IMG/VR virus record: IMGVR_UViG_3300031857_014661
Coordinates: 1 to 53,338 of that record
Direction: 5' to 3' (one strand)
Source: a virus
Length of the DNA stretch: 53,338 bases
Shown here piece by piece: positions 1 through 53,338 of the stretch (the first letter of the stretch is position 1; each line of letters begins with the position of its first letter). Below the pieces are notes generated by a model. The model ran no database searches and was not told where the DNA came from. It was given only the letters and a program-made list of their open reading frames with translations. A program made the position numbers and the translations under genes.

Positions 1-8
1 AAGTAGAA

Positions 9-575
9 ATGGAACAAGATGAAGACGGTGAATATACTGGTAATTTTGTTGTTAGAGCAAAGGCGGTTATGTTCCCAATTTTGGTTCATGAATTAATTAA
101 AGGTTATTACGATATTTTAGGTGCGGCATCTTTACCAACTGACCCAATTCAAGCTCAAATGGTTAAACAAACTGCTGACACATTAGTAAACGAAATATTT
201 GATATTATCACAGGTACATATTTGTGGGAAAAATTGTTGGAAACATATCCTGCAAAAGTATTAGAAGACAACATGAAGATTGTTCAAAGTTTAATTTTCA
301 GAGAGTTTTCTAAATTACCAAAAAACAAATTCACATCATTAGCCCAAAGAGTTAATAAGGGTGATGCAACTGCGTATACTGAAATGGAACGTATTGCTGA
401 CCAAATCATCGATGAGTTAAACAAACAAGATTTAGAAGAAATTTTAGGTAGTTCAAACTATGAAGATGATGACGATGACGACACTATGGGTTATCCATCT
501 GACGATGATGATGACGATGATGTTGACTTGAGTTTCTTAAGTGATTTAGGTATTGATACTCCGCCAACCAAGTAA
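9..575 (+). CDS. Hypothetical protein upstream of TerL; possible small terminase
   Basis: The reading frame is open to the window edge, so the ATG at 9 is only the first start visible and the gene may begin further left. The 188 residues seen are largely helical, with a hydrophobic N-terminal half (motif VHELIKGYYDILGA) and an extremely acidic C-terminus containing two runs of Asp before a short hydrophobic end. It lies 17 bases upstream of the large terminase. In T4 the equivalent position is the small terminase subunit gp16, but I see no sequence motif that proves this. It could equally be a head-associated protein. The function is unassigned and the small-terminase idea rests on position only. 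Confidence 0.55.
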   Translation: MEQDEDGEYTGNFVVRAKAVMFPILVHELIKGYYDILGAASLPTDPIQAQMVKQTADTLVNEIFDIITGTYLWEKLLETYPAKVLEDNMKIVQSLIFREFSKLPKNKFTSLAQRVNKGDATAYTEMERIADQIIDELNKQDLEEILGSSNYEDDDDDDTMGYPSDDDDDDDVDLSFLSDLGIDTPPTK

Positions 576-580
576 CGGAG

Positions 581-588
581 TATTTATA
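581..588 (+). promoter_or_regulatory. TATTTATA motif, candidate late promoter of terL
   Basis: TATTTATA lies in the 17-base gap between gene 1 and terL, and only four bases (AGGG) separate it from the ATG. It is one of about 18 sense-oriented copies that precede transcription units in this window. Confidence 0.5.
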
Positions 589-592
589 AGGG

Positions 593-2362
593 ATGAGTAT
601 CACAAAAGAACAAGCCCTTATAGAATATGCTAAGTGTGTCAAAAACACTCCATACGCTTTAAGAAATTATTTACAAACGTATGACAACACACAGTCAAAA
701 TACGTTCCGTTGGATTTATTTCCTGACCAAGAAACCTTAGTAGAAGATTATGATAACTACGAGGAAAACATTGCCTTAAAATATCGTCAAGCCGGTGTAT
801 CAACAGTTACTGCCGCTTGGGCGTCTAAAAAAGTAGTTTTTGCAAACAAACAAAAACCTGAAAAAATTCTTGTAATTGCCAACAAATTAGATACTGCGGT
901 AGAATTTGCTAATAAAATTAGAGGGTTTACGGAACAGTGGCCAAATTGGATGGGGGTATCATTTTCATCTGAAAAGAATTCACAAAGACACTTTAAATTA
1001 TCAAATGGGTGTGAAGTCAAAGCGGTTGCAACTTCACCTGATGCACTTCGTGGTTATACCCCTACCGTATTGATATTTGACGAGGCTGCGTACATCGAAG
1101 CTAATGACGATTTCTGGGCAGCTTGTATGGCATCGTTATCAACAGGTGGTAAAGTTATTGTAATTTCAACACCAAACGGATATGATGCAATCTATTACAG
1201 TATCTATGAACAGGCTATTAAAGGAATGAATAGTTTTAAAGTTACTGAAATGTATTGGTGGAGAGACCCAAGATATACTAAAGATTTATACTTTATTAAA
1301 GTCAAAGATTTAATTCACTATTTTTTAAATCGTGATGAATACCCCAACCCTGAGATTATTAGTTTTGATGGTGTACCAACAAGTCAAAGAAATTTTGGTG
1401 ATTTCAAAAAATTAATGGATGATGGTTACAAAGTAAGTTCTGGTTGGTTTGAAACTATGGCCAAAAAGTTAAAATTTGATAAGAGAAAAATTTCTCAGGA
1501 GTTGGAATGTAACTTTTTAGGTTCGGGAGATAACGTATTCGATGCACAATTAACTGATAAGATTAGAACTGAAATGGTTCGTCAACCTGAATCAAAGATG
1601 GTTCAAAATCAATTATGGATTTGGAAAGAACCAGTTGTTGGTCACAGATACATTATGGGTATGGACGTATCAAGGGGTGACTCTGAGGATTTTACATCAT
1701 TCCAAGTTATCGATTTTGACGAAAGGGAACAAGTTGCCGAGTATGTTGGAAAACTTCCTCCTGATGTTGCGGCTGAAATTGCTTATAAGTGGGGAAATTA
1801 CTACGATGCGTTTATTGTTATTGATATTACGGGTGGTATGGGAGTTTCAACATCAAGAAAATTACAAGAATTGGGTTATAAAAACTTATATGTTGATGGA
1901 ATTAATTATGGTAATATTTGGGAGTCAACTGTTAAGTCTAATGAAAAAATACCGGGTATAAACTTTAATGGTAAAAGGGTTCAAATTATTGCGGCGTTTG
2001 AGGAAGCGTTAAGACATGGATTTAAATTGTATTCTGCTAGATTACTTGGTGAGATGAATACGTATGTTTATATAAACGGACGACCTGACCACATGAAAGG
2101 GCAACATGATGATTTAATTATGTCAATGTCAATGGCTTTATATGTTGGACAAAACGCATATAATCAACTTGAAAAGGTTAATGAACAAACAAAGGCTATG
2201 TTAAGCTCTTGGACCGTAGCTGACGACAGTACAAATAGAGAAATAACACAATTTAATCCGGGAATGCCTGTTTTATCACCAACAGGATATAACGATGCTT
2301 TTTCATCAAATCCAACAAAAAAGGATTATGAACAGTATTTATGGTTATTCGGTAGAAGATAA
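593..2362 (+). CDS. terL: Terminase large subunit (gp17-like ATPase/nuclease)
   Basis: This is the DNA-packaging motor, which pumps DNA through the portal and cuts concatemers. The ATPase domain shows a Walker A-type loop KYRQAGVST (about residues 63-71), without the canonical Lys before Ser/Thr but matching the RQxGxST form common in TerL. Walker B is VLIFDEAAY (159-167, D163/E164), followed by the ISTPNG coupling motif. The C-terminal RNase H-like nuclease has acidic clusters at MGMDVSRGDSED (D358), VIDITGGMG (D411) and GQHDDLIMS. The length of 589 residues is close to T4 gp17 (610). It is followed 37 bases later by the portal gene, a classic packaging-module order. The ATG is directly preceded by the TATTTATA motif. 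Confidence 0.96.
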   Translation: MSITKEQALIEYAKCVKNTPYALRNYLQTYDNTQSKYVPLDLFPDQETLVEDYDNYEENIALKYRQAGVSTVTAAWASKKVVFANKQKPEKILVIANKLDTAVEFANKIRGFTEQWPNWMGVSFSSEKNSQRHFKLSNGCEVKAVATSPDALRGYTPTVLIFDEAAYIEANDDFWAACMASLSTGGKVIVISTPNGYDAIYYSIYEQAIKGMNSFKVTEMYWWRDPRYTKDLYFIKVKDLIHYFLNRDEYPNPEIISFDGVPTSQRNFGDFKKLMDDGYKVSSGWFETMAKKLKFDKRKISQELECNFLGSGDNVFDAQLTDKIRTEMVRQPESKMVQNQLWIWKEPVVGHRYIMGMDVSRGDSEDFTSFQVIDFDEREQVAEYVGKLPPDVAAEIAYKWGNYYDAFIVIDITGGMGVSTSRKLQELGYKNLYVDGINYGNIWESTVKSNEKIPGINFNGKRVQIIAAFEEALRHGFKLYSARLLGEMNTYVYINGRPDHMKGQHDDLIMSMSMALYVGQNAYNQLEKVNEQTKAMLSSWTVADDSTNREITQFNPGMPVLSPTGYNDAFSSNPTKKDYEQYLWLFGRR

Positions 2363-2388
2363 AGTTTATTCATAAAAAAAAGATACTA

Positions 2389-2395
2389 TATTTAG
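2389..2395 (+). promoter_or_regulatory. Variant motif TATTTAG before the portal gene
   Basis: TATTTAG followed by AGGG and the portal ATG mirrors the terL leader, where TATTTATA is followed by AGGG and ATG. It is a one-base variant of the common motif and therefore weaker evidence. Confidence 0.3.
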
Positions 2396-2399
2396 AGGG

Positions 2400-4241
2400 A
2401 TGGCAGACAATTTCACCATATGGCAACGACTTACCAAAGTCTTTGGTCCCGACTCAACTTTGGGTCAACAGCCTCCAGTTTATAAATTTGATAAGAAGGA
2501 ATTATTAAAAACCACAGATAAGCAAGAATTTGAGAAGGAAAAACTCCAAGCTCAACAGACAATGTATCTTGGTCAACAGTGGGGTAAAGTAGAAAATAAT
2601 TTATATTCTCAGGCAATTTATTACGAACCAACAAGATTGGCATCATACTATGATTATGAGTCAATGGAGTATACCCCTGAAATTTCCGCAGCACTTGATA
2701 TCTACGCTGAGGAATCAACAACAACAAATGAAGATGGATATATCTTACAAATATATTCAGAATCAAATAGAATTAAGGGAATATTAGCGGATTTATTTAA
2801 TAACAGATTGGATATTAACACCAACTTACCAATGTGGACAAGAAACACTTGTAAGTATGGTGATAACTTTGTTTACTTAAAATTGGATTCAGAAAAAGGT
2901 ATTATGGGTTGTCAACAACTTCCAAACATTGAAATTGAACGTTTGGAACGTGGTATGAAAATCAAACCATCACATAATACAACTGAGGATGCAAAATCTT
3001 TGAAATTCGTATGGAAAGTAAAAGATATGGAAATGAATACTTGGGAGGTCGCACACTTCCGTTTGTTAGGTGATGATAGAAAACTTCCTTATGGTACTGC
3101 TATGTTGGAAAAAGCAAGACGTACTTGGAAACAGTTGTTATTATCAGAAGATGCAATGTTGGTGTATAGAACATCAAGAGCACCTGAAAGACGTGTATTC
3201 AAAGTTTATGTTGGTAACATGGATGATAAGGACGTTGAACCATACATTCAAAGAATTGCTAATAAGTTTAAGAGAGACCAAGTTGTTGACTCAAAAACAG
3301 GTAACGTTGACTTAAGAATGAACCAAATGGCGGTTGACCAAGATTATTTCATTCCTGTTCGTGACCCAGCACAAACAAGTCCTATTGAAACATTGGCGGG
3401 AGCACAGAACCTTTCTGAAATTGCCGATATTGAATATATCCAAAAGAAATTATTAACCGCTCTTCGTGTACCAAAAGCGTTCTTAGGTTTTGAAGAAGTT
3501 GTTGGTGATGGTAAGAACTTGGCATTACAAGATATTCGTTTTGCGAGAACAATTAATAGAATTCAAAAATCAATGATTCAGGAATTAAATAAGATTGCAA
3601 TTATTCACTTGTTTATTCTTGGTTTTGAAGATGAATTAACAAACTTCACATTAGGATTAACTAACCCATCAACTCAAGCTGATTTATTAAAGATTGAGAA
3701 TTGGAAAGAAAAAATACTTCTTTATAAAGATGCGGTTTCTGACCCAGGTAACGGTATCCAAGCGGTATCAACAACATGGGCAAAAAAACACATTCTTGGA
3801 TTCTCTGATGAGGAAATTAAATTGGATATCCAACAACAAAGAATTGAAAAAGCAGTTGGGGCTGAATTACAAAAAACTCCTGAGGTAATTATTCATACAG
3901 GTATTTTTGATAATATTGATAGATTGTATGGTAAGAAACCCGGTGAAACAGCCACGCCACCTGCTGAGGGTGACGATATGGGTGGAGCACCACCAAGTGG
4001 TGATATGGGTAGTTTAGGTGGAATAGGTGGAGGACCTGAAGATATGGGTGGAGCACCTGATATTCCTGAATCCCCTGAACCACCGGCTGGAGGTGAAGTA
4101 ACACCTGAAAGTAAAATGAACGATTTAAATTTAATTTTGGAAGATGATTTAATTAGTGGTAGAGATGAAATTGATTTATCTAAAGGTAGAACATCAATTA
4201 ATGAAATTGAAACCAAATTAAACGAATTATTAAATACTTAA
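2400..4241 (+). CDS. 20: Portal protein (gp20-like)
   Basis: This protein forms the dodecameric portal vertex that nucleates the prohead, docks the terminase and later joins the neck. The 613 residues match gp20-family portals. Evidence includes an early SAALDIYAEES segment, the LPMWTRNTCKYGDNFVYLKL stretch around residues 140-160, the YRTSRAPERRVFKVYVG wing segment, and the LTALRVPKAFLGFEE stem region. The last ~120 residues contain a Gly/Pro/Met-rich low-complexity stretch (about residues 518-565), then an acidic tail; T4 gp20 lacks this. It follows terL and precedes an unknown helical gene, as expected for a head module. Confidence 0.95.
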   Translation: MADNFTIWQRLTKVFGPDSTLGQQPPVYKFDKKELLKTTDKQEFEKEKLQAQQTMYLGQQWGKVENNLYSQAIYYEPTRLASYYDYESMEYTPEISAALDIYAEESTTTNEDGYILQIYSESNRIKGILADLFNNRLDINTNLPMWTRNTCKYGDNFVYLKLDSEKGIMGCQQLPNIEIERLERGMKIKPSHNTTEDAKSLKFVWKVKDMEMNTWEVAHFRLLGDDRKLPYGTAMLEKARRTWKQLLLSEDAMLVYRTSRAPERRVFKVYVGNMDDKDVEPYIQRIANKFKRDQVVDSKTGNVDLRMNQMAVDQDYFIPVRDPAQTSPIETLAGAQNLSEIADIEYIQKKLLTALRVPKAFLGFEEVVGDGKNLALQDIRFARTINRIQKSMIQELNKIAIIHLFILGFEDELTNFTLGLTNPSTQADLLKIENWKEKILLYKDAVSDPGNGIQAVSTTWAKKHILGFSDEEIKLDIQQQRIEKAVGAELQKTPEVIIHTGIFDNIDRLYGKKPGETATPPAEGDDMGGAPPSGDMGSLGGIGGGPEDMGGAPDIPESPEPPAGGEVTPESKMNDLNLILEDDLISGRDEIDLSKGRTSINEIETKLNELLNT

Positions 4242-4243
4242 GA

Positions 4244-4250
4244 TATTTAT
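4244..4250 (+). promoter_or_regulatory. TATTTAT motif, candidate late promoter
   Basis: TATTTAT begins three bases after the portal stop and ends four bases before the ATG at 4255. The copy fills the whole intergenic gap. Confidence 0.45.
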
Positions 4251-4254
4251 TGAT

Positions 4255-4980
4255 ATGAGAAATTTTGGATTATTAAAAAGTATTGTTGAAAATGCTTTAG
4301 TTAAAACATACAAAACTGAAGATTTTAAACAAATTATAAAAGAATTTAGAGATTTTATTAAGGACAACAAATCCGTTGGTGAACTATATGTTGAATACGG
4401 TTCCTTAATGAAAACCAAAGGATTGAACGAAGAAGTTGCGAAAGAATTTTTGGGACTTTCAGTTGATTTCATAAAAAATACAATTAACAGTAACAAACGT
4501 GAATTTGAACAGTTCGACAGCTGGGTTGAAACTTTAGGAGAAAGTATTGATAATCAATATGAGTTATTAGATAACATGGTTTATGCAAAAACCGCCGATG
4601 ATTTTACTAAATTGGTTGAATCAAGAAAACAAATGTGGAAGTTAATGTCAGAAACAAAAGAAGAATCAACAATCACAGAATCAGTTAACATTCCATTAGA
4701 ATCTATGTTTGGTGTGGCAGCTGACACATTCGCAAAAGAATATTCACAATTAAGTGAATCTGAATTGTTTGAATTAAAATCAATCTTAAGAATGTCACAA
4801 GAAGAATTGAGTGAAGGTATTGAAAGATTGAAAACTGAGGTTCTTGGAAAACTTTCAAGTATTAACGAAAGTGATGATGATACCAACAAAAAATTAAATG
4901 AAACAAAGGTAAGAATAGAATCAACACCGATTGATTCCTTATCATATTACAAACTTAAAAAGTTGTCAGAAGGACTTTAA
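4255..4980 (+). CDS. Hypothetical helical protein between portal and protease genes
   Basis: I do not recognise this 241-residue protein. It is predicted to be almost entirely alpha-helical and acidic, with repeated Ser-Glu pairs in its C-terminal half (SQLSESELFELKS, MSQEELSEGIERL). T4 places the small prohead-core proteins gp67 and gp68 between portal and protease, so a role in the prohead core or scaffold is plausible from position and composition. No motif proves it. It ends at a strong hairpin terminator and faces the convergent holin-like gene. Confidence 0.7.
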   Translation: MRNFGLLKSIVENALVKTYKTEDFKQIIKEFRDFIKDNKSVGELYVEYGSLMKTKGLNEEVAKEFLGLSVDFIKNTINSNKREFEQFDSWVETLGESIDNQYELLDNMVYAKTADDFTKLVESRKQMWKLMSETKEESTITESVNIPLESMFGVAADTFAKEYSQLSESELFELKSILRMSQEELSEGIERLKTEVLGKLSSINESDDDTNKKLNETKVRIESTPIDSLSYYKLKKLSEGL

Positions 4981-4984
4981 AATA

Positions 4985-5008
4985 AAAACCCCTCAAAAGA
5001 GGGGTTTT
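4985..5008. terminator. Bidirectional rho-independent terminator
   Basis: AAAACCCCTC, loop AAAA, then GAGGGGTTTT. The 10-bp stem has A and T tracts on either side, so it can stop transcription from both the 4255-4980 gene and the convergent 5012-5251 gene. Confidence 0.85.
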
Positions 5009-5011
5009 TTG

Positions 5012-5251
5012 TTATTCAGCTTTTTTGTCTGAACCTTTTGAGAAAATCTTCTCAACAACTGTAAGACCCAATCCACCACCAGCAATTAAACAAAGTGCAT
5101 CAAACATATACTCAGGTGTTACACCATCTTTAGATGTAAATGTTGCAACATAAGCTAAGATAATTACGTTTAATAAAGTGAATAAAGATGCGAATCTTTT
5201 TGATGAAACGTCAGAACCGTTTCCTAGTAAATTCATAATAAAGTTTTTCAT
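5012..5251 (-). CDS. Small two-helix membrane protein, holin-like
   Basis: The 79-residue protein has two hydrophobic segments, FASLFTLLNVIILAYVATF and ALCLIAGGGLGLTVVEKIF, flanked by charged ends. That is the build of a class II holin, which forms pores in the inner membrane at lysis. I chose the ATG at 5251. An upstream TTG at 5272 would extend the frame by seven codons but lies inside the TATTTAT promoter motif. The gene is on the strand opposite the head genes, between two of them, and just downstream of rpsU. No endolysin is visible nearby, so the lysis role is inferred from membrane topology and size only. Confidence 0.6.
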   Translation of the reverse strand: MKNFIMNLLGNGSDVSSKRFASLFTLLNVIILAYVATFTSKDGVTPEYMFDALCLIAGGGLGLTVVEKIFSKGSDKKAE

Positions 5252-5271
5252 ATTCTTGGTATTTGTTACCA

Positions 5272-5278
5272 ATAAATA
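5272..5278 (-). promoter_or_regulatory. TATTTAT motif before the holin-like gene
   Basis: On the minus strand TATTTATTGG ends 20 bases before the ATG at 5251. It lies immediately after the rpsU stop codon, so the holin-like gene can be transcribed separately. Confidence 0.4.
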
Positions 5279-5473
5279 TTAGTCAAAGTTACTTTGGGCG
5301 ATTTGTTGTTTGTATATTGCTTTTTTTATTTGTTCCCTTTTCAAAGTTGTTTTTTTAACATACTCTTGTTTTGCACGAAGTTGTTCAATTTGTTTTGTTT
5401 TGATAACTTTGTGTTTGTAACGTTTTAAAGCTTTTTCCAAACTTTCACCTTTTTCTAAAATTATTTTTATCAT
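5279..5473 (-). CDS. rpsU: Ribosomal protein bS21
   Basis: The 64-residue protein matches bS21 over its full length. It starts with a beta strand MIKIILEKGES, then LEKALKRYKHKV (compare the family pattern ES-ERALKRFKRKV), then KQIEQLRAKQEYVKKTTLKREQ and a basic tail. In Bacteroidota the family typically shows the ELRARQ/KPSV-type centre seen here. bS21 sits on the 30S platform next to the 3' end of 16S rRNA and the anti-Shine-Dalgarno. A phage copy could enter host ribosomes and change which mRNAs start translation. It is a single gene with its own promoter motif, no Shine-Dalgarno, and is followed by the holin-like gene. Confidence 0.92.
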   Translation of the reverse strand: MIKIILEKGESLEKALKRYKHKVIKTKQIEQLRAKQEYVKKTTLKREQIKKAIYKQQIAQSNFD

Positions 5474-5494
5474 ATAAAAAATGTGTGTTATTGA

Positions 5495-5502
5495 TATAAA
5501 TA
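5495..5502 (-). promoter_or_regulatory. TATTTATA motif before rpsU
   Basis: On the minus strand TATTTATA ends 21 bases before the rpsU ATG at 5473. The leader between them is A/T-rich without a purine-rich ribosome-binding sequence. Confidence 0.45.
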
Positions 5503-5585
5503 TACAAATAAAATTAAATTTGTTAATAAGTTTTTTTTTATTATCTTTTCACTACAACAAATAAACATTTCACAAATGAAAAAGA

Positions 5586-6044
5586 ATGAAAAAAGGAAAA
5601 ACATCAAAATTGGATTTATTCCAAGATGCTAAGTGCTATTACGGTAGTGTAGATGCGACAGAATTAAAATCAATTTATTTAGTATTACAAACATGGGTAA
5701 CACCCACACAAGAAAGGGATAATTGGGAAAGAGTAGTTGGGACAATATCTCGAACTATTAAACATAAAGTTTTAGAAGTTTACAATAAATCATTATTCAA
5801 AGAACATTTTATTGTTGATTTAGATTTAAGAACAAGTGGGATAAAAGTAGATAAAGCAAGTTTTTTAAATCTTGAAATTACATTCTTTACAAAAGAAAAT
5901 ATTGAGTTCAAATCTGAAAATATATCAACAGAATTAAATCACGTATTAAAAGAAGTTCACGACAATGTTTTAAAGAAATCAAAGTATTTTACCATTCAAT
6001 ATTCTAAAAACAAGTTGAAAAACAAAAACTTTGAGATATTCTAA
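5586..6044 (+). CDS. Hypothetical protein upstream of the prohead protease
   Basis: I do not recognise this 152-residue protein. It has a mixed alpha/beta composition with no membrane segment. A strand-like VDLDLRTSGIKVDKASFLNLEITFF is followed by a helix and a Lys-rich C-terminus (SKNKLKNKNFEIF). The start is the ATG at 5586. An ATG at 5576 opens only a 17-codon frame. The stop codon abuts the TATTTAT motif of the protease gene. Its position in the head module suggests a head-assembly role, but nothing in the sequence shows it. Confidence 0.7.
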   Translation: MKKGKTSKLDLFQDAKCYYGSVDATELKSIYLVLQTWVTPTQERDNWERVVGTISRTIKHKVLEVYNKSLFKEHFIVDLDLRTSGIKVDKASFLNLEITFFTKENIEFKSENISTELNHVLKEVHDNVLKKSKYFTIQYSKNKLKNKNFEIF

Positions 6045-6051
6045 TATTTAT
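6045..6051 (+). promoter_or_regulatory. TATTTAT motif before the prohead protease gene
   Basis: TATTTAT starts directly after the stop codon of the preceding gene and ends 16 bases before the protease ATG at 6068. Confidence 0.45.
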
Positions 6052-6067
6052 TGATAAATATTTTAAT

Positions 6068-6790
6068 ATGAAGATACTTAAACCGAATGAAATAGGTAAA
6101 GGAATATTGATAGAATATGATGCAGGTCATATATCTATGAAAAATGCCGTAGATACTGATTTAGTTAATGAACAAAAATCACAATTAGACCACTCTAAAC
6201 CATTTGTATTTTACGCAACTCTACAAAAGTATGGTACACCTAATAGAAATGGTCGTGTATATCCTGAAAATATTCTTAAAAGAGAAGCTGAAAAATATAA
6301 ACAAACAATATCTAAAGGTTTGGCAACATCAGAACTTAATCACCCTGAATCATCTTTGATTGATTTAGACAGAGTATCACACATTATTGATGATATATGG
6401 TGGGATGATAACGTTCTTATGGGTAAACTAAGGTTATTAACAACACCAGGTTTCCATGAAAGAGGTATTGTATCATCTAAGGGTGATGTAGCGGCAAACT
6501 TAATGAGACAAGGTGTTACGATGGGGGTATCTTCACGTGGTGTAGGTTCTTTAGCTAAAAAGGGAGAACACAATGAAGTTCAAAATGATTATGAAATGAT
6601 TTGTTTTGACTTGGTTATGAATCCATCTACACCCGGCGCTTATCTATTCCTTAATAAGGATGACCGTCACAAATACGATGAAAATCTTGAAGAAGAAAAA
6701 AAATCAAAAGAAGATGGAAGAATTGATGGTGGTTTAGGTAAATCGCTTGACTTAATGGGAAAATTGAACGATTTTTTGGGATATAGATAA
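6068..6790 (+). CDS. 21: Prohead core protease (gp21-like, S78 family)
   Basis: This serine protease cleaves the scaffold and the capsid N-termini during head maturation. The 240 residues show the family hallmarks: ATLQKYGTPNRNGRVYP near residues 50-65, a catalytic His in SELNHPESS (H92), a WWDDNVLMGKLRLL strand, and a catalytic Ser in GVSSRGVGS (S155/S156). An MICFDLVMNPSTPGA segment follows with a possible third-residue Asp (D181). T4 gp21 is similar (212 residues). The C-terminal ~40 residues are charged and probably removed by self-cleavage. It precedes the scaffold and capsid genes in the T4 order 21-22-23. Confidence 0.94.
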   Translation: MKILKPNEIGKGILIEYDAGHISMKNAVDTDLVNEQKSQLDHSKPFVFYATLQKYGTPNRNGRVYPENILKREAEKYKQTISKGLATSELNHPESSLIDLDRVSHIIDDIWWDDNVLMGKLRLLTTPGFHERGIVSSKGDVAANLMRQGVTMGVSSRGVGSLAKKGEHNEVQNDYEMICFDLVMNPSTPGAYLFLNKDDRHKYDENLEEEKKSKEDGRIDGGLGKSLDLMGKLNDFLGYR

Positions 6791-6800
6791 AATTATTATT

Positions 6801-7010
6801 ATGGACGAAAAATATTTTGTAGCAAAAATTCAGTACGACTTGATTGATGAAAACACAGGAAAAATCAAAAAAGTTAGAGAAGAAAAATTAGTTAAAGGTT
6901 ACAGCGTAACAGATGTTGAAGCTAAAGTAACCGAAAAATTCAAAGGATTTCAACATGATTGGCGAATAACGGCAGTCAGTGAAAGTAAAATCGATGAAGT
7001 TTTTGAATAA
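6801..7010 (+). CDS. DUF4494-like small protein
   Basis: The 69-residue protein has the pattern YFVAKIQYDL, then KKVREEKLVKGYSVTDVEAKV, then a C-terminal KIDEVF. This matches my memory of DUF4494, a small family of unknown function found mostly in Bacteroidota and their phages, whose members share a 'V(K)ALSFTEAE' centre and a 'KI-EVF' end. It starts 10 bases after the protease stop with no promoter motif, so it is probably co-transcribed with the protease. It ends at a terminator hairpin. Function is unknown. The family call is from memory and would need a profile search. Confidence 0.7.
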   Translation: MDEKYFVAKIQYDLIDENTGKIKKVREEKLVKGYSVTDVEAKVTEKFKGFQHDWRITAVSESKIDEVFE

Positions 7011-7013
7011 TTT

Positions 7014-7035
7014 AAAACCCGAGAAATCGGGTTTT
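7014..7035 (+). terminator. Rho-independent terminator after the protease operon
   Basis: AAAACCCGA, loop GAAA, TCGGGTTTT followed by further T residues. It separates the protease/DUF4494 pair from the scaffold/capsid pair. Confidence 0.85.
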
Positions 7036-7081
7036 TTTTATTTTATTATATCACCATTTAAGATTTTTTTGATTAGGGGCA

Positions 7082-7089
7082 TATTTATA
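7082..7089 (+). promoter_or_regulatory. TATTTATA motif before the scaffold/capsid operon
   Basis: TATTTATA lies 32 bases before the scaffold ATG and downstream of a terminator, so the scaffold and capsid genes have their own start point. This leader is longer than most others. Confidence 0.5.
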
Positions 7090-7121
7090 GTGTAAATAAA
7101 AACTATTTTATTACACAAAAA

Positions 7122-8405
7122 ATGAGCGAAAAAAAATCATTAGTTGAGGAAGCGTTGTTACAAATGAAAAATTTGGAACAAGTTGTTACCGAAAACGCAA
7201 AAGGAATACTTGCTTCTACAATGAAGGAAGAAATCGAAGAGTTAGTAAAAGAGTCTCTTGAAGAGGCTGACACTTATGCTGTAGATGAGTCTTATAGTAA
7301 CGAAGATGTTACTGAAGATGAAGAAGAAGATTCATTGATGGCTATGGACATGAAGACACCTATGATGGGTGATGATATGATGTCCGATGATTCAGATTCT
7401 ATGAAAATGGATGACATGGATGACATGGATGACATGGGATTGGAAGATGATGATGATGAACTAGAACCGTTAGACATGACGGGAGCATCTATGGAAGAAA
7501 TTATGGCAGTACTTAACGGTATGGGCGATAATGACGGAGTTATCATTAAGAAAACTGGTGAAGATTTAGATGTAGACAAAATTACTTTCCAAGACGATGA
7601 CATGATGGAATCATTAGAAGAGTCAGATTATTACAACTCTAATGATACTAATGAATCATACGACGAAGAAATTGTTTACGAAATTGAATTAGGTGAAGAT
7701 GATAATGTTGATGAAGATGACTCTACAGTAACGGAATCTAGTATGATGGTTAAACCAAAAGGTATGGGTATGGGAAAAGTTAAATCAGAAAAATCTTCAG
7801 GTAAAGTAAACATGCAAGGTTTCAAATCTAACATGTCACAACACAAAGAAAACTTTAAAGGTCCTAAGAAATTTGAATTTAAGGAAGGTGAACATGATGT
7901 TGAAGAAAAAGAAACTGAAACAAAAGAAGCTGCTAGAACTTACGGAAATGGAAGTAGAAATTTTCCAAAAAGAAAAGGTCTTCCAAAAATGAAAGTTATT
8001 ACAAATGACGCTTTACAAGAAGAAGTTGAAAAGTTGAGAGCTAAAAATGAAGAGTACAGAAAAGCATTAAATATTTTCAGAGAAAAATTAAATGAAGTTG
8101 CTGTTTTCAATTCTAACTTAGCTTACGCTACAAGATTGTTTACTGAACATACAACTACAAAATCAGAAAAAATAAATATCATGAGACGTTTTGACAACGT
8201 CGAAACAATCAAAGAATCTAAAAATCTTTATCAAACTATTAAAGAGGAATTGGGTTCAGTTGAAAAACCAATGGTTAAAGAATCTATCGTTGAAAACATT
8301 GATAGAACACCATCAAAAGGTTCAACTAATTTGGTTGAAAGTAAGACATATGAAAATCCACAGTTCTTAAGAATGAAGGACCTTATGTCAAAAATGAATA
8401 AATAA
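7122..8405 (+). CDS. 22: Prohead scaffold/core protein (gp22-like)
   Basis: This is the internal core around which the capsid assembles, and the prohead protease later degrades it. The 427 residues show the typical scaffold build. A helical N-terminus is followed by a long Asp/Met-rich low-complexity region (about residues 65-160, with repeats of MDDMD). A Gly/Lys-rich linker then leads to a coiled-coil segment (about 295-335, EEVEKLRAKNEEYRKALNIF), and the C-terminus ends in MKDLMSKMNK. T4 gp22 is shorter (269 residues), and the acidic insert explains the difference. It lies 35 bases upstream of the capsid gene with no promoter motif between, so the two are probably co-transcribed. Confidence 0.88.
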   Translation: MSEKKSLVEEALLQMKNLEQVVTENAKGILASTMKEEIEELVKESLEEADTYAVDESYSNEDVTEDEEEDSLMAMDMKTPMMGDDMMSDDSDSMKMDDMDDMDDMGLEDDDDELEPLDMTGASMEEIMAVLNGMGDNDGVIIKKTGEDLDVDKITFQDDDMMESLEESDYYNSNDTNESYDEEIVYEIELGEDDNVDEDDSTVTESSMMVKPKGMGMGKVKSEKSSGKVNMQGFKSNMSQHKENFKGPKKFEFKEGEHDVEEKETETKEAARTYGNGSRNFPKRKGLPKMKVITNDALQEEVEKLRAKNEEYRKALNIFREKLNEVAVFNSNLAYATRLFTEHTTTKSEKINIMRRFDNVETIKESKNLYQTIKEELGSVEKPMVKESIVENIDRTPSKGSTNLVESKTYENPQFLRMKDLMSKMNK

Positions 8406-8440
8406 AAAATAAACTAAAAACAAACTAAATATTTTAAAAA

Positions 8441-10237
8441 ATGGGAGCATTATTAGAATCAGGTCTTGTTGGTAACATCGGTCTTAAGCACCTTAAAGTT
8501 ATCAAAGAAGATACTATTAACAAATGGGACAAATTAGGATTCTTGGAAGGTTTGAGAGGACATGTTAAAGAAAACATCGCTCAACTTTATGAAAACCAAG
8601 CATCTCACTTAATTAACGAAGCTGCTAGCACAGCATCAGACGGTTCTTTCGAAACGGTTGTATTTCCAATCGTAAGAAGAGTTTTCTCTAAATTGTTGGC
8701 TAACGACATCGTATCTGTACAAGCTATGAACTTACCTATCGGTAAATTGTTCTACTTCGTACCTAAAATTCAGGGTTATGACATGGGTCAAGACCCAACT
8801 GAAGGTGGTACACACTTCGCACCTTTTGGAGCACCTAATGGACCATCATCAACAAATGCTGGTTATGGCGCAAACGATAAGAATTTGTATGACAGATTCT
8901 ACGAAGGTAACGAAGCATCATTAGACCCTCCAGGGTTATTTGACTATTCTAAAGGTAAGTTTAGTGCTGAAACATACACAGCGTCTACACAAGTTTGGAG
9001 TGGTTCAGAATTAATCCAAAGTGGTTACAGTGCTGGTGAATACAGAAAAGTTATTATTGCTTTATCAGGATTTAACACAGCTGGTGCTGGTAAATTAATT
9101 GGTCCTAACGGTAACGAAATGGATTCTGAAGAGTTTTTGTCTAGCTTATCTGTAACACCAATTACAGATGCTACTTCAAATGGTTTTTCAGGATTGTCTG
9201 GTAACCAATTATTTAGAGTTGTAACTCAAAAATACGGTAAAGGTATTGTACAATATGGTTCACAAGCAACAACATCATTCCCAAGTACAGGTAATGGAGG
9301 TTCTTATGACAATATCTGTGATGCTCTTGGTATTATTTACTTAGAGGTGGATACTCAAGTTCCTTGTTCAATCGGTGCTGATTCTTTAGATGGTTACTCA
9401 GGTGTTACAACATCTGTAACAACCGCATATAATCAAGCATTCAAATGTACATATAGAGTTTATCAAAACTTAGAATTTGAAGATGAAATCGGTGAAGTTT
9501 CTTTTGATTTGGAATCAGTAACAGTTTCTGTAACTGAAAGAAAATTGAGAGCACAATGGTCTCCTGAATTAGCACAAGACGTTGCAGCATTCCACAACAT
9601 TGACGCTGAAGCTGAATTAACAGCTTTATTGTCTGAGCAAGTTGCGGCAGAAATTGATAGAGAAATCTTGAGAGATTTGAGAAAAGGTGCAGCATGGACT
9701 TTGAGATGGGATTACAACGGTTGGAAGAGAGGAACTGCTTCAAATCCATTAACACAATACACACAAAAAGATTGGAACCAAACATTGATTACTGCAATCA
9801 ACCAACTTTCAGCTCAAATCCACAAATCAACATTGAGAGGTGGAGCTAACTGGATTGTTGTTTCTTCAGAAATCAGTGCAATCTTTGATGATTTGGAATA
9901 CTTCCACGTATCAAACGCAGCTCCTGAGCAAGACCAATACAACATGGGTATTGAAAGAGTTGGTACTTTGGCTGGTAGATACCAAGTTTACAGAGACCCT
10001 TATTTCCCACCAAACACAGTATTGTTGGGTCACAAAGGTAACTCATTGTTAGACACAGGTTATGTGTACGCACCATACGTACCATTACAATTGACTCCAA
10101 CAATGTATAACCCATTCAACTTCACACCTATCAAAGGTATCATGACAAGATACGCTAAGAAGATGGTGAACAACCGTTTCTACGGTAAAATCACAGTTGA
10201 TGGTGTTAGAACATTTGACTTAAGAGAATTGAGATAA
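8441..10237 (+). CDS. 23: Major capsid protein (gp23-like)
   Basis: This hexamer-forming protein builds the head shell in an HK97-type fold. The 598 residues (T4 gp23 has 521) contain the gp23 signatures PIVRRVFSKLLANDIVSVQ near residue 70, MNLPIGKLFYFVPK, and a conserved C-terminal half. That half includes LRDLRKGAAW, NWIVVSSEISAIFDDL, YRDPYFPPNTVLLGHKG and GYVYAPYVPLQLTPT. The middle (about 140-330) is longer and Gly/Ser/Thr-rich and probably carries surface insertions. No Shine-Dalgarno precedes the ATG, whose leader is AAATATTTTAAAAA. A bidirectional terminator follows. Confidence 0.96.
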   Translation: MGALLESGLVGNIGLKHLKVIKEDTINKWDKLGFLEGLRGHVKENIAQLYENQASHLINEAASTASDGSFETVVFPIVRRVFSKLLANDIVSVQAMNLPIGKLFYFVPKIQGYDMGQDPTEGGTHFAPFGAPNGPSSTNAGYGANDKNLYDRFYEGNEASLDPPGLFDYSKGKFSAETYTASTQVWSGSELIQSGYSAGEYRKVIIALSGFNTAGAGKLIGPNGNEMDSEEFLSSLSVTPITDATSNGFSGLSGNQLFRVVTQKYGKGIVQYGSQATTSFPSTGNGGSYDNICDALGIIYLEVDTQVPCSIGADSLDGYSGVTTSVTTAYNQAFKCTYRVYQNLEFEDEIGEVSFDLESVTVSVTERKLRAQWSPELAQDVAAFHNIDAEAELTALLSEQVAAEIDREILRDLRKGAAWTLRWDYNGWKRGTASNPLTQYTQKDWNQTLITAINQLSAQIHKSTLRGGANWIVVSSEISAIFDDLEYFHVSNAAPEQDQYNMGIERVGTLAGRYQVYRDPYFPPNTVLLGHKGNSLLDTGYVYAPYVPLQLTPTMYNPFNFTPIKGIMTRYAKKMVNNRFYGKITVDGVRTFDLRELR

Positions 10238-10255
10238 TCTTTTCTAAATGAAATA

Positions 10256-10284
10256 AAAAAGGGACAAGAAATTGTCCCTTTTTT
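10256..10284. terminator. Bidirectional terminator after the capsid gene
   Basis: GGGACAA, loop GAAA, TTGTCCC, with an A tract before and a T tract after. It serves the capsid gene and the convergent gene ending at 10284. Confidence 0.85.
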
Positions 10285-10505
10285 TATGCTTCATCTTTTT
10301 TATCGGGTGTACTTAAAACACGTAATGATTTTGAAATAATTTCAGATTCTTCTAATGTAAAACAACCTCGTTTATACGCAGATTTTACTGATTGTATTAA
10401 ATAAAATAAAGATTGCTCCTTTTCAATAGAATTAATTATTTTTTCAAGCTCGTCATTTGAGTTATATTGTAAAAAATCGAATAGTTTTGTGTTATTATTA
10501 ATCAT
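10284..10505 (-). CDS. Hypothetical small helical protein
   Basis: This 73-residue protein is not recognised. It is predicted helical, with a pattern KRGCFTLEESEIISKSLRVL near the C-terminus that looks like a helix-turn-helix-sized packing unit but has no proven DNA-binding motif. It is divergent from the 10539 gene. The 33 bases between them hold the TATTTATA motif, which on this strand reads TATAAATA. Confidence 0.6.
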   Translation of the reverse strand: MINNNTKLFDFLQYNSNDELEKIINSIEKEQSLFYLIQSVKSAYKRGCFTLEESEIISKSLRVLSTPDKKDEA

Positions 10506-10512
10506 AGTAAGA

Positions 10513-10520
10513 TATTTATA
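10513..10520 (+). promoter_or_regulatory. TATTTATA motif in a divergent intergenic region
   Basis: TATTTATA followed by TATAATAATC lies 18 bases before the ATG at 10539 and 7 bases from the divergent start at 10505. The near-palindrome could serve both strands. Confidence 0.4.
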
Positions 10521-10538
10521 TATAATAATCGTAAAAAA

Positions 10539-11426
10539 ATGAACAACAATAAAGCACTAATCAAAAATATTCTTAATGAATATTTTATGTCTTTGTCTAA
10601 AAATAGTTTATCAATTGATGAAAGTTCGTCAACTTCAGTAGGTACTGGTGTTTATAATAAAGTTCTTGTATTTGGTGAAAAAAAATGGAATAATTCAGAA
10701 TTAGGTCCGTTTACTGAAAATCCTTCTGACCAAACTGATAAAGAAAAAAAACAAAAAAAAATAACAAATATAATCAAAAAAAATATTGTTGAATTAAAAA
10801 AAAATGTTGGTGGTACACATAACACTGAAGTCAATAGTGTTCCTGTTGTCAATGAGGATTTAGCGGTTTGGTTTGGTACTAAGAAAAAACCTAAGGGTTC
10901 TAAACAACCCGCAGGTCCTTGGGTCAATATTTGTAGAAAAAAAGAAGGTGGTGGACATCCACCTTGTGGAAGAGCCGAAGCAGACCCAAAGTCATATCCT
11001 AAATGTAGGGCCAAAGGTGTTGCTGCACGTATGAGTGATTTTCAAAAAAGAGCCGCTTGTGCTAAAAAAAGAAAGGCTGAGAAAGCAGATACACAAACAG
11101 GTAAAGGACAAAAACCTGTTTACTCATCTTACAAAACAACAAAGGAATCAGTTAATTATTTACCACCAATTACTTTAGCAAAATTGGCTGGTAAAATTTT
11201 ATACGAGATGAAAAAAAAAGGTATCAACGAAAATTTGACCGTAATTAAAAATTTATACAACAGAGTTCCATTTACCGAAAAAATGGTCACAGAACTTCAT
11301 GCATCATTAAACAAAAATGTTTTGAATGAGTCAGAAACCAATGATTTAAATTATTTATTACTCGGAGGTGACAAAACCAAACAATGGGTTAACACAATTC
11401 TATATTCATTAAAAAAGGGGTCTTAA
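10539..11426 (+). CDS. Unknown protein with Cys/Lys-rich DUF5872-like module
   Basis: The 295-residue protein has a variable N-terminus (about residues 1-100). It then carries a compact basic, Cys-containing module: GTKKKPKGSKQPAGPWVNIC, then GGGHPPCGR, then SYPKCRAKG, then RAACAKKRKAEK (about 108-185). Modules of this type (PWV-C, PCGR, YPKCR) recur in marine T4-like phages and giant viruses and resemble DUF5872. The spaced Cys and His suggest metal binding. The C-terminus has LLLGGDKTKQWVNTIL, a pattern also seen in the 34028-34489 protein. Role unknown. Position next to the capsid and baseplate genes hints at a virion protein. Confidence 0.7.
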   Translation: MNNNKALIKNILNEYFMSLSKNSLSIDESSSTSVGTGVYNKVLVFGEKKWNNSELGPFTENPSDQTDKEKKQKKITNIIKKNIVELKKNVGGTHNTEVNSVPVVNEDLAVWFGTKKKPKGSKQPAGPWVNICRKKEGGGHPPCGRAEADPKSYPKCRAKGVAARMSDFQKRAACAKKRKAEKADTQTGKGQKPVYSSYKTTKESVNYLPPITLAKLAGKILYEMKKKGINENLTVIKNLYNRVPFTEKMVTELHASLNKNVLNESETNDLNYLLLGGDKTKQWVNTILYSLKKGS

Positions 11427-11438
11427 AACCCCTTTTTT
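11411..11438. terminator. Bidirectional terminator overlapping a gene end
   Basis: AAAAAAGGGG, loop TCTTAAAA, CCCCTTTTTT. The left arm is the last codons of the 10539-11426 gene, and the stop codon is in the loop. It faces the convergent gene ending at 11447. Confidence 0.8.
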
Positions 11439-11446
11439 TTATTTTG

Positions 11447-12166
11447 TTAAGAATATGCCCCTGAGGACCTTTTCTTTCCGTCTAATCCCTTTATACGACC
11501 TTGACAGACCTGTACTGCGTATCCGTTAGCATATGCAGATGGATAAACATCAAATTTTGCTTTAGCGGCCGCTTTTCCACGTGCACATAATTTAGTTCCC
11601 GTTTTTTTTCTGTTTTTCTTAGCTTCTTCTAAATTTTTTCTTTCGAGCATTTGGTCCATAAATTTGTCTGCGTCTTTGGTAAGAGGTTCGAGTTCCTTAG
11701 CCTTTTGTTTCAAATCCTCGATATCTTTGATTGCCGCTAAATATGGAATGAATGATTCTTCAGCCTCTTTATCTATAGGTACAACACTACTAATTTTTTC
11801 AAGTATTTCTTCAATACTCAACTTTACTAAAAACGGTCCTAAACCTTTTGCAATAAATCCGAGACCAGGAATACTTGTAATTCCAGCAATTGACTGTAGT
11901 AAATCAATAAAATCAACTTCGAGTTCATCTTGAACATCAAGTAGTTTTTCAAACGTTTCTGATTTTATAACTTCTCCATCAACTATTTCAGATTTAAGTT
12001 GTTTGTATTTTTCTAAATCATCATTTAATTCACTAAAGTTTTTTATTGACGCACCTACACCTACAGCGGTTCCCACACCTGGAATACTTGTTAATACGTT
12101 TCTTCCTGTATCGCCAACAATGTTCTTAATAAAACTTGCGACATCTAATTCATTTATATTTTTCAT
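11447..12166 (-). CDS. Unknown protein with C-terminal KFDVYPSAYAN module
   Basis: The 239-residue protein starts with a Gly-rich amphipathic region (SIPGVGTAVGVGASIKN; later SIPGLGFIAKGLGPFLV) that could insert in or touch a membrane. A helical segment follows. The last ~45 residues are a strongly conserved phage module: LCARGKAAAKAKFDVYPSAYAN followed by AVQVCQGRIKGLDGKKR. The same C-terminal module occurs at the ends of unrelated proteins in cyanophages and marine T4-like phages, and its function is not known to me. The paired Gly-rich repeats resemble channel- or toxin-like hydrophobic segments, but this is only a composition argument. It overlaps the upstream 12163-13662 gene by four bases. 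Confidence 0.7.
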   Translation of the reverse strand: MKNINELDVASFIKNIVGDTGRNVLTSIPGVGTAVGVGASIKNFSELNDDLEKYKQLKSEIVDGEVIKSETFEKLLDVQDELEVDFIDLLQSIAGITSIPGLGFIAKGLGPFLVKLSIEEILEKISSVVPIDKEAEESFIPYLAAIKDIEDLKQKAKELEPLTKDADKFMDQMLERKNLEEAKKNRKKTGTKLCARGKAAAKAKFDVYPSAYANGYAVQVCQGRIKGLDGKKRSSGAYS

Positions 12167-13662
12167 TTTTGGTTAACTATTTGAAATTTTAATTCTCTTT
12201 TATAAGTATCTACTTCTCCCGAAGTTAAAACTTTAATATCAACATAATATTCATTTGGTATTTTATCTTTAGTATCAAAGATGAAATAATACTCGTTTGG
12301 TGTTTGATTTATTCTTGTCCAATCTTGTACAATAACTTCTGTTGTACCTTCTTTGACATATAATCTATAATAAGCTTTGAAATTTGGATAAATAACATTT
12401 GATGTATACGCTTGTTTTATTTTAACAATTACTTTACGAACATCAGTATTTAATATTTTTTCATCTTGTTTTATACCTGAAAATTCAAAACCATATAAAA
12501 CAGGGTCTTTAGCCAATGGACCAACTTGATAATATTCTGTTGCCGGTCTTAATATTATATCATTTGTTATATCTCCTAATGACACACCGTTAATAGTTAC
12601 ACCACTCCAAATATCACTAAACTGACATGGTGTTGTGTAACCCGTTAGTGCGGGTATTGTACACTCATAAACTCCTTCAGTACGTCTAACTGTTGTTAAA
12701 CCTGTTAAAGATGAAATTAAATCACCATTAGAATCGGCAATATTAACTTTTGGATTAAAATCAAAATTAGTTGGTGTCCCATTAATATATGAATAAAGAT
12801 ATAACTTATTAACTTTATTTTCAAAAAATGCTGTTCTATCATCTAAAATTAGGTCATCATATGTTGTTTCCAAATAAGGTTCATAAAACGTTTGAGTATG
12901 TCTAGTAAAGAAACCAACAGAATAATTTTCTGTTAAACCCGTAATATTTTCTAATTCAGGTGAAAATGCCATAATATAACCTGTTGAACCTGTGGTAGCT
13001 CCCGTTAATATATCATTGATTGTTGAAGAAATATCAATATCTAAGTTTTCATTTCCGAATTGAAAATGTTGTAGGCCAACTTGTGTTAGTCCTGAATAGT
13101 TAATTTGCGTCCCTGAACCACTGTTATTATTAAAGTATACACCAGGTGTACTCCAAGTGTTTATTAGGTTTCTATTGAACCAATTTGATGGTCTATTGGA
13201 GTATGACTTATCATTGTCTCTGTAATTTCTTGATGTCAAACTGGCGTTTGATGAATTTAATGTATTGTTATCATAATAATCATAACCGACACCTTCATCC
13301 CAAGTTTGAGAACTTCCTGTGTAATTTAATTTGGGAATATTAAACACTCTTAAATCAAATGCTGAAGCCCTTCTTCTGTTATCAGATGTTGTGGTATTTA
13401 ATAACTCATAATTAAACATGATTGTATTTGTCATCTTTAACTTATGGGTCATAGGACTACCTGTATAAACCACACCATCACTTATTTTTTGTTGTAATTG
13501 ACTTAAATCAATATCAAAAATAAATCTTGAGAAGCCAGGTGTGGATAATACGTTATCAGTTCTACCAAAAAATAGTTCTGTCACAGGATTTAAACCAGTG
13601 TTTGTATTACCACTTAAAATAATGGTGTTGTTTTTGCTAAAATACGATTTGTGTATTGACAT
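12163..13662 (-). CDS. Probable baseplate/tail-associated beta-rich structural protein
   Basis: No known family is recognised. The 499 residues are rich in Thr, Asn, Ser and Tyr and in beta-strand patterns, as in virion surface proteins. An extended aromatic/Asn-rich middle (about 110-260) is followed by Ig-like-looking segments (VNIADSNGDLISSLTG, YECTIPALTG, VKIKQAYTSN) in the second half. It lies directly downstream of the gp5-like spike gene on the same strand, with a promoter motif in the 12-base gap. This suggests a baseplate or tail-fibre part. The start ATG at 13662 is four bases from that motif. Confidence 0.6.
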   Translation of the reverse strand: MSIHKSYFSKNNTIILSGNTNTGLNPVTELFFGRTDNVLSTPGFSRFIFDIDLSQLQQKISDGVVYTGSPMTHKLKMTNTIMFNYELLNTTTSDNRRRASAFDLRVFNIPKLNYTGSSQTWDEGVGYDYYDNNTLNSSNASLTSRNYRDNDKSYSNRPSNWFNRNLINTWSTPGVYFNNNSGSGTQINYSGLTQVGLQHFQFGNENLDIDISSTINDILTGATTGSTGYIMAFSPELENITGLTENYSVGFFTRHTQTFYEPYLETTYDDLILDDRTAFFENKVNKLYLYSYINGTPTNFDFNPKVNIADSNGDLISSLTGLTTVRRTEGVYECTIPALTGYTTPCQFSDIWSGVTINGVSLGDITNDIILRPATEYYQVGPLAKDPVLYGFEFSGIKQDEKILNTDVRKVIVKIKQAYTSNVIYPNFKAYYRLYVKEGTTEVIVQDWTRINQTPNEYYFIFDTKDKIPNEYYVDIKVLTSGEVDTYKRELKFQIVNQK

Positions 13663-13666
13663 TATA

Positions 13667-13674
13667 TATAAATA
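13667..13674 (-). promoter_or_regulatory. TATTTATA motif before a structural gene
   Basis: On the minus strand TATTTATA is followed by TATA and then the ATG at 13662. It occupies most of the 12-base gap left after the spike gene stop. Confidence 0.5.
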
Positions 13675-15234
13675 TCAATTAATTCGTAAGTTTTTATTTA
13701 ATACGGTTTCTGTCGCGTTAAATAATTCTGCAAGTATTTTTTGTGATTGTGTTCCATCCAACGAAACTTGATTTGGACCCATTTGGTGATAAGGGTGAAC
13801 ATGTGATGTTAAGTATTTGACAATCAATTCAATTAAGTTCAAAAGTTGTTCACCTCGTACCATTGATGCGGTATTTGGTATTATAGATTCCTCAATAAAT
13901 TTTTGTGATATGGTAGTTCCTGAAAAGTCAGCGGTATCAAAATCAATCTTATTTGTACCTGGTATTTGTGAATCATGTGATAAAAAAAAGGATATATCTG
14001 AAACGTTAATACCGTAGGTTATTGGAGTTGGGTCAGACGAAATGTTTTGGACTTCGAATGATGTTAATTGAGTTAAAGGCCCCAATTCTCCTTGTTTACA
14101 AACTAATCCCAACCCTCTGTTGGTGTCGGTTTCATTTAGATAAACAGATGAAATAAATCTTTGAGCATTAATGGCCACATTTGCATTTGTTATATTATTT
14201 AAACTATATTTGTCATAAAGAGGTTTTTCAGGTTGAAAAACAAATGGGAATATATCTGTGATTAGAGTATTACCCACTAAGAATTTACCACTATTAACTT
14301 TTTGAATTAAATTATTAATTCCTGTTACAATTTCATCGTAAGATTTAAAGGTATAGTCCTCTTTATAAATTGGACCAATTTTAGATATTTCAGGAAATTC
14401 ATAGAATCCTTTGTCAACACTATTTGTGTAAACAGGTTGGTATTCAGAAATTTTATATACATAGGCATACGCTGAGTAATTACCCGTTAATGTTCCAAGA
14501 CCACCATATACGTTATATTCAATCAAATATTTGACTGGTTGTACCACCTTATTGTTTTCTAAATAAGTTGTTGGACCATTATCAATGGTTTTCGAATCGT
14601 ATTTTTGTAATGAAATAAAACTATGTTTCTTGTTGAAGGTAGGATTTAATTGGTCCGAACCATCTAATATGGTGTTTGCCCTTAAAACAAAACCATTTTC
14701 AGGTAATAAAATATCTGAATTATATCTACCTAATAAACCAATAGTATTAATATCAGGATATAAACCAACTTGGTCAACGTTAATATATTCACCATTACTA
14801 TTTCTAATATTGTTTGGTAATGAATTTCTTTCACCTTTTGCAGTAAATGCTAAAGCCGAATCGAATGGTTCAAATTTGGTATTATTTGGACTTGAAAAAC
14901 TTCCTTGAATATAAAATTTATTTCTGTCTTGAAACTCAGTGTTGTAATATACTACGTGAACATATTCACCTACTTTTGGAACTTGATAAATAAACAAGGG
15001 TAATAAAGGCATGTACACAAATGGGTCTTGTGATGTCCAAAAATTCTTTGTGTCAAGTCTAGCTCCAAATGGACTTTTAAATGCACTGTAAAGGTCTTCA
15101 TTTTGCCATGAAACTGGTTCAACCCTAATCCTACCCAAGTTCATAGGGTCATTGTTACTAATTACTTTTCCGTAATTAACAACCTGTGTATACTTTTTGG
15201 GTAAAGAAGAGTGGTGTTTTACATCATCCATCAT
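13675..15234 (-). CDS. Baseplate spike/hub protein with gp5-type OB fold
   Basis: This is the central baseplate protein that pierces the cell envelope. The N-terminus has the gp5-like OB-fold signature: YGKVISNNDPMNLGRIRVEPV (about residues 19-39), then FVYMPLLPLFIYQVPKVGEYVHVVYY (about 72-97). A long middle region of unknown fold follows. Near the C-terminus SHVHPYHQMGP (about 480-490) is a histidine pattern common in gp5/VgrG-like spike proteins. No lysozyme domain is visible, unlike T4 gp5. The length is 519 residues. It overlaps the upstream 15231-15428 gene by four bases and is probably co-transcribed with it and the 726-residue gene. Confidence 0.72.
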   Translation of the reverse strand: MMDDVKHHSSLPKKYTQVVNYGKVISNNDPMNLGRIRVEPVSWQNEDLYSAFKSPFGARLDTKNFWTSQDPFVYMPLLPLFIYQVPKVGEYVHVVYYNTEFQDRNKFYIQGSFSSPNNTKFEPFDSALAFTAKGERNSLPNNIRNSNGEYINVDQVGLYPDINTIGLLGRYNSDILLPENGFVLRANTILDGSDQLNPTFNKKHSFISLQKYDSKTIDNGPTTYLENNKVVQPVKYLIEYNVYGGLGTLTGNYSAYAYVYKISEYQPVYTNSVDKGFYEFPEISKIGPIYKEDYTFKSYDEIVTGINNLIQKVNSGKFLVGNTLITDIFPFVFQPEKPLYDKYSLNNITNANVAINAQRFISSVYLNETDTNRGLGLVCKQGELGPLTQLTSFEVQNISSDPTPITYGINVSDISFFLSHDSQIPGTNKIDFDTADFSGTTISQKFIEESIIPNTASMVRGEQLLNLIELIVKYLTSHVHPYHQMGPNQVSLDGTQSQKILAELFNATETVLNKNLRIN

Positions 15235-15428
15235 TTGGTTCTATTTTTGTATTCTTCTAAAATTTTATTGTATGAAAATTCAACTTCATCTAAATGATAT
15301 GTTAATTTTAAAATTGTGTCTTTTAATTGTTCATGTTCATTAGATAAAAAATCCATACATTCCATTAAATCAATATTTGATTGATTTTTTGGTTCACTGA
15401 TAATTTCTTTAATTTTACTCGGTTCCAT
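15231..15428 (-). CDS. Small coiled-coil protein
   Basis: The 65-residue protein is acidic and predicted to be one long helix (MDFLSNEHEQLKDTILKLTYHLDEVEFSYNKIL shows the heptad pattern). It sits between the spike gene (4-base overlap) and the 726-residue gene (1-base overlap). Translational coupling suggests it acts with those proteins, perhaps as a small baseplate part or chaperone. No family is recognised. Confidence 0.6.
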   Translation of the reverse strand: MEPSKIKEIISEPKNQSNIDLMECMDFLSNEHEQLKDTILKLTYHLDEVEFSYNKILEEYKNRTK

Positions 15429-17608
15429 TATAATAAATTTCCTGATACTTTGGTAAATCCTTTTGCTGACAAATCAGCAACTTCAATACCAGTTATGGTA
15501 ACATCTGTTTTTCCATTTTCAGCAATCTCATCAATTAACGATTGGTTAAAAGATTGTTGAATTATTAAACTCAAATTTGGACCTCCATCTGGCAAATCAC
15601 CTGTTGGAACGCCAGCTTCTTCTAACTTATCGATAAATCTTGTAAGTAACGATGTCGGTGACATACCTGGTTTTAAATTTGCCAAATAGTTAATCAAAGT
15701 GGGAACACTATTTCCCGCTAAACCCCTAATTTGCAAAGTTAAAGATAACATTCTTTGTAACTCTTCAATAATGCTCTTACATCTTCTATAATCAGTAATT
15801 GCGGTTGCTAATGTTAACGCTAAATTAATACTTGCTAATATAATTTTCGCTTTTTTATTTAATAATTCATTTGTTGTTTGTTGTACAATTGTTTGCATCA
15901 AATCCTTAATATTTTTACGAATTTGTTTGACTAACTCCTCAACAAATATTCCCGATATTTTGGACTGTAAATTAATGATAAATTTCCTAAATTCACGTAG
16001 GAAATCTTGTAGGGTTTCAATATTATCGACATATTCATTTTGAAGTGCTTTCGCCATAACCATTAATGGAAATAAGTGTTTTGGTGATAATAATGAATTA
16101 AATATAGCAATTGGAATCAATTCTAAAAATTCAGTATTGATAATGTCCCTTAACTTGTCTGGCACATCCAACTGAGGAAATCTAATTTTCCAATCTGGGT
16201 TTTTGGAAAGTTCATCCAATAAATCTTGAGCAATCCTATCAGCATTTGATGCGTTTACATCAGGATTTAAAAATTTGTCTAACAAACCTAAATTAGCGTC
16301 TGCGTTAACAGGTAGTAAAAGTGTACCACAATCCCTGTATTGAACCACACTTTCCAAGACATTTTTTACTTTGTTTTCAACTTCCACCATTTCTTGAGGA
16401 CTTAAAACAAAAAAACTATCGTCAATTTGGTCTAAAGAGTCTAGTTTCCCTGAACCACTTACATCAATTTCTTGTTTATTGTCAAAACATAAACCAAGTA
16501 TTCTTTGTAATATTTTTTCAAACTCAGTTTGACTTCTCAAATCATCTTCACCTGTTTTTAATTTAATATTGATTGACCCTGTTAATAAGTTCAATACGTT
16601 ACTGTAAAGTTCATTAAAGTTTAAAATGTCTATTGAATTTAAATAATCATTTAAAAAATCAACTACTTTTTCACCACTTACTCTTGGTGACAATTCAACT
16701 TTATAATAGTCACCATACAATTGTTTTCCATCTATTTGTGTGGGGTCTTTAACATACGTTATATTAAATAATTCTTGGTTTGTCGCACCCAAAAAATTTA
16801 CATTGTATTCTTCTTTATAACTCTTACCAGGATTTTGTAATCTATTATATAATTCTCTGTTAAATGAGTATGGTCGTTTTTTGGGGTTAAAGGGATTAAC
16901 CTCATAGATGTATTGACCTGGTGAGGTATTAGGGTCTGTTTGTAATGTTTTACCAAACACATCAATACACAAAACTTTAATGTAAAGTGGTTTGTTAGTT
17001 TCGTAATTTTGTTCTTGTGAACAACCTAAGGCTGATACCATTTCCTTAGATAAAACTTCTTGTAATCTTTCTTTGGTTCTATTGACCGTTTGAATAAAGG
17101 TATTTCTTAAGGCTTCGGTCGCGTTTTTTGGTGTATTTATTTTAAGTTGACTAAAATTTGCCTTACCAATTTCTTTATCTAACTCTTTAAGTTGTGATTT
17201 AATTTCAGCTATTCTTGCGTCTGGTTTTGGTGTTTTAGCTTGTTCTTCTTTTAACTCTGCCTCTAATTCTGCTTCTTCCTTTTTTAATTTATTTACATCA
17301 ATTGTTTCAGTTTCAGAATTAGAACTTGGGTCTTCACCGTCAGATGCCGACATTTTGAAAGTTTCAATTAATTGTGATAATTGATTTCTCGCGGCCTCTT
17401 TAAATTGTTTTGGTGCGTCTTTAGTTTTTTGACTATAAGATTCAATCTTAGATTTAAACTTACCTTCAGCATTGTCAACAGTTGTATTAAGAGCTTTCTT
17501 TTTTTTCTTGAGCGCTTTTTGTTTTTTATTGACATCTACAGCGGTTTTGTAAACATTAATTTTTTTCCTAACTTTATCGTGTCCTTCGGAAGGTGTTTCT
17601 TCAGCCAT
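15428..17608 (-). CDS. Large coiled-coil protein, probable baseplate/tail component
   Basis: No family is recognised for this 726-residue protein. The N-terminal ~160 residues are Lys/Glu-rich coiled coil (KKQKALKKKKKALNT; LKKEEAELEAELKEEQAK). A middle domain contains VKDPTQIDGKQLYGDYYKVELSP. The C-terminal ~250 residues are helical with amphipathic or hydrophobic stretches (IILASINLALTLATAITDY; LINYLANLKPGMS). Its size, coiled coils and place next to the spike gene suggest a hub, tape-measure-like or baseplate wedge role. T4 gp29, the hub/tape-measure protein, is of similar size, but I see no motif to claim homology. Confidence 0.6.
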   Translation of the reverse strand: MAEETPSEGHDKVRKKINVYKTAVDVNKKQKALKKKKKALNTTVDNAEGKFKSKIESYSQKTKDAPKQFKEAARNQLSQLIETFKMSASDGEDPSSNSETETIDVNKLKKEEAELEAELKEEQAKTPKPDARIAEIKSQLKELDKEIGKANFSQLKINTPKNATEALRNTFIQTVNRTKERLQEVLSKEMVSALGCSQEQNYETNKPLYIKVLCIDVFGKTLQTDPNTSPGQYIYEVNPFNPKKRPYSFNRELYNRLQNPGKSYKEEYNVNFLGATNQELFNITYVKDPTQIDGKQLYGDYYKVELSPRVSGEKVVDFLNDYLNSIDILNFNELYSNVLNLLTGSINIKLKTGEDDLRSQTEFEKILQRILGLCFDNKQEIDVSGSGKLDSLDQIDDSFFVLSPQEMVEVENKVKNVLESVVQYRDCGTLLLPVNADANLGLLDKFLNPDVNASNADRIAQDLLDELSKNPDWKIRFPQLDVPDKLRDIINTEFLELIPIAIFNSLLSPKHLFPLMVMAKALQNEYVDNIETLQDFLREFRKFIINLQSKISGIFVEELVKQIRKNIKDLMQTIVQQTTNELLNKKAKIILASINLALTLATAITDYRRCKSIIEELQRMLSLTLQIRGLAGNSVPTLINYLANLKPGMSPTSLLTRFIDKLEEAGVPTGDLPDGGPNLSLIIQQSFNQSLIDEIAENGKTDVTITGIEVADLSAKGFTKVSGNLL

Positions 17609-17617
17609 AATATTAAA

Positions 17618-17995
17618 TTATTTATTAAGTTTATATCCGCCTGAACCTTCGTCTGATATGTCTTTTTTAAGTAAGTCTTGAATTAATGCGTCATCAATAT
17701 CTGACATTGAGAAATTTTCTTCATTGTTTTTTTGTTGTGACTTTTCCCAAACAGTCGACTGTAGTTTTGATAATGTTAATTTTTTCTCAACAGTATCATT
17801 AATTATTTTTTGTTGTTCTTTAATAATTGGTCCAATGATTGCCATGTCTGAAGAATCCTTCATTAAAGCCAACATTTTGTTTTGAATTCTTAATGCGGTT
17901 GCTCTTTGTTCAACAAGCTCATTATATATTTCCTGCATTAATGATAATACAGATTCTTTATTTAATGATATTTCTTTTTTCTTCGGTCTAGACAT
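17618..17995 (-). CDS. Small helical protein, first gene of the baseplate run
   Basis: The 125-residue protein is helical and charged: a basic start SRPKKKEISLNK, a long central helix, then an acidic C-terminus and a Gly-rich tip (DEGSGGYKLNK). No family is recognised. Its ATG lies only three bases after a TATTTATA motif, making it the first gene of the tail/baseplate operon that runs to 13675 or beyond. Confidence 0.65.
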   Translation of the reverse strand: MSRPKKKEISLNKESVLSLMQEIYNELVEQRATALRIQNKMLALMKDSSDMAIIGPIIKEQQKIINDTVEKKLTLSKLQSTVWEKSQQKNNEENFSMSDIDDALIQDLLKKDISDEGSGGYKLNK

Positions 17996-17998
17996 ACT

Positions 17999-18006
17999 TA
18001 TAAATA
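17999..18006 (-). promoter_or_regulatory. TATTTATA motif heading the baseplate operon
   Basis: On the minus strand TATTTATA, then AGT, then the ATG at 17995: a three-base gap, the shortest in the set. Transcription starting some 7-10 bases past a -10-like element here would give a leaderless mRNA. It lies in the 25-base gap after the late sigma gene. Confidence 0.5.
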
Positions 18007-18020
18007 TTTAACAACGGATT

Positions 18021-18776
18021 TTATCTGTTATCAATACTTTTAACAAAATCAAAATATAGTTTTTTGTATTTTTTCATACTTAATCTAATTTCTTTTGTTG
18101 AAAGGTTTGTCATTTCACGAATTGACATTAAAACCAAATTTTTGTTAAATTTTTTGTTATCATTACCAACAAAAATTGAATCATAATTTTCAAATAATTC
18201 TAACAAAGCATAACCTAATTTAACCTCATTTTCGTTTAATGATGATACGTCAATGAACGTTTTTAGTTGAGCGATATAATCTATTATTATTTTATCAGTT
18301 TCAATTATGTCATCTTCAATGTAATACACCAAATCAGGTCTTTCTTCTAAACTAGATGAAATATCTTCATAAGATACTTTTCTATTGGTATCCTTTTGGT
18401 CTTTTATAATTTGACCCATCAAATAATTTTTACAAATCGTACCAAAATAAGAATATGCTTTTTTGTTCTTATCTGGTTTGAACTTGTCTGATTTTGTAAT
18501 TAAAAAAGAATGGGTGTCATTTAATATTTCATCAAATGACATGTCCTTTCTATATAATTTGTATCTTCTAATTATAGAAGAAACCATTTTTTCTATTGGT
18601 TTTTTAAGAAACTCATTATAAATTTCGTTTCTTTCTTTCATAGTTTCAGCTTCCAAAAACATAACAACCGCAGTCTCTTCTCTTACGTCAAAATAATTAT
18701 TTGACTTAATTTTTTTACTGCGTTTTGAGTCTGCGGATTCAGTGTTCCCGCTTGGAATTGTTTCGGAAACTATCAT
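18021..18776 (-). CDS. 55: Late-transcription sigma factor (gp55-like)
   Basis: This protein redirects host RNA polymerase to phage late promoters. The 251 residues contain a sigma region 2-like block: MSFDEILNDTHSFLI, then KFKPDKNKKAYSYFGTICKNYL, then MGQIIKDQKDTNRK (about residues 78-125). T4 gp55 shows the same SYF-TI pattern. A C-terminal helical part (about 170-250) contains SIREMTNLSTKEIRLSMKKYKK, which resembles a small helix-turn-helix. It is the last gene of the long minus run and shares one base with the upstream glycosyltransferase gene. The promoter that reads it therefore also reads the sugar genes, unless there is an internal start. Confidence 0.85.
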   Translation of the reverse strand: MIVSETIPSGNTESADSKRSKKIKSNNYFDVREETAVVMFLEAETMKERNEIYNEFLKKPIEKMVSSIIRRYKLYRKDMSFDEILNDTHSFLITKSDKFKPDKNKKAYSYFGTICKNYLMGQIIKDQKDTNRKVSYEDISSSLEERPDLVYYIEDDIIETDKIIIDYIAQLKTFIDVSSLNENEVKLGYALLELFENYDSIFVGNDNKKFNKNLVLMSIREMTNLSTKEIRLSMKKYKKLYFDFVKSIDNR

Positions 18777-19585
18777 TAATTAGTGGTTTCTTCGTATTTT
18801 ATGTCACGGTCATTTGTAAAAAAATATTCTTTTTTTGCTGTATCAATCCAAAACTTAACCTCGTTGTCGGTCAAAACATTTTTTCCGTTTTTATATCCCC
18901 AAAAAATTGATGATTCTCTCATGTTAGCATGTTTGTATCCCAATCTTGGAATAGTCATTATTCTTGCTGAGTTATATGTCAATCTTAATAAAAATTCATA
19001 AACAAATGTTAGTTTCATTGATTTTTTAAAACCACCAAAATTATCCAAAATTGATTTTTTAACAACCATTCCACTTGTTTGGAAATTTTGATATTGATTT
19101 AACAATTCATTAGTTAGAATACCAATTTCAGTGTTGAATGAAGCCGCAAATGTTGCTTCATTTGTGTATCCCGCGAATACATCTGTTTCATCAACATCAA
19201 CAACGATTGGTAAAAATCCATCACACTCAGGGTGGTATTTAATATAATCATTCACATTTTTAAACCATATAAACGAATATTCATCATCGTGTTCAAAGAA
19301 ACTAACCCATGTTGATGATGCGTTTTTGACACCAAGATTAACTTGTGATGCGTAATCAGTATGTTCTGATGTGTTTAATACTTTAACAACATTTAAATCA
19401 CCAAAATCAAATGAATTTAATTTAGTACATAATGATTCTTCATCCGAATGAACAATAATAAGTTCATTAATTGAAACTTGTTGTTTTTTTATTGAGTCAA
19501 TCGCTTTTTCAAAAAGAATGTCAAAATCTTTTCCAAATGATGATGCGATTGGTAATATAACTGAAATATCTACTTTATTTTCCAT
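18776..19585 (-). CDS. Glycosyltransferase family 2-type (GT-A)
   Basis: This enzyme would transfer sugars from nucleotide-sugar donors. The N-terminus VDISVILPIASSFGKDF (about 4-20) and LIIVHSDEES are the usual GT2 start. The acidic metal-binding motif is FFEHDDEYSF (near 95-104). YKHANMRESSIFWG lies in the C-terminal part. The length of 269 residues is normal for a single-domain GT2. It lies two bases from the next upstream gene and abuts gp55. The acceptor is unknown. Confidence 0.8.
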   Translation of the reverse strand: MENKVDISVILPIASSFGKDFDILFEKAIDSIKKQQVSINELIIVHSDEESLCTKLNSFDFGDLNVVKVLNTSEHTDYASQVNLGVKNASSTWVSFFEHDDEYSFIWFKNVNDYIKYHPECDGFLPIVVDVDETDVFAGYTNEATFAASFNTEIGILTNELLNQYQNFQTSGMVVKKSILDNFGGFKKSMKLTFVYEFLLRLTYNSARIMTIPRLGYKHANMRESSIFWGYKNGKNVLTDNEVKFWIDTAKKEYFFTNDRDIKYEETTN

Positions 19586-19587
19586 AA

Positions 19588-20643
19588 TTAATTTGTTTTT
19601 AATTTTTCTAATTGAGAATTAAAATTACTTAATCTCGTGTTTATATATGATGAAAAACGTTCTAAAACTTTTGATTTGAAATCATCAGTATTTGTAAATT
19701 TTTCAGCTGTTTCATAACCTGATTCGTAAAGTTTTTCTGAAATGTTATCCTCAAGCCAGTTTTGTGTAAATTCCGCTAATATATCAACCATGTTTATTGT
19801 ATCATTTGTCCAAATACCATTGTGTTCATTCATCCAATCAGGTTTTAAATTAGGTATTTTTCCAATCACAGGTGTACCTGTTTTCATTGATTCTAATGGA
19901 TATGTCCCAAGACCTGAAATGTCATCAACCCATATAGACACAAAAGAGTCTTTTAGTATTGTTGCAAATTCTAATTCACTCAAACCTCTCATATCTCTAA
20001 AAGTAATCCATCTAAATTGTGGGTATTTTAAATAAAAAGTTTTAATCAACTTCATAGTGTCCCTTTGGTCTCTTGTGTGAACAGACACTATTGGTTTTGA
20101 CGGTATTGGTTTTCTTTCGAATGAATTTGAAATTGTTGGTTCAATAACATCAAATGAAACATTTTTCATTATTTTTTCCAAATATTTTTTTTGTTCTTCG
20201 CTAGTTGTGATACACTTTAAAAATCCGTATTGTGACCAAGATGTACCGGGACTTAATGTTTCCATTATGTAATCATATGATTGACATAATACAATCTTAC
20301 CACATGGAAATTTTGAAACTTGTTCCATTACGTGTCCATATAATTCAGGAATTATCATAAAATCTTCAGGTGAAATTTCTAAGTTTTGTCCCTCAATTGG
20401 TTTGTGTGGTAATGACATGTATTTTTCATCTAACCAAGATGAAACACCTTTATAGTCAGTTTGTTCATGCATAATAATTGCGTTGTAACCATTTTCAAAT
20501 AAATGGTAAGCCATTTCATAAATTACTCTAATAGAAGCTTTGGCGTTACCTTTAGTATCTTGAACTAAAAAATATATTCTTGATTTTTTTTCTTCCAAAT
20601 TACTAATTGATAATTCTAATTTTGTTATAAGTTCTGTGTTCAT
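19588..20643 (-). CDS. Glycosyltransferase, GT-B fold
   Basis: The 351 residues follow a GT-B layout. An N-terminal domain has RIYFLVQDTKGNAKASIRVIYEMAYHL. The C-terminal domain has IVSVHTRDQRDTMKLIKTFY and a donor-site pattern GLGTYPLESMKTGTPVIGKI, in which the E of PLESM matches the conserved Glu of GT4-like enzymes. It overlaps the upstream 88-residue gene by four bases (ATGA). Substrate unknown. Confidence 0.75.
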   Translation of the reverse strand: MNTELITKLELSISNLEEKKSRIYFLVQDTKGNAKASIRVIYEMAYHLFENGYNAIIMHEQTDYKGVSSWLDEKYMSLPHKPIEGQNLEISPEDFMIIPELYGHVMEQVSKFPCGKIVLCQSYDYIMETLSPGTSWSQYGFLKCITTSEEQKKYLEKIMKNVSFDVIEPTISNSFERKPIPSKPIVSVHTRDQRDTMKLIKTFYLKYPQFRWITFRDMRGLSELEFATILKDSFVSIWVDDISGLGTYPLESMKTGTPVIGKIPNLKPDWMNEHNGIWTNDTINMVDILAEFTQNWLEDNISEKLYESGYETAEKFTNTDDFKSKVLERFSSYINTRLSNFNSQLEKLKTN

Positions 20644-20906
20644 AATGTTTGTAATATTTCGTATCTTAATAATGTATTAAAAGCAATTTTAAAGGGAATA
20701 GTTAAATCATTACTACCTTTTAAACCCATCTTTTCATCAATTTCACCCGACTCTGAAAGAACAACATCTAACATTGTTTTAATAAGTTCAAATTTAACGA
20801 TACTAACATTTTGTTCAGTATCACCAGTGTCGGTTTGTTTTATAGAAATTAAATTCTCAATTTTATCAAAATCAATGTGATATGTTTCTCCAAATATATT
20901 AAGCAT
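20640..20906 (-). CDS. Hypothetical protein within the glycosylation operon
   Basis: The 88-residue protein is acidic, with MLNIFGETYHIDFDKIENLI at the N-terminus and a helical C-terminal half. No family is recognised. It overlaps both neighbours (4 and 8 bases), so it is clearly translated in the operon. Confidence 0.6.
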   Translation of the reverse strand: MLNIFGETYHIDFDKIENLISIKQTDTGDTEQNVSIVKFELIKTMLDVVLSESGEIDEKMGLKGSNDLTIPFKIAFNTLLRYEILQTL

Positions 20907-21510
20907 GTTTTAATTTTAATTGATTATATACCGAAGTAAAACCTTCAATAGAATCAATTGAATAATCAGACTCATAGTTTTGGTTATAATCCGTGTTTAT
21001 TTTAATTGATGTTTTGTTTTTTGGTTTAATTTCAAGTAAATCTGGGTTTGCTGTAACTATAACATCAAATTTAGACCATATTTTTTTGATGGTTTTTTTA
21101 TTGTAAAATTGTATGTTGTCTACTTCCATACCATATTTTGAGTAAAAAAATAATGATGCTGGTTTTATTTTTGCCACACCCATTCCTATAACACTTAATT
21201 TGTCTCTTTTAGATAAAACATTTTTTTGAATTTCAGAAAAAGTGTTAAATGTATTTGCCGACATTGATGGTGAGTGACCAAAAATATTCATTGGGAAATC
21301 CAAGTATAAAAAATTAATATAGTCACTTTCAGATGGGAATAAAAAATGTTCTGAAAATTTGTGTGAAGTAATTGGTTCAATTATTTTATACTCAAACTCT
21401 TCTTCACCTTCTTCAGAAACATAGTCCTCAATAAAAAACTTTTCATAAGTAGCTTTCATTTTAGAGATTGTGTCTCTTAAAACTTCATCGGTATCAAAAG
21501 CGAACTTCAT
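20899..21510 (-). CDS. HAD-like protein (tentative)
   Basis: The N-terminus FAFDTDEVLRDT has the DxDx(T/V) pattern of HAD phosphatase motif I, with D6 and D8. KFDVIVTANPDLLEIKP further on could hold the motif II Thr/Ser and motif III Lys. Phage HAD proteins that begin DIDGVLRD are similar. The 203 residues overlap PhoH upstream by 17 bases and the 88-residue gene downstream by 8. It may be a phosphatase or 5'-nucleotidase in nucleotide or sugar metabolism. The fold call is moderate and the substrate unknown. Confidence 0.5.
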   Translation of the reverse strand: MKFAFDTDEVLRDTISKMKATYEKFFIEDYVSEEGEEEFEYKIIEPITSHKFSEHFLFPSESDYINFLYLDFPMNIFGHSPSMSANTFNTFSEIQKNVLSKRDKLSVIGMGVAKIKPASLFFYSKYGMEVDNIQFYNKKTIKKIWSKFDVIVTANPDLLEIKPKNKTSIKINTDYNQNYESDYSIDSIEGFTSVYNQLKLKHA

Positions 21511-22240
21511 CTTCGTATTTTTTTAATATTTTTGTAATTATCGCATTTCTAACAATGTCAGAATCTTTAAATGTAAAAGTTCCTATATCATCAATGTTTT
21601 TAAACTTTTCTAAAGCGTCCCATAGTCCTGAATGTGTTTTGTCCTTATATCGGTCAGTTTGTTCTAAATCACCAGATATAAAAAATTTACTGTTAAAACC
21701 AATTCTTGTTAAAAGAAGTTTCATTTGTTTTGGTGTACAGTTTTGTGCTTCTTCAAAAATAAGAATTGAGTTATCAATGTTCATACCTCTCATATAAGCC
21801 AAGGCGAAAACTTCAATAATTTCCATATTTTTTAATTTTTCCCTAACATCTTTTCCAATAATTTTATTTAAAAGATAGTAAGACGGAAAAATATACGGGT
21901 CTAATTTTTCTTCAACATTCCCAGGTAGTGAACCAAGTTTTTCCTCGGCTTCAACTGCGGGTCTTACAATAATTAATTTTTCGTAAGAATTGTTGGGGTC
22001 GGCTAATAAATCAATTGCGGCTTTCATTGCAATATATGATTTACCTACACCTGCAGGACCTGAACAAATTGTTATCTGATTGTTTTGTAATATTTCATAA
22101 TACTCTTTTTGACTATCTGATAAAAATTTATCTTTTGTTTTTTTCTTAATCAAAGTACCGATAATTTCTTTTTTTGATTTGTGTTGTTGGTTTGAGTCTT
22201 CTACAGATACTGTAGGGGTTCTTCTAGGTTTTTTATCCAT
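21494..22240 (-). CDS. phoH: PhoH-like ATPase
   Basis: PhoH-family P-loop ATPase/RNA helicase-like protein, common in large marine phages. The 248 residues show Walker A GPAGVGKSY (near 60-68), Walker B ILIFEEAQNC (about 157-166), MKLLLTRIGFNSKFFISGD and the conserved GDLEQTDR. The basic N-terminus (about 40 residues) is extra. It starts 30 bases downstream of the WbqC-like gene, one of only two larger gaps in the long operon. The biological role of phage PhoH is unsettled; phosphate stress or RNA metabolism have been proposed. Confidence 0.93.
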   Translation of the reverse strand: MDKKPRRTPTVSVEDSNQQHKSKKEIIGTLIKKKTKDKFLSDSQKEYYEILQNNQITICSGPAGVGKSYIAMKAAIDLLADPNNSYEKLIIVRPAVEAEEKLGSLPGNVEEKLDPYIFPSYYLLNKIIGKDVREKLKNMEIIEVFALAYMRGMNIDNSILIFEEAQNCTPKQMKLLLTRIGFNSKFFISGDLEQTDRYKDKTHSGLWDALEKFKNIDDIGTFTFKDSDIVRNAIITKILKKYEDEVRF

Positions 22241-22270
22241 TATATATAAAGTATTATTTTTTTTTAAAAA

Positions 22271-22837
22271 TTAAAGTTGTTTTTTTAATACCTCAACTAT
22301 TGGTATCATATCTTCTTTATTTGTTGACTGAAAAATTACATTAATGTTTCTATCTTCAAATAATTTAATGTCCATGTATTTTTTTCCACTACTTCCCGCA
22401 ACATATTCAGTTGCGCCATGTTTAACACAGATATCAAGTAACCTTTCCGTTGATTTTAAATCAGTCGGGTAATCAAACACAATTTCAGTTTTAATATCTA
22501 ACATATTACAAACTTTTTTTATAATTTTAGAATTTGTTTCTGATAAATTTTCAGTAATACAATCATCAAACATGTCTAAAACTTCTTTATAGTCTTTAAG
22601 ATTGTTTTTAATTTTTAACCAATCTTTAACATGATTAACATATTTTTTATTTATAATTGGTTCTAATCCTCTATTGGTACTTAAGGTATACCACTTGTCT
22701 TCAATATTAAATCTATTTTGAAAATTGTTTTTTTCAAATTGGCAATTTTGTAAAATAACAAATTTATCAACAATTTCAATTTTTTTGAAAAATGGTAACC
22801 AAGGCATAAAATTAGGTTGGTGTATAGATATTTTCAT
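22271..22837 (-). CDS. WbqC-like protein
   Basis: The start MKISIHQPNFMPWLPFFKKI followed by DKFVILQNCQFEKNNFQNRFNI matches the WbqC family. Family members begin with HQP-x-PW and have a conserved N-R pair, and are encoded in O-antigen and capsule clusters. The length of 188 residues is somewhat short for the family. The biochemical role of WbqC proteins is not well defined; a part in modified amino-sugar synthesis has been suggested. It sits among glycosyltransferase and methyltransferase genes, as in bacterial clusters. Confidence 0.85.
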   Translation of the reverse strand: MKISIHQPNFMPWLPFFKKIEIVDKFVILQNCQFEKNNFQNRFNIEDKWYTLSTNRGLEPIINKKYVNHVKDWLKIKNNLKDYKEVLDMFDDCITENLSETNSKIIKKVCNMLDIKTEIVFDYPTDLKSTERLLDICVKHGATEYVAGSSGKKYMDIKLFEDRNINVIFQSTNKEDMIPIVEVLKKQL

Positions 22838-22838
22838 A

Positions 22839-23318
22839 TTATTCTACAATTGCCCAATAATCACACTCAGAATAAAACGTTATTTTTTTGTTTGTTTTTT
22901 CAGAGAATTCAGTCGCTAAATTTTTTTCAGATACTCTGTATGTATCATGAAAAACCCAAGTAATATTTTCATTAAATAAATTTAAATTATTTAATAATCC
23001 AACACGATTTCCTTCGCCTAATGGACCATCAACAAAAATAACTTGATAATCATTATCTAATTCTTTAGATAATATTTCATTGTCATACCAATCATTTTTT
23101 ATTGGTGCATAAATGTACCTATTTTTAAAAATGTTTAACCATTCTAAATCTTCTTCAACTGTTGTTAAATTAAAGTAATTAGAAAAAACATTTGTTGATA
23201 CTTTACCTCCACCAAATTCTAACATTTTAGTTCCTTTAGGAAATTTATTAATTAAAAAATCGTATAAACATTTTTCAATTCCTGAACCGCCCCAATTTAT
23301 ATCATTTAATTCAATCAT
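22839..23318 (-). CDS. Class I methyltransferase-like protein
   Basis: The 159 residues show a Rossmann-type start KMLEFGGGKVSTNVF (SAM-binding motif I, about 36-50). An acidic end of strand 2 follows at TTVEEDLEW, then QVIFVDGPLGEGNR (motif IV region, about 92-105) and a Trp/His-containing TWVFHDTYR. It resembles small sugar or capsule methyltransferases but could be another Rossmann-fold enzyme. It overlaps the upstream dehydrogenase by 8 bases. Confidence 0.65.
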   Translation of the reverse strand: MIELNDINWGGSGIEKCLYDFLINKFPKGTKMLEFGGGKVSTNVFSNYFNLTTVEEDLEWLNIFKNRYIYAPIKNDWYDNEILSKELDNDYQVIFVDGPLGEGNRVGLLNNLNLFNENITWVFHDTYRVSEKNLATEFSEKTNKKITFYSECDYWAIVE

Positions 23319-24093
23319 GTCTAATAATACTATTTTGTTTAATAACTGAATCTAAAACAATTGGTTGAATTTGGTTTTGAATAAACACGTCTCTAAGGGC
23401 TTTTGTGTCTTTAGGAAAACAAGCACCACCAAATCCAAATTTACCGTCATGTCCAGGAACATCCGTGTGCATTTTTTCAATTCTACCATCACTTAATACA
23501 CCATTCATAATACTATCCCAACTTAAATTAAGTTTATCGGATAATAATCTCATTTCATTAAAGAATGTTATTTTTGTTGAGAAAAAACAATTTAAAAAAT
23601 ACTTAATTAATTCTGATTCATTTGGGGTTGTTGTGACAGTATTAATACCTGGAAATCTTTGTGTGAATAATTCGTTAACTTTTAATGAAATTTCTAAATT
23701 GTTAGAACCAACAATAACACGATTAGATGTTATAAAATCAATGTCTGCGGTTCTGGCGGATAAAAATTCTGGACTATGAACAATTTTAACCGAATACAAC
23801 GATTCAATATTAGATGTTGTCCCTATTGGTACTGTTGATTTTAAAATAAAAATTGGATTTTTATTTTCTAACGAATTAAAAAAATCATGTATGTAGGTTA
23901 AATCTGCTGAGCCATTTGAAGATTCTGGCGTTGGCAAACAAACAAAAACAAAATCAGAATTTAAAACATCATCAAGAGTATGTGTACTTTTTTTAGGGTC
24001 AATATCATACCCTTTAGTTTCACAAAATAAAGAAAAACCGTGAAACACAGCTTTCCCCACAAATCCCATACCTACAATACCTACTTTATACAT
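23311..24093 (-). CDS. Short UDP-glucose/GDP-mannose-type dehydrogenase
   Basis: This would be an NAD-dependent 4-electron oxidation of a nucleotide sugar to its uronic acid. The 260 residues show the Rossmann start KVGIVGMGFVGKAV, VFVCLPTPES, the STVPIGTT motif, HSPEFLSARTA, STKITFFNEM, and the catalytic Cys in GFGGACFPKDTKAL. It ends soon after, so the C-terminal nucleotide-binding domain of ordinary UDP-glucose dehydrogenases (~400-450 residues) is missing. I chose the ATG at 24093, right before the Rossmann strand; the longer frame to 24138 has no support. It overlaps the upstream deacetylase stop by 8 bases. Confidence 0.85.
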   Translation of the reverse strand: MYKVGIVGMGFVGKAVFHGFSLFCETKGYDIDPKKSTHTLDDVLNSDFVFVCLPTPESSNGSADLTYIHDFFNSLENKNPIFILKSTVPIGTTSNIESLYSVKIVHSPEFLSARTADIDFITSNRVIVGSNNLEISLKVNELFTQRFPGINTVTTTPNESELIKYFLNCFFSTKITFFNEMRLLSDKLNLSWDSIMNGVLSDGRIEKMHTDVPGHDGKFGFGGACFPKDTKALRDVFIQNQIQPIVLDSVIKQNSIIRHD

Positions 24094-24652
24094 TTCCAAA
24101 CCATTTAACAAAATCTTCATACTCAAATTCTCTAGCATGAAGATACCATTTATTATGAATATCAGAAAAATTGTTATGTTCCATACTCAACCAACCGTCT
24201 TCAAATTTAACTAATTCAATTCCATGTTCATCACATATTTCTTCAGTATCTTTATTCCATTTATTAAATGGTGGAATAAATATTTTTGATTTAACTAAAC
24301 TAGCACTAATTAATATACTAATTTCTTGTACTGACTTTGGTAATAATCTATGGTCAACATGTATTAATCCATGTGCTGCTAATGTTGCTTTTGGGTGAAA
24401 CTCAGGCAATCCAGCCATGTCAACCTTATAGAAGTTTTTATAATCCGATAACGCGTTTAATATTCTTGGAAAAATTCTTTGTTTCTCAACATCATTCTTT
24501 TCATAACTCATGTCGTGAACTAATGGTGATACTCCGTACAATACAACACAGTCTGGAAATTTTTCAAACATAAATGTTGTCATTTTGTTTATCAAATCTA
24601 TATCAGCATTAATACAAACATCATCAAATCTAAAATATTTAATTTTTTTCAT
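24086..24652 (-). CDS. Polysaccharide deacetylase-like (NodB/CE4 type)
   Basis: The 188 residues show FRFDDVC near the start (catalytic base and metal Asp pair of the TFDD motif). AAHGLIHVDHR follows, giving the H-x3-H metal-binding pattern with an extra His. The third motif is KIFIPPFNKW, equivalent to the R/K-PP-Y/F motif. Such enzymes remove N- or O-acetyl groups from sugars. It is smaller than free-standing CE4 domains but complete in motifs. No signal peptide, so it probably acts in the cytoplasm on a glycan intermediate. Neighbours overlap on both sides. Confidence 0.75.
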   Translation of the reverse strand: MKKIKYFRFDDVCINADIDLINKMTTFMFEKFPDCVVLYGVSPLVHDMSYEKNDVEKQRIFPRILNALSDYKNFYKVDMAGLPEFHPKATLAAHGLIHVDHRLLPKSVQEISILISASLVKSKIFIPPFNKWNKDTEEICDEHGIELVKFEDGWLSMEHNNFSDIHNKWYLHAREFEYEDFVKWFGNV

Positions 24653-25229
24653 TTCTAACTAAATAAATTTCTTTATTGTCGTTTTGATAAACAACATCAT
24701 AATTTTTATTATTTTTTATAAATTCCTCAATTGCTAAAGGGACCTGACTAATGTTAGTTAATCTATTATAATCGTCAACACATATTACTTTACAATTTAA
24801 TTTATCCATCATATTTAAATCGTACAATACATTATCGGTATATTGTAATCCGTCAACAAATGAAAAAATTATTGGTTTGTATTTTAATAATTCATCAATA
24901 ACCGATGAATCATCAGATGATTTTTTAATTAATATTACTTTATCTGAAAATTGTTTAATTGCATTTTGAAAAAGAAAAAATGGATATGGTTTTCCGTAGG
25001 ACTCAGGCATACTACCCCAACCATCTTCAAATGGGTCAACAACGATTATTTTATAGTTTTTAACTGAGTTTAATAATTTAACAGTAGTTTCACCGTATCC
25101 CGCACCTATTTCAACGCAATAACCATCTTCAATATTAAGTAGGTTATTAAATACTTGTGTTAATCTATCATTATGTGGTAACTGTTTACCAGTTTCCAAT
25201 CCTTCTAAAACCGCTTTTTTATGATTCAT
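24639..25229 (-). CDS. SAM-dependent methyltransferase-like protein
   Basis: The 196 residues follow a class I methyltransferase: GYCVEIGAGYGETTV (motif I), YKIIVVDPFEDGW (end of strand 2), PIIFSFVDGLQYTDN (motif IV) and CKVICVDDYNRL. This resembles the Methyltransf_24 type found in capsule clusters. Two methyltransferase-like genes within the same run suggest methylated sugars in the product. Overlaps upstream (11 bases) and downstream (14 bases) genes. Confidence 0.72.
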   Translation of the reverse strand: MNHKKAVLEGLETGKQLPHNDRLTQVFNNLLNIEDGYCVEIGAGYGETTVKLLNSVKNYKIIVVDPFEDGWGSMPESYGKPYPFFLFQNAIKQFSDKVILIKKSSDDSSVIDELLKYKPIIFSFVDGLQYTDNVLYDLNMMDKLNCKVICVDDYNRLTNISQVPLAIEEFIKNNKNYDVVYQNDNKEIYLVRNEKN

Positions 25230-25998
25230 CTTTTAAAAATTGTAAAATTGGTTCAATTTGTTGTTTATTTTCATCATAAGGTCTTAATAAATTTGACTCT
25301 ATATATTTTAAATTTTTTAATTTTTCAATATCAATATTCCACCAACTTCTATCAATCCAATCATTATATATGTCAACATTTCTTACTATATGTTGAACAG
25401 GGACACTATTTTTTTCTATTAAAACTCTAATTAATGATTCATCCGAAAAACCATCCCTTGAATTAACAAGGCTTTCTTTTGAATCAAAAACTTTAAAATT
25501 TGAAATTTCTTTAACACTGTCTTCATAATTTAAATTATTAGGGTTAAATAATTGTTTAAATATTTTTCCTTCAGCTGTCATGTGGTGTGCGGGAAATTTA
25601 CCATAGTGGGGTGTGTTTTTATAAACCTCGGCACCAATACATAATAATTTATTTGGTTCTCTAAGATTAGTTTGATTGGTTAAATATTCTTTTTGCAATG
25701 GTATTGTATCCATATCAGTAATACAACAAATTTCATTATCATATTGTGATGCACATAGGTATCTTAATATTTTAGCATGGTTTCCTTCGGGAATACCATT
25801 AATTGGTTTATATATCTGTACGTCAATATCATAACTAATCATTTCTTTAACTAATTCATCTTCATATGTTCTATCGGTTAAAAAAGCTATTGTTATTTTT
25901 TTTTCAGGGAAAAACTTTTTATGGGATAAAATTTGAAGCTCCCAAAATCCTAAATAAGTACTATTTTCATTAGTACTTGTGACAATTCTATCAAACAT
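25219..25998 (-). CDS. Probable glycosyltransferase (GT-A fold)
   Basis: The 259 residues show a GT-A-like build: an N-terminal strand region FDRIVTSTNENSTYLGFWEL, KITIAFLTDR, then the metal-binding ICCITDMDTIPL (DxD, about residues 90-101). A C-terminal DGFSDESLIRVLIEK resembles the acceptor-side Asp-Glu region. No exact family is assigned. The 8-base overlap with the upstream CgeB-like gene supports a shared function. Confidence 0.6.
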   Translation of the reverse strand: MFDRIVTSTNENSTYLGFWELQILSHKKFFPEKKITIAFLTDRTYEDELVKEMISYDIDVQIYKPINGIPEGNHAKILRYLCASQYDNEICCITDMDTIPLQKEYLTNQTNLREPNKLLCIGAEVYKNTPHYGKFPAHHMTAEGKIFKQLFNPNNLNYEDSVKEISNFKVFDSKESLVNSRDGFSDESLIRVLIEKNSVPVQHIVRNVDIYNDWIDRSWWNIDIEKLKNLKYIESNLLRPYDENKQQIEPILQFLKDES

Positions 25999-26851
25999 TT
26001 TCTTCTATTATTTTTACAATTTGTTTAGCTCTTTGAAAATAAGTGTGGTTTTCTCTAACAAATTCATAACCTTGATTTTCAATCAATTTTCTTTCATTTT
26101 CATTATCTAAATAATATTTTATTTTTTCAATTAATTCATCGTTATTTTTATAAACAACTAAATGTTTATCAATCTCAAATAATTCATTAATACCTGGTGT
26201 TGGGTTTGTTATTAAAAACGTTTTACACCCTAAAGTCTCAAACGTTCTAAAATTAATATCATCAGATAAATTTCTATTAAAATGAATTTTATATGAGTTA
26301 ATAGTCTCAACCATTTTTTGTCCCAAAACAAAAGTATCATTTTTAAAATTAAAATTTTTTGATAATAAATTTAAATGTGATTGTCGATTTAAAATAGAAC
26401 CACAAAACCCAACATCATTAATTTTTTCAATTTCATTAATGGGGTAAATTAAATCATCTGGATATGCATTAGGTAAATAAATTGTTTTACGACTACCAAA
26501 TAATTTTCCGTGATTATATACCGCATAAAGTACAATATCAATATTATGGTTTTTTGCGGTGTTAAAATGTGATGTGGGTACACAATGAGAATCAATAGAC
26601 CAAAACAATTTTAATTTTTTTTCATTTGATAAATCGGGTACCCATCCACCTGTTTCATAATTTTCTAATAAAAAAATAACATCACAATCTTTAGATATTT
26701 CATTGTAAGGGATATTGAAATTTTCATGGTTTAACCCCCATACGACGCTATCAATCCCTAATTTTTGAAATCCCCTATGAAAATTTTTGGCCTCTCTAAA
26801 TTCTTTGTTTGGTTCATTTCTTCCGGCTTCTTGTATTATTAGTATTTTCAT
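25991..26851 (-). CDS. CgeB-like glycosyltransferase (GT-B)
   Basis: The 286 residues resemble CgeB/Glyco_trans_1_2 proteins. They start MKILIIQEAGRNEPNKEF, contain DVIFLLENYETGGWVPDL, KLFWSIDSHC and DVGFCGSILNRQ, and end with FRTFETLGCKTFLITNPTPGINELFE. The Glu in FETLGC and the final PGINELFE match the GT-B donor-binding region. The C-terminal helix RKLIENQGYEFVRENHTYFQRA is also typical. Acceptor unknown. Confidence 0.78.
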   Translation of the reverse strand: MKILIIQEAGRNEPNKEFREAKNFHRGFQKLGIDSVVWGLNHENFNIPYNEISKDCDVIFLLENYETGGWVPDLSNEKKLKLFWSIDSHCVPTSHFNTAKNHNIDIVLYAVYNHGKLFGSRKTIYLPNAYPDDLIYPINEIEKINDVGFCGSILNRQSHLNLLSKNFNFKNDTFVLGQKMVETINSYKIHFNRNLSDDINFRTFETLGCKTFLITNPTPGINELFEIDKHLVVYKNNDELIEKIKYYLDNENERKLIENQGYEFVRENHTYFQRAKQIVKIIEENV

Positions 26852-27507
26852 GGTATAAATGTATAATATTCTGGGTGTCTTTGATTATGTTCATCAAAAA
26901 CATCACCAACAAATTCCTTGTCTTTTCTTTCACTTGGAAATGGTTTTTTCCAACTTTCAAAATTCATGAATTCGTCATGTATAATGGTATTATTTTTACA
27001 CAAAGGGTAAACCATTTCATTTAAAAAGTTTTGGTCAACTTGCCAAAAATCACCTCCCTTGTAGATGTCAATCAGTTCCTTCATTTTAGGAAACGTGTCT
27101 TTTTTCATTCCCCACATACCACCCATAATTAAACTATTATGAAAAGGATGGTCCCTCATAATATGTAATCCTTTATCTGATGATAACCATTCATCAACGG
27201 CTTCTTTTTCTCTTTGACTTAATCTTGAATCAGTGTCTCTGACAATAAAAACATCTACGTCATTTTCAGACGCTGGATAAAATCTCCAAAACATTCCTGA
27301 CCAATTACCATCAATTTCCATATTAATCATTTCGGTATTGTCCATGTCGTATAATTCATCCCAAATTTCATCGGGTGTTGAAGTACCAACATAAAATCTA
27401 CATGTCCAATCAGGATATATTGTTTTTGCTAATTTGGCGTTTTCAATCGCTCCGATTGTGTATTTTGGATTATCACCCCACAAACAAAATGATATGATTT
27501 TTTTCAT
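26848..27507 (-). CDS. Glycosyltransferase (GT-A, DxD)
   Basis: The 219 residues begin with ISFCLWGDNPKYTIGAIENAKLA and contain IYPDWTCRFYVG, DVFIVRDTDSRL (DxD) and SLIMGGMWGMKKD. The set is typical of a phage and capsule-cluster glycosyltransferase family that starts with 'SLWG-NP-Y--GA--N'. It overlaps the neighbouring genes by four bases on both sides (ATGA type). Confidence 0.78.
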   Translation of the reverse strand: MKKIISFCLWGDNPKYTIGAIENAKLAKTIYPDWTCRFYVGTSTPDEIWDELYDMDNTEMINMEIDGNWSGMFWRFYPASENDVDVFIVRDTDSRLSQREKEAVDEWLSSDKGLHIMRDHPFHNSLIMGGMWGMKKDTFPKMKELIDIYKGGDFWQVDQNFLNEMVYPLCKNNTIIHDEFMNFESWKKPFPSERKDKEFVGDVFDEHNQRHPEYYTFIP

Positions 27508-28166
27508 ATGTAGAAATTTTTGGATTGTCTATCTTTAAATAAATTCATATCAAAAGACAAGTCTGAATGATTTTTATTGTGTATTACGTCATGTTTACCA
27601 TATCCCCAATCAGGGTGTTCATGTTTGATAATAACCATTGGGAAATACTTTTGTTTTCTTAGTAAGTTTCCGACTAACATAAACTCATTATCACACCAAA
27701 CTGATTTATATTCAGGATAATAAATGTAATTAAATCTTTCATAATATTTCTTACCCAAAATACACAATGTGTTTAATTCTTGACCTTTAAATCCATCATT
27801 AAAGAAAAGGATTCCATCTGTGTCAGGGTAATTTGCGTTCATCAAAGTATTAATAACTTTATCAAACCCTTTAACTTGTGGTATCATATCATCAGATGCC
27901 AATAAGATAATATCCCAATCTTCTGATGTATCAATATCACGGTTAATTGCGTGAATTTTAGAATTACTTTGACCAATTACAAAAGATACATTATCGTATG
28001 ATTCAAGTATTGCCAGTACCTCATCATTGTTCATGTCTGAGTCATCCTCATCTATGGTAATTAAAAACCTTGTGGTGGGTTCACTTATGTATTCTTGATA
28101 CCTGTTAAAGGTTTCAAAGAATTGTTTTCTACGGGACCTTGTCGGAAATTTAATTAAAAGTTTCAT
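27504..28166 (-). CDS. Probable glycosyltransferase (GT2-like)
   Basis: The 220 residues starting MKLLIKFPTRSRRKQFF include FLITIDEDDSD, IILLASDDMIPQVKG (DD metal site), GILFFNDGFKG and PMVIIKHEHPDWG. I chose the ATG at 28166; the longer frame to 28217 adds 17 residues lying within the preceding gene with no family support. It overlaps the two-domain glycosyltransferase by 17 bases. Confidence 0.65.
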   Translation of the reverse strand: MKLLIKFPTRSRRKQFFETFNRYQEYISEPTTRFLITIDEDDSDMNNDEVLAILESYDNVSFVIGQSNSKIHAINRDIDTSEDWDIILLASDDMIPQVKGFDKVINTLMNANYPDTDGILFFNDGFKGQELNTLCILGKKYYERFNYIYYPEYKSVWCDNEFMLVGNLLRKQKYFPMVIIKHEHPDWGYGKHDVIHNKNHSDLSFDMNLFKDRQSKNFYI

Positions 28167-29790
28167 TGATAATATTAAGGTAAGAGTCCACCAATTTTTC
28201 ACAAACTGTTGAACCATAAAATTTATTTATATCTTGTGGTGGAGAAACCAATTCTTTTGATAAAATGCCACCTGATTTGTCTACGTTATATATCCAAGAT
28301 TTTTTACCACACATCCAACTTTCAATTGTTGTTCTACCTAAAAGAATACCAGCAGTTTCTTTTGCCTTTCTAATAAATGTTTCGGTATTCCAAGTTGGTG
28401 TAAATCTTTTGACGTGTTTGTTTAATAAAATATCATTTAAATAATCTGATTTGTTTTCACCTACAATCCACAATTCCATTTGATTTTCATTAGTATATTC
28501 AATCAAATCTTTAATTGTTTGTTCTCTTAGATAATCTATTGTTCCAACAAACAACACGGCATTTTCTTCTGTGGTTTCTTTTTCATTAAACCTTGTATCA
28601 TCAATTGGGTTATAAATAACATCAACTAGTGATTCAGTAATTTCATCTTGCTCAACAATATGTTCCTTAATTTCAGGTCTAATTGCGATATATCTCTTAA
28701 TTGATTCATGTTTCACAGGTTTTTCTAAATCAATAACTTCTGAATGAATGGTGGCAATTTTTTCAATATTTGGGTATAATTGTAGTACCATATTAGTAAC
28801 TGGTTCATGTTGAACGTGAATAATATCGTAGTTAATATCTTGTATTTTGTACAGCATACCTTCTTTAGAAACCTCAACACCGTTTGGTGTTGACACTGAC
28901 CATTTACCATCACCCATTTTAAAACCTGGCGGTTCACTAAATGGTCTAACTTTAATACCAATCTTTTTTGCTTTATCAGTTAACGGACCACCAATTTCAG
29001 ATAAAACTGTAACATCGTGACCCATTTTAACTAATCCTTTGGCTAATTCATAAACATAAACTTCTGAACCTGTAAATGTTTTAAAATTTAAACAAGATAA
29101 AAGAATTTTTAATTTATCTTCTTTTGTTTTTTTGATTTTAATAGGTAATTGGTCTTGGTATTTGTTTGAAAATTCTTGTCTGTTTAAATCCCATTGTTCA
29201 TTTGTCATTCCAATTGATTTATGGGTTATTCTAATATTGAACATTACACCAATTTTTACATCTTTAATGTAATTTCTAAAACAAAAATCAACATCATACA
29301 AATGAAAACCTTTAACATTGGTATCAAAATTTTCTTGGATTCTACTTTTATTCACAACCATAAACAATCCATCAATCAAAACTGTCTGATGAATTTTGTT
29401 CCCTAAATCATTTGAATATTTTGATTCCCATTTTTTACCCTCGTGTTCGTGATTTACAATACCAACCATTTTGCGACGGTCTTCCCACCACATACCTGAC
29501 TTAGGTAAGTTAGTTGAACCTGCAACCCCTAAGATACCATAATCGGTCTTTTTAAAGTGTTCCAAAATCTTAAATCCCCAACTCTTGTTATCAAAATAAA
29601 TGTCATCGTGACAAAGTACCACAATGTCATTTTCAGATTCATTTAAAATATCGTTATAAACGTCAGTCAACGACTGACCATTTGGGTTAACTTTTTCAAT
29701 AACCTGTATATTTTTTACACCACAAGTTTTTTTAAAATATTCTTGTAGTTCAGGTTTTGAACTTCGGGTACTATATCCAATTGTAATCAT
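28150..29790 (-). CDS. Two-domain glycosyltransferase (GT-A + GT-B fusion)
   Basis: The 546 residues join two enzymes. Residues ~1-215 are GT-A-like: MITIGYSTRSSKPELQEYFK, VVLCHDDIYFDN (DD metal site), GILGVAGSTN, VDFCFRNYIKDV. Residues ~225-546 are GT4-like: KILLSCLNFKTFTGSEVYVYELAKGL, HVQHEP, AVLFVGTIDY, and a C-terminal AKETAGILLGRTTIESWMCG with the conserved Glu. A bifunctional enzyme could add two different sugars in sequence. It overlaps the HAD gene by one base. Confidence 0.8.
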   Translation of the reverse strand: MITIGYSTRSSKPELQEYFKKTCGVKNIQVIEKVNPNGQSLTDVYNDILNESENDIVVLCHDDIYFDNKSWGFKILEHFKKTDYGILGVAGSTNLPKSGMWWEDRRKMVGIVNHEHEGKKWESKYSNDLGNKIHQTVLIDGLFMVVNKSRIQENFDTNVKGFHLYDVDFCFRNYIKDVKIGVMFNIRITHKSIGMTNEQWDLNRQEFSNKYQDQLPIKIKKTKEDKLKILLSCLNFKTFTGSEVYVYELAKGLVKMGHDVTVLSEIGGPLTDKAKKIGIKVRPFSEPPGFKMGDGKWSVSTPNGVEVSKEGMLYKIQDINYDIIHVQHEPVTNMVLQLYPNIEKIATIHSEVIDLEKPVKHESIKRYIAIRPEIKEHIVEQDEITESLVDVIYNPIDDTRFNEKETTEENAVLFVGTIDYLREQTIKDLIEYTNENQMELWIVGENKSDYLNDILLNKHVKRFTPTWNTETFIRKAKETAGILLGRTTIESWMCGKKSWIYNVDKSGGILSKELVSPPQDINKFYGSTVCEKLVDSYLNIINETFN

Positions 29791-30212
29791 TATTCAAATA
29801 CTTCTATTGTGTGTTCTTTTTTAACTAATTCACCCCATTTACCATCATAACGAGTCGCTCGTACAATGTGATTATCAATCCAATGATAGTTTCCACCTCT
29901 TGGTTTATTAAGTAACAAGTTGTGGTATTTGAAACCATGTTTATCTAACCATTGTTTGGTTACTATTTCATGTTCATCAGTCCTCGATGTGAAGAATGTT
30001 ATAATATGTCCATCATCATACCAAGTGTTAATCATATCTACCGAACCTTCATATGGTAAACAAGTTGCCATACGTTCAGATTCTTCATTTGGCACATCTT
30101 CAGTTACTGTACCATCAATGTCAATTAGATAGTTCTTAACACCATTTGCCAACACAGGACTAGTATTAGATTCCTGTTGAACCAAATCCGTTTGAGCCTC
30201 GTTCTTTTTCAT
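29790..30212 (-). CDS. HAD-family phosphatase-like protein
   Basis: The 140 residues contain HAD motif I YLIDIDGTVTED (about 28-39), motif II ITFFTSRTDEHE, motif III Lys in LLLNKPRGGNYHW, and motif IV-like HWIDNH. Small HAD proteins with KPRGGNYHWID occur in phage and bacterial capsule clusters and may dephosphorylate sugar phosphates. The N-terminal ~25 residues are unstructured, and their codons overlap the 3' end of the dUTPase gene by 47 bases. A later non-ATG start is possible. Confidence 0.75.
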   Translation of the reverse strand: MKKNEAQTDLVQQESNTSPVLANGVKNYLIDIDGTVTEDVPNEESERMATCLPYEGSVDMINTWYDDGHIITFFTSRTDEHEIVTKQWLDKHGFKYHNLLLNKPRGGNYHWIDNHIVRATRYDGKWGELVKKEHTIEVFE

Positions 30213-30762
30213 CTAATTCGATTACTTCGTGTAGTGTTACAAATTTACCATTTATTACTGGACATAAAACTGCTTGTGCAATTTTCATACCTTTTGGTAT
30301 TATTACAACGTGATTATTTGTATTATATACAATAACTTTTACTTCACCGTCATATCCAGCATCTACTGTTCCCGGTGTGTTTAATACAGTTAAACCTTGT
30401 TTAAGAGCTAAACCGCTCTTTGGTCTTACTTGTATTTCATGACCCATTGGAATATCAAATCTTAATCCTGTTGGTACCAAAATTCTACCAAATGGACCAA
30501 CTTCCAAATCTTCGGTTGAGTGTAAATCAAATCCTGAATCACTTTCATAGTTATACTTTGGTTCAACCGAATCAGGATGAATTTTGGTAAATTTTAAAGT
30601 TGCTTTTTTGGTTAATAAACCCGATAATTGTTTTTCAATTTCATCTTGGTCAATACCCATAGATTCCATCATTGCTTGTGGGTCTTTCAAAGCATTTGGG
30701 TCATTTGTTAATTTCTTCATTTCAGAAATTAAACTATTCATTTGTTTTAGATTTTTAAACAT
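30166..30762 (-). CDS. dut: dUTPase (trimeric) with N-terminal extension
   Basis: Hydrolyses dUTP to dUMP and PPi, keeping uracil out of DNA and feeding thymidylate synthesis. All five motifs are present: ESDSGFDLHS, RPKSGLA, GTVDAGYDGEVKV, IPKGMKIAQAVLCPV and RGSNGFGSTG. Motif 5 falls within the 47-base overlap with the HAD gene. About 55 residues precede the catalytic fold and look helical (MKKLTNDPNALKDPQAMMES); this extension is not part of ordinary dUTPases. I chose the ATG at 30762, giving the 8-base overlap ATGTTTAA with the exonuclease stop, rather than the frame start at 30777. Confidence 0.93.
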   Translation of the reverse strand: MFKNLKQMNSLISEMKKLTNDPNALKDPQAMMESMGIDQDEIEKQLSGLLTKKATLKFTKIHPDSVEPKYNYESDSGFDLHSTEDLEVGPFGRILVPTGLRFDIPMGHEIQVRPKSGLALKQGLTVLNTPGTVDAGYDGEVKVIVYNTNNHVVIIPKGMKIAQAVLCPVINGKFVTLHEVIELDEKERGSNGFGSTGI

Positions 30763-31462
30763 ATTGTAATTTATCAAATTTTTCTATTAAGTCTACCAAC
30801 GCTTTTACATCGTCTTCACAGTATTCCGCAATTTTATCAAGAATTCCTGCTTCCCAATAAGAGTGGTGAACAACACCACCAGTAACAGGTCCACCTTTTG
30901 ATGATTCACAACCCATTGATACTGAAATCAATTCTAACGACGCGATTGTGAATGGGTTTGTACCATTCCATAATTCTTTTGTATCAAGGGCTTTAATTTC
31001 CCATGGCTTGGTATCTGCGGTTGGGATAATTGCCGGTGGTACAAAACCATTAATCATCATCCGTTTTGCCAACATTGGAATATCAAACCCTTTAATGTTA
31101 TGTCCACACATAAAAAAATTAAGTTTGTGAACCTTATTTAAAAGTTGAATTGTATTTTTAAGTAGTTGTTTTTCATCGTCCAACGCGAATGTTTGCATTT
31201 GCATTTTTCCATCAGGTGAAATAAAAGCAAAACTTGCCACAACAATTTTGGCAAATTCAGGAACAAGAGCGGCTCTTGTTTCGTAAATTTCCTCAGGTGT
31301 TTTGTCTTTGTCCTCAGGAAATTTTTTAATAAACCAATCTTGATATTTCATAAAAACTTTATGAAGTTCAGGATTACTTTTTTCAAATTCTTTTAGTGTT
31401 GGATAACCACCAACAGTTTCCAAGTCAAAGAATAATAATTTGGTTTTTGGATATGGTAACAT
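30755..31462 (-). CDS. DEDD-type 3'-5' exonuclease
   Basis: The 235 residues match the PolB-associated DnaQ-like exonucleases. Exo I is LLFFDLETVGG (D, E). Exo II is FMCGHNIKGFDIPMLAKRM (Asp). Exo III is IAEYCEDDVKALVDL, with Tyr four residues before Asp, which puts it in the DEDDy group. It likely proofreads or processes DNA ends and is separate from the exonuclease domain of gp43. It lies one base from the upstream glycosyltransferase gene. Confidence 0.88.
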   Translation of the reverse strand: MLPYPKTKLLFFDLETVGGYPTLKEFEKSNPELHKVFMKYQDWFIKKFPEDKDKTPEEIYETRAALVPEFAKIVVASFAFISPDGKMQMQTFALDDEKQLLKNTIQLLNKVHKLNFFMCGHNIKGFDIPMLAKRMMINGFVPPAIIPTADTKPWEIKALDTKELWNGTNPFTIASLELISVSMGCESSKGGPVTGGVVHHSYWEAGILDKIAEYCEDDVKALVDLIEKFDKLQYV

Positions 31463-31463
31463 T

Positions 31464-32675
31464 TTATTTTAATGATTTGTAAAGTTGTGCTCTATGGTCT
31501 GTAACAATATTTAAATCGTATTTGTCTTTTACTGTTTCGTATAATCTTTCACCTAAATCTGCCGCCCATGTTGGGTTTTGAATTAGTTTTTTCATTGCTT
31601 TAGCCCAATCTGAATGATTTCTTTTTTCCTCAACTAAGATTGCATTTCCATCAACAAAGTTACCATTTTCCAATGAATGTTTCAAATCAATTGTGTAAGG
31701 ACCAATATTTGATGCCACAATTGCTTTTTTATAAAAACCAGCTTCAATTACCTTCAATTGTGATTTAACTCTATTAAATGTGTGATTCATAATTGGTGCC
31801 AAAGACACATCAAATTTAGCGTAGTTTTTCGCGTAAGATGTCACTGGTTCAGTCCAAACACGATTATAAAATTGTTCACTACCATTCCAAGAGTCTTGTC
31901 TAAATTTCATCAAATAATCCTTGTATTCAGGTGTTGTGAATTCATAATTTTTTGTAAAAATTTCTTCATATCTCGCCCACACAGTTTCTTGTGGTAGAAT
32001 TGCTCTTTGTTTTTGTTCACCAGTTTGTGCGTTAATTTCAGTCATTGTTCCTCTTGTATCAAAACCACAAAGAAATATTTGTGACTTATCTCTAAATTCT
32101 TGACCAATAGCATCTGTAAAACCTTTCATTAATCCCAAATCATGCAAGTGTGAAGAACCACCTAACCAACCAAATCGTAATTTTTCTGATGGTTTTGTTG
32201 GTTCCATAAATTGTTGTTCATTTGGATTAATAGCGTTTGGTAAAACAAATACATTTTTGTTATACTTTTTAATTTCATCTGCAAAAATAGATGTAGTTGT
32301 CGTCACATATTTTGCGACCTTGATGTTCGCTAAAATTTTTTCATGAATTTTGTGTTGTACAACTAAATGATATGCTGGATGTTCTTTTGTGGGTAGCCAA
32401 TAGTCATCTAAATCCATCACGGTAATAATACCTAAGCTATTTAAAACTTGGATTAGTGTATTGGATTTATCATAATCAGGATTCAAACTCCTGTGAAAAC
32501 AAACCATATCGTATTTTGTCCAATAGGATATATCATCCATTTTTGGTTCAAAATCAATATCTACGTGAAAATCTTCAGGGTATTTATTCTGTAAAAAAAT
32601 GTGAGGTTCGATTGAACGAAATTTACCAACTCCCGTTCTGTCTGATGGTAAAACTAGTATTTTAATCTTTGACAT
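31464..32675 (-). CDS. Glycosyltransferase family 4-like (GT-B)
   Basis: The 403 residues show IKILVLPSDRTGVGKFRSIEP at the N-terminus, YDMVCFHRSLNPD, VMDLDDYWLP, YVTTTTSIFADEI, VLPNAINPNE, LRFGWLGGSSHLHDL (start of the donor domain) and VIEAGFYKKAIVAS with the conserved Glu. Similar GT4 proteins with the DLDDYW segment are frequent in marine T4-like phages. It is preceded by a 48-base gap with a 10-bp inverted repeat, a possible boundary inside the long run. Confidence 0.85.
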   Translation of the reverse strand: MSKIKILVLPSDRTGVGKFRSIEPHIFLQNKYPEDFHVDIDFEPKMDDISYWTKYDMVCFHRSLNPDYDKSNTLIQVLNSLGIITVMDLDDYWLPTKEHPAYHLVVQHKIHEKILANIKVAKYVTTTTSIFADEIKKYNKNVFVLPNAINPNEQQFMEPTKPSEKLRFGWLGGSSHLHDLGLMKGFTDAIGQEFRDKSQIFLCGFDTRGTMTEINAQTGEQKQRAILPQETVWARYEEIFTKNYEFTTPEYKDYLMKFRQDSWNGSEQFYNRVWTEPVTSYAKNYAKFDVSLAPIMNHTFNRVKSQLKVIEAGFYKKAIVASNIGPYTIDLKHSLENGNFVDGNAILVEEKRNHSDWAKAMKKLIQNPTWAADLGERLYETVKDKYDLNIVTDHRAQLYKSLK

Positions 32676-32678
32676 ATG

Positions 32679-32708
32679 TTAATATTTCTTAAAATATAGA
32701 AATATTAA
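32679..32708. repeat. A/T-rich 10-bp inverted repeat
   Basis: TTAATATTTC, 10-base spacer, GAAATATTAA. The arms match perfectly and occupy most of the 48-base gap upstream of the GT4 gene. It could be an operator or a weak hairpin. There is no G/C stem or T tract as in the terminators elsewhere. Confidence 0.5.
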
Positions 32709-32723
32709 TTGAATAATCAAACC

Positions 32724-33314
32724 TTATTGAATCTTTTTAATTTTTGTAACCTTACCTTCAAAAAGATGTTTACCAACTTTTAAACTTAGAAATTCATTAG
32801 TTTTTTGTTCATTTTCAACAATAATTCCTGATTTAGATAATTCTTCTCTAACCACATCTCTAACTGTGTCTCTAACAGTGTCTCTAATCATTGTTTTTAA
32901 TGCATTCATGTCAAAACCGGATGTATTATTTGATTGAGGTTGGCTTTGTTTTTTGGGTGTTGTTCCCATTAACTTTTGTGCTCCTTCAATAATTTCATTA
33001 GATAAAACATTTGTAGTTCCCGGTAAACTTGCTTGAGCAATTGGGTTTTCAATCATTAATTGTTTTATTTCATCAGGTAATTTTGAATTTAAAATTCTAT
33101 CTTGTGTTGGTAATTCAGGTTGTTTAACTTCTGATAAAGATGTATCAGAGGCGTATTCTTGTGGTATGTTATAAGTTGCAGGAACTGCTTCGTAGTTTTC
33201 AACCATTGGTGTATTATAATTTGGGGTACCACTTGCATTACCTCTTGGTATTACTTGGTGTCTATCCATTATTTTTTTGGATAAGGCTAATTTTGCCATT
33301 AAATCGTTGCTCAT
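32724..33314 (-). CDS. Hypothetical protein, possible virion or scaffold-related
   Basis: The 196 residues are Pro/Asn/Gln-rich in the first two thirds and look disordered. A repeated IRDTVRDTVRDVVREEL helix (about 143-159) follows, and then a C-terminal strand pattern SLKVGKHLFEGKVTKIKKI. Similar DTVRD repeats occur in T4-like marine phages in small virion or replication-linked proteins. No family or function is assigned. One base separates it from the upstream WYL-like gene. Confidence 0.6.
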   Translation of the reverse strand: MSNDLMAKLALSKKIMDRHQVIPRGNASGTPNYNTPMVENYEAVPATYNIPQEYASDTSLSEVKQPELPTQDRILNSKLPDEIKQLMIENPIAQASLPGTTNVLSNEIIEGAQKLMGTTPKKQSQPQSNNTSGFDMNALKTMIRDTVRDTVRDVVREELSKSGIIVENEQKTNEFLSLKVGKHLFEGKVTKIKKIQ

Positions 33315-33315
33315 A

Positions 33316-33723
33316 TTATGCTATTATTTCTTCAGGGGTTTGACCTAGTTTTGCGTTTATGTAAACTTGTGTCATTGATTTATCTCCATTTGGGTTATAG
33401 TCCACAGGTAGTTCATTAAATTTCTCACCAGTTCGGTTAAAAGTAAATGTTTTATCAATTCTAAACATTCTCCAACTCGGTAAAGGTTTTAATCCAAGTG
33501 ATGCTCTGTGGGATGCTCCTTCAATATCATAAGCTCTTAAAACCAAATTACCAGATTTTGACCTACCCAAACAAACGGGGTAAACAGTTCTATATCCTTT
33601 ACCGCCCGGTTCATCACCATCGTAAGTAATTGTAATAACATCCAAGCTTTTGATGGCTTTTTGTAAGTCATCAAAAGACACTGCTTCAGTTAATACATCT
33701 TTAAATGATGAAAAAAGTTTCAT
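33316..33723 (-). CDS. WYL-like domain protein
   Basis: The 135 residues show an SH3-like beta-barrel pattern close to WYL domains: VITITYDGDEPGGKGYRTVYPVCLG, NLVLRAYDIEGASHR, then PSWRMFRIDKTFTF. Bacterial WYL domains bind nucleic-acid-like ligands and control phage-defence systems. This one has no attached DNA-binding helix-turn-helix. Phage-borne single WYL-like domains occur in T4-like genomes with unknown role. It overlaps the upstream gene by one base. Confidence 0.6.
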   Translation of the reverse strand: MKLFSSFKDVLTEAVSFDDLQKAIKSLDVITITYDGDEPGGKGYRTVYPVCLGRSKSGNLVLRAYDIEGASHRASLGLKPLPSWRMFRIDKTFTFNRTGEKFNELPVDYNPNGDKSMTQVYINAKLGQTPEEIIA

Positions 33724-34028
33724 TATGGTGTTGGTGTTGTATAAGGTGCTTTTGAGTTATATTTGTTTGTTTTGATATTATCAATTCTATCCATAATATC
33801 AGCACTATTTCCAATTTTATCATTGTTAACGTCCAAAAATCCACCAGTCCCTCTACCCATAGCGTCACCGTCTGCTAATGCGTCTTTGTTTGTTGGACCG
33901 TATTGATTCTTTGTGTTAAAATCATTTCTCGGAAATAATTTTGCTCTTTGTTGTTCCGCATAAAAACTTAACTGATTGTTGTCACCAGCAGGTTGCGAAA
34001 AATCTAATCTGTCGTTTTGTGTACTCAT
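33723..34028 (-). CDS. Hypothetical low-complexity protein
   Basis: The 101 residues are Asn/Asp-rich without hydrophobic core (SADIMDRIDNIKTNKYNSK near the end) and look disordered. No family is recognised. One-base overlaps at both ends show it belongs to the operon. Confidence 0.55.
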   Translation of the reverse strand: MSTQNDRLDFSQPAGDNNQLSFYAEQQRAKLFPRNDFNTKNQYGPTNKDALADGDAMGRGTGGFLDVNNDKIGNSADIMDRIDNIKTNKYNSKAPYTTPTP

Positions 34029-34489
34029 TATATTAATATTTTAAACCACGTGTTTATTCTTTCAATTTCTTCATGAACACCTGTTATTTTGTGCCCACTT
34101 TTTTTATGTGATTGACTTGGTCTGAAATCTTTTCTCAAGTCATTATTTTTTTCGTGTTCGTCACTGTATTGATTTGACATCGCAACACTCTTTGCTTTTT
34201 TAGATAAATCAATTGCCCCTCTATCTGAGTCTAATGTTTGGTCAACCCATCCTTTAAACGCTCCACCACCTAAAAGATGAAATTCAGGGTTTGATGTATT
34301 GGAGTTTGATTCAAACCAGTTTTTTATTCTTTTTAATTGTTGATAAGTTGCATTACCTGTTGATATTAAATCTTGTGCACGTTTAACATTTTCAGTACTC
34401 TGATTTGAATACTTAGCTAAACCTTTCGCAATCATGTTTAATAAATGTGGTGGAATTTGATATTCCTTACCATACAGGTCTTTATTCAC
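34028..34489 (-). CDS. Hypothetical protein with LLGG-K-WV motif
   Basis: The 153 residues have an N-terminal helical part (IPPHLLNMIAKGLAKY; TYQQLKRIKNWFES), then FHLLGGGAFKGWVDQTLDSDRG (about 70-91) and a charged C-terminus. The motif LLGG-x(3,4)-K-x-WV-x(3)-L also occurs at the C-terminus of the 10539-11426 protein, suggesting a shared small module. Function unknown. It overlaps the upstream gene by 8 bases. Confidence 0.6.
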   Translation of the reverse strand: MNKDLYGKEYQIPPHLLNMIAKGLAKYSNQSTENVKRAQDLISTGNATYQQLKRIKNWFESNSNTSNPEFHLLGGGAFKGWVDQTLDSDRGAIDLSKKAKSVAMSNQYSDEHEKNNDLRKDFRPSQSHKKSGHKITGVHEEIERINTWFKILI

Positions 34490-35213
34490 TTTTCAACATT
34501 TTTATTAAGTCGTTTATTGATATACCTTCTTTTTCCGCCTGTTTTTTAAGTGCGGTTACATTTCTTGAAATTACCTTTGATGAAATTTTAGATTTTTCTG
34601 TAATTTCTTGGTCATTAGATTTTTTTGAAATAATTTCTTCTTTAACTTCATCAACATCTTTTTCCGCAATTACACCACGATTAACAAAATTCTTATCGTC
34701 TTTAAATTTAGATTTTTTATCCATCTTTGGGTCTTTACCCATTTCCTTTGCTCTGTCTTTAGCATCCTCACTATCCAAACCTAATTCTTTTTCCAAATAT
34801 TTTATTGTTTCTTTGGCGTTCATAAATTTGGTTTCATCATAAGAAAACGCATGTTCCATATCATGCTCTTCAATTTCTTTAGCCGACTCACTAAAATATC
34901 TTCTATAACCCATTCTAAAAATGTCATAAACATTTCTTGCAGCTTGAACGGTTTGGTCCATAGTTTTTCTTGGGTGTAATGCTGGGTCTAAAATTGGAAT
35001 CTTAGAATTCAACATTGTACCATCGGCATCCACAAATTCTTCAAGTTCACCTTCGGGTTCTTCTTTAGTTTTTGTTGAATTTAATTTTTTAAATCTTTCG
35101 TGTGATTTACACGGCATATACGAATCATCACCCATTTTGTGATATCCAAGACAACCAAGTTTTTCAGCTGCGTCTAAAGCTTCCTTTTTTGTTTTATATT
35201 TATGTTCAGACAT
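34482..35213 (-). CDS. Hypothetical protein with C-H-C-H N-terminal module
   Basis: The 243 residues open with KTKKEALDAAEKLGCLGYH, then SYMPCKSHERF. The ordered Cys, His, Cys and His (pattern GC-x-GYH, MPC-x-SH) look like a small zinc-binding module that I have met in many T4-like marine phage proteins. The rest is helical and charged. The C-terminus ISINDLIKMLK resembles a short SAP-like or helix-hairpin end. It is the first gene of the long minus run to gp55 and is preceded by a TATTTAT motif. Confidence 0.65.
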   Translation of the reverse strand: MSEHKYKTKKEALDAAEKLGCLGYHKMGDDSYMPCKSHERFKKLNSTKTKEEPEGELEEFVDADGTMLNSKIPILDPALHPRKTMDQTVQAARNVYDIFRMGYRRYFSESAKEIEEHDMEHAFSYDETKFMNAKETIKYLEKELGLDSEDAKDRAKEMGKDPKMDKKSKFKDDKNFVNRGVIAEKDVDEVKEEIISKKSNDQEITEKSKISSKVISRNVTALKKQAEKEGISINDLIKMLKSE

Positions 35214-35230
35214 ATTGAAACAGTTTATCT

Positions 35231-35237
35231 ATAAATA
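35231..35237 (-). promoter_or_regulatory. TATTTAT motif at the head of the 17-kb minus run
   Basis: On the minus strand TATTTATAGATAAACTG precedes the ATG at 35213 by 17 bases. A second copy, oriented the other way at 35250-35256, serves the divergent adhesin operon. Confidence 0.45.
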
Positions 35238-35249
35238 CCATATTGTTTG

Positions 35250-35256
35250 TATTTAT
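35250..35256 (+). promoter_or_regulatory. TATTTAT motif before the tail-fibre genes
   Basis: TATTTATCTATTGA precedes the ATG at 35264, with a seven-base gap. It is back to back with the minus-strand copy at 35231-35237. Confidence 0.5.
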
Positions 35257-35263
35257 CTATTGA

Positions 35264-37165
35264 ATGGCAACACAGAACATAAATAACTATTATTTTAATA
35301 GATTGGACATAAGAGCGGATGATAGTTCATACACCGATTTCTTTCTTGTTGCCGATGAAAAACAATATGACCAAGAGGTTATTTATTCACCTTACTTAAT
35401 TGGATACAATGATGGTAATAGATTACCAATATCAATTGAATTATCTAACACAGGTTGTTCACAAAATTTTTCATATTCATATGGTGATTATTTTTCAGGT
35501 AATACAATTATTTCTTTAAACAATTATAATGTTAACCCATTAAACGATACTTGTTATAGTGCCTTTACAGGTGTTTGTGATGTTGGATTAACAGGAATTG
35601 ATAATGGACTTGTGACTGAAATGACAGGACAAACATTATATTATTCAATGGGTATTAGTGATGTTTTTAAGTTTGACCCATTACATTACGATAGGAGATT
35701 TAAAATGAGACCTGTTACAGGTTATACTCAAAGCCCAAATCAAAGATTTTCAGGAATTACCGCACAAACATTATATAATATTGTATCCAAAACAGCAACA
35801 ACTATTGGTCAATACTATGAATTATACGGTGGTTATTTACAAGGGTTTTATAAGTTATACGGTTATGATTATGAAGTTTTACCTGAAAGGATGCATAAAG
35901 GGTGGACGGTAGAAATGATGTTAAAACCAAGATTGGTTGATGAATATGTTCCTTCATCGGGACAAACATATCTAAATAACATTTATACTGAAAATTCAGG
36001 TACCTTCTTCTTTATGGGAGCAAGAGCTGAAAACAAATTCTATCATTACGCAGCAGGAACCGCTGATACTTTTTCAGGGTACACAAGAGTGACATCAGGA
36101 TTAACAGATTGTTTAACAACTTGTGCGTGTTCGAATACTGCATTCACTAATTCTGATTGTCATACATTATACCCATCTTCAGCAATTACTATATCACACA
36201 ATTGTACCACAACAACTGTAGTACAAGAAGACCACAATCCTGAAGATGATGTTTTTTCAAATGCATTATCACTACGATTCGAGGGTGACCCATCAAACCC
36301 ACATTTGTGTGTTAAATTTTTATTATTAACAGGTAGTTGTTCAACAACGGGAGCTTGTGAAACAACAGGATTAACTTTTGAATCGGGATATACCATTACT
36401 GAAATATGTTCAACAGATGGAATCTATGATGTATGTACAACAGGTTCAACAGGTATTGAAAAATGGTTGATGTTAGATGTTGTGTTTGAAAGAAATATAA
36501 CTTGGGATGAATGTGATTTATTGAACATGGGAGGATTGGGTGATATTAGACGAATGACTTATACGGCATCAACATATGGTAACACTGTATCATTAATTGG
36601 ACCACCAGCAACACACTCGGGAAATACCTATCCAAGCAAAGTTGAGACAATTCAACTGAACAGAAAATGGTTAGACCAAAGAGAATATAGATTAGGAAAA
36701 CTTAAATTCTTTGTTAATGGTAAATTGTTTATGACCATTGAAGATTTTGAAGAAATTATTCCAAGAGAATTGAACGAAGTTAAAGAAAAACAAATTGGGG
36801 TTCCATTTAATATATCATGGGGTGGTGGAACTTTTGGATTAAGAGAATCATTAACATTTAGTGGTTGTAGCGGGACAACAGGTCCATATATCCAAGACCC
36901 TGAAGTTATGTGTGATAATACATTAAGTGGAACAAGTTTATCAGGACTTACCACAAATATTTTATTAGAACAAAATTTTGGTGGGACATTTATGGGCGGT
37001 ATATCTGAGTTCAGAATGTATGTTGAACCATTGGGTTCTGCACAAGTACAACATAATTATAGAATATTAAAAAATAAATTTGGTTTGTTTAATTTTAACT
37101 GTCCTGATAACGCATGTATTGTTAACAGTGGGGATTTTACAGCAACATTAATACCGGCACCATAA
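35264..37165 (+). CDS. Tail-fibre/virion protein with lectin-like domain
   Basis: The 633-residue protein is Thr/Gly/Ser- and Cys-rich, as in receptor-binding proteins. It contains a LamG/concanavalin-A-like region: [18 protein letters not shown] (about 210-230), [32 protein letters not shown] (about 482-500), and [19 protein letters not shown] followed by YRILKNKFG at the end. A Cys/Thr insert ([22 protein letters not shown]) breaks this domain. It shares TAATG with the downstream 966-residue gene, so both are made together. Confidence 0.65.
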
Positions 37166-40065
37166 TGTCAAATAATTACGGATTTAGAGTTGAAAGTACT
37201 GAATATAGTGGTCAAACATGTTTGGTTACCTTTTTGGATACAACATTAAATGAAACTTTTGAGTTGGGAGTAGAAACTATCCCTTTTGATTATTTTCCTG
37301 CCGATGGTACACCACAAGGTAAAGTGTTTATATATTTTTCAGGTACCGACCAAACATTTGTAATTGATATTACAACACCAAATCCATCACCAACACCAAC
37401 TAGCACCGTAACGCCAACACCAACAAATACGGTTACACCTACCAATACCGAAACACCAACTCAGACACCAACACCAACTAACACCGAGACTCCTACCCAA
37501 ACGCCAACTCCTACCAATACCGAAACACCAACTCAGACACCAACACCAACTAACACCGAGACTCCTACCCAAACGCCAACTCCTACCAATACCAAAACTC
37601 CTACCCAAACACCAACACCAACTAACACCGAGACTCCTACCCAAACGCCAACTCCTACCAATACCGAAACTCCTACCCAAACACCAACTCCTACCAATAC
37701 CGAAACTCCTACTCAGACACCAACAGCAACTTCAACGGAGACTCCAACAGTTACGCCAACTATTACACCAACCATTACGCCGACATCGAGTAATTCCACA
37801 CCAACCCCAACACCAACTTCCACTGTAACACCAACAAATGTGTTGAGTAGTAGAATACTATATTACGATTTTAGTGATAGTAATTCATATTCAGGAACTA
37901 CAACCGTATTTGATTTAGAAAATAATAGTAATGGTACTATTGTGAATTCTCCTTCAAGTGGTAGTACAGGATGTGGAACTTTCGTAGATTTCAATGGTAC
38001 TTCACAGTATATCTATACCAACACTAATTTAAGTTCATTGTTTTCTGGTGTTTCTCCAAACAAGTCTGAAGTGACTTCAATATTTATGTGGATTTATCCT
38101 CAAGGTGATGGGGTTATACTTTCTGAAGTGGGGGTTGTAAATTCTTTATCGGGATGGCACACATCTATAATTGAAATGGTTTCGGGAACACTTAAGTTTG
38201 GTTTATGGACTACTACAGGAAATATTAATTTTACCTCATCTATATCAACACCACTTAATAATTGGTATTATGTTGGTATGACATATGATGGGTCAACTTT
38301 AACCGCATATGTTGATGGTGTAAGTGCTGGTAATATAACCTTAAATAGATTGGCCCCTTATAATGCCGGGTCAGGACTATTTTATTTACTTGCACATCAG
38401 GATGGTACAAATATGGGTGACGGAGGATTTGGTGATTACAGACTTGGTAGTTTAGAAATTTATACAACATCCTTAACAAGTGGACAAACGTATTCAAACT
38501 ATATTAACACATCCTCAAATTATATTTGTCCAACACCAACACCAACTAATACATCAACACCAACGGTTACACCAACAATTACGCCGACTAATACATCAAC
38601 ACCAACGGTTACACCAACAATTACGCCAACGCCAAATCTTGTAACAAATGGTTTGGTAATCCAACTTGACGCACATACAAGTTCAAGCTATCCCGGAACA
38701 GGTACAACAGTTTATGATATAACAGGGGGGTATAATCACACATTAATCGGTGCAACTTACACAGTTCTTAACGGTATAAAATGTTTTGATTGTACTACAG
38801 GGACTAATAGAGTTAATTACAACGCAACAGGACCTTTATTACCAAATTCAGGATACACATATATTACTTGGGCAAGATTAGAATTAAATAATATTGCATC
38901 ATTTAGAACATTACTTTATACAAACTCACCTAAATACACTCCAATTACCATCCCAAATAACTCCGATATATTGGGTTATTGGGACAGTGCGTTTAGAAGT
39001 TCAGGGTATGACTTGTCAGGTGAAACAAGTGTTTGGGTTCAATATGCGGTTGTTGGAACAAATTCATCTCAAAAATTCTACATAAATGGTTCTGAAGTTG
39101 GAAGTCAAATTGCTTTTGGTGCTGGTGGAACTACACACTGGGGTTGGGGTAATAATGATGTCGTTCCTCAGCCTTGGGGGTATGTTGCCAACATGTATTT
39201 CTACAATAGACAGTTGTCACTTTCTGAAATACAACAACAGTATAATTTCTTGTCTCCAAGATTTGTTGAACCAACACCCACCCCTACATCAACATCAACA
39301 CCTACGGTTACCCCAACAAATACAATAACACCAACTAATACTCAGACACCAACACCATCAGTAACACCTAATATTGTAACATCAAACTTACAACTACAGT
39401 TATTACCAAGTAGTTATGTTGGTTCAGGAACTGTTTGGGACACAACTGTGGGTAGTACGGATGCAACTTTATCGGGTAGTCCAACTTACAACGCATTAAG
39501 TGGTTTTACTTTCAATGGAAGTTCTTCTTATGGTAGAATCCCAAGTGTTAATGGTGTTACAAACTTTACAAATACTGAACAATACACGGTTGAAATATGG
39601 TTTAATCCTTCAAATGGTCAACCAAACTCAGGTGAAGCGGAACTATTGGAAAAATGGGATACCAGCTTCTCACCTCTTAGATACCCTTACACAATTAGAT
39701 TTAATGAAGGTGCAAGTAATATGTTCGTGGCAGCTTACGACGGGGCTAACAACCCTAATATTATTATGACGGGATTTACGGTGAATACTTGGGTACAAGC
39801 GGTTGCTGTCTTTAATTTTGGTGTTGCCAAGACTCTCACGGTTTATAGAAACGGTGTTTCCGCGGGAAGTATAAGTTTAGCTGGTGTTAATCAAGTAAGT
39901 AACACAAATTTTGTAAGTATAGCTGGTAGAGTTACTGCAGACGGAAGTTCAGCCCTAAACAAGTTCAAAGGAACTATTGGTGTCATAAGAATGTACGACA
40001 CATCATTAACATCAACACAAGTATTACAAAACTTTAATGCCGATAAATCAAAATACGGTTTATAA
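37165..40065 (+). CDS. Adhesin with three LamG-like domains and Thr-Pro linkers
   Basis: This is a large receptor-binding candidate on the tail fibre. The 966 residues comprise an N-terminal domain (1-70), a long Thr-Pro linker (71-226) of 12-residue repeats of type [12 protein letters not shown], a LamG-like domain (about 227-455), a short linker (456-491), a second lectin-like domain (492-702), a third linker (703-736) and a third domain (737-966). Each domain shows the jelly-roll pattern: FDFNG/FNGSS, YTVEIWF or [25 protein letters not shown], and [11 protein letters not shown]. Such linkers are flexible and likely O-glycosylated in bacteria. It forms one operon with the 633-residue gene (TAATG junction). 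Confidence 0.8.
37375..37842 (+). repeat. Tandem 36-bp/72-bp repeats encoding the Thr-Pro linker
   Basis: The stretch encodes repeats of a 12-residue Thr-Pro unit. Two different codon versions alternate, giving a 72-bp higher-order unit. The copies at 37450-37521 and 37522-37593 are identical as I read them, and later units drift. Confidence 0.85.
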
Positions 40066-40082
40066 TAATATTAAAATTAAAG

Positions 40083-40090
40083 TATTTATA
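40083..40090 (+). promoter_or_regulatory. TATTTATA motif before the 126-residue gene
   Basis: TATTTATA, then GATA, then the ATG at 40095. The gap is only four bases, the same spacing as before terL. Confidence 0.5.
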
Positions 40091-40094
40091 GATA

Positions 40095-40475
40095 ATGGAA
40101 TTCTTTATAAAACAAAACGCAACCTTACCAACTTTAAAACTACAAGTTGTAAAAGACGGAAGAAACGACTTCAGAAGTTTTATGGAGACACTTCAGAATG
40201 CAATTATTACATTTTCAATGATTAATTCCGATAATGGTATTTTAAAAATTGCGTCAAAACCAGCGTATATCACACAAAAGTTTTTAGATAATCCCGACGC
40301 ACCTGAAGAATATTACATTTATTATAATTTTACACCAAACGACACAAGAACACCCGGTAGATATTTGGGTGAGTTTAGCATCACAACAACTGACGGTGAA
40401 TTGATTGTTCCAATAAGAGAATCTTTGTTTATCAACATAACCCCTTCTTTTATTAAAACTCAATACTGTTGTTGA
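40095..40475 (+). CDS. Hypothetical beta-rich virion protein
   Basis: The 126 residues look like a single beta-sandwich: LPTLKLQVVKDGRNDF, ITFSMINSDNGILKIASKPAYI, EEYYIYYNFTPNDT, GRYLGEFSITTTDGELIVPI and SLFINIT. The GRYLGEF-x-GELIVPI-x-SLFINI pattern is typical of Ig-like baseplate or tail-fibre proteins of the BppU type. It follows the adhesin operon and has its own promoter motif. The virion role is inferred. Confidence 0.6.
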   Translation: MEFFIKQNATLPTLKLQVVKDGRNDFRSFMETLQNAIITFSMINSDNGILKIASKPAYITQKFLDNPDAPEEYYIYYNFTPNDTRTPGRYLGEFSITTTDGELIVPIRESLFINITPSFIKTQYCC

Positions 40476-40496
40476 TAATACCAATTCTGTAACATA

Positions 40497-40503
40497 TATT
40501 TAT
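40497..40503 (+). promoter_or_regulatory. TATTTAT copy upstream of gene 43 (weak)
   Basis: TATTTAT lies 57 bases before the polymerase ATG, the longest spacing found. A start near 40510-40515 would put a TCCGA/TCGGA hairpin (40519-40533) at the mRNA 5' end. The polymerase is normally an early or middle gene, so this may be fortuitous. Confidence 0.25.
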
Positions 40504-40518
40504 TTAGACAAGGTAAAC

Positions 40519-40533
40519 TCCGACGTGTTCGGA
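40519..40533 (+). promoter_or_regulatory. Small hairpin in the DNA polymerase leader
   Basis: TCCGA, loop CGTGT, TCGGA, 27 bases upstream of the gene 43 ATG at 40561. In T4 and RB69 gp43 represses its own translation by binding a hairpin at its ribosome-binding site. This hairpin might be an analogue, but nothing shows binding. Confidence 0.35.
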
Positions 40534-40560
40534 AGCTAATAAACCACTCTAGAAAATATT

Positions 40561-43290
40561 ATGATACCAGCAGAAGAAATTGAAGATTTTTTGAAGGGCT
40601 CTGACCCTGAACAGTACATAGTCAGTGTTGAATTTGACTACGTTAGTGACTCCATCTACAAAATTATTGAAGACCCCATAAAAGGGAAGATTGTTAAACG
40701 TGATACCTTTATTCCATTTGCTTGGGTTGGTGATTTACGTGGTCTCAACTTTTATCAAGGTTCAAAGGGGTTACAAAAAGAAGCAATGTCCAAATACGGA
40801 ATTGTTATTGAAAAACTAAAAACAGAAGGAAATAAAAGACTTGAAGAAGGTTTATCATTTATGGTTAAATCTTTGAAGGGTTATAGAACATTATTACAAT
40901 TTTTCCGTGATGGTGGAATTGACCCATATGGTGAAAAGGCAAAAGAAAAAGTTTTGATTCTTCCACCGATTGAACAATTTTTGATTCAAAAAGAAAAACG
41001 TCTTTTCAAAGGGTTTGAAAGTTATGATGACGTAACCCGTTTTGTATTTGACTTAGAAACTACCGCTTTGGAACCAAAAGATGGTAGAATATTCATGTTT
41101 GGATTAAAGACAAACAAAGGGTTTCACAAGGTTATTGAATGTTCAAATGAGGAACAGGAAAAACAAGGTATCATAGATTTTTTTAACTATATCCATGAAA
41201 TTAAACCATCCATTATTGTGTCATATAACGGATTTGCGTTTGACTGGCATTGGATATTTGAAAGGGCAAAAGCTTTGGGATTGGATATGAAAAGAATCTG
41301 TAAATCACTTAACCCTGAAAAATCAATTACACAATCAAAAGGTTTGTTGAAATTGGCAAACGAAATTGAGGATTACGTTCAAACATCAATTTGGGGTTAT
41401 AATGTTATTGACGCATTACACTCAGTAAGACGTGCACAAGCTATTAACTCAAATATCAAATCTGCTGGTTTGAAATATATTGTTCAATATTTGGAAGCTG
41501 AAGACGCTGACCGTATCTACATTGACCATACCGATATTGGTTCCATGTATGCCAAGAAAGAAGATTATTGGTTAAACACCCAAAATGGTAAGTACAAAAA
41601 ATGTGGTATTGACCCAAAGGTTGATGAAGTGTGTGAAAGAAGAGAAGATACCTATATTAAAACAACAGGTGATAACATTGTTGAAAGATATCTTGACGAT
41701 GACTTAATTGAGACATTAAGAGTTGATGAAGAGTTTAATCAGGGTTCATTCCTGTTGGCTTCTTTGGTTCCAACAACATATCAAAGGATTGCCACGATGG
41801 GAACAGCAACACTCTGGGAAATCCAAATGAGAGCTTGGTCGTATAAACATGGACTTGCAATTCCCGCTAAACAACAGAAACAAGACTTTGTTGGTGGATT
41901 GTCACGTTTGGTTAAAGTTGGGTATTCAACCGATGTATTGAAACTTGACTTTAGTTCACTGTATCCGTCAATTCAGTTGGTTCACGACGTATTCCCTGAT
42001 TGTGATATAACAGGAGTAATGAAAGGTATGTTAACGTACTTTAGAAATGCTCGTATTATGTATAAACAATTGGCCGAAGAGTTTGAAAAGAGTGACCCTG
42101 TAAAATCTAAATCTTATGACCGTAAACAATTACCAATTAAGATTTTTATTAACTCAATGTTTGGAGCTTTATCAGCACCTCAAGTATTTCACTGGGGTGA
42201 TATGAATCAGGGTGAAAGGATTACTTGTACAGGTAGACAATATCTACGTCAGATGATTAAGTTCTTTATGAATCGTGGATATGACCCGTTGGTTATGGAT
42301 ACGGATGGTGTGAACTTTTCATCACCTGTGAATGTTGAATCCCGTAAATACATTGGTAAAGGTTTGAATTGGAAAGTGGTTGAAGGTAAGGAATATATGG
42401 GTGCCGCAGCTGACATTGCAGAATATAATGACTTGTTCATGAAAGGTGAAATGGCTTTGGATAATGATGGTGTTTGGCCATCTTGTATTAACTTAGCACG
42501 TAAGAACTATGCCTTGATGACTGACAAAGGTAAAATTAAATTGGTTGGTAATACAATCAAATCAAAGAAATTACCGTTGTATATTGAAGCGTTTTTGGAC
42601 AAAGGAATCAAAATGTTATTGATGGGTGAAGGTCAACAATTTGTTGAGTGGTATTATGAATACTTAGAAAAAATCTTTAACAAACAAATTCCATTAAAAC
42701 AAATTGCGTCTCGTGCTAAAGTTAAAATTTCTATTGAGGATTACAAAGTAAGATGTGGTCAAAAAACCAAATCAGGAAGTATGATGTCAAGACAAGCACA
42801 TATGGAACTTATTATTCATGATGGTATTGCGGCTAACTTGGGTGATGTAATTTTTTATGTTAACAACGGTACAAAAGCATCACATGGTGATGTTGTTAAA
42901 AAAGTTGACTCATTGGTAATCAATGCCTATAGATTGGACAATGAGGAACTTGAAAGAAATCCTGATATGTTGGGTGAGTATAATATAGCGAGAGCAATAA
43001 CAACATTTAACAAACGTATTGAACCTTTGATGGTTGTGTTTAAAGATGATGTTAGAGATTCTTTGATTATTGATAACCCAAGTAAGAGGGAATTCTATAC
43101 AAAAGAACAATGTCAATTAATCAATGGTCACCCTTTCGAGGATACCGACCAAGATAAATTGGTAGATGTTTTAACGGTTTCTGAACAAGAAGTGAAGTTT
43201 TGGGATAGGGTTGGTATTAGTCCTGACTATATCTATGATTTAGCTGAAGATGGATGGGAACAAGAATTAGTCCAATTTGAGACCGTCTGA
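40561..43290 (+). CDS. 43: Family B DNA polymerase (gp43-like)
   Basis: Replicative polymerase with proofreading. The exonuclease domain shows exo I FVFDLETTALEP (D164, E166) and exo II SYNGFAFDWHW (D228). Polymerase motif A is KLDFSSLYPS (D463), motif B KIFINSMFGAL, and motif C VMDTDGV (D580, D582). Length 909 compared with 898 for T4 gp43. The gene stands alone between the virion gene at 40475 and a convergent gene whose 3' end overlaps it by 24 bases. The leader holds a possible hairpin. Confidence 0.97.
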   Translation: MIPAEEIEDFLKGSDPEQYIVSVEFDYVSDSIYKIIEDPIKGKIVKRDTFIPFAWVGDLRGLNFYQGSKGLQKEAMSKYGIVIEKLKTEGNKRLEEGLSFMVKSLKGYRTLLQFFRDGGIDPYGEKAKEKVLILPPIEQFLIQKEKRLFKGFESYDDVTRFVFDLETTALEPKDGRIFMFGLKTNKGFHKVIECSNEEQEKQGIIDFFNYIHEIKPSIIVSYNGFAFDWHWIFERAKALGLDMKRICKSLNPEKSITQSKGLLKLANEIEDYVQTSIWGYNVIDALHSVRRAQAINSNIKSAGLKYIVQYLEAEDADRIYIDHTDIGSMYAKKEDYWLNTQNGKYKKCGIDPKVDEVCERREDTYIKTTGDNIVERYLDDDLIETLRVDEEFNQGSFLLASLVPTTYQRIATMGTATLWEIQMRAWSYKHGLAIPAKQQKQDFVGGLSRLVKVGYSTDVLKLDFSSLYPSIQLVHDVFPDCDITGVMKGMLTYFRNARIMYKQLAEEFEKSDPVKSKSYDRKQLPIKIFINSMFGALSAPQVFHWGDMNQGERITCTGRQYLRQMIKFFMNRGYDPLVMDTDGVNFSSPVNVESRKYIGKGLNWKVVEGKEYMGAAADIAEYNDLFMKGEMALDNDGVWPSCINLARKNYALMTDKGKIKLVGNTIKSKKLPLYIEAFLDKGIKMLLMGEGQQFVEWYYEYLEKIFNKQIPLKQIASRAKVKISIEDYKVRCGQKTKSGSMMSRQAHMELIIHDGIAANLGDVIFYVNNGTKASHGDVVKKVDSLVINAYRLDNEELERNPDMLGEYNIARAITTFNKRIEPLMVVFKDDVRDSLIIDNPSKREFYTKEQCQLINGHPFEDTDQDKLVDVLTVSEQEVKFWDRVGISPDYIYDLAEDGWEQELVQFETV

Positions 43291-43602
43291 AGATAAGATG
43301 TACCAGTTTCCACCTATAAAGTGAAACTCAACACATGCACCTTTTCCAATTTCAACTTCATCATATTGTTCGTCAATTTTGCTCTTATCGGGTCTAATTG
43401 TAACTTTGGTAAGAGCTTTGACAACAATGTGGTCAGTTGTTTTACTATCTAATAACAAATCACAATGTTCAACAGTTTTAATCACAATTGCGTATTCACC
43501 TGTTGTTGTGTAATTTGATTCGGAAATTAAAGCGACCTCAGATGTTTTTACTTCAATTCCGTTAATAATTTTTTTACTCGGTATACTCCTTAATATTGGC
43601 AT
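43267..43602 (-). CDS. Hypothetical small beta-rich protein
   Basis: The 111 residues look like one beta domain: EYAIVIKTVEHCDLLLDS, HIVVKALTKVTIRPD, then GKGACVEFHFIGGNWYILSSDGLK. The ending resembles 'F-x-GG-NWYI-SSDG' patterns in virion proteins of many phages, so a neck or fibre role is possible. Its last eight codons lie antisense to the 3' end of the polymerase gene. It lies four bases from the neck gene start region and is probably co-transcribed with it. Confidence 0.6.
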   Translation of the reverse strand: MPILRSIPSKKIINGIEVKTSEVALISESNYTTTGEYAIVIKTVEHCDLLLDSKTTDHIVVKALTKVTIRPDKSKIDEQYDEVEIGKGACVEFHFIGGNWYILSSDGLKLD

Positions 43603-43606
43603 AAAA

Positions 43607-44722
43607 TTAAATTACATTATAGGGACTTGGGAACGCTCTATATTTTAATTGTTTATTTAGGTTTTCAGCAATTAAGGCTTCCTTTTCCATTTGTTTAACA
43701 GGACTTAATCTTTCAAGACGTAATTTTAATTCTTCTTCAAGTTTTGCTCTTTCATCTTTAGCCTCACCTAACAAAGATGTGTAGTCCAATGTTAGTTCAG
43801 AGTCAGGGGTTTTAAGGTTACCACTGTATTTACCATAAATACGACCTAATGTTTCTTTACAGTAAGCGGTAAACCATCTTCTAACCCATTGTTGTGCGGG
43901 TGTATTAAGGTCCTGCCAATTTAACGCTTCTAATGGTATGTCAGATGGTAATCTAACAATGTCAGGATTTGCAGCCAAACAATCATCACGGTCACCATCA
44001 GTATCGTAGTACCAATACCAACATCTATATTCGTTAAATCCAATATTTGAAAAATCAAATCTTCCACCAGGTGTGTTGTATAAGTGTAATGCTTTTTTTC
44101 CTTCAGGCAATGCTGTAATTCTATATGTCAAATCACCAACAATCATTCTTTGTTTGAGATTTCTATCCGCCATTCTTAACACAACGTCAAACGCTGGCAT
44201 CATAAAATAACTTCCACTTGCACCAAATTGTGCAAATCCGCCAGGACCACCTAATCCAGTTCCACCAAATCCTCCAAATCCACCCATAAATGGGTCGAAT
44301 AATGAATTGTTTAATTCGGCTCTCATGAACCATAAAAGTTCATTAATTTCACGACCCTTAGGTATTTCATAAATTTGTTGGTTCGGAACCAAATCAACAT
44401 AATCTTTTTTAAGTACCCAATCACCACCAGCTTGTAATCCAACTATCTTTGAATATGCGTAAGTGTATTGTGTTTCCCAATCTAAACTTCTTTTGGTAAG
44501 TGCCCTTGTTAAAGACTGTTCGTCAAGGTTCAGTCCATATAAAGAAGTCCATTGTGCTTCAATTAACCAATCTAAAATATATTGTTCGTAATCCCCAATC
44601 GCAAGTTCTAATAATGAGTCCATTTGCTCATCTTCTAACTCAACACCTCTAACAGGTGCACCAAGAAGGGCTTTAATTCTTCTATAGAGTTTACTTCTTT
44701 CTGGTTCTACAATAATTGCCAT
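43607..44722 (-). CDS. Neck/head-completion protein (gp13-like, probable)
   Basis: The 371 residues begin with a helical part LYRRIKALLGAPVRGVELEDEQMDSLLELAIGDYEQY in two pieces. This is the pattern of connector proteins that join portal and tail (compare VEITDEQLD-x-AID in gp13-like proteins). A Gly/Phe-rich insert (about 150-175) interrupts the middle, and VRRWFTAYCKETLGRIYGKYS precedes a coiled-coil end. I chose the ATG at 44722. The frame extends to a TTG at 44740, but that lies inside the TATTTATA motif. Assignment to gp13 rather than gp14 is uncertain. Confidence 0.6.
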   Translation of the reverse strand: MAIIVEPERSKLYRRIKALLGAPVRGVELEDEQMDSLLELAIGDYEQYILDWLIEAQWTSLYGLNLDEQSLTRALTKRSLDWETQYTYAYSKIVGLQAGGDWVLKKDYVDLVPNQQIYEIPKGREINELLWFMRAELNNSLFDPFMGGFGGFGGTGLGGPGGFAQFGASGSYFMMPAFDVVLRMADRNLKQRMIVGDLTYRITALPEGKKALHLYNTPGGRFDFSNIGFNEYRCWYWYYDTDGDRDDCLAANPDIVRLPSDIPLEALNWQDLNTPAQQWVRRWFTAYCKETLGRIYGKYSGNLKTPDSELTLDYTSLLGEAKDERAKLEEELKLRLERLSPVKQMEKEALIAENLNKQLKYRAFPSPYNVI

Positions 44723-44728
44723 CTTCTT

Positions 44729-44736
44729 TATAAATA
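44729..44736 (-). promoter_or_regulatory. TATTTATA motif before the neck gene
   Basis: On the minus strand TATTTATA, AAGAAG, ATG at 44722. The motif lies right beyond the SOD-fusion stop codon at 44737 and separates the two genes. Confidence 0.5.
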
Positions 44737-46299
44737 TCAAATATCTCCAAATATGTTTGATTTTGGAAATACATAATTACCATCAATAATTTTTGTATTT
44801 TGATTTTTGAATACGACTGTCTTGTTTTTATTATTAAAAACTAAATAATCAGTTTTATATTGTTTTGGTGCGCTCGCTCCGAACACCATAACACTATCAT
44901 CATTAAAATCTTTTACACCACTAAATGGTTTAATTTGTGCTGTCAATCTTTGACCATCTTTATTAATAATCGCATCAACACCCGAAATCATATCTTCTTC
45001 AGAACCCAATCCACCAATTTTGTGAACGTCTTCAGTTCCAAATATTTTTCTTAATGCTATAACAGTAATATCTTCTCTTTCCTCACCTTTGGAATCGGTT
45101 TGTACTAATTTCTGTACAATATTTTGAAAAGTTTTAGATGTTGACAAGTTAAAGATTCGGTCTCTTAAATCATAAAGATATTTTGTAAATCTTTCAACTT
45201 CTTTAATTTGTGCAAATTTATCTTTATCCCCAAATGATATAGGTTTTATATTGTTTTTAATTAAATAAAAATTTAAATCATTCATCAAAATACAAAACGA
45301 ACTGTAATTTGTATTTAATTTGTTAATAACTGAACGACCTGGTTTTCCGTAATTATAAATTCCTGACATTGAACCTGGTTCATATTGGTCTTTTTCAAAC
45401 CAATATTCTGAAAATTTTTCTTTCATGATTGTGTTGATTGTATTCATGAATTTATATTTTACTTGTGTGTTCATTGAAAACATTTTGTTTATTTCTTTAA
45501 CCTCTGTTGTTGAACAACCTATACTTTCTCTTGTTTCAACAAGTAATTCACCAGCTAACTTTTCTTCGTTAAGTTTTTTTTCGTTTTTAGATATAAGAAG
45601 TGTGTTAACAAAGTCCCAATTAATAACTGAGAAAAATTTTCCTATATATTCATCTTTTTTGTTTTGGTATCTTAAATAATATGCGTGTTCCCACAAATCA
45701 AGACCCAATATTGGATATCCACCATCTTTGACGGTATTCATTAATGGGTTATCTTGGTTTGATGTCGTAACAATTTTTAATTTACCTTGACCATTAATTA
45801 CCAACCAACACCATCCTGAACCAAAATTCTTTTGTGATTTTTCCGTGAATTGTTTTTTGAATTCTTCGTAAGAACCAAAGTCTTTTTTAATTTTTTCTTC
45901 TACAGGACCGTTAATGGTTTGTTTCTTTGGCGATAACATTTTCCAAAACAAAGCGTGGTTAAAGGCACCACCCGCATTGTTTTTAACAGTTTTGTTATAT
46001 CTTGAAATACCTTTTACAATTTCTTCAAGTTCAGCATCGGCACCTTTAAGATTTGCAAGTGCCGCATTTAATTTTTCAACATACCCTTTATAATGTTTGT
46101 TGTAATGAACATTCATTGTTTTTGGGTCAATAAATCTACCAAGTGATGAATATGAATATGGTAATCTTTCAATCCCAATTTTTTTCATTTCATTAATAAT
46201 CTCTTTTTGTTCGTTTTGTATTGATTCTTGTAGGTCTTCGTTGGTAGTTAATTTGTCTTCTAATTCTTCAATTTCGGCTTTTAATTTTTTAAATTTCAT
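44737..46299 (-). CDS. Superoxide dismutase fused to a nuclease-like domain
   Basis: The 520 residues have three parts. Residues 1-42 are a coiled coil. Residues ~45-235 are a complete Fe/Mn superoxide dismutase. It has LPYSYSSLGRFIDPKTM, metal ligands H65 (NVHYNKHY), H115 (AFNHALFW), D201 and H205 (LDLWEHAYYL), plus GSGWCWLV. Q182 in NQDNPL is the Mn-type second-shell Gln. Residues ~245-520 are not SOD. They end with a PD-(D/E)XK-like arrangement: E406-E409 region helix, D442 (SGVDAII), Q455-I-K457 (TAQIKPF), then TDYLVFNNKNKTVVF. The catalytic triad is tentative (Q in place of E). A TATTTATA motif precedes the ATG. The location next to neck genes suggests a late product, perhaps packaged. 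Confidence 0.85.
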   Translation of the reverse strand: MKFKKLKAEIEELEDKLTTNEDLQESIQNEQKEIINEMKKIGIERLPYSYSSLGRFIDPKTMNVHYNKHYKGYVEKLNAALANLKGADAELEEIVKGISRYNKTVKNNAGGAFNHALFWKMLSPKKQTINGPVEEKIKKDFGSYEEFKKQFTEKSQKNFGSGWCWLVINGQGKLKIVTTSNQDNPLMNTVKDGGYPILGLDLWEHAYYLRYQNKKDEYIGKFFSVINWDFVNTLLISKNEKKLNEEKLAGELLVETRESIGCSTTEVKEINKMFSMNTQVKYKFMNTINTIMKEKFSEYWFEKDQYEPGSMSGIYNYGKPGRSVINKLNTNYSSFCILMNDLNFYLIKNNIKPISFGDKDKFAQIKEVERFTKYLYDLRDRIFNLSTSKTFQNIVQKLVQTDSKGEEREDITVIALRKIFGTEDVHKIGGLGSEEDMISGVDAIINKDGQRLTAQIKPFSGVKDFNDDSVMVFGASAPKQYKTDYLVFNNKNKTVVFKNQNTKIIDGNYVFPKSNIFGDI

Positions 46300-46314
46300 A
46301 ATCTATCATTATCT

Positions 46315-46322
46315 TATAAATA
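46315..46322 (-). promoter_or_regulatory. TATTTATA motif before the SOD-fusion gene
   Basis: On the minus strand TATTTATTTATAAG gives two overlapping copies. The nearer one ends 15 bases before the ATG at 46299. Confidence 0.5.
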
Positions 46323-46340
46323 AATAGATTTTCAAAAAAC

Positions 46341-48107
46341 TTACCTCTTACCAAAAATTTGATTCATAATTTCTTGTACAATCTCTGCCCTGCCCACGTT
46401 ATCACCCATTACGGTTTCAAAAATATTTTTCTTTTTATTGAGAATATCATAAATTGTACCCTCAATAGTATTTTCAAATATTGGATAATATACCGATACG
46501 TTTGATTTTTGTCCGTATCTATAACTTCGGTCTTCAGCTTGTGCGTGGTCGGATGGAACAAATGATAAATCATTCATAATAACCGCCTCAGCGGCAGTAA
46601 GTGTAATACCAACACCCGCCGCTTTTAAGTTACCAACAAACACTTTTATTTTTTCATTGTTTTGAAATTCGTCAACAGCGTTTTGTCTTTTTGCTGGTGA
46701 ACATGAACCATCCAAGTAAACGGCTTGTTTACCGAAATGGTCATAAATTTTATTTAGGGAATCGGTAAAGTTTGTGAAAACTATTACTTTTTTATCTTGT
46801 TCTAATATGTTCTCAACCAATTCAATGGTTGACCGTATTTTTTCTTGTGCAATTACCTGACGTACCTTTGTTAACTTGGTAAATTGAACGGTTAATGATG
46901 AACTCTCATCGGTATTTTTTTCATACCAATCAAAATACTCACCCATTAATTCTTCATATTCTTTTGATTTTAATCTCAAATAAACGGGGGTGATAATTTT
47001 ATCAGGTAAATCTAATACATCTGTTTTTAATCTTCTTAATACTTGTCTTGTTGTTCGGTCTCTTAACTCTTCTAAATTTGAAGCTCCCATAACATTCCAA
47101 ACTTTTCTATTACCAACTTTGAATTGGTACCCATTACAATATCTAACAACATATGCCATCCAATTTGCTGCAACGGGTGATTCAATAAGTTCTAACAAAT
47201 TAAAATAATTCATTGGTCGTGATGTCATTGGTGTACCCGTTAACAACCACAATCTGTCAACCCCCTTCACAAAGTCGTTGATTAATTTTGTTCTTTGTGC
47301 GGTTTTATTTTGAATATAATGTGCTTCATCAATAATAACCAAATCAAAATTACTTTTTAAAACACGAGAGTTGTCCCTATCTTTTGGGTCGTGAAAGTTT
47401 TTTAGAATGTCGTAATTAACAATTACAAAATCAGCATCCTCATATCTTTTACTTCCGCAGATATATGTTGAGCGTTTTGTGTAATTTTCAATTTCTCTTT
47501 GCCAGTTAATCTTTAATGACGCAGGACAAATAATTAAAACTCTTTTGGCTTCAGTTTCCAACGCCGCCACAATGGTTGATGTTGTCTTACCCAATCCCAT
47601 ATCATCAGCCAAAATAAACCTTTTTGTTTTTACAAGTTTTTCTACCGCCTCAACTTGGTGTGAAAGAAGTGGTCTATGTGAATACTTTGAATAATCAATT
47701 TCTTTATAGTATTGTTCAGGGTTTTTAATGATTGCCGCCTTTGGTAACCAAAAATCTGTTAAAGGTTCACTATCAAAAAAACGACCCCAAATATGATAAG
47801 ACTTATCTTTTTCAACTAATAACTTTTCAATCCACACTTGTTTTGGTGGAACTGTATATAATTTTTCGTTTGATATTTTTTCAGAAAAATAATCATCCAA
47901 TTCAACCCATTTTTTTGCAACTTTTGGTGTTGTGTTTGAGTGGTTTAAAATGTATTCACATTGACTTCTTGTTGGAATACCACGTTTGTTTGGGTTGAAA
48001 ATACCTTTTAATTTTAGGATATAGTTATTTGCACCCTGATAATCATGTAGGGTATTAAGGGCTTTTTGTTCTAATAATCCTGAGTTTTCAATTATGGGGT
48101 TTTCCAA
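46341..48107 (-). CDS. SNF2-family helicase/ATPase
   Basis: The 588 residues hold a two-lobe SNF2 motor. Walker A is ADDMGLGKTTS (about 168-178), followed by VLIICPASLKINWQRE (Ia), VIIDEAHYIQN (DEAH, motif II), LWLLTGTPMTSRP (III), VIVFTNFTDSLNKIYDHF (IV), VGNLKAAGVGITLTAAEAVI (V) and AEDRSYRYGQK (VI). The closest cellular types are SMARCAL1-like annealing helicases. T4 UvsW, a branch-migration helicase, is an analogue. About 140 N-terminal residues precede the motor. The start appears to be a TTG at 48107, because no ATG lies between the upstream stop and the conserved domain. Confidence 0.9.
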   Translation of the reverse strand: MENPIIENSGLLEQKALNTLHDYQGANNYILKLKGIFNPNKRGIPTRSQCEYILNHSNTTPKVAKKWVELDDYFSEKISNEKLYTVPPKQVWIEKLLVEKDKSYHIWGRFFDSEPLTDFWLPKAAIIKNPEQYYKEIDYSKYSHRPLLSHQVEAVEKLVKTKRFILADDMGLGKTTSTIVAALETEAKRVLIICPASLKINWQREIENYTKRSTYICGSKRYEDADFVIVNYDILKNFHDPKDRDNSRVLKSNFDLVIIDEAHYIQNKTAQRTKLINDFVKGVDRLWLLTGTPMTSRPMNYFNLLELIESPVAANWMAYVVRYCNGYQFKVGNRKVWNVMGASNLEELRDRTTRQVLRRLKTDVLDLPDKIITPVYLRLKSKEYEELMGEYFDWYEKNTDESSSLTVQFTKLTKVRQVIAQEKIRSTIELVENILEQDKKVIVFTNFTDSLNKIYDHFGKQAVYLDGSCSPAKRQNAVDEFQNNEKIKVFVGNLKAAGVGITLTAAEAVIMNDLSFVPSDHAQAEDRSYRYGQKSNVSVYYPIFENTIEGTIYDILNKKKNIFETVMGDNVGRAEIVQEIMNQIFGKR

Positions 48108-48148
48108 ATCAAAATAGTTTTAATAAAGAAATATAATCAATTTTATTG

Positions 48149-48155
48149 TATTTAT
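48149..48155 (+). promoter_or_regulatory. TATTTAT motif before the neck/tail operon
   Basis: TATTTAT, CAATA, ATG at 48161. A frame starting at a TTG at 48146 would run through the motif, which argues for the ATG. Confidence 0.5.
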
Positions 48156-48160
48156 CAATA

Positions 48161-48673
48161 ATGACAAATAAAGTACCAATTACACGAATATCCAAATTCT
48201 TTGGTGAACAGGATTTTAACCTAAATATATCTATGGGTGAGGAATGGTTGTACGGTGATATGAACTTTACATTGGTTTTATATCGTGTTGACAAGAGTAA
48301 AACAAATCAAGATGATGTATATGGTGAGGCGTTAACAGATTCGGTGTCTTATTTGGCACCTGTTGAAATTAAAGCGTTTGTTAAAATCGAAGCACCAAGT
48401 CAAGCGACTTTTGGTAATTCAAAATTAAGTCAAACTGAACCAGGTAATTTGATTATGAGTGTATATCTTCACTATTTGGAAGAAGAAGCAATTACAATTT
48501 CATATGGTGATTACATTGGATATCCTGAAACTGAAAGTAGGATGAGATATTATTCTGTTGCAGATGACGGAAGGATTGTTTCGGACAATAAACACACATA
48601 TGGTGGATACAAACCATTTTATAGAACATTTGTTTGTACACCTGTAAGTGAAGACGAATTTAAAGGAATATAA
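48161..48673 (+). CDS. Probable neck/head-closure protein
   Basis: The 170 residues are beta-rich: SMGEEWLYGDMNFTLVLYRVD, PVEIKAFVKIE, then AITISYGDYIGY and YYSVADDGRIV. A conserved-looking C-terminus TYGGYKPFYRTFVCTP ends the protein. A YGD-I-x-Y pattern with a terminal beta hairpin is typical of head-tail connector (stopper/closure) proteins, comparable in place to T4 gp14. The gp14 assignment is inferred. It shares TAATG with the next gene. Confidence 0.5.
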   Translation: MTNKVPITRISKFFGEQDFNLNISMGEEWLYGDMNFTLVLYRVDKSKTNQDDVYGEALTDSVSYLAPVEIKAFVKIEAPSQATFGNSKLSQTEPGNLIMSVYLHYLEEEAITISYGDYIGYPETESRMRYYSVADDGRIVSDNKHTYGGYKPFYRTFVCTPVSEDEFKGI

Positions 48674-49737
48674 TGGCAACACCAAAAAAACTTGTTAAAA
48701 CAATTTCTTTAACACCAAAAAAAATTCTTCAACCTAGAAGGGAAGAATTATTGGAACAAATTCAAAAAGATGGAACATATCTTCCAAAAGGAATTTATCA
48801 CGCCGATTTGGATAGGGGGATGTTAGATTTTGTAAAGAATGATTTAGGAATTAGTGTTAACGGAAAAGTTGTTAACACAGTTGATGTTATTATTACCACT
48901 CAGAACTGGGCACAGTTTACACAAACTTGGAATTTTCAAGATTTAGATTCGAACATTAAACCACCTTTTGTTGCAACAGTTAGAAAACCTGAAACACCCT
49001 ATGGAACAAATCAGGGAGCAACAAATTATAGAATACCTGGTAGACCATTATTTCAATACGCTTTGGTTCCCAATTTTGACGGAGCAAGAAATGGTATGGA
49101 TGTTTATAAAATACCACAACCAATTCCTGTTGATATTACATACGAAATAAAAATCTTTACAAATAGAATGCGAGAGTTGAATGCGTTTAATCAAAAGGTT
49201 TTAGATAAATTTTCATCAAGACAATCATATGCTTTAATTAAGGGAAGATACATTCCGATTATTATGGATAGTATTTCAGATGAATCGGTGGTTGAATTAC
49301 AAAAAAGAAGATACTTCATTCAGAATTATACATTCAAAATGTTAGGTGTTTTATTGGATGAAGAACAGTTTGAAGTGGCACCTGCGGTGTCAAGAGTATT
49401 AACTATGGTTGACGTTAGTACTAAAACCAAATCAAGAAAAGCAATAGCTTCGACTCCCAATCCAAACAATATACCAACAAATTATCAATTTATTGGTTCA
49501 AATACCACTTTAACACAAAGTTCATTACCAACAAATTATGACTTTAATTTTGTAAGTTCTGAAAATGTTGAACATTATAGTGCATATACATTGACTCATG
49601 GTGTTCAAGAGTATATTGGACAGGATTTGTCTTATTTTCCAATGAGTTCACAAATTGGTTTGGTGATTCAAATTGAAAAAAAGACTGGTCAAACAAATAA
49701 TGATTCAAATATTTTGTTTGATATTAAATTAGTCTAA
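48673..49737 (+). CDS. Probable tail completion/sheath terminator protein
   Basis: The 354 residues have a basic N-terminus (TPKKLVKTISLTPKKI), then VDVIITTQNWAQFTQTWNF, PIPVDITYEIKIFTNRMREL, FSSRQSYALIKGRYIPIIMD and FIQNYTFKMLGVLLDEEQF. The 'PVDI-YEI-I-T-R--E' region resembles tail terminator proteins such as T4 gp15 or gp3, which cap the tail before head joining. Its position between a closure-like gene and the tail sheath gene agrees. The start ATG overlaps the previous stop. Confidence 0.5.
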   Translation: MATPKKLVKTISLTPKKILQPRREELLEQIQKDGTYLPKGIYHADLDRGMLDFVKNDLGISVNGKVVNTVDVIITTQNWAQFTQTWNFQDLDSNIKPPFVATVRKPETPYGTNQGATNYRIPGRPLFQYALVPNFDGARNGMDVYKIPQPIPVDITYEIKIFTNRMRELNAFNQKVLDKFSSRQSYALIKGRYIPIIMDSISDESVVELQKRRYFIQNYTFKMLGVLLDEEQFEVAPAVSRVLTMVDVSTKTKSRKAIASTPNPNNIPTNYQFIGSNTTLTQSSLPTNYDFNFVSSENVEHYSAYTLTHGVQEYIGQDLSYFPMSSQIGLVIQIEKKTGQTNNDSNILFDIKLV

Positions 49738-49899
49738 CGGGTCACCGTAAATGTCGGTCTTAATACGACATTTTTCTTTGATAATATTTTCTAAAAATCC
49801 ATAAATCTTAAGTCCATTTTCTTCACAATACTTTTTGAGAATTGTGTGTGATTCTTCAGATATCTTGATATTCTTTATTTTTTTGGGTGTTTTTTTCAT
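49729..49899 (-). CDS. Small ribbon-helix-helix protein
   Basis: The 56-residue protein (below the usual length cut-off) reads KKIKNIKISEESHTILKKY, CEENGLKIYGFLENIIKEKC and YGDPLD at the end. A basic strand (KNIKIS), helix (ESHTILKKYCEEN), short turn with Gly, and second helix (YGFLENIIKEK) match ribbon-helix-helix (CopG/Arc-type) repressors that bind DNA as dimers. Its stop lies within the 3' end of the tail completion gene, antisense by 9 bases. It has a TATTTATA motif 36 bases upstream on its own strand. It may regulate its own or the neighbouring sheath promoter. Confidence 0.75.
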   Translation of the reverse strand: MKKTPKKIKNIKISEESHTILKKYCEENGLKIYGFLENIIKEKCRIKTDIYGDPLD

Positions 49900-49935
49900 T
49901 GGGCAGAAAAAAGGAAGAATTTATTCATACTGATT

Positions 49936-49943
49936 TATAAATA
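49936..49943 (-). promoter_or_regulatory. TATTTATA motif before the ribbon-helix-helix gene
   Basis: On the minus strand TATTTATAAATC, 36 bases before the ATG at 49899. On the plus strand the same bases read TATAAATAGTAT, very close to the T4 late promoter form, so orientation is ambiguous here. Confidence 0.4.
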
Positions 49944-49979
49944 GTATCCCTATACTAAGATTTTTACAAAAATCAATAA

Positions 49980-49986
49980 TATTTAT
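49980..49986 (+). promoter_or_regulatory. TATTTAT motif before the tail sheath gene
   Basis: TATTTATGTAG lies 35 bases before the sheath ATG at 50022. The leader is A-rich (AAAAAAAACAAATA) with no Shine-Dalgarno. Confidence 0.45.
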
Positions 49987-50021
49987 GTAGTAAATAAAAC
50001 AACTTATAAAAAAAACAAATA

Positions 50022-53000
50022 ATGGCAACATCAAATAAAGTTTTCGTTTCACCTGGAGTATACACTTCAGAACGTGACTTATCATTTGTAGCACAGAGTG
50101 TAGGTGTTACAACGTTAGGTATTGTAGGAGAAACTTTGAGAGGTCCGGCTTTTGAGCCAATCTTCGTATCAAGTTTCGATGAATTTTCAGCAATTTTTGG
50201 GGGTACTTCACCTGAAAAATTTGTAGATACACAAATACCAAAATACGAAGCGGCGTATATCGCCAAATCATACTTATCACAATCTAACCAATTATTCGTA
50301 TCAAGAATTCTTGGTTTGTCGGGTTATGATGCGGGACCATCTTGGTCTATTAGTACTATTGCGAACGTGAGTGGTGGTTCAGTTTCACAAGATAGTGTTC
50401 TTTCGTCGGTTTCCGTAACTTTTACAGGAACAACTGGTGGGACATCAACTATTTTGTTTGAGTCTCCATTCCCATCAACTATTTTTAGTCCTGATTTAAA
50501 TAGTCAATTCACATTATCGGATGGTACAACATCAACTATCAGTTCTGAGTTAAAGACATTTGTTAGTGGTGTAATTGGTTCTAACGCATCTGCGGCATCA
50601 ACAAGTGCAACAACTGCTTACGTATTTGGTACAATACCCGACTCTTATTATGACTCACTTACGGGTGGTGGATGGACAGGATTAACAAATGTTTATGATG
50701 TTCCGAGTTTAAAAGACGCTGATACTGATTATCCAAGTAGAGATAATGACGCTTGGTACTACGCTCAATTCAACCCAACAACTGGTAATGGATATTCGGG
50801 ATATTCGTTTAGTTCAAAAATTGACACCTTAACAGGTGCGTCAGGTTCGTTTTCGGGTTCGGTTCAATTATCGGCTTTTACACAAATTGGTACTGCCTTT
50901 ACAGAATACAATGATGTTGTTGTTGCGACTTTACGTTCAAGAGGTCTGTCAACATATACAACAGGAACAAATCCTGTTTATGAAGTTACGGGTACGACTA
51001 GTGTTGTATTGGATAGTAATGGCGTTTATAGTGGTGTAACAATGAGTCCTTACGCACCGTTCGGAATTTCGGGTGTTACTAATGATGGTAGTACGTTTGA
51101 ATTTAAAGTGTCTTTGGATTCAACAGACAGTAATTATATTTCTAAAGTATTTGGTTTTTCTAACTTCGGTAAACCTTCAGATGAAGTTCCTTTATTTGTT
51201 GAAGAACAATTTACGAATTTTCTTAATTATTCATACAAGAAAGGTTACATTAGAGGTATTAACGAAACCATCACAGCTTTACCATCCGCTCAAGACGATA
51301 ACGGTACTTTACAATCTATTGGTTGTTACTTAGAAAAATATCAAACTCCTGAAACACCTTATTTAGTTTCAGAATTGAGAGGTAATACTGTTTATAAATT
51401 ATTCAAGTTTATTTTAATTTCTGATGGTAACGACGCTAACCAAGAAGTAAAAATATCAATATTAAACGTTTCGTTTAACAATGGTACTTTTGATGTTGGT
51501 ATCAGAGCATATAATGATACAGATGCAAATCCAGTGTTCTTAGAAAAATATACAAATTGTTCTATGAACCCAGCTTCTAACAGTTTCGTTGGTGTAAAAA
51601 TTGGAACTAGTGATGGTGAATATCAAGTAAGGTCTAAATATGTAATGTTAGAAATTAGTTCTGAAGCACCGACAGACGCATTACCGAGTGGGTTCGAAGG
51701 ATATTCAATGAGAAATTATTATGGTTCAACAACACCATTCCCAATTTATAAAACTAAATATGATGTTGCAGGTGAGGTTATATTCCAACCACCTTTATCA
51801 TCTGTTCAAAGAAGTTCAGGTGATAAAATTAATAGAGTATTCTTAGGTTTGTCCAACACAATTGGTTATGACCCTGAATATTTTAATTATAAAGGTATTA
51901 TCACACCTTCAAATTTAACAATCGAAACTTCACCAAGTTATTGGGATTTCTTATCTAAGGGATTCCACATGGATTCAGGTGCTACTGTTGTTACTATATC
52001 AAATGGTTATAGTACTTCGGGCACTTCTGCTTTTGAAGTTGGAAACGCTTCTTTTGGACCAACTGACTCAAGTGACCCTACAAATCCATATTTTAGAATC
52101 CAATCAAGAAAATTCACGTTGTTTGCTCGTGGAGGTTTTGATGGTTGGGACATTTATAGAAAATCAAGAACCAACGGTGATAACTTTGTATTAGGTGGTT
52201 CAGGTTACTTAAAAGGTGCATCACCAACAACTCAGTTCCCAAGTGCAACTGGTTGGGGAGCGTTCAAACAAATATCTGTAGAAGGTAATACAACTGATTT
52301 TGCTAACACCGACTACTACGCATACTTACTAGGTCAACAAACATTTGCTAACCCTGAGGCTACAAATATCAACGTGTTTGTAACACCGGGTATCGATTTT
52401 GTTAATAACTCTAACTTAGTTGAAGACGCAATTGATATGATTGAATCTCAAAGGGCAGACTCTTTATATGTAATGACTTGTCCTGATTACAATATGTTTG
52501 TTGATACAACAACATCGTACGAAACTGATTTAATTTATCCAACTGAAGCTGTCGACAATTTAGACACAACAGGAATTGATTCTAACTACACAGCAACTTA
52601 CTACCCTTGGGTATTAACAAGAGACACTGTCAATAATACTCAAATTTACCTTCCACCAACCGCTGAGGTTTGTAGAAACTTAGCATTGACTGATAACATT
52701 TCGTTCCCTTGGTTCGCATCAGCAGGTTACACAAGAGGTATTGTAAATTCAGTTAAAGCTCGTAAGAAACTTACACAAGACGATAGAGATACATTATATC
52801 AAGGTAGAATCAACCCAATCGCAACATTCTCTGATGTTGGAACATTAATTTTTGGTAACAAGACTACTCAAGTCGCAGAATCTGCTCTTGATAGAATTAA
52901 CGTAAGAAGATTGTTGTTACAAGCTCGTAAGTTGATTTCAGCTGTAGCTGTCAGATTGTTGTTTGAACAAAACGATGACAAAGTTAGACAAGATTTCTTA

Positions 53001-53201
53001 GACTCTGTTAATCCAATTTTGGATTCAATCAGAAGAGATAGAGGTTTAATTGACTTTAGAGTTGTTGTAACAAACACACCTGAAGACTTGGATAGAAACA
53101 CAATGACAGGTAAAATTTACCTTAAACCAACAAAAGCTCTTGAATTCATTGACATTGAGTTCTTGATTACACCAACAGGAGCTTCGTTTGAAAATATTTA
53201 A
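50022..53201 (+). CDS. 18: Tail sheath protein (gp18-like)
   Basis: The contractile tail sheath drives the tube through the cell envelope. The N-terminus has the sheath hallmark VFVSPGVYTSERDLSFVAQS, then GIVGETLRGPAFEP and DEFSAIFGG. The C-terminal ~250 residues are the conserved core: YYPWVLTRDTVNNTQIYLPP, FPWFASAGYTRGIV, INPIATFSDVGTLIFGNKT, LDRINVRRLLLQARKLIS and a final beta strand. Its 1059 residues are much longer than T4 gp18 (659). The extra part (about residues 120-700) is Ser/Thr/Gly-rich and probably forms outward-facing protrusions. The gene ends at a terminator. Confidence 0.95.
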   Translation: MATSNKVFVSPGVYTSERDLSFVAQSVGVTTLGIVGETLRGPAFEPIFVSSFDEFSAIFGGTSPEKFVDTQIPKYEAAYIAKSYLSQSNQLFVSRILGLSGYDAGPSWSISTIANVSGGSVSQDSVLSSVSVTFTGTTGGTSTILFESPFPSTIFSPDLNSQFTLSDGTTSTISSELKTFVSGVIGSNASAASTSATTAYVFGTIPDSYYDSLTGGGWTGLTNVYDVPSLKDADTDYPSRDNDAWYYAQFNPTTGNGYSGYSFSSKIDTLTGASGSFSGSVQLSAFTQIGTAFTEYNDVVVATLRSRGLSTYTTGTNPVYEVTGTTSVVLDSNGVYSGVTMSPYAPFGISGVTNDGSTFEFKVSLDSTDSNYISKVFGFSNFGKPSDEVPLFVEEQFTNFLNYSYKKGYIRGINETITALPSAQDDNGTLQSIGCYLEKYQTPETPYLVSELRGNTVYKLFKFILISDGNDANQEVKISILNVSFNNGTFDVGIRAYNDTDANPVFLEKYTNCSMNPASNSFVGVKIGTSDGEYQVRSKYVMLEISSEAPTDALPSGFEGYSMRNYYGSTTPFPIYKTKYDVAGEVIFQPPLSSVQRSSGDKINRVFLGLSNTIGYDPEYFNYKGIITPSNLTIETSPSYWDFLSKGFHMDSGATVVTISNGYSTSGTSAFEVGNASFGPTDSSDPTNPYFRIQSRKFTLFARGGFDGWDIYRKSRTNGDNFVLGGSGYLKGASPTTQFPSATGWGAFKQISVEGNTTDFANTDYYAYLLGQQTFANPEATNINVFVTPGIDFVNNSNLVEDAIDMIESQRADSLYVMTCPDYNMFVDTTTSYETDLIYPTEAVDNLDTTGIDSNYTATYYPWVLTRDTVNNTQIYLPPTAEVCRNLALTDNISFPWFASAGYTRGIVNSVKARKKLTQDDRDTLYQGRINPIATFSDVGTLIFGNKTTQVAESALDRINVRRLLLQARKLISAVAVRLLFEQNDDKVRQDFLDSVNPILDSIRRDRGLIDFRVVVTNTPEDLDRNTMTGKIYLKPTKALEFIDIEFLITPTGASFENI

Positions 53202-53211
53202 AAATAAACAC

Positions 53212-53237
53212 GGGAGGGGAAATAAAAACCCCCTCCC
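53212..53237 (+). terminator. Terminator after the tail sheath gene
   Basis: GGGAGGGG, 10-base loop, CCCCTCCC. A strong G/C stem but only a poor T run after it (TATTATTT). It is 11 bases after the stop and is followed directly by the next promoter motif. Confidence 0.75.
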
Positions 53238-53240
53238 TAT

Positions 53241-53248
53241 TATTTATA
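53241..53248 (+). promoter_or_regulatory. TATTTATA motif before the last partial gene
   Basis: TATTTATA follows the terminator and lies nine bases before an ATG at 53258, giving the usual terminator, promoter, gene order. Confidence 0.45.
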
Positions 53249-53257
53249 TATAAAACT

Positions 53258-53338
53258 ATGGAATTTACAAAAAAAGTATTAATGGAAAGTTTAGAAGTAC
53301 CAACTAATGGTAAAAAAACTTATTCTAAAAAACCACAA
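53258..53338 (+). CDS. Start of an unidentified gene, cut by the window end
   Basis: The ATG at 53258 opens a frame of 27 codons with no stop before the window ends (EFTKKVLMESLEVP at the start). The promoter motif upstream supports a real start. In T4 the tube gene 19 follows the sheath gene, but these few residues do not look like a tube protein. They cannot be assigned. Confidence 0.5.
   Translation, partial: MEFTKKVLMESLEVPTNGKKTYSKKPQ

Follow-up and report, generated by a model that had tools for sequence, protein, structure and literature searches.

A superoxide dismutase fused to a nuclease-fold domain at a conserved locus of aquatic phages

We find that a protein of 520 amino acids, encoded in a 53,338-base IMG/VR virus record (the whole stretch of DNA analyzed, here called the window), joins a superoxide dismutase (SOD) to a C-terminal domain of PD-(D/E)XK nuclease fold. 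This joining is genuine and occurs widely among viral contigs. Both parts belong to known superfamilies, while the joined architecture is new as far as our searches reach and its purpose is putative. The best explanation we can offer, at a probability of about 0.4, is a late nuclease for branched DNA that works with a helicase before packaging and carries its own Mn-SOD aboard. A large lineage of aquatic phages thus keeps an SOD welded to a nuclease across deep divergence, with the active site intact, and the fusion links oxidative stress in infection to DNA processing. Since fused, split and SOD-less versions occur at one locus, the need of a phage for superoxide dismutase becomes directly testable. 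These proteins also illustrate how a second enzyme can go unnoticed in a phage protein behind a label such as “superoxide dismutase”.

Fusion gene and reading frame

The minus-strand frame is open from 46299 to 44737 and encodes the full 520 residues, while the frame read on the plus strand over 44737-46299 has stops throughout. Coordinates of the gene, its domains and its neighbors are given in Table 1. An earlier note, made from the letters of this DNA, had listed residues H65, H115, D201, H205, Q182, D442, Q455 and K457, and all of these numbers are exact; the key SOD and nuclease residues that it named are invariant across 30 representatives. The coiled coil it had placed before the SOD is predicted as a helix over residues 2-38, with modest confidence (pLDDT about 48-66) in the AF2 model of the full protein. 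The pTM of this model is 0.46, so the relative placement of the domains is undefined.

Table 1. Features of the fusion locus in the window
Feature	Position	Strand	Remarks
SOD-nuclease fusion gene	44737..46299 (stop included)	-	520 aa
N-terminal coiled-coil-like helix, residues 1-38	46186..46299	-	AF2 helix 2-38
Predicted Mn-type Fe/Mn superoxide dismutase, residues 43-236	45592..46173	-	H65, H115, D201, H205; Q182; G199-L200
Linker and helical subdomain, residues 237-400	45100..45591	-	conserved GRSVINKLNTNYS motif
PD-(D/E)XK nuclease-fold domain (modeled), residues 401-520	44740..45099	-	E409, D442, Q455, K457
Late-type promoter motif TTATTTAT	46316..46323	-	
SNF2-family DNA helicase, upstream neighbor	46341..48107	-	588 aa
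Neck / head-tail adaptor, downstream neighbor	43607..44740	-	PHROG 211
Conserved protein, same block	43267..43602	-	111 aa
B-family DNA polymerase, convergent	40561..43290	+	

A sequencing or assembly error had been named in advance as a way in which the fusion could prove spurious, and we now regard such an artefact as extremely improbable. In a few copies (L009, L013/L084, L023/L094 and L026) the SOD or nuclease parts are disrupted by frameshifts or deletions, which may reflect assembly errors or gene decay. Numerous contigs that come from different samples and range over 44-100% identity nevertheless have the frame intact, and on this recurrence we reject the artefact.

Superoxide dismutase half

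Few enzymes have been studied as much as the Fe/Mn SODs, which normally stand alone as a single domain. The first half of the phage protein matches both of their Pfam domains, Sod_Fe_C (E 1.7e-39, residues 131-232) and Sod_Fe_N (E 6.9e-21, residues 44-123), with scores of 134.4 and 74.9 bits against cut-offs of 20.9 and 27. The best PDB sequence match of the whole fusion protein is SodA of S. aureus (5n56, E 1.3e-58), and the fold of the SOD half matches the MnSOD of Sphingobacterium (6gsc) with a Z of 27.3 and an rmsd of 1.8 over 204 residues. Conservation was assessed in 249 sequences, consisting of 248 loci with ORFs longer than 450 aa and the window, near-copies included. Thirteen of the 16 active-site positions tested are invariant in all 249: the four metal ligands H65, H115, D201 and H205 together with H69, Y73, W119, W163, W165, Q182, W203, E204 and Y208. 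The other three vary in 1 (N181), 9 (G199) and 5 (L200) sequences, and position 199, two residues ahead of the Asp ligand and hence known as XD-2, has Gly in 240 sequences, Cys in 8 and Ala in 1. The earlier description of a full Fe/Mn SOD with four ligands and a Mn-type Gln therefore stands.

In the accessible portions of PMC10172142 and PMC13008324, a C-terminal Gln combined with Gly or Ala at XD-2 mostly belongs to Mn-preferring SodFMs. Q182 and G199 match this pattern, which makes manganese the likely metal, and to judge from these residues the SOD is likely an intact enzyme of SodFM1 type, predicted to prefer Mn. It resembles bacterial MnSODs (SodFM1; 5n56, 6gsc) in its fold, all ligands, the C-terminal Gln and the G-L before the Asp ligand. 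In contrast to the phage gene, the C-terminal domain was not found in the best 80 bacterial loci, and the bacterial SOD ORFs shown are 200-310 aa long, with one broken at 30 aa. Most of these top 80 bacterial matches, at 42-51% identity, come from Bacteroidota. This suggests that the hosts of these phages are probably Bacteroidota.

C-terminal nuclease half

Residues 236-520 form a C-terminal part of 285 aa, for which an AlphaFold model built from 77 sequences reached a pLDDT of 87.6 and a pTM of 0.81. The earlier note had proposed a restriction-endonuclease fold here, and structure prediction with fold comparison found one. The best PDB match of the last 120 residues is the Holliday junction enzyme Hjc of A. 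fulgidus (2wcw; Z 8.2, rmsd 3.5, 100/121 aa), followed by NhoI (Z 7.4), I-Ssp6803I (7.0), DpnI (6.6), RecU (5.1) and PvuII (5.0), where, as the tool itself warns, best Z scores of 7-8 are common for models without a clear match. A nuclease or resolvase is named in 32 of the first 35 of 50 fold-match rows; the remaining three (9qcc, 1y1o and 1rzn) we take to be such enzymes as well, and nearly all of the rows are presumably PD-(D/E)XK enzymes. Foldseek without realignment gave the weaker matches I-Ssp6803I (E 0.010) and Hjc (E 0.013), and by itself returned no PDB match to the C-terminal domain at E 0.001 or better.

In the model, a long helix holds E409, the start of one strand D442, and the next strand both Q455 and K457, which is the classic arrangement. 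These four residues are invariant in 95 of 95 sequences, fused and solo (93 representatives, the window and one remote homolog), bearing out the D442 and Q455-x-K457 layout read from the sequence alone. As modeled, the C-terminal part has a PD-(D/E)XK fold with a complete E-D-QxK set, at moderate fold scores. Its sequence gave only chance-level names in Pfam, PHROGs and the PDB, and Hjc appeared neither among the Pfam matches of 15 members (E up to 1) nor among the PDB chains (E up to 10). No clear fold match was obtained for the helical subdomain (residues 263-400), but the nuclease part had filled the match list, and a new fold cannot be deduced from this.

The phage domain shares with archaeal Hjc, its best PDB match, the PD-(D/E)XK core fold and the E-D-xxK layout, yet differs in the long helical part before the core, in the fused SOD and in having no sequence match to it. 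Similarly, NhoI, DpnI, PvuII and I-Ssp6803I share the fold at Z 5-7.4, while the phage gene, unlike these restriction and homing enzymes, is fixed among replication and neck genes with no methylase among the neighbors scanned.

Distribution of the fusion

Searching viral contigs with the fusion protein gave 174 relatives among 206 pattern matches, and three overlapping scans with profiles of the C-terminal domain gave at least 478, 396 and 499 relatives. Loci were taken as the best 80 of the 174 and the best 80 from each scan of the C-terminal domain. After removal of loci that were damaged or at a contig end (L009, L013, L023, L026, L071, L082, L084, L094, L220 and L271), 303 usable loci yielded 93 representatives at 90% identity: 74 fused, 18 with the nuclease alone, here called solo, and 1 split. 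The same fusion, which the earlier note had suggested looking for in other phages, thus recurs in 74 of 93 representatives, with divergence down to 44% identity. In the split locus, L176, SOD and nuclease are two adjacent separate genes.

A profile of the C-terminal domain had 54 pattern matches and no relatives in the genome contigs of 84,980 species. Three queries of this domain were run against 50,697 phage records; one found nothing, one found two chance-like matches at E 7, and the third matched a 735-kb huge phage (two records of equal length, E 0.01) in addition to one match at E 7. The huge phage, LR756501.1, encodes a stand-alone remote homolog of the nuclease half with 290 aa (L399:5980-6852), which aligned with the profile over 247 columns at 98.8% probability and partly shares the helical subdomain. 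Genes that look PhoH-like and SET-domain-like, as labeled by eye, are found near it. The fusion protein itself matched phage records only through SOD parts, in 28 records, none covering 80%; several of these are short and unannotated and may, as a guess, be bacterial DNA. Single-domain SODs do occur in other phages such as Vibrio phage 2.275.O.

Among predicted viral structures, UniProt A0A6J5L953 (501 aa, BFVD) matches the fold of the C-terminal domain with E 3e-24 over 285 columns. Judged by its length and name, “superoxide dismutase [uncultured Caudovirales phage]”, it is the same fusion, although this name mentions superoxide dismutase only. The domain fold is also found in BFVD entry A0A8D9CCA0, a protein of 1113 aa from an uncultured marine phage (TMq 0.75, 24% identity), which may point to a further fusion partner.

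The literature searched by full-text words, titles and the beginnings of abstracts nowhere describes an SOD-nuclease fusion. The available part of PMC6802176 lists superoxide dismutases among the oxidative-stress genes of freshwater phages and proposes a phage-mediated defense against reactive oxygen species (ROS); no nuclease fusion is described in that part. PMC9875498 is, in its available part, about CPR bacteria.

Gene neighborhood and promoter motif

The earlier note had placed the gene in a neck-gene cluster. This holds for the downstream side, where the adjoining gene matches PHROG 211, head-tail adaptor Ad2, with E 1.6e-11, but not for the upstream side, where the neighbor is an SNF2-type helicase; past the neck gene and the 111-aa gene comes the B-family DNA polymerase. 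Having a helicase as the upstream partner points to DNA processing and not to neck structure. The order of helicase, nuclease-bearing gene and neck gene was present in all 26 loci inspected, chosen from 155, six of which are SOD-less. Phage records contained nothing that matched the neck protein at E 1e-5. No partner methylase was apparent among the five proteins scanned, namely the fusion protein and four neighbors; a PHROG named DNA methyltransferase is a secondary match of the helicase, probably owing to the helicase part. Inserts that look intein-like by eye occur in the neighboring helicase of L176 (L176:1321-4167, at the DEAH box) and in the helicase of L161 (L161:2046-4934, after the Walker A lysine). 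Bacteroides phage BS-TP3 (L411, 474-2527) has a helicase found in the same search followed by a gene annotated as a VRR-NUC nuclease, a parallel helicase-nuclease pairing.

As a word, TTATTTAT shows no enrichment in the window, where it has 12 matches against 14.7 expected. TATTTAT, which is one base shorter, precedes 13 of the 55 ORFs in a mechanical list for the window by at most 60 bp, against 0.98 expected, and the terminase and tail sheath genes are among them. In the interval from 90 bp ahead of the start to 45 bp past it, TATTTAT is present in 72 of the 74 fused representatives against a background of 5%, and in 11 of the 18 solo nuclease genes. Its placement supports the claim that the fusion gene has its own late-type motif. 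A different word, TAnnTTTGY, precedes seven solo genes and the split gene and none of the 74 fused genes; it is not clearly enriched in the window (54 against 44.8 expected, with 7 of 100 shuffles as high). It resembles the Bacteroidota host promoter. Since this word stands before solo and never before fused genes, the solo nuclease may partly be under another promoter class.

Loss or gain of the SOD

Several observations make loss of the SOD in the solo clade likelier than gain, each with caveats: the rooted tree of the C-terminal domain, the coils of solo proteins and the helicase tree. In the tree of the C-terminal domain the 18 solo genes and the split gene are set apart together by a branch with support 100, with fused genes next to them, and the fused form is spread over the whole tree. 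Rooted on the huge-phage homolog, through a very long root branch, the solo set lies inside the fused set. A coil stands at the N terminus in 10 of the 18 solo proteins. The coil of solo L169 matched that of fused L213 with a score of 63, as high as none of 500 shuffles; pairs that did not stand out were L216, L138, L146, L129 and L058 against L119 (41 to 158 of 500 shuffles as high), and the coil of the window itself is unlike the solo coil (379 and 194 of 500 as high). In the helicase tree, which has very long outgroups and leaves out L176, five of six solo rows stand beside fused L230, while the sixth, L161, is in another fused lineage.

On the neck tree the solo label requires three changes. 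Together with the helicase of L161 lying elsewhere, this indicates that the neighbors do not have one shared history and that parts of the locus were exchanged by recombination. The separate SOD gene of L176 is 86% like that of the L285 group, while its nuclease is nearest to that of L161, and such different affinities fit recombination at the locus. The stretch before the nuclease gene is the same in L161 as in L176, with no SOD gene between this stretch and the helicase in L161. An SOD (PF02777) elsewhere was found in none of 17 solo contigs of up to 309 kb, any of which may be incomplete; exactly one match was present in each of nine large fused contigs. In a tree with 79 bacterial SODs, 31 phage SODs are on one side of a branch with support 99.9.

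Both enzymes are under purifying selection and the SOD is the most constrained, with dN/dS of 0.025-0.159 for the SOD and 0.055-0.307 for the nuclease domain in 21 pairs of 7 loci, synonymous sites being near saturation in many pairs. In this comparison the values for the coil of L132 are invalid, since its start was placed wrongly. The nuclease occurs without an SOD, so the fusion is optional, and phages of the solo clade that lack the SOD indicate that it is not essential to the nuclease. Overall, the nuclease appears to be the core of the protein, to which the SOD seems to have been attached as an old, selected and dispensable module.

Proposed function

T4 endonuclease VII (gp49) clears branched DNA before packaging, and the role that we propose here, also for a phage nuclease, is like it. 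The two differ in family: T4 endonuclease VII belongs to PF02945, which had no match in the fusion protein at E up to 1. No match to PF02945 over the cut-off was present in 11 large contigs, which may be incomplete, while the T4 control gave 3.9e-23, so the T4 resolvase was not seen in the large contigs; weak matches below the threshold (E 0.006-0.05) occur in five solo contigs. The resolvase search covered PF02945 only. Given the fixed helicase partner, an endonuclease VII that was not seen and a nearest fold that is a resolvase, a late branched-DNA nuclease is the simplest account. Its core activity would be that of a dimeric, structure-specific endonuclease of Hjc/RecU-like kind, and together with the neighboring helicase it would trim or resolve branched phage DNA late in infection so that packaging becomes possible. 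The SOD, usually dimeric itself, could help to hold the nuclease dimer. In a dying host under oxidative stress, it could also clear superoxide close to the DNA and to the nuclease, which would depend on metal; such a module would benefit the phage without being indispensable. Against this account, QxK replaces the ExK of Hjc, and the fold does not tell the substrate, since Z scores of 5-8 are obtained for restriction, homing and resolvase enzymes alike.

The main rival, somewhat less probable, is a tethered ROS-defense enzyme: an auxiliary-metabolic SOD that protects the infected cell from reactive oxygen and was joined to the nuclease through gene neighborhood and shared late expression. Adjacent separate genes in L176, a solo clade that kept the nuclease without the SOD, and the single-domain SODs of other phages are all in its favor, as are the SODs and the defense proposed for freshwater phages in the available part of PMC6802176. 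However, the fused form is dominant (74/93) and tree-wide, which is more than casual joining predicts, and the promoter motif is late-type. Late expression would also suit carriage in the virion, either at the neck or together with the DNA, of a protein that becomes active when the next infection begins, as the earlier note had suggested; this is compatible with the branched-DNA nuclease and in keeping with the adjoining neck gene in 26 of 26 loci, but late genes include non-virion enzymes and the other neighbor is a helicase, and we find it unlikely.

It is slightly more doubtful still that the nuclease degrades the DNA of the host or of competing phages while the SOD limits damage to the phage's own DNA. 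Near folds do include the restriction enzymes NhoI, DpnI and PvuII, but the five proteins scanned contain no look-alike of a partner methylase, the motif is late-type and the conserved upstream partner is a helicase. Another possibility, about as doubtful, is that the enzyme is kept on the branched or packaging DNA of the phage, where the SOD reaction or the Mn site tunes the metal-dependent nuclease; if true, this would make it the first known case in which the removal of superoxide is physically coupled to programmed cleavage of DNA. PD-(D/E)XK resolvases act as dimers, and the SOD fold could serve only as a dimerization scaffold with vestigial catalysis. The SodFM1 enzymes studied in the accessible part of PMC10172142 are homodimers, which also favors a scaffold, but 13 of 16 active-site positions are invariant in 249 of 249 sequences and the SOD has the lowest dN/dS, making this reading improbable. 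The likelihoods assigned to these rivals are not mutually exclusive.

Other features of the window

The gene set of the window comprises terminase, portal, major head protein, tail sheath, neck adaptor, SNF2 helicase and B-family DNA polymerase. It is a contractile-tailed phage, and its structural and replication genes suggest that it is T4-like. At 37165-40065 the window encodes a protein of 966 aa with long repeats and three Laminin_G_3 stretches, likely a surface or receptor-binding protein. A long block of minus-strand ORFs at 11447-35213, of which a minority was scanned, is perhaps a sugar-modification cluster; two of its ORFs have glycosyltransferase matches, strong and of two types at 28150-29790 and just below the cut-off at 31464-32675.
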